From the NCBI GenBank assembly GCA_022181065.1, contig BQMY01000074.1, positions 124,001 to 188,000 of the forward strand: DNA of 64,000 nt. The letters are read 5' to 3'. The position numbers were made by a program, and so were the translations under genes. Of the stretch, positions 1-64,000 are shown one piece after another (the first letter of the stretch is position 1; every line of letters starts with the position of its first letter). The stretch comes from Melioribacteraceae bacterium (GTDB taxonomy: Bacteria > Bacteroidota > Ignavibacteria > Ignavibacteriales > Melioribacteraceae). The notes beneath the pieces were generated by a model. That model was given only the letters and a program-made list of their open reading frames with translations. It searched no databases and was not told the origin of the DNA.

Positions 1-119
1 CTCAAATAGTGCAAAATAACCCCGTAAAAATGTAAATTTTTATACACTTTTATTATTGTTCAAACTTGTAATAGTAATATTTTTTGAGCAAATTCCGTTT
101 AAACTTTAAGAAGGTTCGA

Positions 120-758
120 ATGAAATTTCTGAAGCTCACTCTGGTAGGAATTCTTGCGGCATTTGTTTTTATTGCTATTTTGGTTGTTGTTGTTTATATA
201 AAAAACGCATCCTGTTATGAAATGCTGCCTGAACCTCCAAATGATAAAACCACAGTTCATGGTGTTACGACCATTGATGACGCGATTGCAAAAGTAAAAG
301 AAAAAGATTTAGCATCATGGTCTCTGGTTGATTACTCCCAGAAACTGGTTGCTGAAAAAATGCCATTTTCGCTTTGTAATAATTTTGATATGCCCGAAAG
401 AGCATTTGAGCGCGGGATGGGTTATAGTTGGCAGCAATCTGCCGCGCTTAAACAGATTCTCGACTCTTTCGGGATTGAGTCAAAACTGGTTCATGCCTCC
501 GAAGTCAAGATGCCCGCCGACACACTTTACGGGGTTAAACTTGGTGAGAGGATGTCTGGTCATATTTGGCTTCAGGTTACGATAAATGATACTAAAAAAG
601 ACGTTTGCCCCGGTGATATAGAAAATACCCCCGGTGTAGTCCATTTTTCTCCTGTATCCGAAGTATCCGAATTTGGTGATGTAACAGAAATTATATCATT
701 TATCGGCTCAGCCTGGGTAAACGCGGAAAAATATCTGGAAATTCAAAGAAAGAAGTAG
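120..758 (+). CDS. membrane-anchored transglutaminase-like protein
   Basis: 212 aa. The frame stays open to a TTG at 84, but ATG 120 has a good AAGAAGG ribosome site six bases upstream, so I start there. Residues 5-28 form one transmembrane helix and the rest should be periplasmic. The segment 100-165 resembles the transglutaminase-like fold: a helix 'QQSAALKQILDSFGI', then His148 in GHIWLQV and Asp161 in KKDVCPG, which match the usual His and Asp. The nucleophilic Cys is not where expected; Ser103 takes its place. It may be inactive or have another role. First gene of a compact plus-strand run ending at 3641. Confidence 0.6.
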   Translation: MKFLKLTLVGILAAFVFIAILVVVVYIKNASCYEMLPEPPNDKTTVHGVTTIDDAIAKVKEKDLASWSLVDYSQKLVAEKMPFSLCNNFDMPERAFERGMGYSWQQSAALKQILDSFGIESKLVHASEVKMPADTLYGVKLGERMSGHIWLQVTINDTKKDVCPGDIENTPGVVHFSPVSEVSEFGDVTEIISFIGSAWVNAEKYLEIQRKK

Positions 759-780
759 TCAATAATTCCGAAGAGCAGGC

Positions 781-1119
781 TTGTTAAACATAAACGGGAA
801 AAAATTCAGAGGTGTTTCCAATACTCCCAACGGGGAAGTATCGGGTGACACAATTTTCGTATATTCGCAGGATGGTGATAACATCTCTGCCAAATATTGC
901 GGCGGCAATATTAAAATCGGGCATCTTCTCGGAAAAATTGAAGAATCCGGGAAACTTAATTTTAACTATCACCATATAAGTGTCAATAATGAACTACATG
1001 CGGGTAAATGTCATTCCACCCCGGAAGTTTTATCCGATGGCAGGATAAGGTTTTATGAGGAGTGGAAATGGTACTCCGATGATCAGTCCGAAGGTAATTC
1101 AATAATTGAAGAAATTTAA
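781..1119 (+). CDS. small conserved protein often labelled N-acetylglutamate synthase
   Basis: 112 aa, soluble. It begins at TTG 781, with GAAGAG/AGCAGG just upstream as a weak ribosome site; no ATG lies near the start. The pattern (KKFRGVSNTPNGEVSGDTIF near the N-terminus, GGNIKIGHLLGKI, HAGKCHSTPE, RIRFYEEWKW) matches a small beta-rich family common in Bacteroidetes and often called 'N-acetylglutamate synthase' in databases. It has no acetyltransferase or amino-acid kinase motif, so I do not endorse that function. It lies 22 bp after the transglutaminase-like gene and 14 bp before the haem-binding gene, probably in one transcript. Confidence 0.6.
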   Translation: MLNINGKKFRGVSNTPNGEVSGDTIFVYSQDGDNISAKYCGGNIKIGHLLGKIEESGKLNFNYHHISVNNELHAGKCHSTPEVLSDGRIRFYEEWKWYSDDQSEGNSIIEEI

Positions 1120-1133
1120 TCCGGAAAAATAAA

Positions 1134-1646
1134 ATGAAGAAAGTTTTGCTGATTATATCAGGACTATTTATCCTGATTCAAATAATCCCCTACGGAAGAG
1201 ACCACGAAAATCCTGAAAGTGTTACCACCCCTGAGTGGGATTCACAAGAGACAAAAGCTCTGTTTGAAAGAGCGTGTAAAGATTGTCATAGCAATGATAC
1301 CGAATGGCCCTGGTATAGCAATATCGCGCCGGCATCATGGCTTGTTCAGCACGATGTAAATGAAGGAAGAGAACACTTTAATGTATCTGCAGGACCAATC
1401 TCCGCGCACCAGGCAATGGAAGCAGTTGAAGAGATTGAAATAGGAAAAATGCCAATGCCGATTTATCTTCCTCTCCACCCGGAAGCAGATTTATCACCGG
1501 AAGAAAAACAAACTCTGATAAACGGAATAAAAAGTACATTCAGGATCGGTGGATATTCCAAAGAATCTACCGAATATGAATCAGAAGATCACGACGATCA
1601 TAAAACCCGTGACAATCACGACGTAAGAAAAGAATCGGAAAATTAA
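1134..1646 (+). CDS. haem-binding domain protein (Haem_bd type)
   Basis: 170 aa. An N-terminal hydrophobic segment (about residues 3-19) is a signal or anchor, so the protein should face the periplasm. A single CxxCH haem c attachment site (C48-C51-H52) is followed by 'SNDTEWPWYSNIAPASWL', the signature of the Haem_bd family of small monohaem proteins, and by a conserved KMPMP segment near residue 105 that could supply the distal Met. The C-terminal 25 residues are rich in His and Asp and may bind metal. Its stop codon overlaps the next ATG (TAATG), which suggests translational coupling. Confidence 0.75.
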   Translation: MKKVLLIISGLFILIQIIPYGRDHENPESVTTPEWDSQETKALFERACKDCHSNDTEWPWYSNIAPASWLVQHDVNEGREHFNVSAGPISAHQAMEAVEEIEIGKMPMPIYLPLHPEADLSPEEKQTLINGIKSTFRIGGYSKESTEYESEDHDDHKTRDNHDVRKESEN

Positions 1647-2425
1647 TGACTAATGTTACAGAATATAATAGAATTGCCTGGAACAAACAGGTAAAAGACA
1701 ATAACAAATGGACTCTACCGGTCTCACCGGAATTAATTGAAAACGCAAAAAATGGTGATTGGGAAGTTGTCTTAACACCTACCATACCTGTTCCAAAAGA
1801 ATGGTTTGGTGAAATCAGGGGTAAAAGGATTCTTTGCCTCGCTTCCGGTGGTGGGCAGCAGGGGCCAATATTTTCAGCCGCGGGTGCCGATGTTACAGTT
1901 TTTGACTTATCCGAGGAACAACTTAACAGAGACAGAGAGGTTGCGGAACGTGAAGGGCTTGATATTAAAACTGTTCAGGGTGATATGATAAATCTGTCAG
2001 CTTTTGAAAACGAATACTTTGATTTGATCTTTCACCCTGTTTCCAATTGTTTTATTCCTGATGTTCTTCCGGTGTGGAAAGAATGTTCAAGAGTGTTAAA
2101 AAAAGGTGGCAGACTCCTTTCGGGATTCGCAAATCCTTTACTTTACCTGTTTGAGGACAGGGAGGATGTGAAGGATATCAAACTGGAAGTTGTTTATTCA
2201 ATCCCTTTTTCTGATTTGAAGGATCCCACTCCCGAGAGGAAAAAATGGTTCGAAGAAAAAAAATATCCATTGGAATTTGGTCATACTCTTGATGATCAAA
2301 TAGGAGGACAGATTAAAGCCGGATTTGTTATTTCGGGATTTTTCGAGGACAAACTGGATATTGAAGGCTATCCGCTGGATAAGATCATTCCTGTTTTCAT
2401 TGCCACGAAAGCAGACAAAATTTAA
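1646..2425 (+). CDS. class I SAM-dependent methyltransferase
   Basis: 259 aa. Residues 60-170 form a Rossmann-type methyltransferase core. Motif I is 'RILCLASGGGQQG' (61-73), a GxGxxG variant, and motif II ends at Asp87 in VTVFDLSE. A QGDMINL segment and EYFDLIFHPVS follow. The GGGQQG form is typical of Bacteroidetes/Firmicutes methyltransferases of unknown substrate. The start overlaps the previous stop by one base. The substrate cannot be told from sequence; clustering with a second methyltransferase and a DinB protein is common in such small-molecule or thiol enzyme groups but proves nothing. Confidence 0.8.
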   Translation: MTNVTEYNRIAWNKQVKDNNKWTLPVSPELIENAKNGDWEVVLTPTIPVPKEWFGEIRGKRILCLASGGGQQGPIFSAAGADVTVFDLSEEQLNRDREVAEREGLDIKTVQGDMINLSAFENEYFDLIFHPVSNCFIPDVLPVWKECSRVLKKGGRLLSGFANPLLYLFEDREDVKDIKLEVVYSIPFSDLKDPTPERKKWFEEKKYPLEFGHTLDDQIGGQIKAGFVISGFFEDKLDIEGYPLDKIIPVFIATKADKI

Positions 2426-2437
2426 CAGGGAGCAATT

Positions 2438-2932
2438 ATGCTTGATGTAATTAAACTTAAAGAAGAATTTATAGCAATAAGTAATAAACTTGAAAAAAAA
2501 CTGGAAGAAGTTCCTGAAGATAAATTTTTCATCAGACCGGAAGAGAATAAATGGTCGGTTGGTGAAGTTGCCGAGCATCTCTTTAAAGTTGATACTCCGG
2601 TAGTAGCAATTTTACAAGGAAAGAAAAGTGATATTCCCTCTGATAAACCTGAGCGTAAGAAAATTATTATCGAACGAGCCTTTTCAGATCCTGATAAAAA
2701 ATTCACAGCAAACGGACCGATTGTCCCGCAGGATGATTTCGATTCCAAAGTACTTCTGATAAGAGCGATCAAACAGATTCGTGAACAGATATCACATTTA
2801 ATTGATAAAGTTGATCTCACTTATGTTTGTCTGGAATTCAAGCATCCACTCTTGGGAGAAATGACCGGCGCGGAGTGGATACATTTTATAAATCTGCATA
2901 CAGAACGCCATATAAAACAGCTCAAATATTAA
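2438..2932 (+). CDS. DinB/YfiT-like four-helix protein
   Basis: 164 aa. A DinB-superfamily helical bundle. The WSVGEVAEHL motif carries His47, and the C-terminal helix carries His154 and His158 (HTERH); together these make the usual three-His metal site. Members act as metal-dependent thiol (bacillithiol or mycothiol-type) transferases or have unknown roles. ATG 2438 has AGGGAG upstream. It sits 12 bp after a methyltransferase and two bases before the next gene. A second, more distant DinB protein lies at 46934-47425. Confidence 0.75.
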   Translation: MLDVIKLKEEFIAISNKLEKKLEEVPEDKFFIRPEENKWSVGEVAEHLFKVDTPVVAILQGKKSDIPSDKPERKKIIIERAFSDPDKKFTANGPIVPQDDFDSKVLLIRAIKQIREQISHLIDKVDLTYVCLEFKHPLLGEMTGAEWIHFINLHTERHIKQLKY

Positions 2933-2933
2933 A

Positions 2934-3641
2934 ATGGATTTTTATTCTGAATTTGTAGAGTATTACGATTTTATATTCCCTGTAAAATCAGCTACGGTAA
3001 AGTTTTTGGAAGGTCTGATATCAGATTACGAATCGCATGTTCTTGATCTGGGTTGCGGGACAGCCGAACTACTTAACAGAATAGCAACGAATCCGAGTAA
3101 GAAAACGGGGATTGATATTGATGAAAATATGATACGAGAGGCCAGGGAAAAATTTCCCGCAGCAAGTTTTCACTCGATGAATATCACCAATCTCAATCAA
3201 CTCAACTTTTCATTTGACTTAATATATTCAACCGGAAACGTACTTTCATATCTGAACGCCGCAGAGTTATTGATACTTGCTAAAAAAATAAAAGATTCCT
3301 TGAACAAAAATGGTAAATTTGCGGCACAAGTAGTGAACTGGGACAAGTTCAATGGAGAGTATGATTTCAGTTTCCCTTCAATTACCAATGATGAAAAACA
3401 ACTTGAATTCAGACGCGAATATAAATCGGTGTCAAACTCGAATGAAGTTGAGTTTCACACAGCTCTTTATAAATCGGGTGAAATGAGATTTTCGGGAGAG
3501 AGCATCTTGCACCCGACTTTAAGCTCAGAGCACGAAGATATATTCAAAAAAGCCGGTTTTACGTCTGTCGAAATTTATGGAGACTTTACAAAATCGGTAT
3601 ACAAAGAAAAGAGTCCGGCAATAATTTTGGTGTGTCAATAA
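2934..3641 (+). CDS. class I SAM-dependent methyltransferase
   Basis: 235 aa. Motif I 'VLDLGCGTAEL' lies at 36-46, followed by the acidic motif 'TGIDIDENMI' and a post-motif 'FDLIYSTGNVLSYL'. The fold is that of small-molecule methyltransferases (Methyltransf_25 type); the substrate is unknown. It is the last gene of the plus-strand run and starts two bases after the DinB stop. A hairpin at 3643-3665 immediately after the TAA is its likely terminator and also borders repeat copy A. Confidence 0.8.
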   Translation: MDFYSEFVEYYDFIFPVKSATVKFLEGLISDYESHVLDLGCGTAELLNRIATNPSKKTGIDIDENMIREAREKFPAASFHSMNITNLNQLNFSFDLIYSTGNVLSYLNAAELLILAKKIKDSLNKNGKFAAQVVNWDKFNGEYDFSFPSITNDEKQLEFRREYKSVSNSNEVEFHTALYKSGEMRFSGESILHPTLSSEHEDIFKKAGFTSVEIYGDFTKSVYKEKSPAIILVCQ

Positions 3642-3642
3642 T

Positions 3643-3665
3643 CACTCTCCCCCATTGAGAGAGTG
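3643..3665 (+). terminator. hairpin after the methyltransferase; left border of repeat A
   Basis: CACTCTC/GAGAGAGTG stem with a short loop, directly after the stop codon. It has no T-run. The sequence resembles the hairpin at 3871-3896 on the other side of the repeat element (shared ACTC..CCCC.AT..GAG.GAGT pattern). Confidence 0.5.
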
Positions 3666-3870
3666 CATCCAGACTGGTGACAAGGTGAATTTCTTTTAAA
3701 GTCCTCCTTCTGAAGGAGGTGTATTCCGACGATAGTCGGAAGACGGAGGATGATTCATTACGCTTTTGGCGATTTTTAGTCATCCAATATCAAAAAAATC
3801 AGCTAATGGTTGGACGATTTCCCTCTTACAACCTATGCGCCTTAGTCTTAAGGAACCTCAATAGAAACAG
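3666..3870 (-). repeat. dispersed composite repeat, copy A (diverged full copy)
   Basis: Inverted relative to copies B, C and E. It begins with CCAGACTGGTGACAAGG (the terminal repeat), then a GTCCTCCTTC/GAAGGAGG hairpin, an inner TTCCGAC/GTCGGAA hairpin and GGAGGATGA (3699-3753). A decayed second module follows (GTCATCC at 3779, then GATTTCCCTCTTACAACC..GCGCC to about 3855) and aligns with module 1 of copy B. It fills the gap between two convergent genes. Confidence 0.75.
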
Positions 3871-3896
3871 ATTACTCCCCCTATCGGAGGAGTAAT
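3871..3896 (-). terminator. hairpin after the AraC/GyrI regulator gene; right border of repeat A
   Basis: ATTACTCC/GGAGTAAT stem, 14 bp beyond the stop of the minus-strand regulator. Probable terminator or 3' stabiliser. Similar in sequence to 3643-3665. Confidence 0.5.
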
Positions 3897-3909
3897 TACA
3901 AAAAAAACG

Positions 3910-4896
3910 TTAGTTTTCCGGTTTTACAGAAATACAAATATCAACAATATGTTTCCCTTCCGGATGCGATTTCGGATCGTTTAACATCAGTTCAAAACAG
4001 GGGCGATCATCCGGTTCATAACCGCTTTTTGGTAACCATCCCGCATACATCGTTTGCCACGCGTCACCGTAGTCATCTGCCGTAAGTTCAAAATGACCCA
4101 CGGCGTACTTTCCTCCCGCGAGCTCCATTTTGCCGATATCACCGGTTACCTCTGTATCCGAAGGCACCTCAAGACAAATACTTACTCTTAATTTTTCCTC
4201 CTCAGTTATTTCGGGATTGTCATGATAGATACTTAGAATTTTTGAATCTTCCTTGATAAGATTTCGGGGACCTGCCCAGCCAAACAATCTTTCGAAAAGA
4301 TTGTTGAAAAGTTTTTCATCCGCGGCGTAAGGCCCTACATGTCTTACATATGCAACTGTAAAAGGTTTGAATTCCCTGATTTCTACATTTGTTGTTAATT
4401 CTTTCTTTCCACTCATTTTTATTCTCCATGATTGATTAAATGGTTTATTGCCAAAATAATCTGTTGTCATGGTGAATTCTTTACGTTTCTTGTTTTCCTG
4501 TTTACCGGAATTGCTAACCGTTTTACGAATCTTGCTATTTGGTGGTTTTACTCCTGAACGGTACTCTGACGCGCTGATTTTGTAATACTCTTTGAAGGCG
4601 CGGGCAAATGCCGCTGAACCGGAAAATCCTGTTTCAAGCGCAATCTCGGTAATTGATTTCGACTTGTTCAATACTAATGCAGTTGCTGCTTTTTCTAGTC
4701 TGACACGCGCAATAAACTGATTGAGTGTCTCCCCGGTGTATATTTTGAATATCCTGTGAAAATGGTAGGGTGAAAAATTAGCGATTATTGACAAATCTGA
4801 AAGCGAAAATTTCACGTCAATATTATTCTCTATATAGTCAATTACCTTGTTGATTCTCGATCGGTAATCCTTGCGGATTGTTTGTGATCCACTCAT
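3910..4896 (-). CDS. AraC-family regulator with GyrI-like effector domain
   Basis: 328 aa. Residues 12-115 hold the paired helix-turn-helix of AraC/XylS proteins (DYIENNIDVKFSLSDLS; later FSGSAAFARAFKEYYKISASEYR). A charged linker follows, and residues about 168-326 form a GyrI-like small-molecule binding domain (VEIREFKPFTVAYVRHVGPY). This is the Rob/SoxS-GyrI layout of multidrug- or stress-responsive activators. ATG 4896 overlaps the stop of the upstream lipoprotein gene (ATGA), so the two are translationally coupled. Last gene of a minus-strand run starting at 7463. Confidence 0.85.
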   Translation of the reverse strand: MSGSQTIRKDYRSRINKVIDYIENNIDVKFSLSDLSIIANFSPYHFHRIFKIYTGETLNQFIARVRLEKAATALVLNKSKSITEIALETGFSGSAAFARAFKEYYKISASEYRSGVKPPNSKIRKTVSNSGKQENKKRKEFTMTTDYFGNKPFNQSWRIKMSGKKELTTNVEIREFKPFTVAYVRHVGPYAADEKLFNNLFERLFGWAGPRNLIKEDSKILSIYHDNPEITEEEKLRVSICLEVPSDTEVTGDIGKMELAGGKYAVGHFELTADDYGDAWQTMYAGWLPKSGYEPDDRPCFELMLNDPKSHPEGKHIVDICISVKPEN

Positions 4897-5423
4897 TTTC
4901 TTCTGTAAACTCCCTCAAAAATGTTAGTCCATTTCTCACCTCTATTGATCGAAACAGAGATTTGCTGTTTTACTTCATTTTGTGTGACCGGAGTGAGGAT
5001 AGTTCTATCGAGGTAACTTTTTGCCGAATCGATATATACTTCGCCCAAGAATACAAGCGATTTATCATCCTTAATTTCCACGAGTGTTTTTTCCTTAACG
5101 CCACCAGGTCTGAAGGGATTATCGGTCAGCCATACCTGTTTGAGAGTGTTGTATCGGGGATCGAGGTAAAACATACTTTTTCCGGAATGCCCGGTGACTG
5201 ATTGCCAGTTCTCCTCAATTACACAATCACCGAGGATAAATTTAACTTCATTTTCACCTTCCAATTCATTATTTCCGCTGTAAACTTCCCACTCCCCAAT
5301 CCAGAAACCGAGATGAGCCAAAACCTTGGAGTTAACACATTCTTCATTTTTGATTTTTTCATCTTCACACCCGAACAATACAAAACTTGTAAGAGTAACT
5401 AATATTAGCAATGAATATCTCAT
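4893..5423 (-). CDS. lipoprotein, DUF1579-like
   Basis: 176 aa. A lipoprotein signal ends in VLFGC (Cys19). The mature part starts with 'LAHLGFWIGEWEVYSG', the typical opening of DUF1579-type calycin-like proteins, and continues as beta-strands (MFYLDPRYNTLKQVWLTDN). The function is unknown; the fold suggests binding a small or hydrophobic ligand. The gene shares ATGA overlaps with both neighbours (5420 and 4893), so it lies in an operon with the AraC/GyrI regulator and could take part in the same sensing circuit; that last point is inference. Confidence 0.65.
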   Translation of the reverse strand: MRYSLLILVTLTSFVLFGCEDEKIKNEECVNSKVLAHLGFWIGEWEVYSGNNELEGENEVKFILGDCVIEENWQSVTGHSGKSMFYLDPRYNTLKQVWLTDNPFRPGGVKEKTLVEIKDDKSLVFLGEVYIDSAKSYLDRTILTPVTQNEVKQQISVSINRGEKWTNIFEGVYRRK

Positions 5424-5704
5424 TTAAATAACCTCTCGAAACCGTCGTACGGATATAATGTTTTAATGTTAAATCTGATCAATCCTTCTTTTACAAGCGG
5501 TAAAGAATCCAAAATTGCAATTGCCTTTTCGAGATCAGTGCATTCCAGTATCAATACGGCATTGTGGTTCTCATCAAAATAAATTTCGCGTATTATGCCC
5601 TTTTTCTGAAGGCCCCAAACATGTTCTGCCTCTGGTGCTAAATGAGGAGTAAAATCTGAGGAAGATTTCCCGCCAATTTCTTCTTCGATGGCTAAAAATT
5701 TCAT
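5420..5704 (-). CDS. YciI/muconolactone-isomerase-like small protein
   Basis: 94 aa. A ferredoxin-like alpha-beta barrel protein: MKFLAIEEE strand, the HLAPEAEHVWGLQKKGIIREIYFDE helix-strand pair, 'AVLILECTDLEKAIAILDSLP' and a C-terminal strand. This matches the dimeric alpha-beta barrel superfamily (YciI, muconolactone isomerase). No catalytic residue can be assigned. ATGA overlaps on both sides place it in the same transcript as the DUF1579-like lipoprotein and the small membrane protein. Confidence 0.6.
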   Translation of the reverse strand: MKFLAIEEEIGGKSSSDFTPHLAPEAEHVWGLQKKGIIREIYFDENHNAVLILECTDLEKAIAILDSLPLVKEGLIRFNIKTLYPYDGFERLFK

Positions 5705-5937
5705 TTCCTTATTCCTTTATAGATTCCGATAAGACTGATGATTACCCAGAAAAATTCAATCATAAAAGCTGAGAAGTTGAACTCGAAAACCAGGGAAAAT
5801 ATGATTAGCGATGCACCCGAGAGATTCAGGATTGAATAAGTTAAATCCCTGCTACTCAACTTCTCAATCTGTAAAAGAAAATACGCAAGTACAATAAAAA
5901 ATACTCCCAATGAACCAATAATATCATAAAACCGCAT
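5701..5937 (-). CDS. small membrane protein (CBU_0592-like)
   Basis: 78 aa from ATG 5937; a TTG six bases earlier, with AGCAGGAA upstream, is an alternative. Three hydrophobic helices (about 6-24, 34-50 and 52-74) and the pattern YDIIGSLGVFFIVLAYFLLQ...YSILNLSGASLIIFSL match a small family of inner-membrane proteins often fused or adjacent to enzymes. Role unknown. It overlaps the YciI-like gene by four bases. A protein of similar layout is at 16041-16271. Confidence 0.55.
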   Translation of the reverse strand: MRFYDIIGSLGVFFIVLAYFLLQIEKLSSRDLTYSILNLSGASLIIFSLVFEFNFSAFMIEFFWVIISLIGIYKGIRK

Positions 5938-5951
5938 CGACAATATTCCTG

Positions 5952-7463
5952 CTATTCAATAGCGTTAGTATTACGTTTACCTGTACCTGAAACAGCGTCC
6001 TTTCTTTCAACAGTTTTAACTGAGCTGCTGAATCGTTGCTTCGCCGGAATTTCAAGGAATTTTCCATTTACTACAGAATGATGCCCTGTCGCGTTTCGAC
6101 TTTTTTTCCAGAGTGATTTTTCCTGATTCTTGATTCCTTGTGATATATTCCCGGGTGAAAGATTCTCGGATATCCGGTTATTACCATGATTTTCAATTTT
6201 GGCGATATTGGCAATAATAAACGCATTATCATTCCCCCTTTCAATCTCGATTTCCTTGCTGTTCATAAAGCCGAATAAACCGTCATCATATGCAATGTTT
6301 CGGAAAAATACATTTGCCGGACCATTCTCGCCCCAAACATTATCCACACAAATAAATTCGACATAATTGGATTCGAACAAATTCATATACGGGTAATGAC
6401 CGTGAAGGACTATAGCGGCTTCGTCAAGGTTGGTAACCGGTTTATTAAATGAGGCATTGGCGTAAACCACATTGGCGTTTGAAGATGTAGCAAAAATAAT
6501 TGAGTGGCGCAGACCTTCAAAAATATTGTTTTCAATCAGGTTGTGAGATGAGCAATTTCCTATGGAAACACCATATCCGTTGCCCCCGCCTCCTGTGCTA
6601 TGCGCGCCTGAGAAATAAGATCCGGTAACTTCGCAATTGATGGCATTTCTTAAAAAAAGATGATTATTAGCGCCCTTTAAACTTTCCACTCCGCTCACCA
6701 GGCAATTTTCTACATAATCAAAATGAATAATCGCGTGACTTCCCGATGAAGGTTTATCAAGTCTGGTAATTGACAAATTTTCTAATCCCGAGTTTTTCAC
6801 AGGTCTGATCAACATGATCTTTAACTGTTCGCCATTTTCATCCTTCACATCATAAGACAACCTGAATTTAGTATCAAAAATCACTTTTTGTCCGATTGCG
6901 CCTTGCACCCTGAGAATTTGTCCTTTTTCAAACTTCTTATTACCTGATGAACTTTTCCCCCATTCATTTTTCCCCTGAAATATTTTCACAATATCACCCT
7001 TTCTGAGGTTTTGAGAGCTATTCTCCTTCAGGATAAAGTTCTCACCCGCGGTGATTTTCCCTTTATAATCTACCGTCCTTTTAGGAATACCTTTGAAAGT
7101 AACCGCCGAATTTTTGTTACCTGATAATTCGAATATAAGTTTGGTTTTTCCGGCGCCTTCACCTTTGATCAAAATATTTGAACCAAACTGTATCGGTTTT
7201 TTAAATTTGTACTCTCCCCGGGGAAAGAATAAAACAATCGGCTTGCCTTTAGCCGCGGCAGCTTCTTTTTCAACTGCGTCTGAATAGTCAGACAAGTTTT
7301 TATATTTCTGAGCGATATCGATTGTGGACATTTTACTGAATACTGTACTGGCATGTAATCCTGCTCTATCCCACTCAGCAAGTTTTGATGCCTCCTCAAG
7401 CGATATCGACTGTGCCGATATTACCCCGGATAGTAAAAACAGACAAATGATAATCTTCTTCAT
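5952..7463 (-). CDS. secreted right-handed beta-helix protein
   Basis: 503 aa. A signal peptide of about 17 residues (ending ISAQ) is followed by a pectate-lyase-superfamily start (PIVLFFPRGEYKFKKPIQFGSNILIKGEGAGKTKL). From about 230 to 420 come parallel beta-helix repeats (ENCLVSGVES, NCEVTGSYFSG, NLIENNIFEG) with a Gly-rich turn STGGGGNGYG. Such folds cut or bind acidic polysaccharides, but no pectate-lyase Ca or Arg residues could be assigned. It has no T9SS sorting domain. The C-terminal 70 residues are polar and probably disordered. Confidence 0.7.
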   Translation of the reverse strand: MKKIIICLFLLSGVISAQSISLEEASKLAEWDRAGLHASTVFSKMSTIDIAQKYKNLSDYSDAVEKEAAAAKGKPIVLFFPRGEYKFKKPIQFGSNILIKGEGAGKTKLIFELSGNKNSAVTFKGIPKRTVDYKGKITAGENFILKENSSQNLRKGDIVKIFQGKNEWGKSSSGNKKFEKGQILRVQGAIGQKVIFDTKFRLSYDVKDENGEQLKIMLIRPVKNSGLENLSITRLDKPSSGSHAIIHFDYVENCLVSGVESLKGANNHLFLRNAINCEVTGSYFSGAHSTGGGGNGYGVSIGNCSSHNLIENNIFEGLRHSIIFATSSNANVVYANASFNKPVTNLDEAAIVLHGHYPYMNLFESNYVEFICVDNVWGENGPANVFFRNIAYDDGLFGFMNSKEIEIERGNDNAFIIANIAKIENHGNNRISENLSPGNISQGIKNQEKSLWKKSRNATGHHSVVNGKFLEIPAKQRFSSSVKTVERKDAVSGTGKRNTNAIE

Positions 7464-7607
7464 ATATTTCCCTAATATTAGTTTTCCTGAGTGTAAAATC
7501 CTTCTTTCAAAAAGAATTGGAAATTAATGTAACAAAATTCTGAATGTCATAATACAAAGAAGTAAAATCATTTTTGTATCTTAAGCGTAACAAATTTTCA
7601 GTATTGG

Positions 7608-8465
7608 ATGAAGCAGAGAAATCTATCTATATTAGCCGGTTGGGTATCAATATTATTTAATATCCTGCTATTCGGATTAAAATATTGGGTTGGAATTATG
7701 ACCGGCTCTATAGCTTTAATCGCGGATGCCTGGCATACATTGTCTGATTCATTTTCTTCACTGGTTTTAATTTTCGGCACAAAATATTCACAAAAGCCGC
7801 CTGATGAGGATCACCCCTTCGGACATGGCAGAGCTGAATTAATAACCGCGGTTATTATTGGTGTCCTCCTCTCTATTGTGGCATTCAGTTTTTTAAGTAG
7901 TTCAGTTTCACGGTTGATTGATAAAACTGTCATCGTTTATGGTGAAACCGCAATACTGATTACAGTTTTGTCGATTGTGGTCAAAGAAGGGCTTGCTCAA
8001 TTTGCACTGTGGGCAGCAAAAAGGGAAAACTCTCCCGCATTAAGAGCTGACGCGTGGCATCACAGATCCGACGCTATTTCTTCCATTGTAATTCTCGTTG
8101 GTATTTTTTTCCAGGATATTTTTTGGGGAGTTGACGGAATACTTGGCATACTGGTTTCACTTTTGATTTTTCATACCGCTTACGAAATACTTCGTGACGC
8201 AATTGATCCACTTATGGGGAAAGACATTGACCGAAAAACCAAAAGAAAAATTGACAAAATTTGCCGGGACATTGCCGGTGAGGGGCTTGCATCGCATCAT
8301 TATCACCTTCATGAGTATGGCGACCATAGAGAATTAACCTTCCATATTAAACTTCCAAACAATATGTCGCTTGAAAAAGCACACGATATTGCTACACGAA
8401 TAGAGTCAGAAATAAAAGAGCATCTGTTCATTGAAGCGACGATACATATGGAGCCCAGAAATTAA
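7608..8465 (+). CDS. cation diffusion facilitator (CDF) metal transporter
   Basis: 285 aa. An inner-membrane CDF exporter with six helices. Transmembrane metal site: Asp40, His43 and Asp47 in ADAWHTLSD, plus the HHRSD motif in ADAWHHRSDA near residue 150. Loop DEDHPFGHGRAE is the family signature. The cytosolic C-terminal domain (about 205-285) has HHYHLHEYGDHRELTFHI and HIEATIHME, metal-sensing residues. The substrate is probably Zn, Fe or Mn, which cannot be resolved from sequence. Divergent from the beta-helix gene; the 144-bp gap shows no riboswitch that I recognise. Confidence 0.9.
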   Translation: MKQRNLSILAGWVSILFNILLFGLKYWVGIMTGSIALIADAWHTLSDSFSSLVLIFGTKYSQKPPDEDHPFGHGRAELITAVIIGVLLSIVAFSFLSSSVSRLIDKTVIVYGETAILITVLSIVVKEGLAQFALWAAKRENSPALRADAWHHRSDAISSIVILVGIFFQDIFWGVDGILGILVSLLIFHTAYEILRDAIDPLMGKDIDRKTKRKIDKICRDIAGEGLASHHYHLHEYGDHRELTFHIKLPNNMSLEKAHDIATRIESEIKEHLFIEATIHMEPRN

Positions 8466-8546
8466 TAATTTTCTTCCTCTTGATATCTGAAAATTAATTA
8501 GTTAACTTTACGATTCTACATATTAGAAATTTTATACCCGTTTTTC

Positions 8547-8577
8547 TTGACATTTTTCGATGTTTAGAATAAATTTG
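8547..8577 (+). promoter_or_regulatory. promoter of the rplM-rpsI genes
   Basis: TTGACA at 8547-8552 is followed after exactly 17 bp by TAAATTTG (8570-8577), which fits the TAnnTTTG -7 element used by Bacteroidetes-type sigma factors. It lies 39 bp before the rplM start. Confidence 0.6.
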
Positions 8578-8616
8578 TAACTTTGTAAAAAATGTGTCCA
8601 AGCGGAGGACTTTGAG

Positions 8617-9057
8617 GTGAAGCAAGAAAAAATAACAAGGTTTTATAAAACCGAAGACGTTGACAGAAAATGGTATGTTGTGGATGCTACGGACCAGGTG
8701 TTGGGTAGATTAGCGGCACAAGTTGCGAGAGTAATTCGCGGTAAACATAAACCGGTATTTACTCCTAATACCGATACAGGTGATTTCGTAATTATTCTTA
8801 ATGCCGATAAAGTAAAGATGACCGGTAAAAGAGAATTACAGAAAAAATATTTCAGGCATTCAGGTTATCCCGGTGGTGTTAAATTCACTACTTTTCAGGA
8901 AGCCAAAGATAAAAAGCCTGAATTTATTATCGAAAACGCTGTTAAAGGTATGCTGCCTAAAAACAGATTAGGACGTAAATTAATTAAAAAATTAAAAGTT
9001 TATACCGGCGAAGAGCATCCTCATGTAGCTCAGCAGCCTGAAGTAATGAGTTTATAA
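8617..9057 (+). CDS. rplM: 50S ribosomal protein L13
   Basis: 146 aa, the usual length. Contains [27 protein letters not shown], the [10 protein letters not shown] loop and the C-terminal [12 protein letters not shown] signature. L13 binds 23S rRNA early in large-subunit assembly. The start is GTG 8617, six bases after a strong GGAGGA site; no ATG fits. It pairs with rpsI 14 bp downstream, the near-universal L13-S9 operon. Confidence 0.97.
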
Positions 9058-9071
9058 TTATAGGTAAGTAA

Positions 9072-9458
9072 ATGGCAGATAAAATTTTTACAGGAAGACG
9101 TAAAAAATCAGTTGCCAGAGTTGTATTGAGAAACGGCTCAGGCAAAGTTACCGTTAACAAACGTGAATTTAATGATTATTTCCCTTTGAAATATCACAGA
9201 GATGATATTGAAGCACCTCTAAAAGTTACTGAAACTTTAGGTAAATTTGATGTTATCGTTAATGTACAGGGTGGTGGGATTTCAGGACAGTCAGAAGCTG
9301 TAAGACTTGGAATTTCAAGAGCATTACTTGAAGTTAACGCTGATTTTCGTCCTCCTTTGAAAGCTGAAGGATTTTTAAGAAGAGACCCGAGAATGGTTGA
9401 ACGTAAGAAATACGGTCGCCCGAAAGCTCGTAAGAGATTCCAGTTCTCTAAAAGGTAA
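9072..9458 (+). CDS. rpsI: 30S ribosomal protein S9
   Basis: 128 aa. Full-length S9: [13 protein letters not shown] at the start, the [12 protein letters not shown] segment, [19 protein letters not shown], and the basic tail ending [10 protein letters not shown] that reaches the P-site tRNA. ATG 9072 has AGGTAAG upstream. Co-transcribed with rplM. A short hairpin at 9465-9482 follows the stop. Confidence 0.97.
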
Positions 9459-9464
9459 TATGTT

Positions 9465-9482
9465 ATTACGCTTTGGCGTAAT
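9465..9482 (+). terminator. short hairpin between rpsI and rpsB
   Basis: ATTACGC/GCGTAAT, a 7-bp stem with a 4-base loop, directly after rpsI. No T-run follows, so it may attenuate rather than end transcription. Confidence 0.4.
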
Positions 9483-9526
9483 CTATAGTTTAGTTAATAC
9501 TATTTATAATAATTCATACTCCCGGA

Positions 9527-9602
9527 TCCGCCTCCTGTGTCCGGTCTAAAAAAAAGGATCAAGGGCGGAGTTGAAAGGGGTAGAAGAAAAACAGGAGTTA
9601 CA
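9527..9602 (+). promoter_or_regulatory. possible structured leader of rpsB
   Basis: The 120-bp gap before rpsB has TATAAT at 9505-9510, then TCCGCCT (9527-9533), which can pair with GGGCGGA (9563-9569), and a purine-rich run leading to AGGAG at 9593-9597. In several phyla S2 represses its own mRNA through a leader; a fold here is plausible but untested. Confidence 0.3.
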
Positions 9603-10541
9603 ATGGCAAAAGTTGAATTGACCCAACTTATTGAGTCAGGTGCGCACTTCGGTCACCTAACCCGCAGATGGAATCCCAAAATGAAGCAGTATATCTTCAT
9701 GGAGAAAAACGGGATTCATATAATTGACCTTAAAAAAACCCAAAACGCTTTAGAGTATGCTGCTCAGAAAATGAATGAAATTGTCTCTTCAGGCAAAAAA
9801 GTTCTTTTTGTGGGTACAAAGAAACAGGCTAAAAGCGTTATGGCTGATGAAGCCAGAAGAAGTGAATCTTTCTGGGTTACCGAAAGATGGCTTGGTGGTA
9901 TGTTGACAAACTTCAGCACTATACGTAAAAGTGTTAAACGTTTGCAGAATATCGACAAAATGGAAACAGACGGTACTTTCGAAAAAATCACTAAAAAAGA
10001 AATCCTTCATATCTCTCGTGAACGCGATAAATTAAGAAAAGTTCTTGAAGGTATTGAAAACATGAACCGTATCCCAGGCGCAATGTTTATCGTTGATATC
10101 AAAAAAGAATCTATCGCGATGAAAGAAGCGCTCAGACTTAACATCCCTATCTTCGCCATTGTTGATACAAACTGCGATCCTGATGATGTTGATTATGTGA
10201 TTCCTTCAAATGATGATGCTGTAAGAGCAATTGAACTTATATCCAAAACATTGTCTGATACAATCATTGAAGGAAATAAAAAAGCAAAAGAGTTGAAAGC
10301 TGAAGAAGTAGCTGAAAAAGAAAGACAGAAAAAACAGCGCGAAGAAGAGGCGGTTTCCGAAAAGAAAGAAGGAAAAGGCAGAATTCGTAAAGTTAAATTT
10401 GATGATAAAGGCGCGAAGAAATCTGACAAGGTTCGTAAAGTTGAAGTAGACGAGAAGAACGAAAAACCTGCTGGTGAAACTCCTAAGGCTGAAGAATCTT
10501 CAACTCCTAAAGAAGAAAAAAAAGAAGAAAATAAAAAATAA
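9603..10541 (+). CDS. rpsB: 30S ribosomal protein S2 with long charged tail
   Basis: 312 aa from ATG 9603, which has AGGAG five bases upstream; the frame stays open further upstream but that part looks like leader. The core (1-235) has MAKVELTQLIESGAHFGHLTRRWNPKM, RWLGGMLTNF, and IPIFAIVDTNCDPDDVDYVIPSNDDA, all classic S2 signatures. The usual length is about 230-260; here roughly 70 extra C-terminal residues are almost all Lys, Glu, Ala and Pro and probably disordered. Followed by tsf 12 bp downstream, the standard rpsB-tsf pair. Confidence 0.95.
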   Translation: MAKVELTQLIESGAHFGHLTRRWNPKMKQYIFMEKNGIHIIDLKKTQNALEYAAQKMNEIVSSGKKVLFVGTKKQAKSVMADEARRSESFWVTERWLGGMLTNFSTIRKSVKRLQNIDKMETDGTFEKITKKEILHISRERDKLRKVLEGIENMNRIPGAMFIVDIKKESIAMKEALRLNIPIFAIVDTNCDPDDVDYVIPSNDDAVRAIELISKTLSDTIIEGNKKAKELKAEEVAEKERQKKQREEEAVSEKKEGKGRIRKVKFDDKGAKKSDKVRKVEVDEKNEKPAGETPKAEESSTPKEEKKEENKK

Positions 10542-10553
10542 GAGGAAACTGAA

Positions 10554-11420
10554 ATGGCAATTACAGCTGCTCAGGTAAAAGAACTTAGAGACAAAACCGG
10601 CGCCGGTATGATGGATTGTAAAAAGGCGTTGACCGAAGCTGATGGAGATTTCGAAAAAGCAGTAGAAATTCTTCGTAAAAAAGGTGCTTCTGTTGCCGCT
10701 AAAAGAGCCGAAAGAACAGCCAGCGAAGGTGTCGTTCTTACACGTTCTCTTGAAAACGGTGCCGCTGCCGCAATGATAGAAGTTAACTGCGAAACTGATT
10801 TCGTCGCGAAAAGTGATGATTTCGTAAAATTTGCAGAATTCGCTTTTGATGTTGTCCTGGAAAACAAACCTGCAAACGTAGAAGAACTACTTTCTCTTGG
10901 TAAAGACAATACAACTGTCGCAAAAGAACTTGAAACCATTATGGGGAAAATTGGTGAAAAAATTGAAGTTTCCCGTTTTGTAATTGAAAGTTCTGACAAT
11001 GGTGTGGTTGTTGGCTACGTTCACCACGGTTCAAAACTTGGTGTTTTGGTAAGAGTTGATAATACCGGCGACAAAAATGAAGCAATTGAACCAATCATAA
11101 AAGATATGGCTATGCAGGTTGCTGCTATGCGTCCTGAATATGCATATCGCGAAGAAGTACCTCAGAGTGTTATCGAAAAAGAAATTGATATATACAAAGA
11201 AGTTCTTCGCAAGGAAGGTAAACCGGAAAATATGCTTGATAAAATCGCAACCGGTAAACTAAACAAGTTCTACGCTGAAACTTGTCTGCTTGAACAAGCC
11301 TATATTAAAGATAACAGCAAGACTATTGGAGCATTGCTAAAAGAATTCAACAAAGAGAATTCGATCGACGCGAAGTTGAAACTTTTCCATCGCTTCAGTT
11401 TGAGTGATGAAAAAAAATAA
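10554..11420 (+). CDS. tsf: elongation factor Ts
   Basis: 288 aa. The guanine-nucleotide exchange factor for EF-Tu. The N-terminal UBA-like module (AAQVKELRDKTGAGMMDCKKALTEADGDFEKAVEILR) is followed by the TDFVAKSDDF segment that contacts EF-Tu, two core subdomains and the C-terminal helix. GAGGA precedes the ATG. Co-transcribed with rpsB and ended by the strong terminator at 11438-11466. Confidence 0.96.
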   Translation: MAITAAQVKELRDKTGAGMMDCKKALTEADGDFEKAVEILRKKGASVAAKRAERTASEGVVLTRSLENGAAAAMIEVNCETDFVAKSDDFVKFAEFAFDVVLENKPANVEELLSLGKDNTTVAKELETIMGKIGEKIEVSRFVIESSDNGVVVGYVHHGSKLGVLVRVDNTGDKNEAIEPIIKDMAMQVAAMRPEYAYREEVPQSVIEKEIDIYKEVLRKEGKPENMLDKIATGKLNKFYAETCLLEQAYIKDNSKTIGALLKEFNKENSIDAKLKLFHRFSLSDEKK

Positions 11421-11437
11421 ATAAATTATTTTTTAAA

Positions 11438-11466
11438 AAAGGTCTTATTTTATAAGACCTTTTTTT
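11438..11466 (+). terminator. Rho-independent terminator of rpsB-tsf
   Basis: AAAGGTCTTA/TAAGACCTTT, a 10-bp stem with a 4-5 base loop followed by a T-run. It overlaps the region just before pyrH, so pyrH probably has its own promoter or is expressed by read-through. Confidence 0.85.
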
Positions 11467-11488
11467 GTATTTAAACGCAGGTGGACGT

Positions 11489-12235
11489 ATGCCGGAATTA
11501 AAATATCAGAGAATTTTATTAAAGCTTTCGGGCGAATCATTGATGGGTAAAAAGGGACATGGTATTGATCCTGAAGTTCTTGCTTTTTTTGCTGGTGAAA
11601 TAAAAAAGGTTCTCGATCTGGGAGTTGAGGTTGGAATTGTTATCGGAGGCGGAAATATCTATCGAGGGTTAAATGCTCAAGCTCAGAATATTGACCGTGT
11701 AACCGGGGATCAGATGGGTATGCTCGCAACAATGATTAATTCTCTGGCACTTCAAAATGCATGCGAAAGCGCTGGAATGTTCACTCGTTTGATGAGCGCG
11801 ATCCATATGGAAGAGATTGCGGAACCTTATATCAGAAGACGAGCCATGCGACACCTTGAAAAAGGTCGTATTGTTATTTTTGGCGCCGGAACAGGACATC
11901 CGTATTTCAGTACTGACACCGCCGCTTCTTTGAGAGCGATAGAAATTGAGGCCGACGCTATTTTCAAAGGTACCCGTGTTGATGGAATTTATGATAGTGA
12001 TCCGGAGAAAAATCCGGCTGCTTCAAGATTCGAAGAAATTTCGTATATTGATGTTTTGCAAAAAGATCTTCGTGTTATGGATCTTACGGCAATCAGTTTG
12101 TGTAAAGAGAACAGTCTGCCCATCATTGTATTTAATATGGATAAAAAAGATAATCTCGTTAAACTGATTACCGGTGAAAATATTGGAACTTCCGTAGGGA
12201 ATCACAATATTTTAGATAATACAATTGTTAAATAA
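11489..12235 (+). CDS. pyrH: UMP kinase
   Basis: 248 aa. Phosphorylates UMP to UDP in pyrimidine synthesis. Amino-acid-kinase fold: [15 protein letters not shown] (phosphate binding), [42 protein letters not shown] and the [13 protein letters not shown] loop. I start at ATG 11489, with AGGTGG upstream; the frame extends upstream into the tsf terminator, which is unlikely to be coding. It ends 13 bp before frr, the conserved pyrH-frr pair. Confidence 0.95.
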
Positions 12236-12248
12236 TTGCGGGGAAGAC

Positions 12249-12803
12249 ATGAATCCAATAATTGATGATGCCAAACATAGAATGGATGTAACGATTGAAG
12301 CCTTCCGTTCCGAAATATCGAAAATTCGTACAGGGAAAGCAACTACTGCCCTGCTTGATGGCATTAAAGTAGATTATTACGGTAACCCAACTCCACTTAA
12401 TCAGGTTGGTAACGTCACTGTTCTTGATGCTCACACATTGTCAATAACACCATGGGAAAAATCGTTGGTCGGACCAATTGAAAAAGCAATCATGATAAGC
12501 GATTTAGGCCTTAATCCTGCCAATGACGGTACAAATATCCGCGTTCCTATACCTGCGCTAACCGAGGAAAGAAGAAAAGACCTCGTAAAACTTGTCAAAA
12601 AAATTGGTGAAGAGCATAAAATAGCCATCCGGAATGTTCGCCGAGACGCAAACGATCATCTCAAGAAAGAAGAGAAAAACAAAGAGATTTCCGAGGATGA
12701 AAAAAAACGCCTCGAAGATGATGTGCAAAAAACTACCGACAAGCATATCGAACGCATTGATGAGATGATTGCACACAAAGAAAAAGAAATAATGGAAGTT
12801 TAG
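12249..12803 (+). CDS. frr: ribosome recycling factor
   Basis: 184 aa, the usual length. Long three-helix bundle with a small beta domain: RMDVTIEAFRSEISKIRTGKATTALLDGIKVDYYG, GNVTVLDAHTLSITPWEK, and the C-terminal KKIGEEHKIAIRNVRRDAND helix. It splits post-termination ribosomes with EF-G. ATG 12249 follows GGGGAAGA; an upstream in-frame TTG would overlap pyrH and is less likely. Confidence 0.96.
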   Translation: MNPIIDDAKHRMDVTIEAFRSEISKIRTGKATTALLDGIKVDYYGNPTPLNQVGNVTVLDAHTLSITPWEKSLVGPIEKAIMISDLGLNPANDGTNIRVPIPALTEERRKDLVKLVKKIGEEHKIAIRNVRRDANDHLKKEEKNKEISEDEKKRLEDDVQKTTDKHIERIDEMIAHKEKEIMEV

Positions 12804-12824
12804 AATAATTTTTCATTTCAACTC

Positions 12825-12857
12825 AAGCCGCTCCTGAAAGCGGCTTTTGCTTTTTAA
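12825..12857 (+). terminator. Rho-independent terminator of pyrH-frr
   Basis: AAGCCGCT/AGCGGCTT stem with a CCTGA loop region, followed by TTGCTTTTT. Confidence 0.8.
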
Positions 12858-12938
12858 AATTGTTTGGCATAATTTAGAGATAAGAACATCTTGATAACCA
12901 CATAACTCCGGATAAACAAATAATTAAAAGGATGAGAA

Positions 12939-15188
12939 ATGAGTATCCGCAAAGAAGACGCCCTCAGGTACCACAGTGAGGGAAGAAAAGGTAAAATTGA
13001 AGTTATAGCGACCAAACCATGCTTTACTTCGCGAGATCTTTCCCTGGCATACACACCAGGTGTTGCCGAACCCTGCCGAGAAATTCACAAAAATGATGAT
13101 GATGTTTACAAGTACACGGCAAAAGGAAACCTTGTAGCGGTGGTTTCCAACGGAACTGCGGTTCTTGGACTTGGAGATATTGGTCCGCACGGCGGTAAAC
13201 CGGTAATGGAAGGTAAAGGCGTTCTGTTTAAAAGATTCGCTGATATTGATGTATTCGATATTGAATTAAAAACACACGATCCGAAAGAGATCATTAAAAC
13301 CGTGCAGTATCTCGAACCTACATTCGGAGGTATTAATCTTGAGGATATCAAAGCACCTGAGTGTTTTGAAATTGAGGAAGAATTAAAACGCACCATGAAT
13401 ATTCCGGTTTTCCATGATGACCAGCATGGAACAGCTATTATTTCGTGTGCGGCTCTTCTTAACGCATCAGAAATCACAGGAAAAAAGCTTGAAGATATGG
13501 TCATGGTTGTAAGTGGCGCGGGTGCCGCTGCTGTTGCTTGCTGCAATATTTATATGCAGGCAGGTATCAAACGTGAAAACATTCGTATGTTTGATTCTCG
13601 TGGTGTACTCCACAAAGGAAGAACAGACCTTAACGAATATAAAATGCAATTTGCCATTGATCAGGATTTTGAATCACTCGCCGCGGCAATGGTGGGTTCA
13701 GATGTGTTTATCGGGCTCTCCAAAGGTGATATCGTAACACCCGAAATGGTAAAAAGCATGAACAGCGATCCTATCATCTTTGCTATGGCTAACCCGGATC
13801 CTGAAATTCGTTACGAAGTTGCCGTTGAAGCAAGAAAAGATGTTCTTATGGCAACTGGAAGAAGCGACTATCCGAATCAGGTTAATAATGTTCTGGGCTT
13901 CCCGTTCATCTTCAGGGGCGCTCTTGATGTCAGGGCGAGTGCGATCAACGATGAAATGAAAATGGCTGCGGTAAAAGCTTTGGCGGAACTCGCGAAAGAG
14001 AAAGTACCTGAAGCAGTACTCAATGCTTACGGTGGTAAAGAATTTTCTTTCGGTCGCGAATATATAATTCCAAAACCGTTCGATCCACGAGTTCTATGGA
14101 AGGTTGCTCCTGCTGTAGCAAGAGCTGCTATGGAGACAGGTGTTGCACGTCAGCCAATAGAAGATTGGACAGAATATGAAGAAGAACTTAAAGAACGCCT
14201 TGGCTTCTCACAGGAAATTATCCGCGTAATGATCCATAAAGCGAAAGCAAGTCCGAAGAAAATTGTTTATCCTGAAGGCGAAGAGGAAAAAATAATCAGA
14301 GCCGCTAACGCTATTGTTCACGATAATATTGGTGAACCGGTTCTTCTTGGAAATGTGGAGATCATTAAAAACAAGATTACAGAGCTCGGTTTTGACCTTA
14401 ACAGATTTGAAATTATCGATCCTAAAAATTGTGATAAATGTGAAGATTACGCAAAGAAATTCCATGCTATGCGCCAGAGAAAAGGTGTAACTCCAAAAGC
14501 AGCGTTAAGATTAATGAAGAGTCGCAATTACTATGGCGCGATGATGGTGCATATGGGAGAAGCGCATGCGCTTATTGGCGGATTGACAACCCATTATCCC
14601 GAAACAATCCGTCCGGCGCTTCAATGTATTGGAAGGCGTGAAGGATTTACAGTAGCATCAGGTTTATACATTGTGCTCATCGGACGCAAAACATTGTTTT
14701 TCGCGGATACAACAGTTAATATAAATCCGACTATGGAAGAGTTGGCCGAAATAGCTATTCAGGCAGCTGATACTGTAAGCGAATTTGATATCACTCCTAA
14801 AGTAGCGATGCTTTCTTTCAGTAACTTTGGCTCTGTAAATCACGAAGAGTCCATGAAAATGAAAAAAGCTACAGAGCTTGTCAAGAAGTTTCGACCTGAT
14901 ATTATTGTCGATGGTGAAATGCAGGCGGATACCGCACTTGTACCGGCAATAACGGAACAAAGCTTCCCGTTCAGTAATATTCAGGGGGATGCAAACGTGT
15001 TAATATTCCCTAACCTGTCAGCGGGTAATATCGCATACAAACTTATGGAACGTACAACAAACGCGACGGTTATTGGTCCTGTACTTATGGGCTTGAGGAA
15101 ACCGGTGCACGTGCTGCAGCGTGGCGCTACAGTAGAAGATATAATAAACATGAGCGCGATAGCTGTCGTTGAAGCAAAGGAAAAATAA
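12939..15188 (+). CDS. maeB: malic enzyme with C-terminal phosphotransacetylase-like domain
   Basis: 749 aa, the length of MaeB-type hybrids. N-terminal malic domain ([37 protein letters not shown]), then an NAD(P)-binding domain ([28 protein letters not shown]) to about residue 410, then a phosphate acetyl/butyryltransferase-like domain (about 430-745, [12 protein letters not shown]...[19 protein letters not shown]). It converts malate to pyruvate plus CO2 and NADPH; the C-terminal domain usually has no transferase activity and mediates acetyl-CoA control. AAGGA precedes ATG 12939. Single gene, followed by duplicated terminator hairpins around repeat B. Confidence 0.93.
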
Positions 15189-15215
15189 AAAATTAATAAT
15201 TGTTTCTAATCTTGC

Positions 15216-15244
15216 TGCCGGAGTATCAAAAAGATATTCCGGCT
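15216..15244 (+). terminator. maeB terminator hairpin, first copy
   Basis: GCCGGAGTATC/GATATTCCGGC stem. It is identical over 29 bp to 15466-15494, on the other side of repeat B, but here it is followed by repeat sequence rather than a T-run. Confidence 0.7.
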
Positions 15245-15465
15245 GAGATTGTTGAGAAACCTGGTTGTTGATTTTCACGTCCCCCTTACGCCTGAGGCGC
15301 ACAGGTTTGAAGGGGGAAATCACTCCGCCAACGGCGGATTTTGTGATGGGGGATGACTAAAAGTCACAATAAATGCAATAAATCATCCTCCGTCTTCCGA
15401 CATTCGTCGGAATCCACCTCCTTCCAAGGAGGACTTTAAGACGAAACGACTTTGTAAACAGACTG
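15245..15465 (+). repeat. dispersed composite repeat, copy B (full length)
   Basis: 221 bp between two identical 29-bp hairpins. Left end GAGATTGTTGAGAAACC; right end TTTGTAAACAGACTG; these are imperfect inverted repeats of each other. Module 1 is CCCCCTT..GAAGGGGG with an extra CGCCTGAGGCG hairpin in the loop, an inner TCCGCC/GGCGGA hairpin and GGGGGATGA. Module 2, inverted, is TCATCCTCC, TTCCGAC/GTCGGAA and CCTCCTT/AAGGAGG. Confidence 0.85.
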
Positions 15466-15494
15466 TGCCGGAGTATCAAAAAGATATTCCGGCT
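15466..15494 (+). terminator. maeB terminator hairpin, second copy
   Basis: Same 29 bp as 15216-15244, followed here by TCTTTTTAA, so this copy has the form of a functional Rho-independent terminator. Confidence 0.75.
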
Positions 15495-15521
15495 TCTTTT
15501 TAATCAATTCAGGTTGGAAAT

Positions 15522-15935
15522 ATGGACTGTAAAAAAAACAGAAGAAATATTTTTCAAAGATTGTTTGGTTTATGTATCACAAAACTTCCTGATAACCCTC
15601 ATTGCTGGAAAGTGGTTGAAAATAAGTTGCAGATCGATCTGCAGAAGGCACCGGAATTATCAAAACCGGGCAGCGCCCTCCGTTTTGAAAATGAAAACAG
15701 GAAAATATTGGTTGTTCATTTTGAAAATGATACCTACGCGGCATATAATAATGAATGTCTGCATGCAAAACGTCGTCTGGACCCGGTTCCTGGAACGGAG
15801 ACTGTTCAATGCTGCAGCGTAGGAACTGCCACATATGATAAATCCGGTAAAGTTTTATGCGGTGAAGTTGAAGGGAATCTTAAAACATTTGATGTTACAC
15901 TTACAGACGAAAAACTGGAAGTTCACCTTATTTGA
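15522..15935 (+). CDS. Rieske-like protein with an incomplete cluster motif
   Basis: 137 aa, no signal peptide. From about residue 45 it follows the Rieske [2Fe-2S] fold: SALRFENENRKILVVHF, YAAYNNECLHAKRRLD (the C-x-H ligand pair), then QCCSVGTATYDKSGKVLCGEVEGNL and a final strand. The second ligand pair should be C-x2-H, or C-x4-H in related small proteins; here the His is replaced (CCSVGT), so only three ligands are visible. Cluster binding is doubtful unless one of the extra Cys residues substitutes. No oxygenase or cytochrome partner is nearby. Confidence 0.55.
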   Translation: MDCKKNRRNIFQRLFGLCITKLPDNPHCWKVVENKLQIDLQKAPELSKPGSALRFENENRKILVVHFENDTYAAYNNECLHAKRRLDPVPGTETVQCCSVGTATYDKSGKVLCGEVEGNLKTFDVTLTDEKLEVHLI

Positions 15936-16040
15936 GGTTATTTTAACATTCACCTGGTTTTAGCTTAAATAGTTCTGTTATCCTTTAGAATTTACTGCTA
16001 ATATGCATATATTTATCTGTTAAAAATTTGAGGATACGGA

Positions 16041-16271
16041 ATGGATTTTGCGGAAATTGTAGGCTACATCGCTTCTTTTTTTGCCGGATTTTCACTTATG
16101 ATGGGTAATATACTTTACTTGAGGTGGCTTAATCTGGTGGGAGCAACTTTATTTTGTTGGTATGGATTGATGATTGAAGCGTATCCGGTTCTGGTGTTGA
16201 ATCTTTTTATTACCGGAGCGGATATTTATTATATTTATAAAATATATTCAGATAAACTTGGTAAAACCTGA
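16041..16271 (+). CDS. small membrane protein (YgjV-like)
   Basis: 76 aa, three hydrophobic helices (about 5-24, 28-45 and 48-68). The pattern EIVGYIASFFAGFSLMMGNILYLRWLNLVGATLFCWYGLM...YPVLVLNLFITGADIYYIY resembles the membrane half of YgjV-type proteins, which in other bacteria carry an extra C-terminal domain. GAGG precedes ATG 16041. Its last 14 bases overlap the TTG start of nadB, implying translational coupling to the NAD genes; function unknown. Confidence 0.6.
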   Translation: MDFAEIVGYIASFFAGFSLMMGNILYLRWLNLVGATLFCWYGLMIEAYPVLVLNLFITGADIYYIYKIYSDKLGKT

Positions 16272-17856
16272 AGGCAGTAAAACGAATAATATCTACGATA
16301 TAATTGTTGTAGGAAGCGGACTCGCTGGATTATACGGAGCTGTTTACGCATCTAAATTTGGAAAAGTTGCACTTCTTACCAAATCAGCTTTTGAAGAAAG
16401 TAATTCTTTCTGGGCTCAAGGTGGAATTGCTGCGGCTATCGCAAAAGATGATTCCCCCCATTTCCATTTTGAAGATACAATTGAAGCAGGCCGAGGATTG
16501 TGCGATACCAAAGCTGTTGAAATTCTGGTAAACGACGGAATTCAGAGGGTTCGTGATCTTATGGCCTGGGGAATGGAATTCGACAGAAAGGGAGATGAAC
16601 TCTCACTCGGTCTTGAAGGAGGACATTCACACCGGCGGGTACTCCATGCCGGAGGTGGAGCTACAGGAAAAGAAGTAGTTAATTTTCTTATAAAAAAAGT
16701 TAAATCTATTCCCGAGATAGATGTTTTTGAATTTACTCAGGTATGCCGACTGGTTATAGACGGAAACGCGATTTCGGGTGTAAACATAATTGATATCCGG
16801 TCAGGAAAATCCCGATCATTTTCGGGTAACAAAGTAATCATTGCCTCAGGAGGAGCATCCGGCATATATCAAAGAACAACTAATCCCCTCATATCGACCG
16901 GGGATGGTGTATCGCTTGCTTATAATGCAGGAGCAAAAATTTCAGGAATGGAATTTATTCAATTTCACCCCACTTCACTATATACCGGTACAGACAAAAC
17001 TTTTCTAATCAGTGAGGCAGTCAGGGGCGAAGGGGCCCATCTTGTTAATTTCAACGGCAAACGATTCATGACCAACTACCATGAACTTGCCGAACTCGCG
17101 CCAAGAGATGTTGTTTCAAAAGCTATTTACAATGAAATGAAATTGGCTGGGGAAGATTTCATTTATCTCAGTCTAAAACATCTTGACGCCCCACATATTA
17201 AAAAACGTTTCAAGAACATTTATAAAGAAGCTCTTCAACTGGGTTTTGATATTACCAGAGAACTTGTTCCTGTTGCTCCCGCGGCTCATTACACGATCGG
17301 AGGAATTAAAACAGGATACTTTGGACAAACAGACATCAAAGGTTTATATGCTTGTGGTGAAGTAGCGAGTACAGGTGTCCATGGGGCAAACCGACTCGCG
17401 AGTAATTCCCTTCTGGAATGTATGGTCTTCAGTAAACGAGCTGTGGATCACTCACTTGGTATTGAAAGCAGAGGCAATGTAAGTGAACCGGAAATAATAA
17501 AACTGGATAATACGAACAAAGATTTTTATCTTGAACGGAAAAACCGTATTGCCCATATTATGACAAAAAAAGCGGGAATTGTACGGCAGGAAGAACTTTT
17601 AAATGCCGCGTATTCCGAACTAAAAAAAATCAGGGAAAAAATGGCATCTGGCCCCGGAGACGATTTTTACACTTGTCGTGTTCACAGTCTTGCCACAATA
17701 TGCTCACTTATAACAGATGCTGCAAGAAGGCGCAACGAGAGCAGAGGCGGTCATATCCGACTCGATTTCCCCGATGAATCGGATGCGTTTTTGGGAACAT
17801 ATATTCAGAAAATTAATCAGCCAACTACTTTTCTTCCCCTTGCGGAGGTAAAATGA
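16258..17856 (+). CDS. nadB: L-aspartate oxidase
   Basis: 532 aa. FAD enzyme of NAD de novo synthesis; oxidises aspartate to iminoaspartate. FAD-binding DIIVVGSGLAGLYGAVYA near the N-terminus, SNSFWAQGGIAAAI, HRRVLHAGGGATGKEVV, the substrate loop EFIQFHPTSLY, and GVHGANRLASNSLLECMVF. Only TTG 16258 gives a sensible start; it lies inside the preceding small membrane gene and has no clear ribosome site, so initiation may rely on coupling. ATGA overlap with nadC. Confidence 0.93.
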   Translation: MVKPEGSKTNNIYDIIVVGSGLAGLYGAVYASKFGKVALLTKSAFEESNSFWAQGGIAAAIAKDDSPHFHFEDTIEAGRGLCDTKAVEILVNDGIQRVRDLMAWGMEFDRKGDELSLGLEGGHSHRRVLHAGGGATGKEVVNFLIKKVKSIPEIDVFEFTQVCRLVIDGNAISGVNIIDIRSGKSRSFSGNKVIIASGGASGIYQRTTNPLISTGDGVSLAYNAGAKISGMEFIQFHPTSLYTGTDKTFLISEAVRGEGAHLVNFNGKRFMTNYHELAELAPRDVVSKAIYNEMKLAGEDFIYLSLKHLDAPHIKKRFKNIYKEALQLGFDITRELVPVAPAAHYTIGGIKTGYFGQTDIKGLYACGEVASTGVHGANRLASNSLLECMVFSKRAVDHSLGIESRGNVSEPEIIKLDNTNKDFYLERKNRIAHIMTKKAGIVRQEELLNAAYSELKKIREKMASGPGDDFYTCRVHSLATICSLITDAARRRNESRGGHIRLDFPDESDAFLGTYIQKINQPTTFLPLAEVK

Positions 17857-18698
17857 ACAAGGTCTTATTGGATAACAACGAAATAGATAAGTTAATAATT
17901 TATGCGCTTCAGGAAGATATCGGCTCCGGTGATGTCACTACGGATAATATTGTAGATGAGTTCCAGCAAAGTAGTGGGACACTTATTGCGAAAGCCGATG
18001 GAGTACTTTCCGGATTACCAATCGCGAAAAGAGTGTTTGACATTCTCGAAGGACTCACAGGATGGACTGCTCATTTTGAAGATGGCGATTTTGTAAAAAG
18101 CGGTGATATTATTGTTGAATTTGAGGGATATCTCAAACCTCTCCTTAAAGCAGAAAGAACCGCACTCAACTTTTTGCAGAGAATGTCGGGAATCGCGACA
18201 AAAACCTCGAGATATGTCAAGCTTCTAACCGATTATAACACCAAAATACTTGATACTCGGAAAACTGTCCCTGGCATGCGGATGCTTGATAAATACGCTG
18301 TAAGCTGTGGCGGTGGGGTAAATCACCGTATTGGTCTTTATGATATGGTAATGATAAAGGACAATCACATAAAGGCTGCCGGAAATATTTCACGTGCTGT
18401 GGAATTGGTAAAAGCAAACATAAAACCAAATATCCGGATTGAAGTTGAGACTACAAATCCAAGGGAAGTGAAGGAGGCTTTGGCATCAGGAATTGATGTG
18501 ATTATGCTCGACAATATGTCAACTGAAGAGATGAAAGAGGCAGTTTCACTGATTGATGGAAAGGTAGAAATTGAAGCATCGGGGAACATGACAGCTACAA
18601 GACTTGTTGAGACTGCTGAGGCCGGAGTCGATTTTATATCTGTTGGCGCTCTGACACATTCTGCTGAAGCACTTGATATTAGTATGCGACTAAAGTGA
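17853..18698 (+). CDS. nadC: nicotinate-nucleotide diphosphorylase (carboxylating)
   Basis: 281 aa. Converts quinolinate and PRPP to nicotinate mononucleotide. Typical signatures: EDIGSGDVTTD, ERTALNFLQRMSGIAT, ILDTRKTVPGMRMLDKYAV, HRIGLYDMVMIKDNHI and IEVEASGNMT at the end of the TIM-type barrel. ATG 17853 overlaps the nadB stop and has GGAGG inside nadB. Followed 80 bp later by nadA. Confidence 0.95.
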   Translation: MNKVLLDNNEIDKLIIYALQEDIGSGDVTTDNIVDEFQQSSGTLIAKADGVLSGLPIAKRVFDILEGLTGWTAHFEDGDFVKSGDIIVEFEGYLKPLLKAERTALNFLQRMSGIATKTSRYVKLLTDYNTKILDTRKTVPGMRMLDKYAVSCGGGVNHRIGLYDMVMIKDNHIKAAGNISRAVELVKANIKPNIRIEVETTNPREVKEALASGIDVIMLDNMSTEEMKEAVSLIDGKVEIEASGNMTATRLVETAEAGVDFISVGALTHSAEALDISMRLK

Positions 18699-18778
18699 TT
18701 TCTTTAGCATTATTATTATTTACGAAAATTTATTAAGTTATCTGGCATAAATTATTTTTGAAATTGAAAGGCAACAAG

Positions 18779-19723
18779 ATGGAAAACAGGCAGTGGATGA
18801 TTGATGAGATATTAAGAATGAAGAAAGAAAAAAATGCCGTCATTCTTGCCCATAATTACCAGATCCCTGAAATTCAGGATATTGCGGACTTTGTTGGTGA
18901 CTCACTTGGTTTATCCCAGGTGGCCGGGAAAACAGAGGCAGATGTTATTGTTTTCTGTGGTGTACATTTTATGGCAGAAACAGCATCTATTATAAGTCCG
19001 AATAAAAAAGTATTGATACCCGATTTAGAAGCAGGCTGCTCATTAGCATCCTCAATTACCGGTGAACAGGTCGCTGAATGGAAAAAACAGCATCCTGACG
19101 CGGTTGTAGTTTCATATATTAATACCACAGCTGATGTTAAAGCTCAGAGCGATTATTGTGTTACTTCTTCAAACGCTGTAAAAGTAGTAGAAGCAATCCC
19201 GGCTGATAAAAAGATATTATTTCTCCCTGACAAATTCCTTGGAAGTTATGCTAAAACCGTAACCGGCAGAGATATGGAAATCTGGGATGGCGCTTGTCAC
19301 GTACATGAAAAAATAGGAAATCTTGAACTCGATAAAGCCAAAGAGAAGCACCCCAAAGCCGAGATACTTATTCACCCCGAGTGCGGATGTTCTACATCTT
19401 GTATGGTTAAATCACTTCAGTTCGGCGGTGACGAGGATATTAAAATATTTTCGACCGAGGGAATGATTAATCATGTTGAGAATTCAGAATCGGATGAATT
19501 TCTAATTGCGACTGAAGTTGGAATTTTGCATCGGATGAAAAAAGCAAATCCAACAAAAGAATTTCATCCGGCAAGCGAAGAATCTGTATGCGAGTATATG
19601 AAGATGATTACGCTGGAAAACTTGTATTCAGCATTGAAAGAAGAGCAGTACGAAGTTAAAGTGCCCGAAGAACTTGCGGAAAGAGCAAAACTGCCAATTC
19701 AGCGAATGCTTGAGATTGTATAA
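18779..19723 (+). CDS. nadA: quinolinate synthase A
   Basis: 314 aa from ATG 18779, with AAAGG upstream; an earlier in-frame TTG lacks a ribosome site. The [4Fe-4S] enzyme condenses iminoaspartate with DHAP. AHNYQIPEIQDIADFVGDSLGLS is the N-terminal signature. Likely cluster ligands are Cys87 (EAGCS), the Cys in WDGACHVHE and the Cys in ESVCEYMKM. With nadB and nadC it completes quinolinate-to-NaMN synthesis in one locus. A terminator follows at 19735. Confidence 0.95.
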   Translation: MENRQWMIDEILRMKKEKNAVILAHNYQIPEIQDIADFVGDSLGLSQVAGKTEADVIVFCGVHFMAETASIISPNKKVLIPDLEAGCSLASSITGEQVAEWKKQHPDAVVVSYINTTADVKAQSDYCVTSSNAVKVVEAIPADKKILFLPDKFLGSYAKTVTGRDMEIWDGACHVHEKIGNLELDKAKEKHPKAEILIHPECGCSTSCMVKSLQFGGDEDIKIFSTEGMINHVENSESDEFLIATEVGILHRMKKANPTKEFHPASEESVCEYMKMITLENLYSALKEEQYEVKVPEELAERAKLPIQRMLEIV

Positions 19724-19734
19724 AGTTCACCTGA

Positions 19735-19759
19735 AATCCCGTCTTTGGCGGGATTTTTT
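19735..19759 (+). terminator. Rho-independent terminator of the nad genes
   Basis: AATCCCG/CGGGATT stem, 7-base loop, then six T. It lies between the convergent nadA and TRIC-channel genes. Confidence 0.8.
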
Positions 19760-20393
19760 ATGATGGTTTATCGGGCAGCCGAAAGACGGGCAGCCTCACT
19801 CCCCAGATGATCGCGAGTGATCTTAAAAACAAGACTGTTATTATTCCCGCCACGTAGCTGAAAACCATACCAAATCCCAGGTAACTGAACAAGAGGTATA
19901 TTATCGAACCCCCTATTGCGGCCGAGGCATAGATGTCCCTCCTTAATATCAAAGGAACTTCCGCGCTCAGTATATCACGCACCACTCCACCGGCAACCCC
20001 TGTAACAGTACCCATAACAACCGGGATCATCGGGTGAAATCCGTATGAGTCTGTAATTTGAGTTCCCATAATTGTAAAAAAAGCAAGTCCGAGCGCATCA
20101 GCTATAAGCAAAGCCCGGAAAGGAGGTTTGTTTTTTCGTACATACCAGATAGCGATAAATGATGATATGATTATTACAACTAAATAACCGGGGTCGGCAA
20201 TCCAGAATATTGGTGATCTATCAAGGAGAATATCCCGTAATGTACCACCGCCCACAGCGGTAACAATTGAAATGATAATGATCCCAAGTAAATCAAGACC
20301 CTTGCGACCGGCTGCAAGCGCACCACTGATCGCAAAGACCGAAATCCCCAAAAGATCGAACAAATAGAAAAGTGAAAAGGGTGTACTGAACAT
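19758..20393 (-). CDS. TRIC-type (YadS/UPF0126) cation channel
   Basis: 211 aa from ATG 20393; a longer ATG at 20438 would overlap the preceding gene by 34 bp. Seven hydrophobic helices in two repeats, each with the family signature: AVGGGTLRDILL and GVAGGVVRDILSAEVP. Prokaryotic TRIC homologues are trimeric K+-permeable channels of the inner membrane; some were first annotated as glycine transporters. It starts 12 bp after the VOC-protein stop, so it is likely co-transcribed with it. Confidence 0.88.
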   Translation of the reverse strand: MFSTPFSLFYLFDLLGISVFAISGALAAGRKGLDLLGIIIISIVTAVGGGTLRDILLDRSPIFWIADPGYLVVIIISSFIAIWYVRKNKPPFRALLIADALGLAFFTIMGTQITDSYGFHPMIPVVMGTVTGVAGGVVRDILSAEVPLILRRDIYASAAIGGSIIYLLFSYLGFGMVFSYVAGIITVLFLRSLAIIWGVRLPVFRLPDKPS

Positions 20394-20404
20394 ATGATAA
20401 AATA

Positions 20405-20815
20405 TCAGCTCTCTTTCGAATGACTGAACATCCAGCAAATTCCAAATTTATCTTCCAGCATACCAAACCGTGAACCCCAGAATGTATCCTGCAATTCCAT
20501 TATTACCTTACCACCTTCTGAAAGGTTCGCAAATGCTTTCTCCATAGCCTCAAGATTTTCGTAGGTTACGCTTAGGTTAACATTATTTCCGATTGTCATT
20601 GGTTGATCAGGCATTCCATCCGATGCCATTATCACAACATCATCATTAGTATAAACTGAATGCATCAATCTGTTTTTATGTTCTTCGGGCACAGGCTGCG
20701 GCATTTCTGAAAAACGGCTTAATTCGGTAATTTCTCCACCCAATTTTTCGACATAAAAATTGAGTGCTTCCTCGCAGTTTCCGTTATAGATTAAATAGAC
20801 ATCGAGTTGCTTCAT
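20405..20815 (-). CDS. VOC/PhnB-like protein
   Basis: 136 aa from ATG 20815, with AGGGGAG six bases upstream; GTG 20818 is possible. Vicinal-oxygen-chelate fold of PhnB type: YLIYNGNCEEALNFYVEKLGGEI, HSVYTNDDVVIMASDGMP, NVNLSVTYENLEAMEKAFANLSEGG and DTFWGSRFGMLEDKFGICWMF. These dimers are glyoxalase-like, but the true substrate is unknown; metal ligands are incomplete in many PhnB-like members. Confidence 0.75.
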   Translation of the reverse strand: MKQLDVYLIYNGNCEEALNFYVEKLGGEITELSRFSEMPQPVPEEHKNRLMHSVYTNDDVVIMASDGMPDQPMTIGNNVNLSVTYENLEAMEKAFANLSEGGKVIMELQDTFWGSRFGMLEDKFGICWMFSHSKES

Positions 20816-20903
20816 CACTACTCCCCTTATTTTGTGAGAGTGCTAATATAGATAATTTTTGATACAGTTTGCATAAAGATTTAACTAACTGTTTCTGGAT
20901 AAA

Positions 20904-21423
20904 CTAATCAAATACTTCAATTTCGCCATGTGTATGCACATATACTTTATTGTATATCGTATCAATTCTCACTTGCAGCGGTAAGTCATCAATTGGTAAT
21001 GGATCAACCCTGTCCTGGTAAGTTACAGTCCTTTGCTTTAACACAAAATAATATGTTGAATCAGCTAAAGAAGAATCGGGTACATTCGGCATATAGAGTG
21101 AAGCTACACAATTTGCCGGCTGAGCACTATATTCAAGTTTCATCAAAAAGAACAATTCATGAGTTAATTGCGATGTCGAGAGCATTGCGTCCTCCTGAAT
21201 GAGAACTTCCACAAGATCATTATGATCTTCAAAAAACCTGTCATAATCATAGCTGATCATCCCTTTTCCGAATGTTTCAATCTTTACTACGGTATTGCTT
21301 TCCAAAATTGTAAATCAATTTATCCTGTTTTGAAGACGTTGGTTCTGATTCGCAAGAATTAAATAACATTGAACTAAAACTGAACACCCAAATAACCCGG
21401 TGGATAAAATTAAATTTGGCAAT
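20904..21423 (-). pseudogene. frameshifted lipoprotein, paralogue of 21463-21954
   Basis: The open frame (20904-21305, from TTG 21305) encodes 133 aa with no signal peptide. A second frame upstream (about 21423-21321) encodes a lipoprotein signal ending MLFNSC followed by ESEPTSS. Dropping one A near 21317 joins them as ..QDKLFTILESNTVVKIETF.., which aligns with the neighbour's ..KFTVEES... The C-termini match (YYFVLKQRTVTYQDR against EYFVVKRSTVIFNDR; RIDTIYNKV against YIDTIYKQI). The signal frame also lacks a standard start codon. Probably a decayed duplicate, unless the extra base is a sequencing error. Confidence 0.55.
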
Positions 21424-21462
21424 AGGTAGTTGAGTTTTGATATTATTGATCCTCTTCTCCGC

Positions 21463-21954
21463 TTAGCGAAGATAGTTTATTTGACCGAAACGGTTGATTT
21501 CGATCTGCTTATATATCGTATCGATATATATTGTCTTCGGCATTTCTTCCAGCTCATACTTATTATATTTTCGGTCATTAAAGATAACTGTACTCCTTTT
21601 TACAACGAAATATTCCGAACTATCAATAATAACCGGTTTTGGATTTAGTATCATGTTAATTGCTGCCAACTCTTCAGGGCGGGGCTCCCAACCTTCAGCA
21701 CCTGTTAAAAACTCTAAGGAAAACGGAAGTTGTTGAGGTGTCAAAACGGTATCTGTTAAAACTGCAACATCTATCTTACCATTGTTTTGAAAGTACGCGT
21801 TTATATCGAAGGAACGAAGTGTATCATCATACACATCAATGTTCAAGGGAGATGTACTCTCTTCAACAGTAAATTTGGTATAATGCATACGTGGTTTACT
21901 CTCGGAACACCCGATGATAAGAAGTATCAACAAACTCGATAAGAAATGTTTCAC
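21463..21954 (-). CDS. lipoprotein of unknown function
   Basis: 163 aa from GTG 21954, with GAGGG five bases upstream; the frame stays open further but lacks a ribosome site there. The signal ends LLIIGC, so the protein is lipid-anchored. The mature part is beta-rich, with LPFSLEFLTGAEGWEPRPEE in the middle and a C-terminal block FVVKRSTVIFNDR..MPKTIYIDTIYKQIEINRFG. It is a paralogue of the broken gene downstream. A FPFSLEGYLESGED segment in the lipoprotein at 61068 looks faintly related. No known domain recognised. Confidence 0.6.
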   Translation of the reverse strand: MKHFLSSLLILLIIGCSESKPRMHYTKFTVEESTSPLNIDVYDDTLRSFDINAYFQNNGKIDVAVLTDTVLTPQQLPFSLEFLTGAEGWEPRPEELAAINMILNPKPVIIDSSEYFVVKRSTVIFNDRKYNKYELEEMPKTIYIDTIYKQIEINRFGQINYLR

Positions 21955-22026
21955 AATTGCCCTCTTCAAGAATATGTTATAAATAAATGATAAAAATATA
22001 ATCATTGATCGTACAAAAGGATATTA

Positions 22027-22140
22027 TTAAATAAGCAGAGAAATACCGAAATGAGTCAAAAGATAAATTGAACCAATATGGCCAAACTTCTCGTATTCAC
22101 CGCCGAGTTTATACAACTTGCTGTACAACCTGAGGTCCAT
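22027..22140 (-). CDS. possible 37-residue protein
   Basis: ATG 22140 preceded by GGGAG; product 37 aa, starts MDLRLYSKLYKLGGEYEKFGH and ends with a hydrophobic segment. The composition looks protein-like, and the frame continues open upstream (..SSWEI), so it may instead be the tail of a decayed gene. It lies between a lipoprotein promoter region and repeat copy C. Confidence 0.25.
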   Translation of the reverse strand: MDLRLYSKLYKLGGEYEKFGHIGSIYLLTHFGISLLI

Positions 22141-22163
22141 TATCTCCCACGAACTGGAAAAGC

Positions 22164-22183
22164 GCCACCCCGAAGGGATGGCT
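22164..22183 (-). repeat. locus hairpin, distal copy beside repeat C
   Basis: GCCACCCC/GGGATGGC hairpin. It matches 22375-22395 across the element, with small changes in the loop and one base in the stem. Confidence 0.6.
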
Positions 22184-22374
22184 GAAATTGTTGAAAAACC
22201 TGGCTGTTGATTTTCAAGTCCCCCTTCCGAAGGGGGAGATCACGTTTTTTGTGATGGGGGATGACCAAAAGTCACAAAAAACGCAATAAATCATCCTCCG
22301 TCTTCCGACATTCGTCGGAATCCACCTCCTTCAAAGGAGGACTTTAGAACGAAATGACTTTGTCAACAGTCTGA
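22184..22374 (+). repeat. dispersed composite repeat, copy C (full length)
   Basis: 191 bp. Left end GAAATTGTTGAAAAACC; right end TTTGTCAACAGTCTGA. Module 1 is GTCCCCCTTCCGAAGGGGGA, an inner ATCAC/GTGAT hairpin and GGGGGATGA. Module 2 inverted is TCATCCTCC, TTCCGAC/GTCGGAA and CCTCCTT/AAGGAGGAC. The simplest copy, without extra loop insertions. Confidence 0.85.
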
Positions 22375-22395
22375 GCCATCCCCCAAGGGATGGCT
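22375..22395 (-). terminator. hairpin after the VIT/VWA gene, proximal copy
   Basis: GCCATCCC/GGGATGGC hairpin nine bases beyond the stop of the gene at 22404; probable terminator. Duplicated at 22164-22183. Confidence 0.55.
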
Positions 22396-22403
22396 CTATA
22401 CAA

Positions 22404-24746
22404 TTATTTTAGAATTATCATTTTTTTCAAGGTAGAGTAATCGTTGGCGCCATTAGTCGATTTTGCCTCGATTTTGTAAAAATATACACCCGACGGCAGA
22501 TTTGTCGCTGACCATGAAAACTCATGATATCCGGCATTAAGATTTTCATTCATAACACTTGCCACCTTTTCACCAACAAGATTATAAATATCGAGTGAAA
22601 CAGCACAATCTTCCGGAATCGCAAAGGCAAATGTTGTTGCCGGATTGAACGGATTGGGATAGTTCTGGGATAGTTCAAATTTGTCCGCGACTATTCCTGT
22701 CCAATCGATTTCAATGATGTCAGAGTATTCATAAGAACCATCAAAATCCACCTGACGTAGTCTGTAGAATATTTTGCCCCTGTACTCGATGTTTCTCAGA
22801 TCATCAGTGTATGAATAATCTTGAGGTTCAGTAGTGCTTCCATGACCTTCAATGTAGGCAATATCTTTCCAGTCGTCATTACCATATCTGCGTTCCACAA
22901 AAAATCCCTGGAAGTTGGTTTCTGTAGATGTTCTCCAGTGCAGTTCAACTCTGCCCGCGTTAACTGTAGCGGTAAATGAGGTTAATTCAACCGGAATAGT
23001 TGTGGTGAAAATAGTAAACTCGGTCAAAACGCCATACCTGATACTCAAATCAATTATCTGTGCTTTAATTGCTTCTGCCATTGTTGAGCCTGAAGGATAG
23101 CTATAGTATTGAACCAGCAGATACTCAATTTTTTGTTTAGCCCATACCTTAGTTAAAAACTGATACTGAATATTAGCTGTATCGGAAAGTCCAACCTGAT
23201 ATTCATACTCATATTGCTGCCCAAACGCTGAACCGCTGAAAGTTACTGTAACGGGTACCGGTTCGTTATACCTTCCGCTGGCGATTAGCTGATGCCCAAG
23301 GTATAGATTTGGTAATGGTGAAGGGTAAACTTCACTAAGAACATTGGGTGAGAATTCCATTTCCGGATTGAGCAGCACGGGATTTCTTATTTTCAGATAG
23401 AATTCCGTGATTCGTTCTTCCAGTTCATCTTCCCCGAGAAATTCGGTGATACCGTTATTTTCCACGCCCATAAGATTCAACAGTGGGAAATTAACATCAT
23501 TACCAATACCAAAAGGAAAAATACTGATCATACTTTCATTTTGAATAACAAGATTTTCGATATGATCGAGAAGGTCCTCTGTATTAGTGATACCGGTAGT
23601 AGGTTCCCCATCGGTGAGAAAAATAATTATATTGGCGGTCGAATCACTCGTCCAGTTAAACTGAGGTATAGCTGTAGAAAAGGCACCGGAAATGTTCGTT
23701 GATCCTAATGCGATTATTCCGTCAATAAAGGACAATGCTTCGTTTTTATTTTGCTCATTAAATTCAACATGCTGATTTTTAAACGATGTAATATCCCCGG
23801 CGAAAGTAATTACATTGAAGTAATCCCCTTCATTGAGATTGTTGATAATAAAATCTCCGGCATCACGAGCCTGAACAATTTTCTGACCACTCATACTCCC
23901 CGACCGGTCAACAATAATCGTAAAGACCTTATTGATAATATTTTGAGTTGAAGGATCAGGCTCTACAATAAAAAGGAAATATCCCCCGGCGATTGAATCC
24001 GCAACACTCGCTGAGTCACTAATAAAAGTGCTCATGGAACTGATACCAAGTTCATCCGCGCTCAACTGGTATGAGAAATCATAATCTTTATTTGCCGGTT
24101 GAAGTACCGATGAATAATAAATCCTTCCATAATTTTGTCCGATCTGTAGTATCGCGCCGGGATGACTTATTGATACGAGACTATCTATAGACCTTTCGGA
24201 GAATAGTTCGAACTCCATACGCAAACTATCAAGCGGAGTGGTCTGGATTAAGGAATAATCGTTAGGATAGTTGAAGAAAACATCTCCGTATTCGTAAGGG
24301 AGTAATTGAACATATTTGAGTTCCACTTTTAGAGTTGAATCGGCTTCAAGCACCTGCGGGATTGGAAATCTTACAGTATTAAATCCCAGATATTCTGTAA
24401 GCTCGGGATCGGGATCAGGTCCTCCCCCGCCTCCACCGGTTGTATCGTTTGAACCGGGAGCGATAAAGGCTTCGAACCATTCACCGTTGATATACCATCT
24501 TAAATTTGTTGCGCTTGCACCTTCGGGTAGAGGGAAAGCGTAATTGATTTCCTGAGGTGATTCGAGGTTATTAAAAAATTCCTGAGTTGTTGTGACTAGT
24601 GCCACCTGATTATCGACAACTACGTTGATATCACTATAAGCCAACCTGAGTGTAATGCCTTCAATTTCATCGACGATACCTACACCATTTGCTGATAATG
24701 AATACACAAGTATAAGAGAAAACAAAGTTATCCACTTTTTGTACAT
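22404..24746 (-). CDS. secreted VIT/VWA protein with T9SS sorting domain
   Basis: 780 aa. Signal peptide about 1-20. Residues about 22-160 form a VIT-like domain (ITLRLAYSDINVVVDNQVALVTTTQEFFNN..YAFPLPEGA), interrupted by a GGGGGGPDPDPE linker. A von Willebrand A domain follows (about 275-450) with a complete MIDAS start, VDRSGSMSG, and FLTDGEPTTG. Later comes an FN3-like segment (VELHWRTSTETNFQGFFVER), and the last 85 residues are a type A T9SS sorting domain (LSQNYPNPFNPATT..SGVYFYKIEA). Expected at the cell surface, as an adhesion or matrix protein. AGGAGG precedes the ATG. Confidence 0.88.
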   Translation of the reverse strand: MYKKWITLFSLILVYSLSANGVGIVDEIEGITLRLAYSDINVVVDNQVALVTTTQEFFNNLESPQEINYAFPLPEGASATNLRWYINGEWFEAFIAPGSNDTTGGGGGGPDPDPELTEYLGFNTVRFPIPQVLEADSTLKVELKYVQLLPYEYGDVFFNYPNDYSLIQTTPLDSLRMEFELFSERSIDSLVSISHPGAILQIGQNYGRIYYSSVLQPANKDYDFSYQLSADELGISSMSTFISDSASVADSIAGGYFLFIVEPDPSTQNIINKVFTIIVDRSGSMSGQKIVQARDAGDFIINNLNEGDYFNVITFAGDITSFKNQHVEFNEQNKNEALSFIDGIIALGSTNISGAFSTAIPQFNWTSDSTANIIIFLTDGEPTTGITNTEDLLDHIENLVIQNESMISIFPFGIGNDVNFPLLNLMGVENNGITEFLGEDELEERITEFYLKIRNPVLLNPEMEFSPNVLSEVYPSPLPNLYLGHQLIASGRYNEPVPVTVTFSGSAFGQQYEYEYQVGLSDTANIQYQFLTKVWAKQKIEYLLVQYYSYPSGSTMAEAIKAQIIDLSIRYGVLTEFTIFTTTIPVELTSFTATVNAGRVELHWRTSTETNFQGFFVERRYGNDDWKDIAYIEGHGSTTEPQDYSYTDDLRNIEYRGKIFYRLRQVDFDGSYEYSDIIEIDWTGIVADKFELSQNYPNPFNPATTFAFAIPEDCAVSLDIYNLVGEKVASVMNENLNAGYHEFSWSATNLPSGVYFYKIEAKSTNGANDYSTLKKMIILK

Positions 24747-24755
24747 TTTACCTCC

Positions 24756-24775
24756 TGGTCATTTGAGGATGACCA
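24756..24775 (-). promoter_or_regulatory. hairpin abutting the ribosome site of the VIT/VWA gene
   Basis: TGGTCAT/ATGACCA, a 7-bp perfect stem with a 6-base loop. Its last base is the first base of the AGGAGG site (24751-24756), so folding could affect initiation. Confidence 0.35.
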
Positions 24776-24873
24776 AAATAATAGCCCTGCTGATTATTGT
24801 AAGTTCAATATAAATTTCTTACATCAAATAATCTATAGATGAACAAAAATTAATGTGGTCAAAGATTTTTGAC

Positions 24874-25620
24874 CTAAAAATTATATTCCTTTTTCAGGAT
24901 ATTTTTGAATCTTGTGCCGCTAATGTAATGATCCGCCAACATCTTGCCATCTTTTATAAGTGTAAAGACCCCGTAACCGGATGGGGCATTCTGAGCATCG
25001 AGATAACTTTGCTGTCTGATTATGTTCAATTCTATACCAAAAGTAAAAGCGACCTGATAAAGATCGTTTACCGATTTTGTGAACATCGGGCACTGATCGG
25101 AATAGATAAGGTTTAGTCCCCGATAACTGCTCCGGTTCTCCTCCCAGTTGGTGAACTTAACATTCGCTGTTCCGAGTCGGAGCAATTCAAATCTTTCTTT
25201 AGCTTGAACCACCTCAAAACCATGTTTAATAAAAATATCTTTTTTGACCATCCAGGCTTTATCACTTGTCATGACTGAAACAGTATCAAAACCCGAATGT
25301 TTCGAATCTTCAATACAATCCTGAAGGAGCTTACTACCAATACCACTCCCCAATAATTTATTGGCTGTGACCCAGAAACATTGGACAAACATAGTTCCAG
25401 CGGCGGAAACACCTCTCCATGCTTTTTCTCCCGGCACATACTCTATCATCCCCGAAGCCATTCCTTCCACCATAGGTACTTTTAGTACCAAACCTTCCTT
25501 GATTCGTTTGAGAAGCCATTCCTTCTTCGGGTTGAAGCCTTCGTGCTTGTTATTTTTAAGGCATCCCAGACCAACATCATCGATATTTGATTGGTCGATG
25601 CGTACTATTTCAATTTCCAT
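24874..25620 (-). CDS. GNAT acetyltransferase with YoaP-like C-terminal domain
   Basis: 248 aa from ATG 25620, which has GGAG six bases upstream; a TTG 15 bases earlier is less likely. N-terminal GNAT fold: the acetyl-CoA loop is LLGSGIGSKLLQDCIED near residue 95, followed by GFDTVSVMTSDKAWMVKKDIFIKHGFEVV. From about 165 a second domain resembles the C-terminal half of YoaP (NLIYSDQCPMFTKSVNDL..YGVFTLIKDGKMLADHYISGTRFKNIL), with a thioredoxin-like Cys. Substrate unknown. It lies between two T9SS cargo genes on the same strand. Confidence 0.75.
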   Translation of the reverse strand: MEIEIVRIDQSNIDDVGLGCLKNNKHEGFNPKKEWLLKRIKEGLVLKVPMVEGMASGMIEYVPGEKAWRGVSAAGTMFVQCFWVTANKLLGSGIGSKLLQDCIEDSKHSGFDTVSVMTSDKAWMVKKDIFIKHGFEVVQAKERFELLRLGTANVKFTNWEENRSSYRGLNLIYSDQCPMFTKSVNDLYQVAFTFGIELNIIRQQSYLDAQNAPSGYGVFTLIKDGKMLADHYISGTRFKNILKKEYNF

Positions 25621-25642
25621 GGCTAACTCCGTCAAGAGGATA

Positions 25643-28327
25643 CTATTTCAAGACGATCATCTTTTTAACAGCTGAAAATTTACCTGCTTTAATTGAATAA
25701 AAATATACTCCGCTGGAGATGTTCGTTGCATTAAATTCCAACTGATATTTACCGGCGCTTTTTTCCTCGTTCACAACCTCTGAAACAACTCGTCCCAACA
25801 CATCAAATATTTTTATCGATACATGTCCTGTTTGGGGTATGGAATAGGATATAGTTGTGACAGGATTAAACGGATTGGGGTAATTTTGCTCCAGGTTATA
25901 TGATAATTCGTTACCCTCGTCCATAGAGTTAACACCTGAAACTTGAGAAAATTTTGCCGCGTCTGCTCTTATCACAGGTCCGGAAGAAGAAGTGCCATCA
26001 TCTATCACTTTGAGGGTAATTAAATCACCGGTAACAAATACGTCATCAAACAGATATACCCATTTATCCGTGCTGCTGTTCTGGTTATAATGTGTTTCGG
26101 CTATTTTCTGATCATTCCTGTATAGTTCGTAAAGCGCGTTTGTAGCACTATTGGTCGATTTTGGAATGATCATATACGCTTCGTATTTTCCGGCGCTTTC
26201 AGCAACTGTTCGAAAACTTGCTGATGTTTCACCACTCTGGTTTATGTAAGCGTATCTGCTTGAGTTACCATAAGCTTGCGTAACGCTGGTGTACCAGTTC
26301 CCTGATTCACTGTATCCGGCGTCTTCATTATCAACTAACAAAAACGGAGGCTCAACATCACCGGTAACAACTATTTTTTTGACGGGATTAACCACATCAT
26401 TGCTGATTATTAAAAGAGTATCTGTAATTGTTCCAAGATTCTCGGGATTAAATGTAAATCCCACGGTCAGTTCACCATATTCTGAAAGCAAGATCGGCAA
26501 AGAGGTGTTTATTGCTGTCTGATTTGTTTGAGACTGAATTGAGCTGATTGTAATCTCTTCATATCCTCTGTTTCCAAACGTAATCTCAAACTCTTTTTCC
26601 TTGTTAATTGGTACAAGTCCGAGATTTACAATATCCCGGTCAAAAAATAATTCTTTATCGCGTACCAGAGCTGAAACTTTAAGGACATCTGCCGCAAGAT
26701 TAAGGACTTCATTTGTGTTATTAACTCCTTTGACAATAATCTGATATGCTTTACCGGCTTCCAGTTCTTCTGTACCGACTCGTATCCAGTCATTTCCGGT
26801 CAGTGGTTCATGGAACGCGCTCAAAGCTAAAATTTCATTATCTGCCTTGAGAGTGATAACAACTTCTTCAACCGGGTTAATCACATGCGGAACCTGAATA
26901 AAAAGGTTATATCTATTATCCTGCTCTACCGAGAAATGGAAAGCATACGCGGCAGAATCACCCTGATTAACAGGCGTTACCATTGCATCCTCTCTCCATG
27001 CGGCATTACCAGCTATCTGCCAATCACCATAAAGAGTTGTAAACATCTGCGAATTATTGTCATAAAACTTGTCATCAGGAAGATAATTAATAAACTCTGT
27101 TTGCAGGTTACCCGATGTGTCAGTAACTGCGACACCCAATTTTGCAATTTTATCCTTCTCAATAATTTTTTTTGTACGCCATTTCGTAAGTCCAACCCGT
27201 TGGCATTCAAGTCTTTCATAACGCTCGTAGATATCTTTTACCGCCACAAAAGGCTGTGACTGGAATATGAGCTCGTCTGTAGTAATCTCATACAAATAGC
27301 CATCTCCTGATTCATACTCATTTATCGTCACCTCGGGAGCTATATTATCCCCATTATCCAGCCATTCCTGCATTGCCTCTATTCCTGTGCAGTACTTGAA
27401 TTTTACATCCGGATAATTAGAAGAAACTACCTGCAGCAGAGAATCAACACGTTTGATATTATGTAAAAAATCAGATTCGGGGAGATGAGCCCAAAAACAA
27501 GCCATTTGATCTTCTCCCTGTGCGGCATTCTGGAACATCTCGTTCAACCTGGAAGTATTGACAGCTTCCATATATACCGAGCGAAGGTTATATCCATTAA
27601 GGTTGCCGGGCACCTGATAATTATCATAAGATGGGTGAAACGGCTCCCAGGTACCGGGAGCTTGTGACCAGTCGTAGAGGTTATCGTAAGGTTCTATGGT
27701 ATCAGTATGGACTTTTGGATAGTCATTGTGCATCGAGAATGGTAGTACGTCTTCAAGATAATGCTGCCATTCATTATCCATTGCGTGCCACCCGCTGCGG
27801 AATGAAACGGGGAATACATCTTCATCGATCAAATTCTGGCAAAGTGTATATTCGAAATCTGATTTGGATTCTTCAAAAGTGAGCGATTGATTATAGTAAT
27901 ATATTCCATCACCATCATAATCTGACCAATAGAATGTGTGATAATGGAGTGAAAGCTCATCACCGTTAATCTGCATATTGGCGCCGTGGTATTCTTTCAT
28001 CAGATAGAATGTTACGGAGTTCGGGTTTGGGATATTCCTGTTGAGCGAGTGCCTGAATGTATTTCCAGACATCATCCACCAAGTCATTTTTAATGGTGTG
28101 CCATAAGAGTCAGTCATCGGAGCACGATACGCCGGATCCATCACCTGATACGCATTCATAGCGGGATCGGTATAAAGTTCGAGTCCATATGTGTGGTAAT
28201 ATTTTTTTGTATCAAGTCCGTTCCAGATTCCGGTATCAGAGCCCATCACAATATAAACTGTTCCTTGAGCTGACAGGAGTGTGGAAAGGACACACAATAA
28301 AAGTAACACGAGGGTCGGTCGGTTCAT
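25643..28327 (-). CDS. large T9SS cargo protein with NodB-like and golvesin-like domains
   Basis: 894 aa. Signal peptide about 1-20 (..STLLSAQ). Residues 20-330 look like a polysaccharide-deacetylase/GH-type barrel (SLHYHTFYWSD, FRSGWHAMDNEWQHYL, QMACFWAHLPESDF), though metal ligands are uncertain. A region near 555-660 resembles HYDIN/ASPM-type beta-sandwiches (ITFGNRGYEEITISSI..PVKKIVVTGDV). Residues about 665-800 match a golvesin/Xly-type carbohydrate-binding domain (LVDNEDAGYSESGNWYTS..GPVIRADAAKF). The last 85 residues are a T9SS type A sorting domain (LEQNYPNPFNPVTT). Likely a surface polysaccharide enzyme. Confidence 0.7.
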   Translation of the reverse strand: MNRPTLVLLLLCVLSTLLSAQGTVYIVMGSDTGIWNGLDTKKYYHTYGLELYTDPAMNAYQVMDPAYRAPMTDSYGTPLKMTWWMMSGNTFRHSLNRNIPNPNSVTFYLMKEYHGANMQINGDELSLHYHTFYWSDYDGDGIYYYNQSLTFEESKSDFEYTLCQNLIDEDVFPVSFRSGWHAMDNEWQHYLEDVLPFSMHNDYPKVHTDTIEPYDNLYDWSQAPGTWEPFHPSYDNYQVPGNLNGYNLRSVYMEAVNTSRLNEMFQNAAQGEDQMACFWAHLPESDFLHNIKRVDSLLQVVSSNYPDVKFKYCTGIEAMQEWLDNGDNIAPEVTINEYESGDGYLYEITTDELIFQSQPFVAVKDIYERYERLECQRVGLTKWRTKKIIEKDKIAKLGVAVTDTSGNLQTEFINYLPDDKFYDNNSQMFTTLYGDWQIAGNAAWREDAMVTPVNQGDSAAYAFHFSVEQDNRYNLFIQVPHVINPVEEVVITLKADNEILALSAFHEPLTGNDWIRVGTEELEAGKAYQIIVKGVNNTNEVLNLAADVLKVSALVRDKELFFDRDIVNLGLVPINKEKEFEITFGNRGYEEITISSIQSQTNQTAINTSLPILLSEYGELTVGFTFNPENLGTITDTLLIISNDVVNPVKKIVVTGDVEPPFLLVDNEDAGYSESGNWYTSVTQAYGNSSRYAYINQSGETSASFRTVAESAGKYEAYMIIPKSTNSATNALYELYRNDQKIAETHYNQNSSTDKWVYLFDDVFVTGDLITLKVIDDGTSSSGPVIRADAAKFSQVSGVNSMDEGNELSYNLEQNYPNPFNPVTTISYSIPQTGHVSIKIFDVLGRVVSEVVNEEKSAGKYQLEFNATNISSGVYFYSIKAGKFSAVKKMIVLK

Positions 28328-28353
28328 TTTATATTCCGTAATAGTTTAGTTTC

Positions 28354-28381
28354 AATATAAAGATTGACACAACAGAATCAA
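28354..28381 (-). promoter_or_regulatory. candidate promoter of the golvesin-type T9SS gene
   Basis: On the minus strand TTGATT (28376-28381) and TATATT (28354-28359) are 16 bp apart, about 27 bp before the ATG. A plausible match only. Confidence 0.3.
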
Positions 28382-28392
28382 GACAAATAGGT

Positions 28393-28851
28393 TTATTCCG
28401 ATACCAGTAGCTGAGATTTTTCAACTTCCGCAAGATAAAGGTCGTAAAACTTCCGAGGCATTGGTGCCGGACGTTTATCCTGCATGTTGTAGTAATACCC
28501 GACTTGTTTACCCAGGCAATGTGTTCTTTCACCACTGAAAATTCTTAATCCGAGTTCCCACTTTGAGCGCCCCATTTTTTCAACCCAAACCTCGCCGACA
28601 GGGTCATCATCAATTGTAATTGGGAACTTGTATTCGATCTCGGTTTTCGCGAGAATGGGTGCCGCGCCATATGATAACATTTCCTTAAGCGGAAAGTAGA
28701 TATCGAGCATTTTCGTACGTAAATCTTCGAACCAGCGAACATAAACAATATTACTTACAATACCCATCACGTCAATATCGTAAGCATAAACTTTTAATTC
28801 TTTATTGACCAGCATAATTTTGCGAGGGTCAACGAAGTTTTCATTTTTCAT
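28393..28851 (-). CDS. acyl-CoA thioesterase (YbgC-like hot-dog fold)
   Basis: 152 aa. Hot-dog 4HBT thioesterase: 'VYAYDIDVMGIVSNIVYVRWFEDLR' carries the catalytic Asp and the conserved Tyr-Trp-Phe-Glu pattern. It then has ILAKTEIEYKFPITIDDDPVGEVWVEKMG and CLGKQVGYYY strands. It hydrolyses acyl-CoAs; chain length cannot be read from sequence. ATG 28851 has AGGTG upstream. Divergent from the P450 gene 59 bp away, which raises the possibility of joint regulation in lipid or isoprenoid metabolism (inference). Confidence 0.8.
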   Translation of the reverse strand: MKNENFVDPRKIMLVNKELKVYAYDIDVMGIVSNIVYVRWFEDLRTKMLDIYFPLKEMLSYGAAPILAKTEIEYKFPITIDDDPVGEVWVEKMGRSKWELGLRIFSGERTHCLGKQVGYYYNMQDKRPAPMPRKFYDLYLAEVEKSQLLVSE

Positions 28852-28910
28852 TCCTGAGCACCTATTAATAACAAAATATATAATCCAAATAAAAATTTAC
28901 TGATTCATAT

Positions 28911-30341
28911 ATGAAGAACAATATCATTATATTTGATTTTTCTAATATGTCGGATAGAATTTCAAATTATATGAATAAAACGGTTACAGTAAAAAATTTT
29001 AAAATACTTCCATATCTTTGGGGGATTACTTATAACCCCTTGAATACCTTCTCAAAACTTATTAAAAAATACGGGAATGTGCTACAGCTTAAAGTTGGAA
29101 AAGATTCCGTATATGTAGTAAATGATCCGGATGTTATCAAACATATTCTTAAAACTAATCAGGACAATTATCCTCGTGGTAAGTCTGTCGATGATCTTGC
29201 GGATTTATTCGGCAATGGATTATTAAACTCGGATGAAGCTATATGGCAAGTTGAAAGGAAGGCTTTAACTCCTGCGTTCCATAATTCCCAGCTTGAACAG
29301 TTCTACCAAGTGTTTTTTGAGGAGGCAAGGTCTTTTACTACAATTCTTAAAAACTATGAGAGTGAACAAAAACCGATTAACCTTGAATATCATTTCAAAT
29401 TATTGTTGATGAGAATTACATTTCGTAATCTCTTTTCTCCCGATTTCAATTACGATATACCCAAAATATATGATTCACTAAGTCTTATTTTACATCACAC
29501 CACTTTTAAGGAAAGTAATTATCGACTCTTCAAATCGATTATTCTCAAGAAAAAAATAAAATTGTTTTCCAATGACAGGAATAGAGCCGCATTACAAATA
29601 ATTTCAGAGACCGCAGAAAAGTTATTCGAACAAGCTTATAACGGCGAAATAAAAACGGGCGGCATGTTAACTATTCTGGTAAAATCTGTGAGAGAAGGTA
29701 TCACAGAAAAAAGCACAGCGGTTGATGAGCTAAAGAATGTTATATTTGCCGGTTCTGATACTGTTGCAAACGGATTGTTATGGCTATTTTACTTTCTTGA
29801 CAAAAACCAGCAATATCTTGAAAAAATAGTGGAAGAAATAAAAGATATTGATGATGTTAAACTCGCTGACCAGTCAGCGCTAAGAGCAACTCCTGTCGTA
29901 CAATCAGCTCTGAAAGAAACATTACGATTAGTTCCCCCGGTCTGGTCGTTTTACCGTACTTCCCTCGAAACAGAGAATATTAACGGTTATGTTATTCCAA
30001 AAGGCGCTTTCATCATGATCTCACCATTTTTACTGCACAGAAGCGAAAAATTCTGGAACAACCCGCTGGTTTTCAGGCCGGAAAGATTCATGACTAATGA
30101 AGAGGTTGAGCAATTTAATTATATTCCATTCGGACAAGGAAAACATATTTGTATCGGGAACCGACTCGCACAGATTGAAATCCAGTTACTTGCCATATAT
30201 TTGCTGAAAAGATTTAATTTTGAGTTCGTTTCGCCAACAGAAGGTTTACCTGTTTTGAAACCTGAACTGATAATAGCCTCCAAAACAAAAGTTAAAGTAA
30301 GGGTAGAGAACCGAACCCGGAAAGAATTGACCTCAATGTGA
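28911..30341 (+). CDS. cytochrome P450
   Basis: 476 aa. All core P450 elements are present: I-helix FAGSDTVANG (oxygen activation), K-helix ExxR as KETLR, a PERF-type motif FRPERF and the haem loop FGQGKHICIG with ligand Cys414. No N-terminal membrane anchor is evident, so it should be soluble or peripheral. No ferredoxin or reductase gene is in the window, so electrons must come from elsewhere. Substrate unknown. ATG 28911 lacks a good ribosome site; ATG 28947 is an alternative. Single gene between minus-strand neighbours. Confidence 0.92.
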   Translation: MKNNIIIFDFSNMSDRISNYMNKTVTVKNFKILPYLWGITYNPLNTFSKLIKKYGNVLQLKVGKDSVYVVNDPDVIKHILKTNQDNYPRGKSVDDLADLFGNGLLNSDEAIWQVERKALTPAFHNSQLEQFYQVFFEEARSFTTILKNYESEQKPINLEYHFKLLLMRITFRNLFSPDFNYDIPKIYDSLSLILHHTTFKESNYRLFKSIILKKKIKLFSNDRNRAALQIISETAEKLFEQAYNGEIKTGGMLTILVKSVREGITEKSTAVDELKNVIFAGSDTVANGLLWLFYFLDKNQQYLEKIVEEIKDIDDVKLADQSALRATPVVQSALKETLRLVPPVWSFYRTSLETENINGYVIPKGAFIMISPFLLHRSEKFWNNPLVFRPERFMTNEEVEQFNYIPFGQGKHICIGNRLAQIEIQLLAIYLLKRFNFEFVSPTEGLPVLKPELIIASKTKVKVRVENRTRKELTSM

Positions 30342-30418
30342 TATTTCTGAGTAACAAACGACCATACAGAAAAATAATCAGGCGCTGCTTATGGAATTGT
30401 TAAAAATACTGATATTTA

Positions 30419-30859
30419 TTAACTGACGGCTTTTTCAGCAAACTCTTTGAATTTTTCCATCGACTTGCGGGTTTCTTTCTTGAACGCTCCCGGCATGAGC
30501 CAGCCCATTAATTTGTAAAGACCGGCGAAGCGGAAATCGGAAGTCATTGACCACTTGGTAGTGTTTGCGTCAATCTCTTCAAATTTATTGTAGAGGTAAT
30601 TTTTCACACCCTTTGTTTCGTAAGTGGCATCGAAGGTATCGGGGAAATTACGGGTTACAATTGTTTCTGTCATCTCCGTTTCACCTTTTCCCATCTTATA
30701 GACCATTTTGGATTTTGCGCCGGGTTGACCCGGTTCACCACTAATGTGCTCAAAACTCACAAGGGTAGGCTGCCATTTTTTAATATTCTCCGAACTGTCA
30801 AATAGTTCGATTACTTTTTCTCTTGGTACTTGAATCTCTACTTCGATTGTATAAACCAT
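30419..30859 (-). CDS. SRPBCC (START-like) protein
   Basis: 146 aa. Helix-grip fold with a hydrophobic cavity: VEIQVPREKVIELFDSSENIKKWQPTLVSFEHISGEPGQPGAKSKM is the typical polyketide-cyclase/SRPBCC opening, and a long C-terminal helix closes the cavity (KKETRKSMEKFKEFAEKAV). Likely binds a small lipid or aromatic ligand; members of the family are often called polyketide cyclases without evidence. Solitary gene on the minus strand. Confidence 0.8.
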   Translation of the reverse strand: MVYTIEVEIQVPREKVIELFDSSENIKKWQPTLVSFEHISGEPGQPGAKSKMVYKMGKGETEMTETIVTRNFPDTFDATYETKGVKNYLYNKFEEIDANTTKWSMTSDFRFAGLYKLMGWLMPGAFKKETRKSMEKFKEFAEKAVS

Positions 30860-30910
30860 ATTATCCCCGTTTTTTTAAGGTATAATACTAAAAATACATC
30901 AAATCCGAAA

Positions 30911-31804
30911 TTATTTTTTGATAAGTGTAAATATTTCTTCAGCAAATCTCTTGCCAAGATCAAGCTGACCGGTAGTATCAAAATGCCAATTATCCATAAA
31001 ATTATAGTTTTGAGTTTCTGTAACGATAGCAGCTGCCCCATCTTCCTTCACAAAATCGAATTGCGCCTGCCAGACGGTCTCTATGTGATCCATCATTTTC
31101 CCATCATCGGGATCATTACCGGAATCGGCTATCTGGCCAATTACAACCGGTATGTCGTCAAACCTGAATGCGGCACGGATTAAATCAATCATTCGTTTAA
31201 GATTATCCTTGTATGCCTTTGCGTCGGTCTCTGACTTATACGCATCCGATTCCCCCTGCATCCATATTATACCGGCAGGAATCAGGCGATCTTCTTCTCC
31301 ATCACCATCAATGTCTTTTACTGAAAGCGCGTTCCTGACTGCAGCAAGAAAATGATCATACTGATTTATTCCGGTGCTATCGTTATAATCAGGTGCCCAG
31401 GTACCCCAGCGAGAACCGTGATTAGCGAGTGACGTGCCTCCTTTTGCGTATTTAAGAATGGCAATGTTATCATCCGGCATCAATTCGGTTATTCTATTAG
31501 CAAATCCAAGTTCCGGACCGAACTTATCGGAAAGGATGTATAAAGGTGACGAATATTTTGCCCCGTAACCATGTCCCGGAATAACAATATCCCACATACC
31601 TTTACCATCAACAGCCTGATCGTCATTTGACCAGTTGCCGTGGAAAAAACGGACTTTTGTATAAGTATCTGGCAGATCATCGGGTAATTCGTTCACGAGT
31701 CCGAATCCTTGCATGTTCGATTGCCCACCCAGATAGAACAATTTATAATCTTTTGCAAGAGTGATTGAAGAAATAACCAGTAATAGCATCAAAAACTTTT
31801 TCAT
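30911..31804 (-). CDS. SASA-type carbohydrate esterase (sialate O-acetylesterase fold)
   Basis: 297 aa. Signal peptide about 1-17 (LVISSITLAK), so exported. SGNH-like esterase: nucleophile block LFYLGGQSNMQGFG, the oxyanion region GPELGFANRI, WMQGESDAY in the middle, and the C-terminal DNWHFDTTGQ that supplies Asp/His. Such enzymes remove O-acetyl groups from polysaccharides. It lies 13 bp downstream of the DUF459-like protein and MBOAT gene, so one transcript could encode both addition and removal of acyl groups. Confidence 0.82.
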   Translation of the reverse strand: MKKFLMLLLVISSITLAKDYKLFYLGGQSNMQGFGLVNELPDDLPDTYTKVRFFHGNWSNDDQAVDGKGMWDIVIPGHGYGAKYSSPLYILSDKFGPELGFANRITELMPDDNIAILKYAKGGTSLANHGSRWGTWAPDYNDSTGINQYDHFLAAVRNALSVKDIDGDGEEDRLIPAGIIWMQGESDAYKSETDAKAYKDNLKRMIDLIRAAFRFDDIPVVIGQIADSGNDPDDGKMMDHIETVWQAQFDFVKEDGAAAIVTETQNYNFMDNWHFDTTGQLDLGKRFAEEIFTLIKK

Positions 31805-31817
31805 ATTCCTACCAAAA

Positions 31818-32825
31818 TTATTGTCTGATTTGATTTTTTATTTCAGCGATTAGATTTTCAGCTACAAGTGCTCCCCCTTCATTCGTGAAATGAATTCCAT
31901 CATCCAACCTGACCCGGGTAAGTTTCCCGCGAACATGTTTGAAAGGGGTAAAGTTAAAGCCAAAGTCTCCAATAATACCATCGAGCGGATAATAAATGAC
32001 ATTACTAAATTCATCGGTGACTTCAGCAAAAATATCGTTCAATATTTTAACTCTGCGGTCAAATCCTTCATCTCGCATTGGGGGCAGACCAAACCAATAA
32101 ACAACATCGGTATTATTGCTGACAATAGAGACAAATTCCCGTACTTTGGTGGAATATTCTTTCTTCCACAACTCAGTGCCAAATGGTACTTTTGTTCCAT
32201 TTATTTCAGCTGCCTGAGCGTCGTTTGTACCGATGGATAACGCGACTATATCGTAATTTTTTTCGTGCAATAGATTATCGGCTTGCACAAACCAGTCGAA
32301 GTAATCACTCCGTGTTAACCCTGAAGATAACTCGGAAACACGATGCACATTAAAAAGCGTATCTCTTCTTGCTTTACGTGAAATCACTGTACCCAGACCA
32401 CGACCCATCATGGAGTCACCAAGAAGTAACAGGTTGAGTTTGTTTTTGGATGATGGATTTTTCTCCCTGAGCGGCTTGAATGCGTCAGAAAAAGTATAAT
32501 CCTCGCTATCTTGAATCAACGAATCTATTTCAATTTCAGTTTTAACTGAATCCACAATTGGTTTTTCAGTCAGAAATCCGGCTCTTGTTTCTATACCCGC
32601 AGCATTACGGAACCCTGATTCCACTGCACGTTTGGGAGAATCCAGACCAAGACTTGCGGTTATTTTAACAAGCGGTCCAGTAACAGATAGTGAATAACTC
32701 CTGAATTTTCCAATTTCAAGTCGGGTTGCCCAATCATTCAGCCCTTGCGCGTCAAATAGCAGGACAAATATCAATGCGACAAAGATTGTAGTTGCTGCTT
32801 GTAATATTATTTTGTTATTGCTCAA
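31818..32825 (-). CDS. DUF459-like SGNH hydrolase-family protein, membrane-anchored
   Basis: 335 aa from TTG 32825, with TGAGG upstream that overlaps the MBOAT stop. One N-terminal transmembrane helix (8-26). From about 125 it follows the SGNH fold: LLLLGDSMMGRGLG (Ser nucleophile), DIVALSIGTNDAQ, VVYWFGLPPMRDEGFD and DGIHFTNEGGALVAE (Asp/His). DUF459 proteins commonly accompany MBOAT acyltransferases and act in O-acylation of surface polymers. Seven bases separate it from the MBOAT gene. Confidence 0.75.
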   Translation of the reverse strand: MSNNKIILQAATTIFVALIFVLLFDAQGLNDWATRLEIGKFRSYSLSVTGPLVKITASLGLDSPKRAVESGFRNAAGIETRAGFLTEKPIVDSVKTEIEIDSLIQDSEDYTFSDAFKPLREKNPSSKNKLNLLLLGDSMMGRGLGTVISRKARRDTLFNVHRVSELSSGLTRSDYFDWFVQADNLLHEKNYDIVALSIGTNDAQAAEINGTKVPFGTELWKKEYSTKVREFVSIVSNNTDVVYWFGLPPMRDEGFDRRVKILNDIFAEVTDEFSNVIYYPLDGIIGDFGFNFTPFKHVRGKLTRVRLDDGIHFTNEGGALVAENLIAEIKNQIRQ

Positions 32826-32831
32826 GATACC

Positions 32832-34244
32832 TCAAAACTGAAAATAGATAAATGGAGAAACACCTTCCGGTGATAACGCTCCGAGTAAAACAAGGAAAAT
32901 TCCGACCAAAACGCCTGCGGCGACCGGATGAATTCTCGCGCTTTCTATTTCAATTCTCCTGATTAAAGATTTCGGGAAATAGGTGAAGAGCAATCCCGAA
33001 AACAGCAGCAAGAGCACAAACGGAGTGATCAAGTTAGAAGCAGCGGTTAGAGCTGCAATGTTATTTATCATCAATATGGCGGAGTCAAAATCGACCGAGC
33101 GGAAAAATATCCAGGTAAAACAGACGAAATGAAATACAAACAGAGTAAGAATAACCTTTAATACAGGCGAAGATATTCTAATATTAAATTTGTTGTAGAA
33201 TGCCCTTTCTGTCATCAGCGCAAATCCGTGCAGAGCACCCCAAAGTATAAAGTTCCAGGCGGCACCATGCCACAAACCTCCCAGGAGCATAGTTATAGCG
33301 AGGTTCCTGTATGTTTTCCACTTCCCTGCTTTTGAGCCACCAAGAGGAATATAGACGTAATCTCTCAACCAGGTTGAAAGTGAAATGTGCCATCTTCGCC
33401 AGAAATCACGTATCGTATATGCTCTGTAAGGCTGATTGAAATTATCTTTAAAGTGATATCCAAGAAGAAGCGCGACGCCAATGGCAATATCACTATACGC
33501 GCTAAAATCGAAATATATCTGAAAAGCATAACCGTAAACAGCAAACAGGTTTTCGAGAGAAGAATAAGCGGTCGGGTCTTCAAACACCTTATCGATAAGC
33601 AGCGAGGCGAGATAGTTTGCGAAAAATACCTTCTTAAACAACCCGATAATTATCAGGATAAAAGCACGGGAAATGTTCTCCGGGGTCAATTCCGGTTTTT
33701 TTGATAGCTGGGGAATAAAATCTGATGCGCGAACAATAGGTCCAGCGACAAGCTGCGGGAAAAATGATACGTATAATAACACATCCACTATTTCATCAGA
33801 TGGTGTAATTTCATTTCTGTACACATCTACAACATAACTGATTGCCTGAAATGTAAAAAACGAGATCCCCACCGGAAGAATGATATCCAAAACATTGAAA
33901 TATGAGTTTAAACCAAATGATAAAAGCAGATTGTTAAACGAGGTTGAAAAGAAGCCGTAATACTTAAAAAAACCTAACACAAGCAGATCGATCATCACAG
34001 CAACGATAAGTACGGAGCGCCTGTTTTTTTCACCGGTTTCAAATTTTAATTGTCGCCCGAAAAACCATGTAGTCGCTGAAATAATAAATAGAAGAAACGC
34101 GAATCGCCAGTCCCAGAAAGCGTAGAAATAATAACTTGCCGCAATCAGAAACCACTTTCGTATTGATGGTAAACTCCTCGATGCCCAACTGACAGCAAAT
34201 ACAAGTAGAAAAAATATTCCGAATTCTACGGTTGGAAAGAGCAA
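32832..34244 (-). CDS. MBOAT O-acyltransferase (AlgI/DltB-like)
   Basis: 470 aa. Polytopic inner-membrane acyltransferase with about ten helices. Diagnostic elements: FFPQLVAGPIVRASDFIPQL, QIYFDFSAYSDIAIG, FNQPYRAYTIRDFWRRWHISLSTWLRDYVYIPLGG and the catalytic His in GGLWHGAAWNFILWGALHG. It moves acetyl (or other acyl) groups across the membrane for attachment to an exopolysaccharide or cell-surface polymer. The start is TTG 34244 with a weak site. First gene of the acylation set 30911-34244. Confidence 0.92.
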   Translation of the reverse strand: MLFPTVEFGIFFLLVFAVSWASRSLPSIRKWFLIAASYYFYAFWDWRFAFLLFIISATTWFFGRQLKFETGEKNRRSVLIVAVMIDLLVLGFFKYYGFFSTSFNNLLLSFGLNSYFNVLDIILPVGISFFTFQAISYVVDVYRNEITPSDEIVDVLLYVSFFPQLVAGPIVRASDFIPQLSKKPELTPENISRAFILIIIGLFKKVFFANYLASLLIDKVFEDPTAYSSLENLFAVYGYAFQIYFDFSAYSDIAIGVALLLGYHFKDNFNQPYRAYTIRDFWRRWHISLSTWLRDYVYIPLGGSKAGKWKTYRNLAITMLLGGLWHGAAWNFILWGALHGFALMTERAFYNKFNIRISSPVLKVILTLFVFHFVCFTWIFFRSVDFDSAILMINNIAALTAASNLITPFVLLLLFSGLLFTYFPKSLIRRIEIESARIHPVAAGVLVGIFLVLLGALSPEGVSPFIYFQF

Positions 34245-34586
34245 ATATTTCTCGCAAAAGAATTAATAATCAGACAATTATGGTTTAATACAACCAATTA
34301 AAATACATATTTGTCTGGCAATATTTCAAGGATTTGTTTTTTGTGAGGAAGGGGGCTGTCTAAAAAGGGAAGCAACTCCTCGCAAAAACAGCTATGTCAT
34401 TGTTCCCAGTTAAATCAGGAGGCATCCAGTTTTTATTTATCGTTTGTGACTTAAACTTACAATCATAGATTAACGATCACCATAGGCGGGTGAGCCCTTC
34501 GACGAGCTCAGGACAACGGTTCTCGCTTGTCCCGCAATGCGGGAAAACCCCGGAAACAGCATGAAATTAAACGAACCCATCCTAAA

Positions 34587-34611
34587 TCCTTCCCTTTATT
34601 AAAGGGAAGGA
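34587..34611. terminator. perfect 25-bp palindromic hairpin
   Basis: TCCTTCCCTTTA/TAAAGGGAAGGA, flanked by AAA and CTTTT. Able to form a bidirectional terminator between the S41 protease gene and the MBOAT gene region. Confidence 0.5.
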
Positions 34612-34624
34612 CTTTTAATCCTTG

Positions 34625-34738
34625 TGCAGACTGCCGGTATTAAGAGTCCTCATTCTGATGCAGGTGGGTTCCTACGAAGTTGGAAGACGGTGGATGATTT
34701 ATTGGGAATTGAGACTTTTTGGTCATCCCCACCCCAAT
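34625..34738 (-). repeat. dispersed composite repeat, copy D (degraded)
   Basis: GCAGACTG end, decayed module 2 (AGTCCTCATTCTGATGCAGG, then GGAAGACGGTGGATGATTTATTG) and the GGTCATCCCC start of module 1. It abuts the stop codon of the S41 protease gene and is in the opposite orientation, relative to that gene, to most other copies. Confidence 0.65.
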
Positions 34739-34739
34739 A

Positions 34740-36302
34740 TTATCTACTGCCAAGAATTTTATTTATATCCTCCGGTGTCATGTTCAGGGCATAATTAAGC
34801 TGCTTATCATATAACATTCCTATCATCATTGCTTCGTATTCACCCCAAACCTGCCTGGCAATCTCTGATTTAAGATGGTTTGCGAGCATAAGAGAATATT
34901 CCGGAGGTGAAATTAAATTATCCTTCTCTCTCCAGATATCAATAATTTTATAAAATACTTTCTCTTCAAGCTGGTAGTCAGTGTAATACGCTCTGAAGCT
35001 TTTAACGCTGCCTTTTAGGTCAGGAGATTGCTCGAAGAAGTAATTCAGGAAATTCACATCAAAAATTTTCAGCGAATCCTCATCTAAAGTTGTAAAAATA
35101 TCTTCACCATAATCCACAAATACATCAGGGAAAATGCCCCCTACTTTTTCAAGTTCGCCGGCGCCCCCACCATATATTCTTCTTCCCAAATTTGTACGGT
35201 AGGTCTTCCCATTCCTGAAGTTTGATGAGTCGACGCTATTCATCAAATCATAATATTCGTCCCTTGATATATTGTCGTATTCTTTTTGGATGATTCGTCC
35301 GGAGGGTGTTTGATATCGTCCCACCGTCATCACAAGCCCTGCACCTCCCCGCAGATCAAAAGGCACCTGGATTAGTCCTTTCCCAAAAGTATTCGTTCCA
35401 ACGAGAATGGCGCGATCATTATCCTGAAGTGCCCCTGACAACATTTCTGAAGCACTGGCAGAATTTCTGTCTATCAGAACAATTAACGGCAACTCGGTAA
35501 TCCGTTTAGTTTTACTTACACCCACCTGATCCAACTGTTTTTTTCTACCTTTGGAGATATAAACTGTATCATCTTCAGACAAAAATATTTCGGCGGTTTT
35601 AAAACATTGGTCCATCCCGCCACCCGGATTACCTCGAAGATCAATCACAATTTTTTTGGTAATATCCGGATTTATTCTGTCAATATAGTTTCTTACTTCA
35701 CCTGCAAGATTTGCGCCGAACTCATCAATCTTCATATAAAATGTTCCACGACTCAACATAACAGCCATTGAAATATTGCTTCTTTCGTATTCGTCTCTGG
35801 TAATTTTAATGGTTACTTCTTTACCGGCGCTTGGTCTGAATATTTTAAGTGTAGACGAAGTTCCCTCTTCACCTAAAAAGGCTAATTCCAATTCTGTTGT
35901 ACTGGTAGTATCGGAAATTGTGAGTGTATCGATCTGAAGAATAACATCACCGATTTTAAGTCCGGCTTTTTTTGCGGGAGTTCCATCTACAATTCCCTGA
36001 ATGTAAACTTTCCCCTGAAATCTCTGTACTTCAAGACCAAATCCTACTAACTCACCACTTTTCATACTTTTATATTTTCGGTATTGGCCTGGTGAAAGGA
36101 AAATACTATGCGGGTCGAGCGATTTTAATATCCCCTGAATTGCATGGTAAACTAACTCTTCGGATTTCTTTTCATCTACATAATTTTCAGTTACCTGATT
36201 AAGAACTTCTGTAAAAGTTCTTAATACCTCGTAGTTTTGTGCGCCGGTCATACCAGCAAAGAGAATGAATATTACTATAGTTTTGCGAAGTATTCGGGAC
36301 AT
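34740..36302 (-). CDS. S41 family C-terminal processing peptidase
   Basis: 520 aa from ATG 36302, two bases after the TPR gene stop; an in-frame TTG 12 bases earlier is unlikely. Signal peptide about 1-21. A PDZ domain (about 83-170: GFGLEVQRFQGKVYIQGIVDGTPAKKAGLKIGDVIL) is followed by the protease core: IDLRGNPGGGM, the serine block DRNSASASEMLSGALQD and the lysine in TFGKGLIQ, giving the Ser-Lys dyad of CtpA/Prc. A periplasmic protease acting in envelope protein turnover or maturation. The C-terminal 130 residues are helical. Confidence 0.92.
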   Translation of the reverse strand: MSRILRKTIVIFILFAGMTGAQNYEVLRTFTEVLNQVTENYVDEKKSEELVYHAIQGILKSLDPHSIFLSPGQYRKYKSMKSGELVGFGLEVQRFQGKVYIQGIVDGTPAKKAGLKIGDVILQIDTLTISDTTSTTELELAFLGEEGTSSTLKIFRPSAGKEVTIKITRDEYERSNISMAVMLSRGTFYMKIDEFGANLAGEVRNYIDRINPDITKKIVIDLRGNPGGGMDQCFKTAEIFLSEDDTVYISKGRKKQLDQVGVSKTKRITELPLIVLIDRNSASASEMLSGALQDNDRAILVGTNTFGKGLIQVPFDLRGGAGLVMTVGRYQTPSGRIIQKEYDNISRDEYYDLMNSVDSSNFRNGKTYRTNLGRRIYGGGAGELEKVGGIFPDVFVDYGEDIFTTLDEDSLKIFDVNFLNYFFEQSPDLKGSVKSFRAYYTDYQLEEKVFYKIIDIWREKDNLISPPEYSLMLANHLKSEIARQVWGEYEAMMIGMLYDKQLNYALNMTPEDINKILGSR

Positions 36303-36304
36303 AA

Positions 36305-37477
36305 TTAATTCCAATTTGACAATTTAAGTTTGACTTCAGCAATCATCTTTTCCTGAGAATTTGGTGCAAACTCGGTGAACATCTGATAATACTTTTTGGC
36401 ATTCTCTTTTTCACCAATTTTTTCATTAAGGAATGCCAGATTATAGAGTGCCTTAAAATTGTACTTATTCAGTTCTATTGTTTTTTCGTAGGCTTCAATT
36501 GCTTCAGCGTTTTTGCCAAACATCGCAAGGAATACCCCTTTATTATAGTAAAGCTGAGGATCATCGTTTTCAACAAAAATTGAAGCTTCAATTTCAGCAA
36601 GCGCGAGCTGATATTTTTTCTGCTGCTGATAAATATATGATAGCTGCGTGTGTGCCGGATAAAAGCCTAAATCTTCAACCAGACATGTTTTCATATCTGC
36701 TTCTGCGTCTTTAAGATTATTTCTCTTTATATTTATCGTGCCTCTGAGGAAATAGAGCTCGGCTACATCGTAATAAATTGTAACCAGATTTTCTTCATTA
36801 GTCTTGTGGGTCCAGCCAATCAATGTATCGAGATCAGCGATTGCGCCATCATATTGACCAATTTGCGCCCTGGCGAGTGATCTCCAGAAATATGCTCTTT
36901 CATACTCGGGAATTCGGGAAATTGAATAATCCAGCTCTTTGGCTGCCTCCTCATAATGCCCTACCATATAACTGCGGATACCATCCAGAAGTAATTTGTA
37001 GATTTCGTTCAGAATTTCAAATTCTGCGCTGTTTCTTGAATGGGTCTTTTTTTGTAAGAGGAGTGTTGCCATACTGAAATCGAAGAGGGGGTTTATTGTA
37101 AATGCTTTTGAATAATAGTTTTTTACATCTTCAATTTTTTCTTTATACTCCTCCTCAATTTCTTCCTCTTCATCATAACTTAGCACATACTGATGCCTGA
37201 AATTTTCATCTTTTACCAGCTCTGCACAATATTTACCAAAGTAAGGAAGCGCGAAATTGGGATCACGTTCGAGCGCGAGATCGAAATTTTTTATTGCCTC
37301 ATCAAAGTTTTTATCGGAGTAGTATTTGAGTCCCAGATTAAAATGTGGAACAGGATTATTAGGGTCTTCCTGTACTGCCTGGTTTAACTCTTCCAAACTC
37401 GCTGTAACCGTTAATGATGGTCCGCATGCCTGGAATAAACCTACTAATAATAATAGAATTAGAATTTTCTTAGCCAT
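36305..37477 (-). CDS. TPR-repeat lipoprotein
   Basis: 390 aa. Lipoprotein signal ending LFQAC (Cys18). About eight tetratricopeptide repeats, e.g. PHFNLGLKYYSDKNFDEAIKNFDLALERDP and PQLYYNKGVFLAMFGKNAEAIEAYEKTIELN. An unusual acidic stretch (YDEEEEIEEEYKEK) lies near residue 105 between repeats. Likely a scaffold on a membrane facing the periplasm; directly coupled to the S41 protease gene (two-base gap), so perhaps an adaptor for it, by analogy with NlpI-Prc (inference). Confidence 0.8.
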   Translation of the reverse strand: MAKKILILLLLVGLFQACGPSLTVTASLEELNQAVQEDPNNPVPHFNLGLKYYSDKNFDEAIKNFDLALERDPNFALPYFGKYCAELVKDENFRHQYVLSYDEEEEIEEEYKEKIEDVKNYYSKAFTINPLFDFSMATLLLQKKTHSRNSAEFEILNEIYKLLLDGIRSYMVGHYEEAAKELDYSISRIPEYERAYFWRSLARAQIGQYDGAIADLDTLIGWTHKTNEENLVTIYYDVAELYFLRGTINIKRNNLKDAEADMKTCLVEDLGFYPAHTQLSYIYQQQKKYQLALAEIEASIFVENDDPQLYYNKGVFLAMFGKNAEAIEAYEKTIELNKYNFKALYNLAFLNEKIGEKENAKKYYQMFTEFAPNSQEKMIAEVKLKLSNWN

Positions 37478-37610
37478 TAAGCCCTCGGATTTTAATTGAT
37501 TTATTGCCCACTTTAATATATCAATATCTTATTTATATATGCAACCGGATTTATAAAAGTAGAAAGATTTTTTTTGAACCAGTTGATGGTAATTGCACTT
37601 TGTATTAAGA

Positions 37611-37636
37611 ATCATGCCCGATTAAACGGGCATGAT
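37611..37636 (-). terminator. hairpin downstream of the VWA gene
   Basis: ATCATGCCCG/CGGGCATGAT, a perfect 10-bp stem with a 6-base loop, 50 bp after the VWA stop. Shares its ATGCCCG/CGGGCAT core with the hairpin upstream of the same gene. Confidence 0.6.
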
Positions 37637-37685
37637 ATTGTCTCCCCTGCCAAACAGATTATCCTGTTAACCACTAAATTTTCAT

Positions 37686-39539
37686 TTACATGTTTATTAG
37701 TGCACTATATTTTTTTACCAGACTAACAAATTCCTTTCTATAGCCGTATTGATCATCTCCCATACCCAATGCAGCAAGTTTGAGCACCGATTCGGTGGTT
37801 GCTTCCCCCTTGTATTCAGAGTTATTGAGAAGCATTCCAAATTCCGCGACAGCACACGCAAAACTGAAGTTATTCGTCAATCCCTTACCATAACTTCTTT
37901 CATATAACGAGGTGGAGTATTTTGTGCTCGTGTCACCATCGGGCTGCTTGTAACGAATGTTAACTTTCATAACCTCGTTTGGATTCAGAGCCGAGACTAC
38001 GGGTGTTTTGTTCTCAATCTTCCAGACGTTTTTTAGTTTTGATGTTCTGCGGGGTACAATTTCGTACAAAGCAGTAACAGTATGACCCGCACCGATTTCA
38101 CCCCCGTCTACGGCATCATCCGCAAAGTCTTCGGAGTTAAGGATTCGGTTTTCGTACCCGATGAGGCGGTATGAATCTACCAGTTCGGGGTTAAATTCCA
38201 CTTGAATTTTCACATCTTTGGCAATGGTGTAAAGTGTACTATTTATTTCATGAACAAATATCTTTTTGGCTTCCATAAGGTTATCGATATAGGCATGAAT
38301 TCCATTCCCCTTATTGGCGAGGTGCTGGAGTTTTTCATCTTTATAATTCCCCATCCCGAAACCAAGGACCGAGAGGAAAACTCCACTTTCACGTTCCTGC
38401 TCAATAATTTTTACAAGTTCATCGGTATTGGAAACACCAACATTAAAGTCTCCATCTGTTGCGAGAATTACACGGTTGTTACCATCAGGAATAAAATGTT
38501 CCCGCGCCAGACCGTAAGCCAGTTGAATACCAGCAGCCCCGGCAGTAGAACCTCCAGCACCAAGATTGTCGAGGGTCTGTAAAATTTGTTTCTTATTTTT
38601 GCCCGAAGTCGGTTGCAACGCGATCCCTGTTGAACCGGCGTAAGTAACAATGGCTACCTTATCGGTTTCCTTCATTTGTTCTACAAGGAGTTTGAACGCT
38701 TTTTTGAGCAGCGGTAGTTTATCCTCGGAGGACATCGAACCGGAAATATCTATCAGAAAGACAAGAAAGTTTGCTTTTTCAGATTCAACTTTGATATGTT
38801 CTCCCTGAATACCGATATGTACCAGTTTATTGTAATTACTCCAGGGACATTCACCATATTCGATATTTACGCTGAATGGTTTTTCATCATCCGGTTCTTT
38901 ATAATCGTAACTGAAATAATTGATCATTTCCTCAAGTCGTACAGAACCGGTAACAGGCACTCTATTGTGATTAATAAATCTGCGTACGTTGCTGTAAGTA
39001 GCCCCGTCAACATCTACTGCGAAAGCTGATAATGGATTGTGATAAACGTATGAAAAATTGTTCTCTTCAAGAATTTCATACTCTTCCCGATTTGGCACCG
39101 GCTCACTGATTTCTGCAATGCTGCCTTTTTTAAAAGGTTCATCGTTGATAACAACCACCGGACATGCCCAAACAACCTTATTTACTATTGGTTTGGGCGC
39201 TAGAACGCATATTTCGTTAAACGAATATGTTTCCGGGTAAAGCTTGAAGCTGATGATTGTAGTATCACCCGATATCACATTTACATTTGCCAGCCGTTCC
39301 TCTTTATAACCAATGTATCTTGCTCGCACAACATAAATCTTGGCTGGTAAATCATTGATGATAAAATAACCCTTTTCATCAGATGCTGCACCGAATTTGG
39401 TACCATTAACAACGATATTAGCACCCAACACAGGCTCTCCTGTTTCAGCGTCGGTAATAAAACCCTGAATAACACCGCTCTGCTGCGCAAATAAAATTGT
39501 GGTAAGGATAAAATAAAGAAGTATAGCAAGATTTTTCAT
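37686..39539 (-). CDS. VWA-domain protein with carboxypeptidase-regulatory domain (YfbK-like)
   Basis: 617 aa from ATG 39539, preceded by AAAGGGAGG. Signal peptide about 1-19. Residues 20-100 form a CarboxypepD_reg-like beta-sandwich (GVIQGFITDAETGEPVLGANIVVNGTKFGAASDEKGYF), common in Bacteroidetes surface proteins. Then comes the YfbK layout: an N-terminal von_Willebrand segment (NPLSAFAVDVDGATYSNVRRFI), the VWA domain with MIDAS IDISGSMSSEDKL, and a DUF3520-like C-terminal region (ALYEIVPR..VNIRYKQPDGD). No T9SS sorting domain. Probably in the periplasm or outer membrane; role unknown. Confidence 0.85.
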   Translation of the reverse strand: MKNLAILLYFILTTILFAQQSGVIQGFITDAETGEPVLGANIVVNGTKFGAASDEKGYFIINDLPAKIYVVRARYIGYKEERLANVNVISGDTTIISFKLYPETYSFNEICVLAPKPIVNKVVWACPVVVINDEPFKKGSIAEISEPVPNREEYEILEENNFSYVYHNPLSAFAVDVDGATYSNVRRFINHNRVPVTGSVRLEEMINYFSYDYKEPDDEKPFSVNIEYGECPWSNYNKLVHIGIQGEHIKVESEKANFLVFLIDISGSMSSEDKLPLLKKAFKLLVEQMKETDKVAIVTYAGSTGIALQPTSGKNKKQILQTLDNLGAGGSTAGAAGIQLAYGLAREHFIPDGNNRVILATDGDFNVGVSNTDELVKIIEQERESGVFLSVLGFGMGNYKDEKLQHLANKGNGIHAYIDNLMEAKKIFVHEINSTLYTIAKDVKIQVEFNPELVDSYRLIGYENRILNSEDFADDAVDGGEIGAGHTVTALYEIVPRRTSKLKNVWKIENKTPVVSALNPNEVMKVNIRYKQPDGDTSTKYSTSLYERSYGKGLTNNFSFACAVAEFGMLLNNSEYKGEATTESVLKLAALGMGDDQYGYRKEFVSLVKKYSALINM

Positions 39540-39552
39540 GTCGCCTCCCTTT

Positions 39553-39587
39553 ATGCCCGTTAAGAAAAGTGAATTGTTAACGGGCAT
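39553..39587 (-). terminator. hairpin between the beta-barrel and VWA genes
   Basis: ATGCCCGTTAA/TTAACGGGCAT, 11-bp stem with a 13-base loop, just upstream of the VWA ribosome site. Could end the upstream transcript or affect VWA translation. Confidence 0.5.
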
Positions 39588-39635
39588 TATAAAAACTAAG
39601 TGGGATTTAAGAAGTGCATCTTTTAATGCATAACC

Positions 39636-40307
39636 CTAAAAATAGAGGGAGAGACCAATTTTTGCACCGTTTGAGCTAAAAGCCCACTCACTGGATTTTG
39701 TATTCCAGCTATAGGTGTAGGATGTGCTTGGTTGATAATCCTGAGAAGTTGAATAGAAGTAAGAAGATGAATATTCTGCTAAAAAACTGATATTTTTCTT
39801 AACGAACCATTCAACACCGACTATGAATGAAACTCCGTATGAATTATTAATATCGGTACCTTCAAACTGCATTTCAGGTTGAGTTTCATTTAATTTAGTA
39901 AAGGTATTTTTCAATCTGACAAACGGTCCAACACCTACATAAAAACCAATATCATCGAAGCTTCTGAGCTTTTGCAAGTAGTAAATGGATAAATCGAGAT
40001 TACTAAAATTTCTTTCTTCATCAAGCTTTGAATAAAGTGTATCAGCCCTAATTGCATCCTGCTTCGTATCATCCCCAAAGAAATTTGTAGAGAGCGAAAA
40101 TCTTACTGAAGAAACATTGGATATCTGATATTTTGCAGATATTGTACTCCCCTCGAAAGTTCGCAAACTAAAGTTACTTCCCACTTGAAACATCAGCGCG
40201 AATTTTCCGGAAAGATCAACTTCCTCTTTCTTTTCTTCTGCTTCTTGCGCGAATATTGATGAATAAAACAATCCAACGAAAATAATTGCGGTAATTACCT
40301 TTTTCAT
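39636..40307 (-). CDS. outer-membrane beta-barrel protein
   Basis: 223 aa. Signal peptide about 1-20 (..SSIFAQ), a short acidic linker, then amphipathic strands with alternating aromatic residues (FALMFQVGSNFSLRTFEGSTISAKYQIS; FYVGVGPFVRLKNTF; ISFLAEYSSSYFYSTSQDY; AKIGLSLYF). This fits an OmpA/PorV-like eight-strand barrel of unknown role. GAGGGC precedes the ATG. Same strand as, and 78 bp after, the helical/barrel gene at 40386. Confidence 0.75.
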   Translation of the reverse strand: MKKVITAIIFVGLFYSSIFAQEAEEKKEEVDLSGKFALMFQVGSNFSLRTFEGSTISAKYQISNVSSVRFSLSTNFFGDDTKQDAIRADTLYSKLDEERNFSNLDLSIYYLQKLRSFDDIGFYVGVGPFVRLKNTFTKLNETQPEMQFEGTDINNSYGVSFIVGVEWFVKKNISFLAEYSSSYFYSTSQDYQPSTSYTYSWNTKSSEWAFSSNGAKIGLSLYF

Positions 40308-40385
40308 GATGCCCTCATATTTGTGTGTGTACTCCTTAGACCCTGAAATCCGGTCTTTTGTTTCAGAGAAAATATTACATACTGA

Positions 40386-41738
40386 TCAATACGGTAAGTT
40401 GTACCGTAATGAAATTGTACTGTGATAATAATTGACTTTCGCGCTGAGATTAAACTGCGGCATAAAAACAATCAGAAAGTTAACAGTGGGTGAAAACTTA
40501 AATTTTGAAAAACTGTAATCACCTGAGATATCTTGTTTAATATCATTTTTGTGTGATACATTATTTACAATTGTGTAGTACCACAACCTGCCATCAATTT
40601 CATAAGTATAATCATAATAAGCACCCAATACACCTGCCTCAATTATTACCAGTTCGCCCATAAAAATTAATGGGGTGTTAATTTCCAGATGGAAAATTGA
40701 GGTCCTGGGATTATTCAATTCAGAACCATCGAATAAATATACATCGTTCAGCTTATCTGTCCCCTCATTTCGGGCAAATGTGTAATTATCAAAATCGGAA
40801 TAGTGTTCTGATTTTATTACGTACCCTGCGCTTAAACTTATATCGAGATATGAGCCGATACCCTTTTTGAGTCGGAGCGGGATTTTTCCACCCAAAGTGA
40901 ATACTAACATTGCTTCAGGTTTTCCGTTGCCGGCTTTGAATTCGGGGGAATAACCGTCCAACTTAAAAGGAAATTCATCATTGGAAGAAACAAATCCGCT
41001 CACAAGACCAGCATCAAAATGGAAATTACTCTCGTAATCTTCCTGAATCGGTCGTGTGAAAAATTTGTTGAGCAATTCCAGAAGGTCTTTTTCTGTTTTG
41101 TAATTTTTGAAAAGATGATAATTGTCAATCAATTCATCCAATAAGTCAGGTCTGACTTTCAACCCGAGTGAATTTATCTGTTCCAATTCATCGAACAGGG
41201 TATTATACTTAGCGGCATAAAACTGATCAATTATTTCTTCAGGACTAACCCCTGCTTCCTGTTTTTTGGAATCAATGACTATAGCGGCATAGTTCTTTTC
41301 AAGTTTTTCTCGTTCATTTATATAACTTAAATTATCCGGTGAGCGATATTTATTGCGGAGTTTCTCGATGTGGTCAGTAATATCATCTTCATATTCGAGT
41401 GAAGTCAGGTATGGATGTTCCAGTAACCTGCCTAAAAATCTGTTTTTCTCCTGCAGATAATAGTTTTTTAGTGCCGTATATCCCGATTCCGGGAAACTCA
41501 CATCTTCGGAGTTATGCAACTCGGTGCTGTATCCGCCTTTTAGCTCCTCGATTTTATAGTAAATCAAACGGTAGGATAATTTTAAGTCCTTCTCTATCTG
41601 ATTTTCTACTTTTTCCATAAAATCAATACTGTAGAATATATCTCTCGGGAGTTGATCTTTGAATTGCGAAAGTTTTCCCTGACCGGAAAGATTGGAAAAC
41701 AAACATACCCCTAACAGTAGAATAAATATCTTTTTCAC
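40386..41738 (-). CDS. exported protein with helical N-terminal and barrel-like C-terminal parts
   Basis: 450 aa from GTG 41738, with GAGGG five bases upstream. Signal peptide about 1-19 (..NLSGQ). Residues 25-215 are mostly alpha-helical and charged (KVENQIEKDLKLSYRLIYYKIEEL; EKLEKNYAAIVIDSKKQE). Residues 220-450 are beta-rich with barrel-type strands (GSYLDISLSAGYVIKSEHYS; MPQFNLSAKVNYYHSTISLRYNLPY). No family recognised. Neighbouring barrel and porin genes suggest an outer-membrane protein with a periplasmic domain. Confidence 0.6.
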   Translation of the reverse strand: MKKIFILLLGVCLFSNLSGQGKLSQFKDQLPRDIFYSIDFMEKVENQIEKDLKLSYRLIYYKIEELKGGYSTELHNSEDVSFPESGYTALKNYYLQEKNRFLGRLLEHPYLTSLEYEDDITDHIEKLRNKYRSPDNLSYINEREKLEKNYAAIVIDSKKQEAGVSPEEIIDQFYAAKYNTLFDELEQINSLGLKVRPDLLDELIDNYHLFKNYKTEKDLLELLNKFFTRPIQEDYESNFHFDAGLVSGFVSSNDEFPFKLDGYSPEFKAGNGKPEAMLVFTLGGKIPLRLKKGIGSYLDISLSAGYVIKSEHYSDFDNYTFARNEGTDKLNDVYLFDGSELNNPRTSIFHLEINTPLIFMGELVIIEAGVLGAYYDYTYEIDGRLWYYTIVNNVSHKNDIKQDISGDYSFSKFKFSPTVNFLIVFMPQFNLSAKVNYYHSTISLRYNLPY

Positions 41739-41774
41739 TTATACCCTCTTTGTAAAATGTAAATAAATTCAGAC

Positions 41775-42884
41775 TTAGTATTTTAGCTCAACAGCTATCT
41801 CAAATATGTTCGAGTTTTCGATAGCAGAATCATTGTAGTCAAGCATATCATAGTCAATGATTATTTTACTACCTTTTATAAAATGATACGCGACACCAAC
41901 GATATATCTGTCAGATGACAAATTAGTGACCAGCTTTTCCTGCTCAATTCGGTCGTATCTTCCAATCAGACTTATATTTTTGTTAAATAATTTCAATTCT
42001 GTAAAGAATGAATACCCGTTCATTTCCGCCGCTCTGATGTTCGGATCAGCCACTACAGCCGAACCACCAAAATTGCCATTTCCGGCGAAATATTCAGATG
42101 TAAAGATAAAAGTTGATGATTCAAATGATAAAAATCCGGAATTGTAATTCCAATCAGGTGATATTTCTGTATTTCCCTTACCAAACGCATTGTGATAAGT
42201 TAGCTGAAATCCCGGAATCAATTCAGGAAGAGGACGTATAGTAACACGAGAGGCAAATGCCTTGTTCAGGTTTTTTTCCAATGCGTGATAACCACCACCG
42301 TTAAAGACACCTACGGAAATACTACCATATCTTCCGGCATAACTTTTATTAACATTCTTCTTGTAATTTTCGTCCATTTCTCCGCCAAAATTGGACATAA
42401 ATACAAGTCCGTAATCTGCCGAGCTAGCTATTTTATTTCTATCCATGAACATCGAGCCCTGCACACGGTAAAGGTTTATATGCTGCTCAAAATCAAGCCA
42501 GGGTGTATGGACTAATCCAAACTCAAAATAAGGTTTACAGAAAAAAGCAAAATCGGGGAGTTCTGTTTTGAGATAAAGATATTTTAATCTCATTTCAACA
42601 TCACCTTCGCCGTCACCCTCTTTATCGGTTGTAATATCTGTCGTAATTCGTCCGGAAAACGTTTTGTTAATTCTTTTTTTGATATTAACATAGCCCCGTT
42701 TCAGACCAAATTGATTAAACTCCTTACCTTTTTGCTTGCCATTCTGATATGACAAGAACCACTGCATATCAATGGAAAGCCCGGTAATTTGTTTTGCGAT
42801 TTCGGAAATAACATTATCCTGAGCATTGCTAACACTGAATGTACACAGCAATACAACCACTGTAAACAGAGCGAGTTTCCTCAT
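41775..42884 (-). CDS. outer-membrane porin
   Basis: 369 aa from ATG 42884, with GGAGAAAGG upstream. Signal peptide about 1-22 (..SVSNAQ). The body reads like a phosphate-selective porin O/P-type barrel: GLKRGYVNIKKRINKTFSGRITTDIT, CKPYFEFGLVHTPWLDFEQHINLYRVQGSMF, GLVFMSNFGGEM and a C-terminal strand ending IFEIAVELKY. The DKEGDGEGD stretch near 85-95 is acidic and could bind cation. Substrate unknown. First of three barrel-type genes in a row. Confidence 0.75.
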   Translation of the reverse strand: MRKLALFTVVVLLCTFSVSNAQDNVISEIAKQITGLSIDMQWFLSYQNGKQKGKEFNQFGLKRGYVNIKKRINKTFSGRITTDITTDKEGDGEGDVEMRLKYLYLKTELPDFAFFCKPYFEFGLVHTPWLDFEQHINLYRVQGSMFMDRNKIASSADYGLVFMSNFGGEMDENYKKNVNKSYAGRYGSISVGVFNGGGYHALEKNLNKAFASRVTIRPLPELIPGFQLTYHNAFGKGNTEISPDWNYNSGFLSFESSTFIFTSEYFAGNGNFGGSAVVADPNIRAAEMNGYSFFTELKLFNKNISLIGRYDRIEQEKLVTNLSSDRYIVGVAYHFIKGSKIIIDYDMLDYNDSAIENSNIFEIAVELKY

Positions 42885-42959
42885 CCTTTCTCCTTCCAAA
42901 AAGAAATAATGATTATAAACCCTAAATATCCGCATTTACTGTTAAAAAGTAAATAAAAT

Positions 42960-42979
42960 AAGCGCGGTTACCCGCACTT
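42960..42979 (-). repeat. locus hairpin, distal copy beside repeat E
   Basis: AAGCGCGG/CCCGC-type hairpin, diverged; it matches 43202-43222 across the element (AAGCGCGG..ACCCGC.CTT against AAGCGCGG..ACCGCGCCTT). Confidence 0.5.
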
Positions 42980-43201
42980 GAGTTTGTTGAAAAACCTGAT
43001 TGTTTATTTCCAAGTCCCCCTAACGCCTGAGGCGCCCAAATCCGAAGGGGGAAATCACTTCGCCATAGGTGAATTTTGGGATGGGGGATGACCAAAAGTC
43101 ATGAAAAAAATAAAAAATCATCCTCCGTTTTTCGACTATCGTCGAAATCCACCTCTTTCAAAAGGAGGACCTGCATATGTCTACATTTTGTCAACAGTCT
43201 G
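42980..43201 (+). repeat. dispersed composite repeat, copy E (full length)
   Basis: 222 bp. Left end GAGTTTGTTGAAAAACC; right end TTTGTCAACAGTCTG. Module 1 has the CGCCTGAGGCG hairpin in its loop as in copy B, then GGGGGATGA. Module 2 inverted has TCATCCTCC, TTTCGAC/GTCGAAA (a compensated change on both arms) and CCTCTTT/AAAGGAGGAC. Confidence 0.85.
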
Positions 43202-43222
43202 AAGCGCGGCGAACCGCGCCTT
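43202..43222 (-). terminator. hairpin after the DUF3857 gene, proximal copy
   Basis: GCGCGG/CCGCGC stem with a CGAA loop, 26 bp beyond the stop of the gene at 43248. Related hairpin at 42960-42979. Confidence 0.5.
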
Positions 43223-43247
43223 GTAAATCAAAACATATTATGAATTA

Positions 43248-45221
43248 CTATTTCGCGTTTAACGCAAGGTTCATTCTGTTTGTTTGGTTAATATTTTTCA
43301 GGTATTCCCGGTAGGTTTGGTACTCCTCGGGATAAATTTTTGTTACTTCACGTACAACTCTTCTTTCGAAATTTACCGAATTATCAGAATCCTGCCGTGA
43401 GTAGCAGCTAACCTTACCAAATTCATATTTTCTAACGAGACTTTTATCCATTGAGGCAAATTCGAGCTCGTCCCCTGAAAACTCAATTTTTATTTCATCA
43501 AAAGTTTCATGGGGTGCGTAAAACATTATTGGATATATTCTATCTTCATCACGATATCTGTCGAGGTCACTGTCTATCTGAAATATGAAAGGATTTATCA
43601 TTAGCAGATTATTTGACTTCATAGCATAATTGCTGTTTTTGAAATCGAATTCAACTGTTATATCGTTTTTGATCTCGGAAGGGTCATCATATGTAATGTT
43701 GAAAACCTCTACATCAGCTGTATTCGCGTTTACATAACTTTCAATAACATCTTCCATATCAGATTTTGTAGCATCCTTTAATGAACTCCTGAAAGAAAGA
43801 TTTTCATTGCCGGTTAATACCATTTTTGTGTGCCCTGTGATACTACCATCAGGGCTAACTTTTATGACAGTACTCCTTGCCAGTTTATTATCTCTGGATT
43901 TACTTTTTGGCAATTCGGTAAAAGTAGATGTGCCATCCTCATTAAGAATTAATGCCGTTGTTCCTTCAACAGAGCTGTACAACTCATCAATAGGACAACT
44001 GCTGCCTACCGCATCCAAATAATATATCTTTTCGTCACTTGTAACTACTCTGGCAATCATATGGTTAAACTGAAACTCCCGAATATGAGGATAAACTTTA
44101 CCCGCGCCTTTGGTTTTTACCAATACCGGCCTGGCGTCAAGCCCAAGAGATTTGAGCAAAACCACATTTAGAACGCTCATATCTTTACAGTCACCATATT
44201 TTTTTGTTACAATTTCATTAGGACTATTCGGGTAATAACCGCTTTCATCAATATTGATTGCAACGTATCTAAAATTTTTCTGAGTATAGTTGTATAATTT
44301 TCGGATAATTTCGGTTTCATCAGTTTCATCACCAACAATACTTTTAGCCAACTCTTTCACGCCCGGATTCTTTTCAGGATCAAAGTTGTGCCCTATTCTT
44401 TTCCAGTATGACTCTGAAAGCACATTCCAGCTTTCCCTCTGTATTCCTAACACAACATATTTTGCCGCGTCATCATAAGGGGGTCTGTTTGGCTCATATT
44501 CAAAAGGTTCTATGTTTCGCAGTTCCCAGAAATAGGTTTTATTATCATCTTTTCTGGAGGTTTTGTTAACAATATCTTCGAGCACCTGCGGACGCGCAAG
44601 TTCAAAATTCATTGTATTATAATTCCAGTTAATTTTATTCCTTATAAAAATGGTAGGAATCTGAACCGCGTATTTTGTGTATAATTTTGGAACACTTTGC
44701 TGAACATACCACACATCGCTATAGTTAAACGAATCAAAAATGGTGATTTCATATGATAGTTCAATAATTGAACCGGGTGATACTCCACTGAAAGTAAACT
44801 TGACTGACTCGTCATCAGAAAACTCAACAAACTCTTCTTTTAGCTGAGTACGGATCAAATCATCCTCGGTAAGCTCCTGGACGGTACCATCGGGGCGAAT
44901 TGTACGTGCCATAAAATTGCTTAAAGTTCTGTCACCGTCAAGATAGATAGACTGAGTAAGCAAATCTTCAGCTTTATCATTGTAGTACACAAAAGCGATG
45001 TGATATTTTTGGGTTCTGTAAATTTCCCAGTTTCCATCAAGTTGAAACTGAGTATGTGTGTCTTCATAAAGAATAACTGCCCCGTATTCTTCATATTCTT
45101 CCGCGGGGGGAATATTACTGATTCCGGCATGTTCAAGCATTTCTTCAACTGAAAGCGCACCTCCGCCGCAACCAAATAGAAATATTAGTCCCAGTACCGG
45201 AATATACTTTAATACCCTCAT
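43248..45221 (-). CDS. DUF3857/transglutaminase-domain lipoprotein
   Basis: 657 aa. Lipoprotein signal ending LIFLFGC (Cys18). Residues about 60-230 form the DUF3857 beta domain (RTQKYHIAFVYYNDKAEDLLTQ). The transglutaminase-like core (about 300-400) has an intact triad: YGDCKDMSVLNVVLLKSLGLDARPV (Cys), FNHMIARVV (His) and YYLDAVG (Asp). A C-terminal beta region (DUF3858-like) follows. These exported proteins are widespread in Bacteroidetes and may cut or cross-link peptides, but no substrate is known. AAGGAG precedes the ATG. Confidence 0.88.
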   Translation of the reverse strand: MRVLKYIPVLGLIFLFGCGGGALSVEEMLEHAGISNIPPAEEYEEYGAVILYEDTHTQFQLDGNWEIYRTQKYHIAFVYYNDKAEDLLTQSIYLDGDRTLSNFMARTIRPDGTVQELTEDDLIRTQLKEEFVEFSDDESVKFTFSGVSPGSIIELSYEITIFDSFNYSDVWYVQQSVPKLYTKYAVQIPTIFIRNKINWNYNTMNFELARPQVLEDIVNKTSRKDDNKTYFWELRNIEPFEYEPNRPPYDDAAKYVVLGIQRESWNVLSESYWKRIGHNFDPEKNPGVKELAKSIVGDETDETEIIRKLYNYTQKNFRYVAINIDESGYYPNSPNEIVTKKYGDCKDMSVLNVVLLKSLGLDARPVLVKTKGAGKVYPHIREFQFNHMIARVVTSDEKIYYLDAVGSSCPIDELYSSVEGTTALILNEDGTSTFTELPKSKSRDNKLARSTVIKVSPDGSITGHTKMVLTGNENLSFRSSLKDATKSDMEDVIESYVNANTADVEVFNITYDDPSEIKNDITVEFDFKNSNYAMKSNNLLMINPFIFQIDSDLDRYRDEDRIYPIMFYAPHETFDEIKIEFSGDELEFASMDKSLVRKYEFGKVSCYSRQDSDNSVNFERRVVREVTKIYPEEYQTYREYLKNINQTNRMNLALNAK

Positions 45222-45372
45222 GGATATCTCCTTAAAATAATTATAAATTCAACTTGCATAGATTACCCTCGCAAGTCGGATTTAAATTAATCAACTTTTT
45301 AAATAAAAAAAAGAATAAAATACAGGGTAGTATTATTTTGAAGCGGGCAAAATAAGAAGATTATTAAATATG

Positions 45373-46221
45373 TTACACCGTTACCACTTTTTCAAAATAT
45401 TCCTTATGCCAATGTTTCAGGGGTACCACTTCAAAATCGTGAATAATTCTTTCCAACTTTGTCATGGTTGTTTCGAGGTTCACATAACTTTTGAATGTTC
45501 TGATCTTGCTCATTTCAAGGCGTGGATGGTGAGGATCAATTTCACGTGGATGAATATAGTAGATAACGGGGCGTCCGGAACGATTTACTTTCTTACTCAT
45601 GCTTCTGATTAAAGAATAGGGGAAGAGTCTCAAATACCCACCGCCAAAAAAGCATACCCTTTTACCAAATAAATCAGCAATAGTTATGGGATACTCGAAT
45701 AAATTGCCTGCAGGAGTTTCAATAATATGCGGTGCAATTTCAGAATCCGAAAGCCCGCCGTGCCCTCTGTTTGCAGGGAAAACCGAAGAATCGTATTTGT
45801 ATCCGGCTTCAACAATTTTTTCAAATCCCCAGGGGGTTTCTTCGGTGATCGAAAATCCCGGGCACCTATAGCTATCTACAGGTTCTCCGGTTAAATCTTC
45901 AAGAATATCTTTCGCTTTTTTAATATCGTTATAAAAAGATTCGGCAGATTGAGTATAAACCAATTGATGTGAGTAACCATGCGAGGCAACTTCATGTCCT
46001 CTCGCATGTGCTTCTTTTATGATATGCGGGAATCTTTCAGCAACCCACGCGAGGATAAAACAGGTAACCTTTACACCGTTTTCGTCAAACATATCAAGCA
46101 GGGCATTGAAATTCTGCTCAACTCTCGTTTCCATATTTTGCCAGTTCTGCACGTCAGGCGTGGATTCAACTTCCAATATATGGTACCAGTCCTCTACATC
46201 AACGGTAAAGATATTTTTCAT
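45373..46221 (-). CDS. polysaccharide deacetylase (XrtA-associated type, DUF3473)
   Basis: 282 aa. NodB fold: TVDVEDWYHI (catalytic and metal Asp), HEVASHGYSHQLVYTQ (HxxxxH), YRCPGFSITEETPWGFEKIVEAGYKYDSSVFP and the C-terminal YYIHPREIDPHHPR. The 'VDVEDWYH' start and DUF3473 tail define the subfamily found beside exosortase/PEP-CTERM exopolysaccharide loci, though no exosortase is in this window. Cytoplasmic by sequence. The methyltransferase gene ends directly before this ATG (TAGATG), so the two are coupled. Confidence 0.87.
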   Translation of the reverse strand: MKNIFTVDVEDWYHILEVESTPDVQNWQNMETRVEQNFNALLDMFDENGVKVTCFILAWVAERFPHIIKEAHARGHEVASHGYSHQLVYTQSAESFYNDIKKAKDILEDLTGEPVDSYRCPGFSITEETPWGFEKIVEAGYKYDSSVFPANRGHGGLSDSEIAPHIIETPAGNLFEYPITIADLFGKRVCFFGGGYLRLFPYSLIRSMSKKVNRSGRPVIYYIHPREIDPHHPRLEMSKIRTFKSYVNLETTMTKLERIIHDFEVVPLKHWHKEYFEKVVTV

Positions 46222-46866
46222 CTATCCCTGCTTTATTGAAAGTGTAACAAAAAAGTCACGACTTATTTTTTCTATTGAGAATTCGATATTATCAAATTGA
46301 TTAAGAACGTCTGCAATTGATTTTTCGGTATAAAGGAAGAGGGGACATCTTTTTTTGTATCTGATTTTACGCTGATATGCAAGCAAGCCTCCATCAATCG
46401 GGAAACTGAAAAACGCTTTATCCGAAGTAAGTGAGATCACTTTTTCTATCATAGTTGCCGGATTTTCAATGTAGTCCATCACACCCATAACAATGGAATA
46501 ATTAAACTTTGTATCAGCTGGAAAATCAAAAATATCAGCCACGATAAATTCACATTTGTCGGCCACACCGCCAGCTTTAGCTCGTTCTGTCGCAATGTCG
46601 ATCATGTTTTTCGCAAAATCAACACCCGTAACTTTTGCCGCGCCTTTCTTTGCCAAAGCAACCGAATAATGACCCGGTCCGCAACCAATATCAAGTGCTG
46701 TTTTACCATCAATTGGATCACTATTCTGTATTGATTTTTCGTAACGTTTCCACATACTTTTTCTGAATAGCGGATTGGCGATTGTATTTACGATCGATTG
46801 TTTTGTTCCATAGATCGCGTTAAAATCATGAGCGTACTCATCGAAAAATTTTTCTACCTGATTCAT
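46222..46866 (-). CDS. class I SAM-dependent methyltransferase
   Basis: 214 aa. Motif I 'TALDIGCGPGHYSVALAKKGA' (about 54-74), motif II 'VTGVDFAKNMIDIA', and CEFIVADIFDFPADTKFNYSIVMGVMDYI. Resembles UbiE/COQ5-type or glycan-associated methyltransferases. The N-terminal EKFFDEYAHDFNAIYG is typical of members in lipopolysaccharide or exopolysaccharide loci, which fits the coupled deacetylase. GAGGA precedes the ATG. Confidence 0.82.
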   Translation of the reverse strand: MNQVEKFFDEYAHDFNAIYGTKQSIVNTIANPLFRKSMWKRYEKSIQNSDPIDGKTALDIGCGPGHYSVALAKKGAAKVTGVDFAKNMIDIATERAKAGGVADKCEFIVADIFDFPADTKFNYSIVMGVMDYIENPATMIEKVISLTSDKAFFSFPIDGGLLAYQRKIRYKKRCPLFLYTEKSIADVLNQFDNIEFSIEKISRDFFVTLSIKQG

Positions 46867-46933
46867 TAATCCTCGGAATAAATTACTTCAAAAATTAGCC
46901 AAAAAAATACGAATTATTTGTTTAACAACAAAT

Positions 46934-47425
46934 TTATTCTTTATCAAGTTCTTTAACCGATAACGGATTTGTACTCCGGTTATCCATGCATACTATCCTT
47001 CTCAAATATCCAACCTGACCGACATGAAACGCAAGATGAGCTTCAAGGTGAAGTAAAAATTGTTTTTTAGTTAGTATCACACCACCAACTTCAATTGGGT
47101 AGTTTTCGCTCAGTGACTCCTCTGAAATCCTGGAAAGACTCTCCTCAACTTCCTTTATCGTTCTTGCTAATTCTGCTAATAATTCTGCCCTTGATAGATT
47201 TTTTGAACTAAACTCTGTCTCCCTATCGCGTATATAACCGGTTTCACCCAATTTATTTCCGATAAAAAAACGGAGATTACCACAAACATGAAGAATCAGG
47301 TTACCTGCGCTGTTTGTTATACCTTCAGGAGTTTCCCATATTTGCTCGTCTGTCAGGAAAAACAGCAATTCTTTTTTAAGAGTGTTTAATTCACGTACAT
47401 ACAGTTTTTTAAGTTCTTCTAACAT
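46934..47425 (-). CDS. DinB/DUF1572-like four-helix protein
   Basis: 163 aa. Helical bundle with His46 in GNLILHVCGN and a C-terminal HLEAHLAFHVGQVGYLRRIV that provides the other two metal-site His residues. The RELNTLKKELLFFLTDEQIWETPEGITNSAGNLILH segment is typical of DUF1572 within the DinB superfamily. Function unknown; possibly a metal-dependent thiol transferase. No good ribosome site before ATG 47425. Confidence 0.72.
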   Translation of the reverse strand: MLEELKKLYVRELNTLKKELLFFLTDEQIWETPEGITNSAGNLILHVCGNLRFFIGNKLGETGYIRDRETEFSSKNLSRAELLAELARTIKEVEESLSRISEESLSENYPIEVGGVILTKKQFLLHLEAHLAFHVGQVGYLRRIVCMDNRSTNPLSVKELDKE

Positions 47426-47440
47426 TATAATACCAAAACT

Positions 47441-48493
47441 TTATAAAACATTAAAAATCAGAGAGGTTGAAAATGTTGGTGTTGCCGCAAATTTGTAATC
47501 GCTTCTGAGATCGAATATACCAAATCCAAACATTACACCTGTAGAGAATGAAAATTTATTCCGTCCCGAAAACTCAACGTCAATCGGACGAGTAACAGAA
47601 ATTGGCACGCCGTAAACAAAATCCCTGTATTCATAGCTATAAGAAATAATGGTTTTTGATAGTTCGTAACTTATCGTAACTGCAGGTGTAATTCTAATAA
47701 AACAGTTAAATGATTTCCCGACCGAAACTAAAAACTGGGTCGCGGAACTTGAGAATAAATCGCCAACTACCATTTTTTGATGGTAAAACCCAACTCCCGC
47801 ATCAATTTTATCCTGAAGGTTAAACCAACCGGTTGGATTGTGCAGGAACCCCAGCCCCCAATAAGTGAATTGTCCGAGTGACTGAATCTCCACAGGAGGT
47901 AAATACCTGATTGATAAAACAGATCCGCAATAAGTACCGATATTAAACTGTATGGAAGCAAGAGGCAGAAATTCAAGTTCGTCGAGATATCCGGTCACCT
48001 GCTTTACATAATATTTATATTCTTTGAGCTGAACGCCTTCAATCTCGGAGCCGGGATAATGAACTTCCAGTTCTTCATTTTTACTTCCAATGATTGTTGG
48101 ACCGGTTAAGAATACTTTTTGCGGTACGGATGTTAATAAAGCTTTGTATTTATAGTACTCCGGGTTTGTAACCTCAATGCCCGAGTTCGCTAATATTTTA
48201 TCAATTGATTCAACCGAAAGACGATAATTACCATATAACGCAAATTGGCTATTTTCATTTTTAAAAAATGACGCGTTCGCGTTTAATGATATCGATATTG
48301 TAAATTTGTTTTGACCAGCTCGCGGAATTTTAGTAATCCAACCCGAGTTCAGATTTGATCCGAAAGCGTTCGCCACAGGTGAGACATAGCTGTAAGCGGC
48401 ATCCCCGGCAAGGTTATATAATGTTTTCTCAAGTCCCTGCGAAAAAAAAATTGAAGAAGTATAAATCCATATGGATAAAACTCTTCTAATCAT
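47441..48493 (-). CDS. outer-membrane protein of unknown family (barrel-like)
   Basis: 350 aa. Signal peptide about 1-19 (..IFFSQG). 'YSYVSPVANAFGSNLNSGWITKIPRAGQNKFTISISLNANASFF' resembles the start of Bacteroidetes FadL- or PorV-like barrels (family DUF6588), and the remainder has many alternating-hydrophobic strands up to the terminal phenyl/leucine strand FSTSLIFNVL. Its start lies inside the last eight bases of the histidine kinase gene, so the kinase and this protein are co-translated. Confidence 0.65.
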   Translation of the reverse strand: MIRRVLSIWIYTSSIFFSQGLEKTLYNLAGDAAYSYVSPVANAFGSNLNSGWITKIPRAGQNKFTISISLNANASFFKNENSQFALYGNYRLSVESIDKILANSGIEVTNPEYYKYKALLTSVPQKVFLTGPTIIGSKNEELEVHYPGSEIEGVQLKEYKYYVKQVTGYLDELEFLPLASIQFNIGTYCGSVLSIRYLPPVEIQSLGQFTYWGLGFLHNPTGWFNLQDKIDAGVGFYHQKMVVGDLFSSSATQFLVSVGKSFNCFIRITPAVTISYELSKTIISYSYEYRDFVYGVPISVTRPIDVEFSGRNKFSFSTGVMFGFGIFDLRSDYKFAATPTFSTSLIFNVL

Positions 48494-49835
48494 CTGCCAA
48501 TCGAAATATTAACTTAATAGTGGTTCCAACACCTTTTTGAGAAGTAATCTCCAATTTAATATCATTCAAATCACAATAATTTTTTACAAGGCATAAACCA
48601 AGACCAATACCATCATATTCTCTTGTGTAGCCTGTGGTTTCCTGCGTGAAAGGATAGAATATTTTATCGAGATGATCTTCGGAAATGCCAATACCTGTAT
48701 CGGATATAATAATCTCGAGGTGATCGTTATTATTTTGCAGTGTCAGTTCAACTTTTCCCCGATTTGTAAACTTAACAGCGTTGTCAAAAAGATTAGTTAC
48801 TATCTGTCCTATTGCATGTTCATCGGCGTAAATTTTTGTATTCACCGCAGAATTGTTGGTAACAAAATTAAGGCCTTTGTTTTTAGCTAACTTTACATAT
48901 TCCGGTATAACTAAATCAATTACTCTTTCTACAATATCCAGTTTTCTAAGTTTAGGTTCGTAAGCACTTGTCATTATATCCGACATGTTCAGCAGATGTT
49001 CTACGGTAGTTATGATTCTTTTAGCCGCACCTTCAATACTTACACAGCACTCCTGGTTTTCCTTATTTGATTCTTCCGCGATAATAGAACTAAAATTCAC
49101 AATTGTATTTAGCGGTGTTCTTATTTCATGCGAGATCTGCGCCAGAAATTCAGTTTTTAATTTATCCGCGGCTTCTGCATCCTCCTTGGCTTTGAGTAAT
49201 TTTTTATTTGTAATTTCAAGCTGATTGCTTATCTGCTTTTCCTTTTCAACAGTAAGCTGAATACCATTTATAATGAATATAACTGTAACTGTAACAATTA
49301 TACTTAAAAACATAAAATTTGCGCATATGATCAGCCAGCTATCCAAAGAAAATGATTCAATTTCAATCAGGAGAGAAAAACCGAAATATTGTAAGAAGCC
49401 GAGTGCAATTATCGTTATAATATTTACGACCAGCATCAATTTCGCAGCTTTGTTATTCAACAAAGCACCTGCAAGAACTGGCACCACAAAAAGCCACAGA
49501 TATCCGGCACCATATACACCAACAGATAAGATCAGTATTATACCCAGCACATAACTTATTGAGAGAATAATATACAGTTTCTTTCTGTAATGAATATCTT
49601 TACGCAGGAATACTAATATCAGCAAAGCATAGACAAAAGTATCAATAATCGCTATCGACCATAGATCGACTTCAATAGAGAGATAAACACTTGGTATATA
49701 AGCAACCGCGACAAAAAGGAAAACCACCATTACAAGGTAAAGGATGAGTTTTTCCTGCCAATATTCCAGTCCATCATCCGGTTTATTTACCACAGGCGTG
49801 ATATATGATTTGAATATTCCGGAAATAAAGTTCAT
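48486..49835 (-). CDS. membrane sensor histidine kinase
   Basis: 449 aa. Six hydrophobic helices (about 30-190) with almost no periplasmic sensor loop, a coiled coil (195-228), a HisKA domain with phospho-acceptor His236 (FLAQISHEIRTPLN), and a HATPase_c domain with the N box (QIVTNLFDNAVKF), G1 (ISDTGIGIS) and G2 (DGIGLGLCLVKNY). There is no receiver or HTH domain and no response-regulator gene in the window, so it is an orphan kinase here. Its signal is unknown; the membrane layout suggests intramembrane sensing. Confidence 0.9.
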   Translation of the reverse strand: MNFISGIFKSYITPVVNKPDDGLEYWQEKLILYLVMVVFLFVAVAYIPSVYLSIEVDLWSIAIIDTFVYALLILVFLRKDIHYRKKLYIILSISYVLGIILILSVGVYGAGYLWLFVVPVLAGALLNNKAAKLMLVVNIITIIALGFLQYFGFSLLIEIESFSLDSWLIICANFMFLSIIVTVTVIFIINGIQLTVEKEKQISNQLEITNKKLLKAKEDAEAADKLKTEFLAQISHEIRTPLNTIVNFSSIIAEESNKENQECCVSIEGAAKRIITTVEHLLNMSDIMTSAYEPKLRKLDIVERVIDLVIPEYVKLAKNKGLNFVTNNSAVNTKIYADEHAIGQIVTNLFDNAVKFTNRGKVELTLQNNNDHLEIIISDTGIGISEDHLDKIFYPFTQETTGYTREYDGIGLGLCLVKNYCDLNDIKLEITSQKGVGTTIKLIFRLADD

Positions 49836-49953
49836 TATCCTACTTTAACCCTTTTTTATAAAAATACAGAAAAAAGGGATTAAAATAAATAACGAATTCA
49901 TGAACAAACGGGGTCCCCTTGAATGGATCGGCAAGGGAACCAGAATTTAAGTA

Positions 49954-51084
49954 TTAGTAAAGAAAAATATCATAAGTGGTCTCGTCCGGGATTACATTTA
50001 TTGAGACTTTGTTATTCTCAATTGAGTATAGTCGTCCACTTTCGGCTGAAGGATTCATTTCAAGTGTACTAAACTTGTAATCATCCTTGAAACTCAAATT
50101 AATTGTTAATGGTTGCGAATAAATCTCCTCTGCAAACCCGTCACCGAAAGTAATACGATAGCGTGTTTTATCACCACTTACACCCATATATTCTGTTAAA
50201 TAATAAAAACTGTTTTTCTCATATATATATAGTGTGATATTATCCATATGGTCGCACCAGAAATCCATTGATTTTATTGTTTCCAGATCAGTTTCAAACT
50301 CATCGAGGTCATAATATCCGCTAACCTCCGGCATACCAACACTATGGTACATTAACATTATCCATGCTGTATTATCAACCGCCCTCTGAAGATGTGGTGT
50401 TAGTTCTGTATTACTCTGCACCCAATATTCATACTCCTTTGCCATACCAACACAAGGGAGGTAAAACCAGTTTTCGGGTTCGGTTTTTTCATTCGGGCAG
50501 ATAAGGAATTCGTCCTCATCAAGCGTATAGCCTCTGGCGGCTATAAAGCCCGCTCTTTTAACTGCCAATTGAGTTGTGCCTTTGTAGCCTCGGGCATGAG
50601 GGTAAGCATAGGTGACAGGGTTGAGTCCCCAATTGCTCATTAGCTCATAACATAAACTGAAAGAATTATAAGCATCCTTGTAGCCCAATTCATCATGATT
50701 GATGTGTTCATGTCCATGCCCAAAAAAACCGATACCTTTCGGTATCATTTCATCACGAATAAAATCGAGATAGTGCGCGTTTTCCGGTTCACTATATTTT
50801 GCGGTCACCATTTCCAGGTCCATGATCATATCCCTCTCTATGACAGCGTCAACCGCCAACATCGTTCTGGAAATATTACCAATCGAGGCATCATAAGTAA
50901 GAGTGATTGCGGCTGTGTGGTTGTTGAACCACTTTGCTACCGATATATCTTCAATATGATCTCCGATATGTGGTTCAGAAGCAGATTCCGGTACTTGCAA
51001 ATAATAGTCATTATTAACAATTACTTCATCATTGCAGCTGATTAAGATTAAAGAAAGCAGAAATAGTAACCGTAGATTTTTCAT
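49954..51084 (-). CDS. lipoprotein with polysaccharide-deacetylase-like domain
   Basis: 376 aa. Lipoprotein signal ending LILISC (Cys17). NodB-like fold from about 45: 'AAITLTYDASIGN' carries the first Asp, GFFGHGHEHINHDELG the His-rich metal site, YAYPHARGYKG the following loop, and WIMLMYHSVG the last conserved His. The C-terminal 100 residues form a beta-sandwich. Probably acts on a surface or periplasmic glycan. A strong GGGGGG-containing site precedes the ATG. Single gene. Confidence 0.75.
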   Translation of the reverse strand: MKNLRLLFLLSLILISCNDEVIVNNDYYLQVPESASEPHIGDHIEDISVAKWFNNHTAAITLTYDASIGNISRTMLAVDAVIERDMIMDLEMVTAKYSEPENAHYLDFIRDEMIPKGIGFFGHGHEHINHDELGYKDAYNSFSLCYELMSNWGLNPVTYAYPHARGYKGTTQLAVKRAGFIAARGYTLDEDEFLICPNEKTEPENWFYLPCVGMAKEYEYWVQSNTELTPHLQRAVDNTAWIMLMYHSVGMPEVSGYYDLDEFETDLETIKSMDFWCDHMDNITLYIYEKNSFYYLTEYMGVSGDKTRYRITFGDGFAEEIYSQPLTINLSFKDDYKFSTLEMNPSAESGRLYSIENNKVSINVIPDETTYDIFLY

Positions 51085-51287
51085 TTGTCCCCCCAGACAA
51101 TAATTAGAATAATTACGATTGCTATATAAAACTTTTTGAATAGCACCAAAAGGTCACTTTATTTTGACCAGTAAAAAAAGTGTACGAAAAAATTTGTCAG
51201 ATTGGTTAAATGCTTATAATAGAAGAGGTTCGATAAAGAAAGTGGAGGGATAAAACGTGAGGTCAATAAAATATGACCTTGAGAATT

Positions 51288-51656
51288 CTACTTTTTGTCA
51301 AGCCATTTTTCCGCTTTCCGCATGTCGGTAAAAAAATCGATAGTGGCGCCTCTGTTGCCAGCTGTTAGAATGAAAAATTTACCGGCATACTTGTTTACGA
51401 TTGTACTTACTATCGCGATTCTAAATTTTGCGGAAGCAAGGTAGGATAATTCGTGAACAAGATTATAGGTCTCCGGTATTGTTAATCTATACTGAAGTTC
51501 GGTTTCATCGCAAAGTATGTGACTACAATTATTCTGGTATGCAATGTTTACAACATTCTGTCCATATTCAAGGGCTTGCTCGTATGATTCATCATATCCG
51601 TTTGTCTTAACTTTTAACAAATCTTCGTAAGTCTCGTATGTGAAGTTAATTGCCAA
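51288..51656 (-). CDS. small STAS-like (SpoIIAA-like) protein
   Basis: 122 aa from TTG 51656, with GGCGAG upstream. Alternating beta-alpha pattern: INFTYETYEDLLKVKTNGY, EQALEYGQNVVNIAYQNNCSHILCDETEL, FRIAIVSTIVNKYAGKFFILTAGNRG and FFTDMRKAEKWL. This resembles the STAS/SpoIIAA-like fold of small Bacteroidetes proteins whose genes are often next to signalling proteins. No phospho-acceptor Ser is obvious. Function unknown. Confidence 0.5.
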   Translation of the reverse strand: MAINFTYETYEDLLKVKTNGYDESYEQALEYGQNVVNIAYQNNCSHILCDETELQYRLTIPETYNLVHELSYLASAKFRIAIVSTIVNKYAGKFFILTAGNRGATIDFFTDMRKAEKWLDKK

Positions 51657-51731
51657 TCAATACTCGCCTTAAAATAGAAAACTTAAAATAACATTTTAAA
51701 GTCAAATTCAAAGTGATATATGACAGCTTCG

Positions 51732-52553
51732 TTATTTTCTACAAGTTTCTTTAAGCCCTCCTGCAGCTGCATCAATCAATGAATCAACTATTTCAGGTTT
51801 GTAAGCATTCAGCGCTGAAACCCAGTTACCGTACATCGCGTTTGGAAGCACAATAAATTTGTCCCCAAAATGTTGTTGGTATTCTTCAACCTGAGCTGAA
51901 CGCTCTGAATAATTTTCTTCATCGGTGTAGAAGTCACCGAGGTTATCACCAATCAGCAAAGCTATTTCATATCCTTGTGACACTATTTTTTCACGCCTGG
52001 ACTGTTTATCAGATGGATTCGGGTTTTCATCACTTTTTTCTTTTCTGAGCAATATATGTGACGGCACAACCTGTGGAAATCCAACATCAATCAGGTTTTT
52101 CAACGTTGCCTGCGCGACATATTTTTCCTTACGATTGGAAACGTAAAACACATCCACACCGGAATCAGCCGCATAGTTAAGAAACTCAACAGCGCCGGGT
52201 ACAGCTTTTGCTTCGGCAAGATTGCACCATTCGTTCCAGCATTCAGGATAACCGGTATTTTGCGCAATGGAGTAAGCCTGATATGGACTGTTATCCAGTA
52301 CCGTTTCGTCAATATCTACAATTACGGCGAGTTTTTTATTTTTATTGATTTTTATCTGCTCATCAAGCCTCAGTTTGGCGATGTTGAAAGCCTGATACGC
52401 AAGAGCTTTATACTCCTGTGCGTAATGACTGTACAATGTAGCCATAGTAAGGTTGTTCCGAGTCATGTCAGTTGCAGGAGCTTTTTCTTTATTTTGCTCA
52501 CAGCTTGTAAATATCAAAATCAGAAGCAGAAGCAGCATCGATTTATTTTTCAT
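51732..52553 (-). CDS. 5'-nucleotidase, lipoprotein e(P4) family
   Basis: 273 aa. Lipoprotein signal ending LIFTSC (Cys19). HAD-type acid phosphatase: nucleophile motif AVIVDIDETVLDNSPYQAY, the family-specific WNEWCNLAEAKAVPGAVEFL, FYVSNRKEKY (motif II), the Lys in motif III near RREKIVSQGYE, and LLIGDNLGDF (motif IV). An outer-membrane or periplasmic enzyme that dephosphorylates NMN and nucleotides, aiding NAD-precursor or phosphate uptake. Its ATG overlaps the GNAT stop by one base (TGATG). Confidence 0.9.
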   Translation of the reverse strand: MKNKSMLLLLLILIFTSCEQNKEKAPATDMTRNNLTMATLYSHYAQEYKALAYQAFNIAKLRLDEQIKINKNKKLAVIVDIDETVLDNSPYQAYSIAQNTGYPECWNEWCNLAEAKAVPGAVEFLNYAADSGVDVFYVSNRKEKYVAQATLKNLIDVGFPQVVPSHILLRKEKSDENPNPSDKQSRREKIVSQGYEIALLIGDNLGDFYTDEENYSERSAQVEEYQQHFGDKFIVLPNAMYGNWVSALNAYKPEIVDSLIDAAAGGLKETCRK

Positions 52554-53110
52554 CAGATTTTATCCTTTTTAATTTTTTCCCAATCACTTTTAAGAATGCC
52601 CATTACATAAAAATCAGCATACTCTCCCTGATTATACATTGCTTCCCGCAAGGTGCCTTCAATAATAAATCCGGTCTTTTCGTAAACGTGAACAGCGGCT
52701 TTATTTTTTACCGCAACATGGAGGTGAACACGGTTAAGATTTAAAGTTTCGAAAGCGTACTGAACCATAAGTCGGGTAGTCTCGGAGCCGAGCCCTTTGG
52801 ATCTGTTTCCTGTATCAGATATTCCGATATAAAATGTTGCCATCCTTCCCACCCAGTCGATACGGAAAAACGCGGTTTGACCAATTGCGGTTCCATCTTC
52901 AGTCCGGCATATTGTGAGAAGGATTGTATTTGGGTCATGAAGAAATTTCCCGGTTTTATCTTTATGCGCTGCCGAGGTTATCGGGAGAGCGTAAAATAAA
53001 GTTCTTCTTGTTTCAGGATTGTTTTCCAGTTTCGCGTAAACAACTTCATCACCAGGTTCATAAGGACGTAAAATAACTTTTTCACCTGCAAGGAAAATAT
53101 TATCAGACAT
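52553..53110 (-). CDS. GNAT acetyltransferase (RimJ/RimL type)
   Basis: 185 aa from ATG 53110, with CGGAG six bases upstream; the TTG just before it is less likely. Typical RimJ/L-like opening 'LAGEKVILRPYEPGDEVVYAKLENNPETRR', ATFYIGISDTGNRSKGLGSETTRLMVQYAFETLNLNRVHLHV (acetyl-CoA loop), and KNKAAVHVYEKTGFIIEGTLREAMY. May acetylate a protein N-terminus or an antibiotic. Translationally coupled to the e(P4) phosphatase gene. Confidence 0.85.
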   Translation of the reverse strand: MSDNIFLAGEKVILRPYEPGDEVVYAKLENNPETRRTLFYALPITSAAHKDKTGKFLHDPNTILLTICRTEDGTAIGQTAFFRIDWVGRMATFYIGISDTGNRSKGLGSETTRLMVQYAFETLNLNRVHLHVAVKNKAAVHVYEKTGFIIEGTLREAMYNQGEYADFYVMGILKSDWEKIKKDKI

Positions 53111-53235
53111 CAAAACTCCGATATAAATAAGTAGTTATTCTAAATCTAATTATTATGGAGTTATAAATCCAGATTGTGTTTTTACGTGTACATATAAAAT
53201 AGTGAACAATTGATTTTTCACACATAATGAAATTA

Positions 53236-53313
53236 TCATCCTCCGTCTTCCGACCGAGTCGGAAGCCACCTCCTCCCGAAAGCTTACGGGACAGGTTCAA
53301 AAGGAGGACTTTG
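53236..53313 (-). repeat. dispersed repeat, copy F (module 2 only)
   Basis: TCATCCTCC, TTCCGAC/GTCGGAA and CACCTCC..AAGGAGGACTTT. The outer hairpin's loop contains an extra TCCCG/CGGGA hairpin plus ACAGGTT. Terminal inverted repeats and module 1 are missing. Lies between proC and the GNAT gene. Confidence 0.75.
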
Positions 53314-53383
53314 TTTTCATACTAAATTGTATCAATCCAATTTGTTGGAATCACATGGACTTTAACTGACATTTCACAGTTTT

Positions 53384-54181
53384 CTATTTCTCAATTTTCT
53401 CGAATGACGCAACAAGCCCTTTTATAAGTGAGGAACTGAATCCGTTGTGTTCCATTTCATTGAGACCAACAATAGTACATCCTTTGGGAGTGGTAACCTT
53501 ATCAATTTCGTGTTCCGGATGTTGGTTTCGCTGGATTAAGAGTTCCGATGCGCCCCTCACGGTCTGGGTTACAATTTCATTAGCTGTTTTCGCGTCAAAC
53601 CCTATCTGAATTCCCCCCTGAATCATGGCACGGATAAACCTCAGAACGTACGCGATTCCGCAAGCACCGAGCACAGTGGCAGATTCCATGAGATTTTCAT
53701 CAATGACGATACTGGTTCCCACAATATTGAAAATACTCATCACTGTTTCCATATCCTCCGCTTTATAATTGTCGGAGCACAAACAGGTAACCGATTGTTT
53801 CACATCCGCCGCGGTGTTCGGCATAGCTCTGAAAACCGGTAAATCTTCACCTAAAACTGATCTTAGCTCTTCTACCGAAACTCCGGTAGCTGCTGAGACC
53901 ACGATGTGACGAGAAGGATCAAAATGTGGTTTTAGCTCCCCGAGAAGTGCCAGAATGTTGTAAGGTTTAACTGTAACTATAATTATATCAGCATTTTTTA
54001 CAGCATATTCATTATCATTGGTAATTGTTACACCTTCTTTTTCGAGGTGTTTTATTGGCAGAATATTTCTTTTCGTCGCGATTATATTTCCCGATGAAAG
54101 GTCTTCATATTCTATCAGTCCGTTAAGAATCGACAATCCGAGGTTTCCCGCCCCGATTACAGCAATTTTCCTGTTATTCAA
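53384..54181 (-). CDS. proC: pyrroline-5-carboxylate reductase
   Basis: 265 aa from TTG 54181, with AAGGTGA five bases upstream. Last step of proline synthesis: reduces P5C with NAD(P)H. N-terminal Rossmann motif 'KIAVIGAGNLGLSILNGL', VTVKPYNI, SAATGVSVEEL, FRAMPNTAADVKQSVTCLC, and the C-terminal dimerisation signature with TVRGASELLI and VTTPKGCTIVGLNEME. The VTSPGGTT motif of most ProC proteins is VTTPKGCTI here. Single gene. Confidence 0.9.
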   Translation of the reverse strand: MNNRKIAVIGAGNLGLSILNGLIEYEDLSSGNIIATKRNILPIKHLEKEGVTITNDNEYAVKNADIIIVTVKPYNILALLGELKPHFDPSRHIVVSAATGVSVEELRSVLGEDLPVFRAMPNTAADVKQSVTCLCSDNYKAEDMETVMSIFNIVGTSIVIDENLMESATVLGACGIAYVLRFIRAMIQGGIQIGFDAKTANEIVTQTVRGASELLIQRNQHPEHEIDKVTTPKGCTIVGLNEMEHNGFSSSLIKGLVASFEKIEK

Positions 54182-54347
54182 ATTTTCACCTTATAATTTT
54201 AGCGCCCAATATAAAAAGATATTGAGCCTAAATAAACAATAATTATCTCGAGAAGAATAATTGCACCCTTAAACACGAACTGGTCAAATATTTTCCCCTT
54301 ACTATTTGATTCAGCACAATTTAATATGGATTTAGGATTTTCAGAAA

Positions 54348-54376
54348 TTGCTACAGTTAGCGGGAAATACTATTTT
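54348..54376 (+). promoter_or_regulatory. candidate promoter of the monooxygenase-like gene
   Basis: TTGCTA (54348-54353), 17-bp spacer, TATTTT (54371-54376), about 33 bp before the ATG. May also drive the T9SS genes that follow. Confidence 0.3.
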
Positions 54377-54408
54377 TAAGTATTACCAAAAACAAAAAGG
54401 ACAATTTT

Positions 54409-54687
54409 ATGTCGGTAAAACGAATAAATGAATTTACTGCCCGCGATGGGATGGAAAACGAACTGTATGATTTTCTGCAAAATCTTGTACCATTTATCAA
54501 GCAATCGGAAGGAAACATCGAGTGTACTGTACTCCGGAGTAAAGAGGACAAAACCAGGATTGTTGTATTGGAAGAATGGGAGAACGAGTCATTCCATAAA
54601 AAGTCGGTAGAAAACTATCCTCCTGATAAAATGCGCGAGGCAATGATGCTTATTGGCGCTCCACCTTCGGGAGAATATTTTGAATAA
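54409..54687 (+). CDS. antibiotic-biosynthesis-monooxygenase-like (ABM) protein
   Basis: 92 aa, dimeric alpha-beta barrel. 'KRINEFTARDGMENELYDFLQNLVPFIKQSEGNIECTVLRSKEDKTRIVVLEEWENESFHKKSV' is a typical ABM/YgiN-like sequence. Such proteins act on quinols or haem or are simply binding proteins; the substrate is unknown. A possible AAAGGAC site precedes ATG 54409. 29 bp upstream of the first T9SS propeller gene. Confidence 0.75.
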   Translation: MSVKRINEFTARDGMENELYDFLQNLVPFIKQSEGNIECTVLRSKEDKTRIVVLEEWENESFHKKSVENYPPDKMREAMMLIGAPPSGEYFE

Positions 54688-54716
54688 TTAGGTTCATTAT
54701 CATTTATGAGGGGAGA

Positions 54717-57080
54717 ATGAAATTTATTACGAGAGGGTTTTTCAAAATCAGGTTGTGTTCGGCAAATTTGACACTATTTCTTATTAGTTTGTTTTTCCTT
54801 ACCTCATTCGGGTCAATAAATGCTCAAAACCATTATTGGGAACCGGTTGAAGGAATTTATGGTGGTGAGATCGTGGATATCCATGATGCGGGAGATGTAC
54901 TTTATTGTTCAACAAGAAACAATATCTACAAAAGCACAGATGCGGGTGAATCGTGGGAGAAAGTACTCAAAGATAATTCGATAAAAGAGCAGCTCAGCGC
55001 TTCGGGAAAATATTTGTATTATTTCGACATGGGCTCTTTGTATAGATTGGATATCGTAACAAACGAAGTAGCAGTTATTTCTACGATGACTGTCGATAAT
55101 TATTTTGTGGATCAAAATTTGGTGTTCAGAGTATATCGGGACAAAGTTCACAGATCAACCGATTATGGAAATTCCTGGAGTTTCATTGATGTAAACCATA
55201 GTTCCGAAGCTATACTTACAAAAGTTGGTAGTTCGGAATATCTCTTTTCCAACATATATGGTTCAGATTATTATGTTTATTCAAATAATAAAGGTGAGAC
55301 CTGGCAGAAGCGAGGCATTGGCGACGGTGAGAGTATTCCCGTTAAGATAGTAAGTTATAATAATAATTTGTACGGCTACAAATATTCTGGAAAGCCAGAG
55401 CTTTTTACAAGCAGTGATAAAGGTTTAACCTGGTCGCAACTTTTTACCGAAGAAAGGATTAATGGAAAAATTGTTGAATTCAAAGAATATGGTGGCAATT
55501 TTTATGTGCTCACAGAATCAGAAGATATATATATCAGCGAAGATGTTGGAAATACATGGGCAAAGCTCCCTGATGCCAATCTTGGAAAGAGGCTTGCCAA
55601 TTTAACAATACACAAGAACGAAATCTTCATCTCGGATTTATCCGGAATTTACAGGTATAACCGTGGGTCTGAAATATGGGAAATGAAAAACAATGGCATC
55701 AACGAACTCCCGATAAACTGCATGATTGAGCATGATGGTAAACTTTACATCGGTACAGGTTCCCAAAGGATGTATATCTACGACGGACAAAACTTCAGCT
55801 ATGTGACATTACCGGATACTGTAACCACTATTCATAAAATTATTCCTCATAAATCTGAATTGTACGTATTATATGGTATTTCAACATATAACTATACCAG
55901 TACATTTTACTATCTAAAAATGGACGCACAATATAACATCATTTTTCCTTCCAGAGAGGAGATAAAAGCTTATATAAATGATATCTACTTCACAGACCAA
56001 AATATTTTCTACGCAACAGATTACTATTTGTATCGTGAAAATATTTCAACGGGTTCATTCGAAAAAATTGTACTAAATCCCGAATTCAACAGGAATGAAA
56101 GGGTACATGACATTGCAGGTAAAGAAGACACTCTGATAATAACATGTAATGGCAGTTATGTTTACACCAGCTATGATCAGGGCGAAACCTGGAGTGAATA
56201 CGAATATCATGAGTTTTTTAATGGTCAGATTTTGAGGGATGAGTTTGGGAATTATTACTGTCCGGGGGATGATGGACTTTTATACAGCCCAGATAACGGA
56301 AAAAATTGGGAACTACTTACAATCGACTATTACAATTTTAATTATCTTCAGTGTCACCAAGTTTCTCAGATAAAAAATCAGTTGTACGCAAATTCAGGAG
56401 GAGATTTTTACAGAGCAACAATTGGAGAATTTATATGGGAAAATTTAACCAATGATTCCGGTTTTAATATTTACAATCCCGTTTACTATCAGGGTGAAAT
56501 TTATGTATCAATTTACCAGAATGGTTTAAATAAATTCAAAACAGATTCTACAAACATACTTTCAACTAACACTTCTTATCAATTTGGTGAGGTGACACTT
56601 GAATGGAATGGCTCCGGGATTGGTGATAACTACAGATTGCAGGTTTCGGAGGATCGATATTTCAGTCAACCATTTATTGATGAAGCAGTTTCCGACACAA
56701 AATATAGTATCAATTATCTTGAAAGTAACAGGGAATACTTCTGGCGGGTAAGCAGCATCACACAAACATGGGACGACAATTTTACAGAAACCGCTACCAT
56801 ATTTATCAAAAGCAGTAGAGACTACAAGATATTCCAGAATTATCCAAACCCCTTTAACAACAGTACAATTATCCGTTATGAACTCCCCGTAACATCAACA
56901 ACAAACATTGAAGTTTTCGCGACCGATGGAAGCAGAGTCAAGTCAGTTTCACTCGCGAAAGAATCCGCGGGCACACATAAATATGAATTGGACATGACCG
57001 GTTTTACCTCGGGAGTCTATCTCGTCAGGGTTACAGCAGGAGAGTTCTCGAAAACATTAAAGACGGTGTACCTGAAATGA
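54717..57080 (+). CDS. T9SS cargo protein with propeller-like repeats, first tandem copy
   Basis: 787 aa. Signal peptide ends at SINAQ (about residue 37). Residues 40-600 contain many BNR/sialidase-type or YCF48-like blade motifs (STDAGESWEKV, STDYGNSWSF, SNNKGETWQKR, SSDKGLTWSQL, SYDQGETWSEY, SPDNGKNWELL). An FN3-like segment follows (VTLEWNGSGIGDNYRLQVSEDRYF), then a T9SS type A sorting domain (FQNYPNPFNNSTIIRYELP..GVYLVRVTAGEF). A strong GAGGGGAGA site precedes the ATG. Surface protein; binding partner unknown. Its final TGA overlaps a potential ATG for the next gene. Confidence 0.85.
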   Translation: MKFITRGFFKIRLCSANLTLFLISLFFLTSFGSINAQNHYWEPVEGIYGGEIVDIHDAGDVLYCSTRNNIYKSTDAGESWEKVLKDNSIKEQLSASGKYLYYFDMGSLYRLDIVTNEVAVISTMTVDNYFVDQNLVFRVYRDKVHRSTDYGNSWSFIDVNHSSEAILTKVGSSEYLFSNIYGSDYYVYSNNKGETWQKRGIGDGESIPVKIVSYNNNLYGYKYSGKPELFTSSDKGLTWSQLFTEERINGKIVEFKEYGGNFYVLTESEDIYISEDVGNTWAKLPDANLGKRLANLTIHKNEIFISDLSGIYRYNRGSEIWEMKNNGINELPINCMIEHDGKLYIGTGSQRMYIYDGQNFSYVTLPDTVTTIHKIIPHKSELYVLYGISTYNYTSTFYYLKMDAQYNIIFPSREEIKAYINDIYFTDQNIFYATDYYLYRENISTGSFEKIVLNPEFNRNERVHDIAGKEDTLIITCNGSYVYTSYDQGETWSEYEYHEFFNGQILRDEFGNYYCPGDDGLLYSPDNGKNWELLTIDYYNFNYLQCHQVSQIKNQLYANSGGDFYRATIGEFIWENLTNDSGFNIYNPVYYQGEIYVSIYQNGLNKFKTDSTNILSTNTSYQFGEVTLEWNGSGIGDNYRLQVSEDRYFSQPFIDEAVSDTKYSINYLESNREYFWRVSSITQTWDDNFTETATIFIKSSRDYKIFQNYPNPFNNSTIIRYELPVTSTTNIEVFATDGSRVKSVSLAKESAGTHKYELDMTGFTSGVYLVRVTAGEFSKTLKTVYLK

Positions 57081-59412
57081 GAGACCAAAAATTATACATA
57101 ATTTTACACCTGATGGCATATTGGGTCTTGCGATAACTATTTCGGCACAGAATAACGGATGGTATGAAATTGATGGTCTTTATGGAGGTGAAGTAAAATC
57201 TGTACTGCAAACTGACGCTGGTATTTTTTGTTCTGCCGGTAATACTATTTATATCAGTACCGATAGCGGAGAAAATTGGGCGAAATTATTGACAGATTAC
57301 AACCTCGACGAAAACCTGCACTATTCAGATGGCTTTTTATTCTACAATGTGCGAACCGCTCTCAAAAGATACACCTTCTCTACAGGTGAAATAGAAGAAT
57401 TGGGAAACAACAAAAGCAGGAAGTCCCAATTTCTTACCGTAGATAACATGATACTCCAGACTTTGGGAAATGCACTAAAACGATCTTCCGACTATGGAAT
57501 GTCGTGGGAGTTTATTTCCGGGTATGATAAAGATTATTTTGGTGCTCAATTGTATTATGCCGGAGGCAATAAAGTAATACTCCCGCGGCATATCAGAACA
57601 GACTATTATTATCTTTCTGACGACTTGGGTTTAACATTTCAGCAGATAAAAGTAGCTCCTGAAGAGTTCTATCCCTCCCATACAGTTTTGTACAACAACA
57701 AAGTTTATAGTTTTGATGTTGAAAACAATCGTGGAATATACTTCAGTAATGATGGTGGTCTTAGTTGGCAGCCGGTACCCACACAAAATCAAATTGGGGA
57801 AAAGGTCACAGAATTTTTATCATCTGACGGAGTATTTATTGCGGTAACGGAGAACAATAACTTTTTCATCAGCAAAAACTCTGATATGATTTGGGAAAAA
57901 ATTCCGATAAGTAATCCGCTTGGCAGCTATAACGAAATTTCCTTCAAGGACGGGAATCTGTTTATTACTAACAAGGAAGGAATTTTCAGATTTAATTTCG
58001 ACTCCAACAGGTGGGAAAAGAAAACAACCGGAATAAGAAACATACCCCTTTACACTCTCGAAGTTTATAAAGACATGCTCTTACTTGGTACTGAAAGTAA
58101 TTGGCTGTACACTTATGATGGTTACAGATTTGATAAAATTATCCTTCCCGAATACGTTAGAAAAAGCTCAAAACTATTTGTTAAAAATGAATCGATTCAT
58201 CTGATATATGAAACGACTGATTATAACTACAGTGTCAACAAGTATATCATTTCAGATGATGGCGGAATAACGTGGGAGGCGCCGGTAGAACCTGATCTTC
58301 AATTTAACCTCAATGATATTTACTTTGGCGAAAAATATACCTTTTACGCTTGCGAGAACGCGCTGTATAAAAAGGATAATCTTTCAGGTGAGTTGGTTGA
58401 TATCCTCGACTTGCTGCCTTATCCTCACAAATTGAATTCGCACCCTAACAATCTGGAAGGAAGTGGCGAGACGATTATGGTCGCCGATTATAATTATGTT
58501 TACACCAGTTACGATAATGGGGACACATGGTTTACAAATATCCCGCAAAGCGATAAAAACATGCTGGATGTTGCCCGTGACAAGTACAATAATTATTATT
58601 CAATCGGGTTCAACAGTATAAATGTGACTACCGATGTTGGTCAGACCTGGCAGAATTACCAATTTGAATCTGTACATGGTCACACACGCAATATTTTTGC
58701 ATTTGGTGACTACATCTATTGTAACAACTCAGGTTATTCCTTTAAGGGGCAAATTGGAGAGTATAACTGGCAAAACCTTACCCCTGATAGAGAGTATGAG
58801 ATTTATGATATGAAGGAGTTCAGAGGGGAGCTATATTGCGGAACCGAAAGTAACAGTCTCGTTATCTACACACCGGATTCCACAAATATACTTTCAACTT
58901 ACACTTCTTATCAATTTGGTGAGGTGATACTTGAATGGAATGACTCCGGGATTGGTGACAACTACAGATTGCAGGTTTCGGATGACCGGTATTTCGGTCA
59001 ACCGTTCATTGATGAAACTGTCACCGGCAATAAATACAGTATCAACTATCTCGAGAGTAACAGGGAATATTTCTGGCGGGTAAGCAGCGTCACACAAACA
59101 TGGGACGACAATTTTACCGTAACCGCTACCATATTTATCAAAAGCAGTAGAGACTACAAGATATTCCAGAATTATCCAAACCCCTTTAACAACAGTACAA
59201 TAATCCGTTATGAACTCCCCGTAACATCAACAACAAACATTGAAGTTTTTACGGTTGATGGGAGCGAAGTCAAATCGGTTTCACTCGCGAAAGAATCCGC
59301 GGGCACACATAAATATGAATTGGACATGACCGGTTTTACCTCGGGAGTCTATCTCGTCAGGGTTACAGCAGGAGAGTTCTCGAAAATATTAAAGACGGTG
59401 TATTTGAAATAA
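57077..59412 (+). CDS. T9SS cargo protein, second tandem copy, start disrupted
   Basis: The long frame runs from TTG 57121 (763 aa). The natural start is ATG 57077, overlapping the previous stop (ATGA), which opens MRDQKLYIILHLMAYW, but 44 rather than 45 bases separate it from 57121, so one base is missing and the signal-peptide half is out of frame. The rest mirrors the first copy: blade motifs such as STDSGENWAKLL, SDDGGITWEAP and SYDNGDTWFTN, an FN3-like segment and the same sorting domain. Either a recent inactivating frameshift or a sequencing error. Confidence 0.7.
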
Positions 59413-59473
59413 GGGATAAAGCCTGATAGCTTTCAACTTGACTCCGCAATTGTTATAACCTGGTTTTCATTAA

Positions 59474-59489
59474 GGGGCTGTCTAAAAAG
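59474..59489. repeat. GGGGCTGTCTAAAAAG motif beside repeat G
   Basis: Identical 16-bp motif at 34352-34367 beside repeat D. Resembles an insertion-sequence end or a variant terminal repeat of the composite element; no transposase is present. Confidence 0.4.
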
Positions 59490-59506
59490 TCTAAGTACTC
59501 AATGAA

Positions 59507-59560
59507 TCATCCTCCGTCTTTCGACTATCGTCGAAATCCACCTCCTTCGAAGGAGGACGG
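59507..59560 (+). repeat. dispersed repeat, copy G (module 2 only)
   Basis: TCATCCTCC, TTTCGAC/GTCGAAA (same compensated variant as copy E) and CCTCCTTCGAAGGAGGAC. Lies between convergent genes and next to the CreD terminator hairpin. Confidence 0.75.
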
Positions 59561-59573
59561 AAAACGAAGGCTG

Positions 59574-59596
59574 ACCCACGGCTTATAACCGTGGGT
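59574..59596 (-). terminator. hairpin after the creD-like gene
   Basis: ACCCACGG/CCGTGGGT, a perfect 8-bp stem with a 7-base loop, 11 bp after the stop; a likely terminator. Only one copy is seen here. Confidence 0.6.
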
Positions 59597-59607
59597 TAAT
59601 AATTTAA

Positions 59608-60942
59608 CTATTTGTCAACAGGGGTTTCTTCATTTTCCGGTTGCTGGGTGATGTTGCTCCAGTCAATTTTTCTTGTCAGATACATAACTACACCGAGAAT
59701 CGTGAAAAGTCCGACACTACCGAGAAGGAGCGCGAAATCTTCCAGTTGCAATACAACAAACAGATAGCTGTATAGCATCAACAGAACACCACTCACCACA
59801 AGTGCCCGCGATTTTTCCTTGAAAATACTCAGGGAATAGAGTGATATCTGTACAATGATCGCGAGCGCCGCGATTATATAAGAAAACGTAAAATTAAGGT
59901 ACTCCGAGATCGATAGCAGCAGAGTATAGAATATTATCAACGCGAAACCTGTCAGCAAATATTGAATCGGGTGGACGTTGAGTCTGTTCATAATCTCGAT
60001 CATAAAAAACGCGAGGAATGTGAGTCCGATAAACATAATCGCGTATTTGGTGGTACGCATGGCTTTCTGATAATGATCGACCGGGATTTTAAGTTCAACT
60101 CCGAACTCCGACTTTTGAGGATAATATTTAGCATCGGCCCAAAACTGAGGGAACTCCCTGTTCAGATGAAAAACTTCCCAACTCGCTGTAAATCCATCCG
60201 AAGTTATACTTCTTTCCCTCGGTAGAAAATTCCCTGTAAAGCTCGGGGTATCCCATGAGGAAGTGATTTCCACAAAAGTTGATTTGCCCACCGGAGTGAA
60301 CATCAAACTTTCGCTGCCATTGATATTGATTGAAGTGCTGAAATTAAATTTAGCCGCAGTTTCCTGTTTACCTTCGAACAGTCCTTTTACACCAAAACCT
60401 TTTTCATAAATCTGTTCGGTCTCAATACCCGGGTTGGCATTGATTTCTTTACCTTGCCAGTTAATAATAATTTTATTCTTTATGCCGCGCATATCGCTAA
60501 CACCAAAATAGAGTTGCGCGTCTTCCCACATCACTTCATCATCATTTAACCCTGCCAACTGTAAATCCGGAATTACAAATTCACCATTTATCTGTACATC
60601 AGCATTATATACAACCGACTCATAAATTCCACGGTAACGTTTTTCCGGTGTCATATTGCTCTTTACCATTAAACTTTCAGGTAAGATGTGCAAGTAATGA
60701 ACAGAGTATGTTTTTTTGCCACCCTGGCTTGTTGTCCATTTTTTGTAAGGGACACTTATTACGGGACCGTTTATTGTTTTATTGGTTCCCCATTTCGAGC
60801 TGATCTCTAACTTTACTCCGTCACTTCTATCCTGCCTTTCCTGAATGAGGTTAATCACAAAGAGGGGTGGAATTAGCAGAAGAAGTGTAAGAACTGTCAG
60901 GATAATAATTTTGAGGGTTACAGAACTACGAGATTTTTTCAT
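59608..60942 (-). CDS. creD: CreD-like inner-membrane protein
   Basis: 444 aa. CreD/CbrABC-type envelope integrity protein: an N-terminal transmembrane helix (about 8-29), a large periplasmic domain (30-305, with RSDGVKLEISSKWGTNKTINGPVISVPY and FTPVGKSTFVEITSSWDTPSFTGNFLP), and a block of about five helices (310-425) starting TTKYAIMFIGLTFLAFFMIEIMNRLNVHPIQYLLTGFALIIFY. Family members protect against beta-lactams or colicin. No creBC two-component genes are adjacent. Confidence 0.9.
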   Translation of the reverse strand: MKKSRSSVTLKIIILTVLTLLLLIPPLFVINLIQERQDRSDGVKLEISSKWGTNKTINGPVISVPYKKWTTSQGGKKTYSVHYLHILPESLMVKSNMTPEKRYRGIYESVVYNADVQINGEFVIPDLQLAGLNDDEVMWEDAQLYFGVSDMRGIKNKIIINWQGKEINANPGIETEQIYEKGFGVKGLFEGKQETAAKFNFSTSININGSESLMFTPVGKSTFVEITSSWDTPSFTGNFLPRERSITSDGFTASWEVFHLNREFPQFWADAKYYPQKSEFGVELKIPVDHYQKAMRTTKYAIMFIGLTFLAFFMIEIMNRLNVHPIQYLLTGFALIIFYTLLLSISEYLNFTFSYIIAALAIIVQISLYSLSIFKEKSRALVVSGVLLMLYSYLFVVLQLEDFALLLGSVGLFTILGVVMYLTRKIDWSNITQQPENEETPVDK

Positions 60943-61067
60943 ATAAATAATTCCGGTTATCTTAACAAAACAGGATGATTATACCCTTTCGTGGAAGTTT
61001 TACAAAATAATTACGTGCGGGGTTTCTTCACTCCAATTTTAATATAGGTCAAAATTATCTGACCTGC

Positions 61068-61598
61068 TCAATATTTTTTTAAGCCGTACTCTCGTGTGAA
61101 GTAAAATTTTTCCGGAAAAACTACTTGTTCCTCATTAATATCATAGGCGGTTAACTGGTTTACCGGAATCGGTTCTCCTGTATCAGTACTGAGCGCGTTA
61201 TCATAATAAACCATCTGAATATCAAATCGGGCATTTTCGGATGTATTATCGCCATATTCCATTCTTATTTCAGCATAATTATCATAATATGCATCTTCCC
61301 CCGATTCAAGATACCCCTCAAGTGAGAACGGAAATTGAGTGATGGTTGCGTCAAATTCTACTACTACAGGACTAATCAAGTAGCTGTATGATTCGCTTGA
61401 ACTTGTTCGATAAGAATAACGATATATGTGCCCGTAAAGACGAAGATTATCAAGTTCCGAGACATTATCTATAACGAAAACGAACTTATCCCATCCACGA
61501 GTATAATAAGTATAGAATTGCGCATCACCTTCGTCGGGACCCAATACATCGTCACAACCGGAAATTAAAAGAATTGCCATTAATATGTACTTTTTCAT
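61068..61598 (-). CDS. lipoprotein of unknown function
   Basis: 176 aa. Signal ends LLISGC (Cys15), followed by an acidic stretch DDVLGPDEGD. The rest is beta-rich and very rich in Tyr (YRYSYRTSSSESYSYL; YYDNYAEIRMEY), which suggests an outer-membrane lipoprotein with a beta-sandwich. The FPFSLEGYLESGED segment is faintly like the lipoprotein at 21463. Single gene downstream of nothing obvious; no family recognised. Confidence 0.6.
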   Translation of the reverse strand: MKKYILMAILLISGCDDVLGPDEGDAQFYTYYTRGWDKFVFVIDNVSELDNLRLYGHIYRYSYRTSSSESYSYLISPVVVEFDATITQFPFSLEGYLESGEDAYYDNYAEIRMEYGDNTSENARFDIQMVYYDNALSTDTGEPIPVNQLTAYDINEEQVVFPEKFYFTREYGLKKY

Positions 61599-61641
61599 AG
61601 AGCCCTCATCTACCGAAGTAATAAATTAAAGGAATTATTTT

Positions 61642-62175
61642 CTATTTAGAAACTTTATAAAAAGTTTGTACTATACCGTTATTGCAAGATTTCGTATCCA
61701 CGAGCTTTAATTTTATATCCTGATTAACTTCTCCGAAAAGAGGTATTCCATCTCCAATCAACACCGGGATAATGGAAATTATCAGTTCATCTACAAGACC
61801 ATCTCTCAGAAAACTCTGTATAAGGTTGCCGCCATCCAGATATATTTTTTTATACCCTTGTTTTTCAAGTTTTGTAAAAATTTCTCCGGGGCTGCCATTG
61901 ATCAGTTGTAGATTTGCATTTTTTATTTCAGGAAGGTTTTTGAGGGAGTTAGAGGCAACAATCACCTTTTTATCTCCATAAGGCCATTGCCCGAAAGAGA
62001 GCACTTTCTCGAAAGTGTTTTTCCCCATTAACAATGCATCAACAGAATTGAAAAAATCCCCAAAACCGTGATCTTCGCTTTCTTCTGAATCATCCCCCGT
62101 GAGCCAATCGATGTCGCCATCTTTACGCGCTATAAACCCATCGAGGGATATAGCTATAAATACAGATACCAGCAT
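61642..62175 (-). CDS. dihydrofolate reductase family (RibD C-terminal-like) protein
   Basis: 177 aa from ATG 62175, with AAGAAGG five bases upstream; GTG 62202, overlapping the previous stop, is an alternative. RibD_C/DHFR-like fold: MLVSVFIAISLDGFIARKDGDIDWL, ALLMGKNTFEKVLSFGQWPYG, KKVIVASNSL, KIYLDGGNLIQSFLRDGLVDELIISIIPVLIGDGIPLFG. NADPH-dependent reductase of unknown substrate; not true folate reductase. Coupled or nearly coupled to the GNAT gene upstream. Confidence 0.85.
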   Translation of the reverse strand: MLVSVFIAISLDGFIARKDGDIDWLTGDDSEESEDHGFGDFFNSVDALLMGKNTFEKVLSFGQWPYGDKKVIVASNSLKNLPEIKNANLQLINGSPGEIFTKLEKQGYKKIYLDGGNLIQSFLRDGLVDELIISIIPVLIGDGIPLFGEVNQDIKLKLVDTKSCNNGIVQTFYKVSK

Positions 62176-62198
62176 AATACCTTCTTTCAGATAATCAT

Positions 62199-62708
62199 TC
62201 ACTCTTTGTTAGAGTACAGGAGTAGTTCCTCTTCCTCAATCGCGATCTTAGTTTTACCGATAAGATGTAAACCCGCTTTCTCGAGGAGGTATTGCGATAC
62301 AATGTTATTTTCGTCTGTAACGCCCAATATTGTATTGAACTTCAGCACCTCATAACCATATCGCATTGTTGCTTCGAGTGCTTCCCAGGTATAACCGTGT
62401 CTTTCAAACTGCGGAAGAATTGAATAGCCAACATCGGGAAATTCCAATTCATCGCGTTTAATAAAACCGCAAAAACCTATAGATTCTCCTGAACTTTTTA
62501 GGATCATCTTATAGAAACCAAATCCATATTTTGAATAACCCGGTAGAAGCCTGTCTTTAATGAAATTTTCAGCGTCTTTTATCGTTCTGATTCCACGATC
62601 CCCAATATTTTCCAACCAGTTTGGGGCAGTTAACAACTCAAAGACAAATTTTGCATCGGAAAGCTCAAATTTCTCAAGTGTGAGTCTTTTTGTTTCAAGA
62701 ATACTCAA
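62199..62708 (-). CDS. GNAT acetyltransferase (RimJ/RimL type)
   Basis: 169 aa from TTG 62708, giving the family-typical start SILETKRLTLEKFELSDAKFVFELL; TTG 62723 is possible. No ATG fits. Contains FGFYKMILKSSGESIGFCGFIKR, PDVGYSILPQFERHGYTWEALEATMRYGYEVL (acetyl-CoA loop region; the usual RGxG is RHGY) and NIVSQYLLEKAGLHLIG. Acceptor unknown. Overlaps the RibD-like gene region. Confidence 0.78.
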   Translation of the reverse strand: MSILETKRLTLEKFELSDAKFVFELLTAPNWLENIGDRGIRTIKDAENFIKDRLLPGYSKYGFGFYKMILKSSGESIGFCGFIKRDELEFPDVGYSILPQFERHGYTWEALEATMRYGYEVLKFNTILGVTDENNIVSQYLLEKAGLHLIGKTKIAIEEEELLLYSNKE

Positions 62709-62800
62709 AATAAGCCTGATCAACTTTTATGATAAATTTAATTTACGATTAAATTACGGAAATTAAAATAGCTGACGGAGTGAAACACCCCGTCATAAAA

Positions 62801-63745
62801 TCAGGTAATTGGTTTTGGTCCGAAATTTTGCATGTACCATTTTTCTTCATTTTGCATCGGGTTAAGGAATGAAGTGGAGTAGTTTATGAAGAAGTTAATA
62901 ACTCCGAGGAAAGTTGCGAAAAACCCCAACACGAGGGCAACGAAAATCATAATTATCAACCCGAAAATTGCCATCTGACCTTCCGTTTCCCAATCTCGTT
63001 TCCACGGACCACCGCCATGTTTTACATAATATTTTGTTCCTTCACCCAGGAAGAGCGAGCTAAGGATTCTACCAAGCATTCCACCTCCGCTGCCAAAGTA
63101 TTTAAGTCTTTTTTCTATTCCATACATCGTAGTTCTGCTTGAAAGGACGTAGAAAACAAGTCCGAGAATGTGAATGAAAATAAATGTTGTTATTCCGGCT
63201 GTCATCAGCATCAAAACGCCAACCCCGATACTACAACCAATGATCCAGTTGGAACCGGTGAAAGCGCGTTGAGCCCTGTCTTCGTAAACTTCCTCAAATT
63301 CTTTTACCCGGTCGATTATTTCAGGGTCGGTTGGTTTAAGTTTTTTGTTGATATAATCGAGTCCGTATTTCATAAATCTTGCCTGAGAACCTTTAGTAAT
63401 GGTAATCATGTCCTCACCCTCTTCCGATTTAAACGGGGTAAGTTTTTCGCCGATTTTCTCCAATATTTCAATTGAGATATCGTTTCGTTCCTCTTCACTC
63501 ATATGTTTTACAACTTCTGATGAAGACTGACCACTTTCCTCCGGGTGGAACAAACCTTCCTTCATATTAGTGAATACAACAACAGGTAATAAAACAAAAA
63601 CACCCAAAAGGTAGCTACCGGCAAAAATCATTTGCACCCAGTCAATATCTCCTCCCGAAGAAGTACCGGTATTTGTGTCAGCGGCAAGTAGTGGAATAGT
63701 CAGAATAATCCAGAAAGCGAAGCGCGTGAAACTGCGTGATTTCAT
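62801..63745 (-). CDS. membrane protein of unknown function
   Basis: 314 aa. Signal peptide about 1-21 (IILTIPLLAAD), then helices near 40-60, 168-188, 192-212 and 258-290. Between them is a cytosolic charged segment (65-160: EESGQSSSEVVKHMSEEERNDISIEILEKIGEKLTPF..DPEIIDRVKEFEEVYED). A GGGPWKRDWETEGQ loop follows near 243. No family recognised. AGGAGG before the ATG indicates strong translation. The 255 bp upstream to the window edge hold no gene that I can support. Confidence 0.6.
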   Translation of the reverse strand: MKSRSFTRFAFWIILTIPLLAADTNTGTSSGGDIDWVQMIFAGSYLLGVFVLLPVVVFTNMKEGLFHPEESGQSSSEVVKHMSEEERNDISIEILEKIGEKLTPFKSEEGEDMITITKGSQARFMKYGLDYINKKLKPTDPEIIDRVKEFEEVYEDRAQRAFTGSNWIIGCSIGVGVLMLMTAGITTFIFIHILGLVFYVLSSRTTMYGIEKRLKYFGSGGGMLGRILSSLFLGEGTKYYVKHGGGPWKRDWETEGQMAIFGLIIMIFVALVLGFFATFLGVINFFINYSTSFLNPMQNEEKWYMQNFGPKPIT

Positions 63746-64000
63746 AATGTTCCTCCTTTGTTTTCGTTTATTCTACCAAGAATCCCTGCTTAATAGCAGA
63801 TATATAGGTCTTATTATTCTCCATTATTTCGAGCTCGTATTTATTCAAAACGAATATATTTAACATACAATTAATTATTCAGATCGTCAATTGTCAGGAG
63901 AATTTTAGACAAATAATTCTGAGCCCAAATATAAATTTTTCAGGCAGGGAACTGAGAACGGAGGGATAAAACTTACTAGCTTTTCTTTCTGGCAAGAAAT

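Follow-up and report, generated by a model that had tools for sequence, protein, structure and literature searches.

Hairpins are known targets of transposition in the IS1182 family. IS1272 and TnSha1 target hairpins, many of them terminators, which are then deleted or replaced (PMC4923244, PMC5678879), and a review cited in these two papers covers palindrome targeting by some IS1182 members. In an alternative route, pathway b in Figure 13 of PMC5678879, each stem-loop of a cruciform is joined at its 5′ foot to a 3′ end of the insertion sequence (IS), with the result that the stem-loop is duplicated. In the portion of that paper drawn on here, pathway b is presented as hypothetical for IS1272 and is given without an example. 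As far as these sources go, hairpin targeting in IS1182 is already known, and whole-hairpin duplication has been hypothesised only, for IS1272. We found no description of a hairpin-duplicating MITE or IS in the papers searched; IS1182 entries in ISfinder may already list hairpin-sized direct repeats.

Here, we analysed a 64,000-nucleotide stretch of DNA (the window) from a Melioribacteraceae bacterium, the genome of which is a fragmented assembly of 4.9 Mb. In this window, a 221-bp element lies between two copies of a terminator hairpin.

Two copies of one hairpin flank a 221-bp element downstream of maeB

The features of the locus, in window coordinates, are as follows:
12939-15188, + strand: maeB, NADP-dependent malic enzyme-type gene upstream of the insertion (749-aa ORF; homologues in relatives)
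15216-15244, + strand: duplicated terminator hairpin, left copy (proximal to maeB), without a T-run
15245-15465, + strand: 221-bp MITE-like element, putative non-autonomous IS1182-type (ends set by aligning many other genomic copies)
15245-15264, + strand: left terminal inverted repeat, family consensus GAGATTGTTGAAAAACC (16/20 match to the 3′ end of an autonomous IS in the relative G033)
15446-15465, − strand: right terminal inverted repeat CAGTCTGTTTACAAAG, family consensus CAGWCTGTTGACAAAG (consensus 15/20 vs the 5′ end of the same G033 IS)
15466-15494, + strand: duplicated terminator hairpin, right copy (distal to maeB), identical to 15216-15244
15495-15501, + strand: T-run (TCTTTTT) completing the distal terminator (read from the sequence)
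15522-15935, + strand: 137-aa ORF downstream, on the same strand as maeB

The preliminary description of this locus had placed identical 29-bp hairpins on both sides of the element and a T-run beside the second only, and both statements were borne out by the sequence, by folding, and by the alignment of other copies. The 29-mer TGCCGGAGTATCAAAAAGATATTCCGGCT occurs with exact identity at the two positions and forms an 11-bp stem, with one G.T pair among the stem pairs, and a 5-nt loop; as DNA, it folds at −9.7 kcal/mol on the + strand (z −6.4). We found it twice in the window, where the expected count is 0, and just twice in the 4.9-Mb genome even when three mismatches were allowed, indicating that it is not a dispersed repeat. 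Other genomic copies of the element align with starts at 15245 and stops at 15465, and TCTTTTT follows the right hairpin copy only.

In 9 of 12 maeB loci of relatives, read from the printed sequences, a single terminator hairpin lies close downstream of the gene and there is no element, in line with a simple ancestral site. Because the proximal hairpin has no T-run and the distal copy keeps one, transcription of maeB probably passes the element and stops at the distal terminator. Such read-through to an intact terminator would leave the insertion nearly harmless.

The element belongs to a multicopy MITE family

The 221-bp stretch has the ends of a transposon but no gene, which makes it a MITE. 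It is short (<600 bp), multicopy, and intergenic, and neither a transposase gene nor a transposase-sized ORF lies across it. Target-site duplications accompany 31 of 44 copies (described below), and the terminal inverted repeats are held in common with the autonomous G033 IS (16/20 and 15/20). A direct search of the genome scored 40 copies of the family, and a 17-base core pattern gave 126 genomic matches versus 0 in a reversed control. Full-length copies start with GAGATTGTTGAAAAACC and finish with GACTTTGTCAACAGWCTG, which together make an imperfect terminal inverted repeat, and the interior consists of consecutive hairpins (−73.6 kcal/mol when folded as RNA, z −3.9). The element was absent from 78 same-family genomes, and the phage records searched gave no match.

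Further copies and fragments in the window are as follows:
22184-22373, + strand: second full-length element copy
22161-22183, + strand: left hairpin of the second copy, AGCGCCACCCCGAAGGGATGGCT
22374-22395, + strand: right hairpin of the second copy, AGCCATCCCCCAAGGGATGGCT
42980-43201, + strand: third full-length element copy
42960-42979, + strand: left hairpin of the third copy, AAGCGCGGTTACCCGCACTT
43202-43222, + strand: right hairpin of the third copy, AAGCGCGGCGAACCGCGCCTT, diverged from its left partner
3670-3853, − strand: partial element copy (consensus 40-221)
34637-34730, − strand: core-only fragment (consensus 105-198)
53218-53274, + strand: core-only fragment (consensus 120-178)
59500-59568, + strand: core-only fragment (consensus 132-201)

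Among aligned copies, the two arms of an internal hairpin change together (TTCCGAC/GTCGGAA to TTTCGAC/GTCGAAA) and its loops vary, a hint that the structure is under selection. The core also forms tandem arrays (L095, C93:51849-52701; L108, C142:6883-7767) with spacings of ~209 bp and ~434 bp, and there are many core-only copies whose ends differ from those of the element; the core may therefore belong to a second, wider repeat system.

Duplicated flanks are local stem-loops

A comparison of the flanks of other copies had been proposed as a check on the duplication. When the left flank was aligned with the right flank for 46 full-length copies, the median score was 32, versus 12 for mismatched pairs, and 70% of the copies scored at least 24, versus 0.4% of the mismatched pairs. 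In a second pass over 44 well-preserved copies, 31 had flanks that matched each other, and their duplications measured 15-44 bp. The duplicated flank was a local stem-loop in nearly every passing copy, with a different hairpin at each locus, and the feet of these stem-loops were typically A...T or AG...CT. A stem-finder of our own making had a 27% background, and folding energies were used in its place. The 30 nt beside the element folded at a median of −9.2 kcal/mol on the left and −11.3 kcal/mol on the right, compared to about −2 kcal/mol further out (P = 2e-7 and 2e-9).

The runs of A and T that accompany these hairpins were placed asymmetrically. A-runs lay outside the left hairpin copy only (17 of 31), and none was seen where the right copy meets the element; T-runs lay mostly outside the right copy (19 of 31), and three followed the left copy. 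This arrangement is as expected from insertion into a single A-run/hairpin/T-run site with duplication of the hairpin. As a control, core-only repeats with other ends in the same genome showed such a duplication in 1 of 34 cases. About 20% of the full copies had no duplication, owing to decay, recombination, or nested ISs.

Several loci showed other arrangements. At L041 (C84:17808 region) and L097 (C98, minus-strand copy), the duplication passes the hairpin and T-run and reaches a chance match to the left end of the element (TTGTTTTAAAACCTG; TGCTGAAAAACCGGGTT, within the 3′ end of a gene that probably encodes isocitrate dehydrogenase), and the left junction sits inside this match. These overlong duplications are not predicted by simple cruciform attack, and they may reflect one-ended transposition completed by homologous repair, or later conversion. 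At L047/L048 (C104:24256-25350), a 310-bp direct duplication (91%) takes in the element's right end with its hairpin and the sequence that follows; it probably arose by recombination and not by transposition. A second multicopy IS, with the end CAATGCTGTCAACTTAAGGG, sits in CCTT..AAGG hairpins within copies of the element family and breaks the assembly there (L113, L123, L128, L144, L145, and L148-L155, contig ends); its duplication looks like the hairpin tip, and no transposase was recovered for it. A third insertion type, recognised by its end TGTAGCGTCCTGAAATAGGTTGAC, is found close to where element copies begin on the left, also at contig ends (L138, L010, and L016).

A probable IS1182-type parent transposase

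An end-motif search of 79 same-family genomes led to an IS of ~1.57 kb in G033 (L274:1471-3040), the ends of which (CAGACTGTTGACAAA / CAGGTTGTTGAAAAA) match those of the element, asymmetry included. Its 481-aa transposase belongs to the IS1182 family by NF033551 (NCBIfam; 472 bits vs a cut-off of 270), an assignment that holds for this autonomous partner, the window element itself having no transposase gene. Copies of the hairpin GAACTAC-TCC/GGA-GTAGTTC stand on both sides of the G033 IS, in inverted and not direct orientation (loop TCC vs GGA). The element's own genome yielded no intact transposase with such ends, and the parent was therefore deduced from this relative. Judging from its ends, the 221-bp element probably is, or was, mobilised by an IS1182-type transposase.

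Other candidate origins were rejected. The own-genome DDE_Tnp_1 genes (L159-L161) were considered as parents; the IS1182-type gene at C95 has ends (GGCTGACTAAAAAG) unlike those of the element, and a chance match to the element end pattern there falls in the coding 3′ end. An IS5-type parent was suggested by the resemblance of the element ends to ISPg4, but the transposase found is of the IS1182 family. Membership of the IS1202 group, which is characterised by a TnsB-like transposase and 5′-TGT ends, was raised by the long duplications and was dropped because the parent transposase is IS1182 by NCBIfam. Finally, a REP/BIME (RAYT-mobilised) origin was set aside, as the RAYT gene in the genome (C99) has its own, different REP hairpins. 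This RAYT (Y1/HUH) gene (L130, C99:42500-43150) lies between its REP hairpins (GGGAGGGTCAGTGACCCTCCC) and adjoins a remnant right end of the element.

Related plasmid elements and their empty sites

When plasmids were searched at the protein level, 1,928 records contained a relative, and we read 14 IS1182 elements from Bacillota, Alpha- and Gammaproteobacteria (Bacillus, Alkalihalophilus, Brevibacillus, Salinivibrio, Vibrio, Rhizobium, Sphingobium, Aminobacter, Klebsiella, Salmonella, and Providencia). Twelve of the 14 had direct copies of one whole stem-loop on either side, different for each element, together with ends related to CAGACTG..GACAAA, the same combination that is seen in the copies of our element. 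Of the remaining two, one had two different hairpins and the other had inverted copies inside a larger inverted repeat. At L297, the two bracketing hairpin copies were inverted, as in G033 L274.

For five of the twelve elements, other plasmids were searched with a query in which both flanks were joined with one hairpin. All five queries, which represent sites of the related plasmid ISs and not of 15216-15494, found a single-hairpin empty site: L293, L296, L289, and L298 at 100% identity over 100% of the query, and L287 at 99.6% identity. These uninterrupted sites indicate that insertion adds the element plus one extra hairpin. In a distant Enterococcus group (~43% identity), whole-hairpin duplication was seen at one of three loci, and sampled ISCfr1-type and similar IS1182 elements (~27-29% identity) had other ends and no such duplication. 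The duplication is present in close relatives and missing at ~27-29% identity, and it is therefore a property of a clade and not of the whole IS1182 family. Overall, hairpin duplication is real, is general to this IS1182 clade, and is produced at insertion.

Proposed insertion via the feet of a hairpin

The earlier proposal, insertion at a terminator hairpin with duplication of the whole hairpin, is strengthened by the same structure at most well-preserved copies, in related IS1182 elements, and at 5/5 empty sites of related ISs. The best explanation, with a probability of about 0.88, is a MITE moved by an IS1182-type transposase that inserts at stem-loops, mostly terminators, via both 5′ feet of an extruded hairpin or cruciform. 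The choice of site, the extent of the duplication, and its dependence on the local hairpin are shown by the data. The duplications here also carry the signature of pathway b, as set out in the part of PMC5678879 used above. In the proposed mechanism, the transposase would link the element to each arm of the extruded structure at the 5′ foot; the two feet would be near each other in space, although 15-30 nt apart along the DNA, and gap filling would then copy the entire hairpin onto both sides of the element. With attack at the feet, the length of the hairpin, and not the enzyme, would set the length of the duplication. We infer that the hairpin is extruded and that it is used in double-stranded rather than single-stranded form.

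Alternatively, the target hairpin could be used single-stranded, on a lagging-strand template or a displaced strand. Stem-loops fold stably on one strand, and single-strand hairpin targeting is known in other systems. However, a direct duplication arises only if the two strands are joined at different ends of the hairpin, which a DDE transposase acting on a cruciform would achieve most simply, and we regard single-stranded use as unlikely.

Extrusion would be dispensable if the palindrome were recognised in ordinary double-stranded DNA and cut with a long, flexible stagger, as in the IS1202 group. ISs of that group are known for long duplications of unknown target, and AG...CT feet are common to many of the target hairpins here. 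Against this, the duplication length varies within one family with nearly the same ends (15-32 bp is usual) and tracks the hairpin feet, the target sites share no primary sequence beyond the A/T-G/C feet, and IS1202-type transposases are of another family than the G033 parent. A staggered cut of this kind is quite improbable in our judgement.

We give very little weight to the element having been copied in by replication or reverse transcription, whether by template switching at hairpins or by group IIC intron-like retrotransposition. Group IIC introns do insert at terminators, the element core is a set of hairpins, and the left junctions of L041 and L097 lie in target/element homology; however, the element ends are terminal inverted repeats common to an IS1182 transposon coding a DDE-type transposase, there is no Rfam intron match in 15100-15600, and the odd junctions fit one-ended transposition with homologous repair, or later conversion. 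A retro-type mechanism is unneeded. The idea that ancestral loci already had two tandem hairpins, or that the element carries its hairpin along, with no target duplication, accords with the identical copies at 15216-15494 but has next to no credence, as the hairpins are locus-specific, the 29-mer hairpin is unique in the genome to this locus, the maeB loci of most relatives have one hairpin, and the tandem-hairpin reading is refuted for the related ISs by 5/5 single-hairpin empty sites.

Implications

Target-duplication length is normally fixed for a given transposase and is used for classifying ISs. A length that varies with the target hairpin points to a transposase that senses DNA shape, and such an enzyme could serve to study cruciforms in living cells. 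Landing on terminators while leaving an intact one behind suggests a route to high copy number. Somewhat better than evenly supported, in our estimate, is the general proposal that the clade of IS1182 transposases with CAGACTG ends uses both 5′ feet of an extruded hairpin as points of attack, that secondary structure sets both the length and the content of the duplication, and that terminators would be a renewable safe harbour for MITEs. For genome annotation, terminator-flanked 3′ ends are an extra class to expect, and the same hairpin on the left and right is a simple rule for spotting IS1182-type elements and their MITEs.

Comparison with known systems

ISBspe1-type IS1182 elements, such as that of Alkalihalophilus pseudofirmus pBpOF4-01 (L288), closely resemble our element in their end motif (CAGRYTGYTGASAAA type) and likewise duplicate whole stem-loops; they are autonomous, at ~1.5 kb with a transposase gene, whereas the window element, at 221 bp, lacks such a gene. 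MITEPye1 of Paracoccus yeei is also an intergenic MITE with an IS1182-family parent assigned from its ends, but it has 4-bp duplications and 1-3 copies per chromosome, in contrast to the dozens of copies and hairpin-length duplications here (PMC11578231). The IS1202 group also makes unusually long duplications (16-28 bp); it differs in its TnsB-like transposase family and 5′-TGT ends, with no hairpin target reported (PMC10132070). In Porphyromonas gingivalis, MITE464/PgRS and ISPg4 have an end (GAGACTGTTGCA) resembling that of the element (GAGATTGTTGAA), and about half of the BrickBuilt MITEs adjoin predicted terminators; however, MITE464/PgRS and ISPg4 are assigned to IS5, and BrickBuilt duplications are reported to be short (PMC4596501).

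IS1272 and TnSha1, in the sections of the two papers considered here, resemble the group of our element in having an IS1182-family transposase, stem-loop or terminator targets, and little primary sequence preference (PMC4923244, PMC5678879). The preliminary description had regarded a 29-bp hairpin duplication as unusual; it is less isolated than supposed, given this known hairpin targeting, but those elements delete and do not duplicate. IS1272, by the same accounts, makes no duplication, and the stem-loop is removed or replaced, in part or in full, whereas our element duplicates the whole stem-loop, and intact hairpins stand at both 15216-15244 and 15466-15494. If our reading is correct, these insertions would be a natural demonstration of the stem-loop-duplicating pathway hypothesised for IS1272 in the part of PMC5678879 that draws it.

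Follow-up and report, generated by a model that had tools for sequence, protein, structure and literature searches.

We identify the element at the centre of this study as an IS1182-family MITE. It lies in the window, the whole 64,000-nt stretch of Melioribacteraceae DNA that was analysed, and very probably (approximately 85%) owes its mobility to an IS1182-family DDE transposase, acting in trans, that inserts at stem-loops and leaves the whole stem-loop duplicated. The original prediction, made from the letters of the window, had proposed imperfect terminal inverted repeats around two facing modules and had likened the whole to a MITE. The repeats are as it described, with both boundaries common to the copies in the source genome, and the two facing modules are supported. 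The MITE assignment is borne out by dispersed copies, common ends, the absence of a long open frame and target duplication. The hairpin duplications that flank the element, at 22164-22182 and 22375-22394, had not been noticed.

Copies of the element in the source genome

The source genome assembly (4.9 Mb in 164 contigs, several of which end inside copies of the MITE) gave at least 43 BLAST matches to the element, with the best 40 of 186 candidates scored. The right end, GACTTTGTCAACAGTCTGA, occurred 58 times with up to 3 mismatches, compared to a single occurrence of a reversed-pattern control. Both ends were present in 32 copies of no more than 250 bp, found in 64 fetched loci; 4 of 36 end pairs were longer than this and were excluded before counting. 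The aligned copies were 191-226 bp long and had sharp, common boundaries (30 of the 32 were aligned, leaving out L067 and L092). Thus, the further copies with shared boundaries on which the original prediction depended were found throughout the genome.

Features in the window, including additional copies and fragments, are listed in Table 1. The second copy is flanked by identical (100%) hairpin-forming repeats of 29 nt, at 15216-15244 and 15466-15494, and the edges of repeat and element overlap within 1 nt. The longest open stretch in the copy under study is 38 codons, and a transposase gene is absent. On one side this copy has a predicted small-protein gene, and on the other a gene whose predicted product is large and has a sorting-type domain at its C terminus.

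Table 1. Positions of the MITE, its flanking hairpins, its modules and related sequences in the window
Feature	Position	Strand	Remarks
MITE body	22184-22374	+	~191 bp; left edge uncertain by ~1 nt (22183/22184)
MITE left end, GAAATTGTTGAAAAACCTGG...	22184-22212	+	matches one end of IS1182 element L110
MITE right end, TCAGACTGTTGACAAAGTC (minus strand)	22356-22374	-	its CAGACTGTTGACAAAG is identical to the other end of IS1182 element L110
Left copy of duplicated target hairpin, GCCACCCCGAAGGGATGGC	22164-22182	.	abuts MITE left end
Right copy of duplicated target hairpin, GCCATCCCCCAAGGGATGGC	22375-22394	.	abuts MITE right end
Module B: GTCCCCCTT..AAGGGGGA, inner hairpin, GGGGGATGA	22218-22264	+	from sequence and copy alignments
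Module A: GTCCTCCTT..AAGGAGG, inner hairpin CCGACGAATGTCGG, GGAGGATGA	22291-22343	- (read on minus strand)	CCTCC type, facing module B
Second MITE copy (L037)	15244-15465	+	start 15244/15245
Third MITE copy	42984-43202	+	71% identical
Decayed MITE copy	3670-3798	-	right half aligned
Module A without MITE ends	59497-59558	+	
Module A fragment, decayed	34645-34730	-	
Module A fragment without MITE ends	53218-53274	+	

The region from 22161 to 22397, which includes the flanking hairpins, has a predicted fold of -95.9 kcal/mol on the plus strand and -102.9 kcal/mol on the minus strand (z = -6.4 on each strand, a value reached by 0 of 200 shuffles). A strong fold and a conserved interior would also be expected of a structured regulatory RNA, or of a 3'-end element, that is maintained for a function of its own and transposes only incidentally. 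We consider this explanation very improbable. No Rfam family matched in the window at gathering scores, and there was little covariation, with both-sided change in 2 of 32 predicted pairs among the aligned copies. In addition, the target duplications are specific to each locus, and the element is essentially restricted to the source genome: among 97 genomes, including the source, with at most the best 8 candidates scored per genome, the only match elsewhere was a weak one of 54 nt, in another family.

At one locus (L079, G000:C104:22258-27419), a degraded relative lies 561 nt from a full MITE, and the two have similar right flanks, suggesting that the insertion was copied together with its surroundings in a local duplication. 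Other copies are interrupted. The same foreign sequence end (..AAGTTGACGCCATTGC) interrupts five copies (L074, L077, L093, L098 and L288), the cut lying within the CTT..AAGG hairpin of a module, and a variant of this end is present in L066. A second foreign end (..TTTCAGGACTATACACC) interrupts L056 and L078, and L096 carries a close variant of it. The MITE seems to be used as a target by other IS; REPs are known as targets of other IS.

Hairpin duplications flanking the MITE and its IS1182 relatives

A direct repeat abutted the element (score ≥8) in 21 of the 32 two-ended MITE copies, compared to 3 of 992 mispaired flanks; the other 11 copies had no clear abutting repeat. Each locus had its own repeat, a short palindrome or complete stem-loop of variable length (e.g., 27 nt in L037, the second copy in the window; 28 nt in L069, where there is one mismatch; and 20 nt in L083). 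Hairpins were flush with the left junction in 23 of 32 copies and with the right junction in 26, but were seen in only 3-12 copies when the offset was 4-25 nt. None of the 32 copies was within an ORF (≥100 aa). The 3' end of at least one gene faced the MITE in 29 copies, 13 of which were between convergent genes, and the median distance from the MITE to the facing stop was 40.5 nt. Judging from position, hairpin and tracts, the targets would be mostly intrinsic terminators.

Autonomous IS1182 relatives in other phyla had duplications of the same kind. There were 80 IS1182 loci from named genomes, and 69 of these were examined by a motif-anchored end search, leaving out 11 with partial transposase matches. 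Both ends were identified at 64 of the 69 (one end was missing in L161, L168, L169, L199 and L220), and the flanks were usable at 58 (the other 6 had short flanks or N). An abutting direct repeat was present at 45 of the 58 loci, 43 of them perfect; the IS and the MITE, with its 21 of 32 copies, thus share this kind of target duplication. Repeats with a score of at least 15 were found at 43 of the 58 loci and in 0 of 3306 mispaired controls. The repeats were 10-33 nt long; the lone 10-nt case had no fold, and the perfect hairpin cases were 15-33 nt. A flush stem was present in 43 of the 45 repeats, and 42 were preceded by an A tract or followed by a T tract. Duplications were also present at plasmid copies of IS1182 elements (L331, 18 nt; L334, 28 nt).

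No duplication was found at 13 of the 58 loci (L158, L164, L166, L167, L180, L185, L195, L196, L197, L202, L218, L222 and L231), nor at the one copy examined of each of ISEfa7 (43% identity) and ISCfr1 (29%). L164, L180, L185, L222 and L231 have differing terminator hairpins at their two ends, a pattern that recombination between copies would produce.

Empty sites were compared for two IS relatives, L174 and L331, rather than for the MITE itself. For L174, in Bacillus halotolerans, the orthologous sites elsewhere in the genus (L252-L260) hold a single terminator; the closest of these, L253, is identical at 385 of 400 positions to the joined flanks plus one hairpin, and at 80 of 80 at the junction. 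For L331, on an IncC plasmid of Providencia, the element-free IncC plasmids L335 and L336 match the left flank, one 18-nt hairpin and the right flank at 400 of 400 positions. In both cases, Bacillus and IncC plasmids, the filled site has two hairpins where the empty site has one. Therefore, the elements target the hairpin and duplicate all of it.

Two other explanations of the hairpins are addressed by these data, and we judge both to be highly improbable. The hairpins could be terminators that belong to the ends of the element, rather than duplicated target, and they do abut both ends in most copies. However, their sequence agrees within a locus and differs between loci, and the presence of exactly one hairpin in the empty sites refutes this explanation for the IS relatives. 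Alternatively, the target hairpin could be removed and replaced without any duplication. The transposase family is that of IS1272 and TnSha1, which target terminator hairpins according to passages of PMC5678879 and PMC4923244, and a hairpin is the target here as well. In the present case, however, the hairpin is duplicated and not lost, which refutes replacement for the copies with intact duplication.

Interior modules and the source of the transposase

The original prediction had compared the interior to a BIME, or paired REPs, packaged in a MITE, and had suggested a search for a REP-associated (RAYT/TnpA) or other transposase with matching ends. The comparison holds in form: the interior consists of palindromic units in facing pairs, is extragenic, and its modules also occur apart from the MITE ends. 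The GGATGA/TCATCC pairing was invariant in 30 of 30 aligned copies, and this lack of variation neither favours nor disfavours it. The covariance model that had been called for was built for the right half of the MITE only (R1), from an alignment of 25 of the 32 two-ended copies (A2). Of its best 150 matches in the source genome, 50 had the MITE right end and 100 did not. Some matches without this end were solitary, some lay beside a third palindromic unit, and others formed tandem arrays. A REP-like repeat may have combined with IS1182 ends, or may have escaped from them. Arrays of module A without MITE ends had a period of approximately 209 nt in L281 (G000:C93:51300-53100) and 434 nt in L283, and were irregular in L282.

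The connection to RAYT did not hold. Movement of a REP/BIME element by a RAYT (HUH/Y1) transposase would fit intergenic palindromic modules that alternate in orientation, and also module matches that lack the MITE end, some of them in tandem arrays. We nevertheless rejected RAYT as the mobiliser, and consider it very unlikely: the full module pattern was present at 50 of 64 MITE loci but at 0 of 33 Y1-transposase loci (3 in the source genome and 30 in relatives) and at 0 of 80 control loci, so that a cognate RAYT with matching units was absent from all 33. The Y1-transposase genes (PF01797) of the source genome are flanked by other repeats. RAYT elements would not be expected to have ends of the IS1182 type or to make long target duplications. 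Two of the Y1 genes in the source genome (L031, 900-2300; L032, 1400-2010) have their own palindromic repeats on each side, unrelated to the MITE modules.

Instead, the MITE ends correspond to those of an IS1182 DDE element. We inspected 30 DDE_Tnp_1_6 transposase loci (1 in the source genome and 29 in relatives), and one of these, L110 in the related genome G002, bears the unequal end pair of the MITE, CCAGGTTGTTGAAAAACC / CCAGACTGTTGACAAAG. Its 481-aa transposase scored 472 bits against NF033551 (cut-off 270) and also matched PF05598 and PF13751, which places it in the IS1182 family; no solved structure was found for it by sequence at E 0.01. L110 is the same as L158, and the same sequence is present in Ignavibacteriae bacterium IGN16 (JABFGH010000009.1). 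The hairpins flanking the L110 element (1303-2907) do not have loops that are direct copies; the loop on one side is the reverse complement of the loop on the other.

The L110 protein had zero matches in the source genome, so no cognate transposase for the MITE was identified there, and a search of the source genome for an autonomous MITE-related copy found none. The traces of IS1182 in that genome were a broken relic (L034) and an IS1182-like gene (L099), with related but different ends. We did not count the missing cognate transposase as defining, because MITEs may rely on a transposase acting in trans or be left as orphans.

Target structure and comparison with known systems

In 41 of 42 perfect cases (score ≥15), the centre of the duplication coincided with the dyad; the length varied. 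In 30 of the 42, pairing extended beyond the duplication into the A/T tracts, indicating that the position of the cut is not simply that of the palindrome end. The duplication began with A in 37 of 42 cases and ended with T in 31. Together with the outward pairing, this places the joining points approximately where the strong stem meets the A/T tract.

These patterns are consistent with a mechanism in which the target stem-loop would be extruded as a cruciform and both 3' ends of the element would be joined at the 5' feet of the extruded stem-loop. Gap repair would next copy the whole stem, and the length of the duplication would therefore follow that of the hairpin. The genes on both sides would keep a terminator, and insertion would be nearly harmless. 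We lean somewhat towards the more general proposal that this IS1182 clade and its MITEs measure the target by structure: the feet of the stem-loop would set both strand-transfer points, the duplication would be exactly one terminator of any length, and a terminator would be regenerated on each side.

The target duplication made by a DDE transposase is normally a few bp of fixed length, set by the spacing of the active sites. If our proposal is correct, then there is a mode of DDE transposition in which the target, not the enzyme, sets the length of the duplication. That the duplication is a complete, dyad-centred hairpin of 15-33 nt points to recognition of the target by structure. The function of the target would be copied and not broken, which may explain a low-cost build-up of elements between genes. 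The many natural insertions, two of them with empty sites, could be used to test the model of stem-loop transposition that was put forward for IS1272.

Other systems have some of these properties. Group IIC introns also insert at intrinsic terminators, by RNA-based retrohoming, and are not known to duplicate the hairpin. BIMEs and REPINs with RAYT resemble the MITE in having facing palindromic modules, an intergenic location and high copy number; in contrast to them, the MITE has IS1182 ends and target duplications and no RAYT with matching units.

Two Staphylococcus members of the IS1182 family, IS1272 and TnSha1, share the transposase family and the hairpin target. In passages of Wan et al. 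2017 (PMC5678879) and Furi et al. 2016 (PMC4923244), this target is often a transcription terminator, without sequence consensus, and the hairpin is lost on insertion, whereas the MITE and its relatives duplicate the whole hairpin. Among the pathways drawn by Wan et al. in those passages, duplication of the whole hairpin appears as hypothetical pathway b only, and a review by Siguier et al., as cited there (PMC5678879), states that some IS1182 members target palindromes. We recognised no prior report of stem-loop duplication by IS1182 elements in titles, the starts of abstracts and some passages of the literature (ISfinder and TnPedia were outside this scope), and priority for this observation is uncertain.

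Close parallels are the IS1182 elements of Bacillaceae, Lentisphaera, Collimonas, and IncC and Bacillus plasmids (L159-L235, L331 and L334). They have a related terminal motif, CAG-N-C/T-TG, and make the same stem-loop duplication. They are approximately 1.5-1.9 kb long and encode a transposase, whereas the MITE has no transposase gene and carries REP-like modules.
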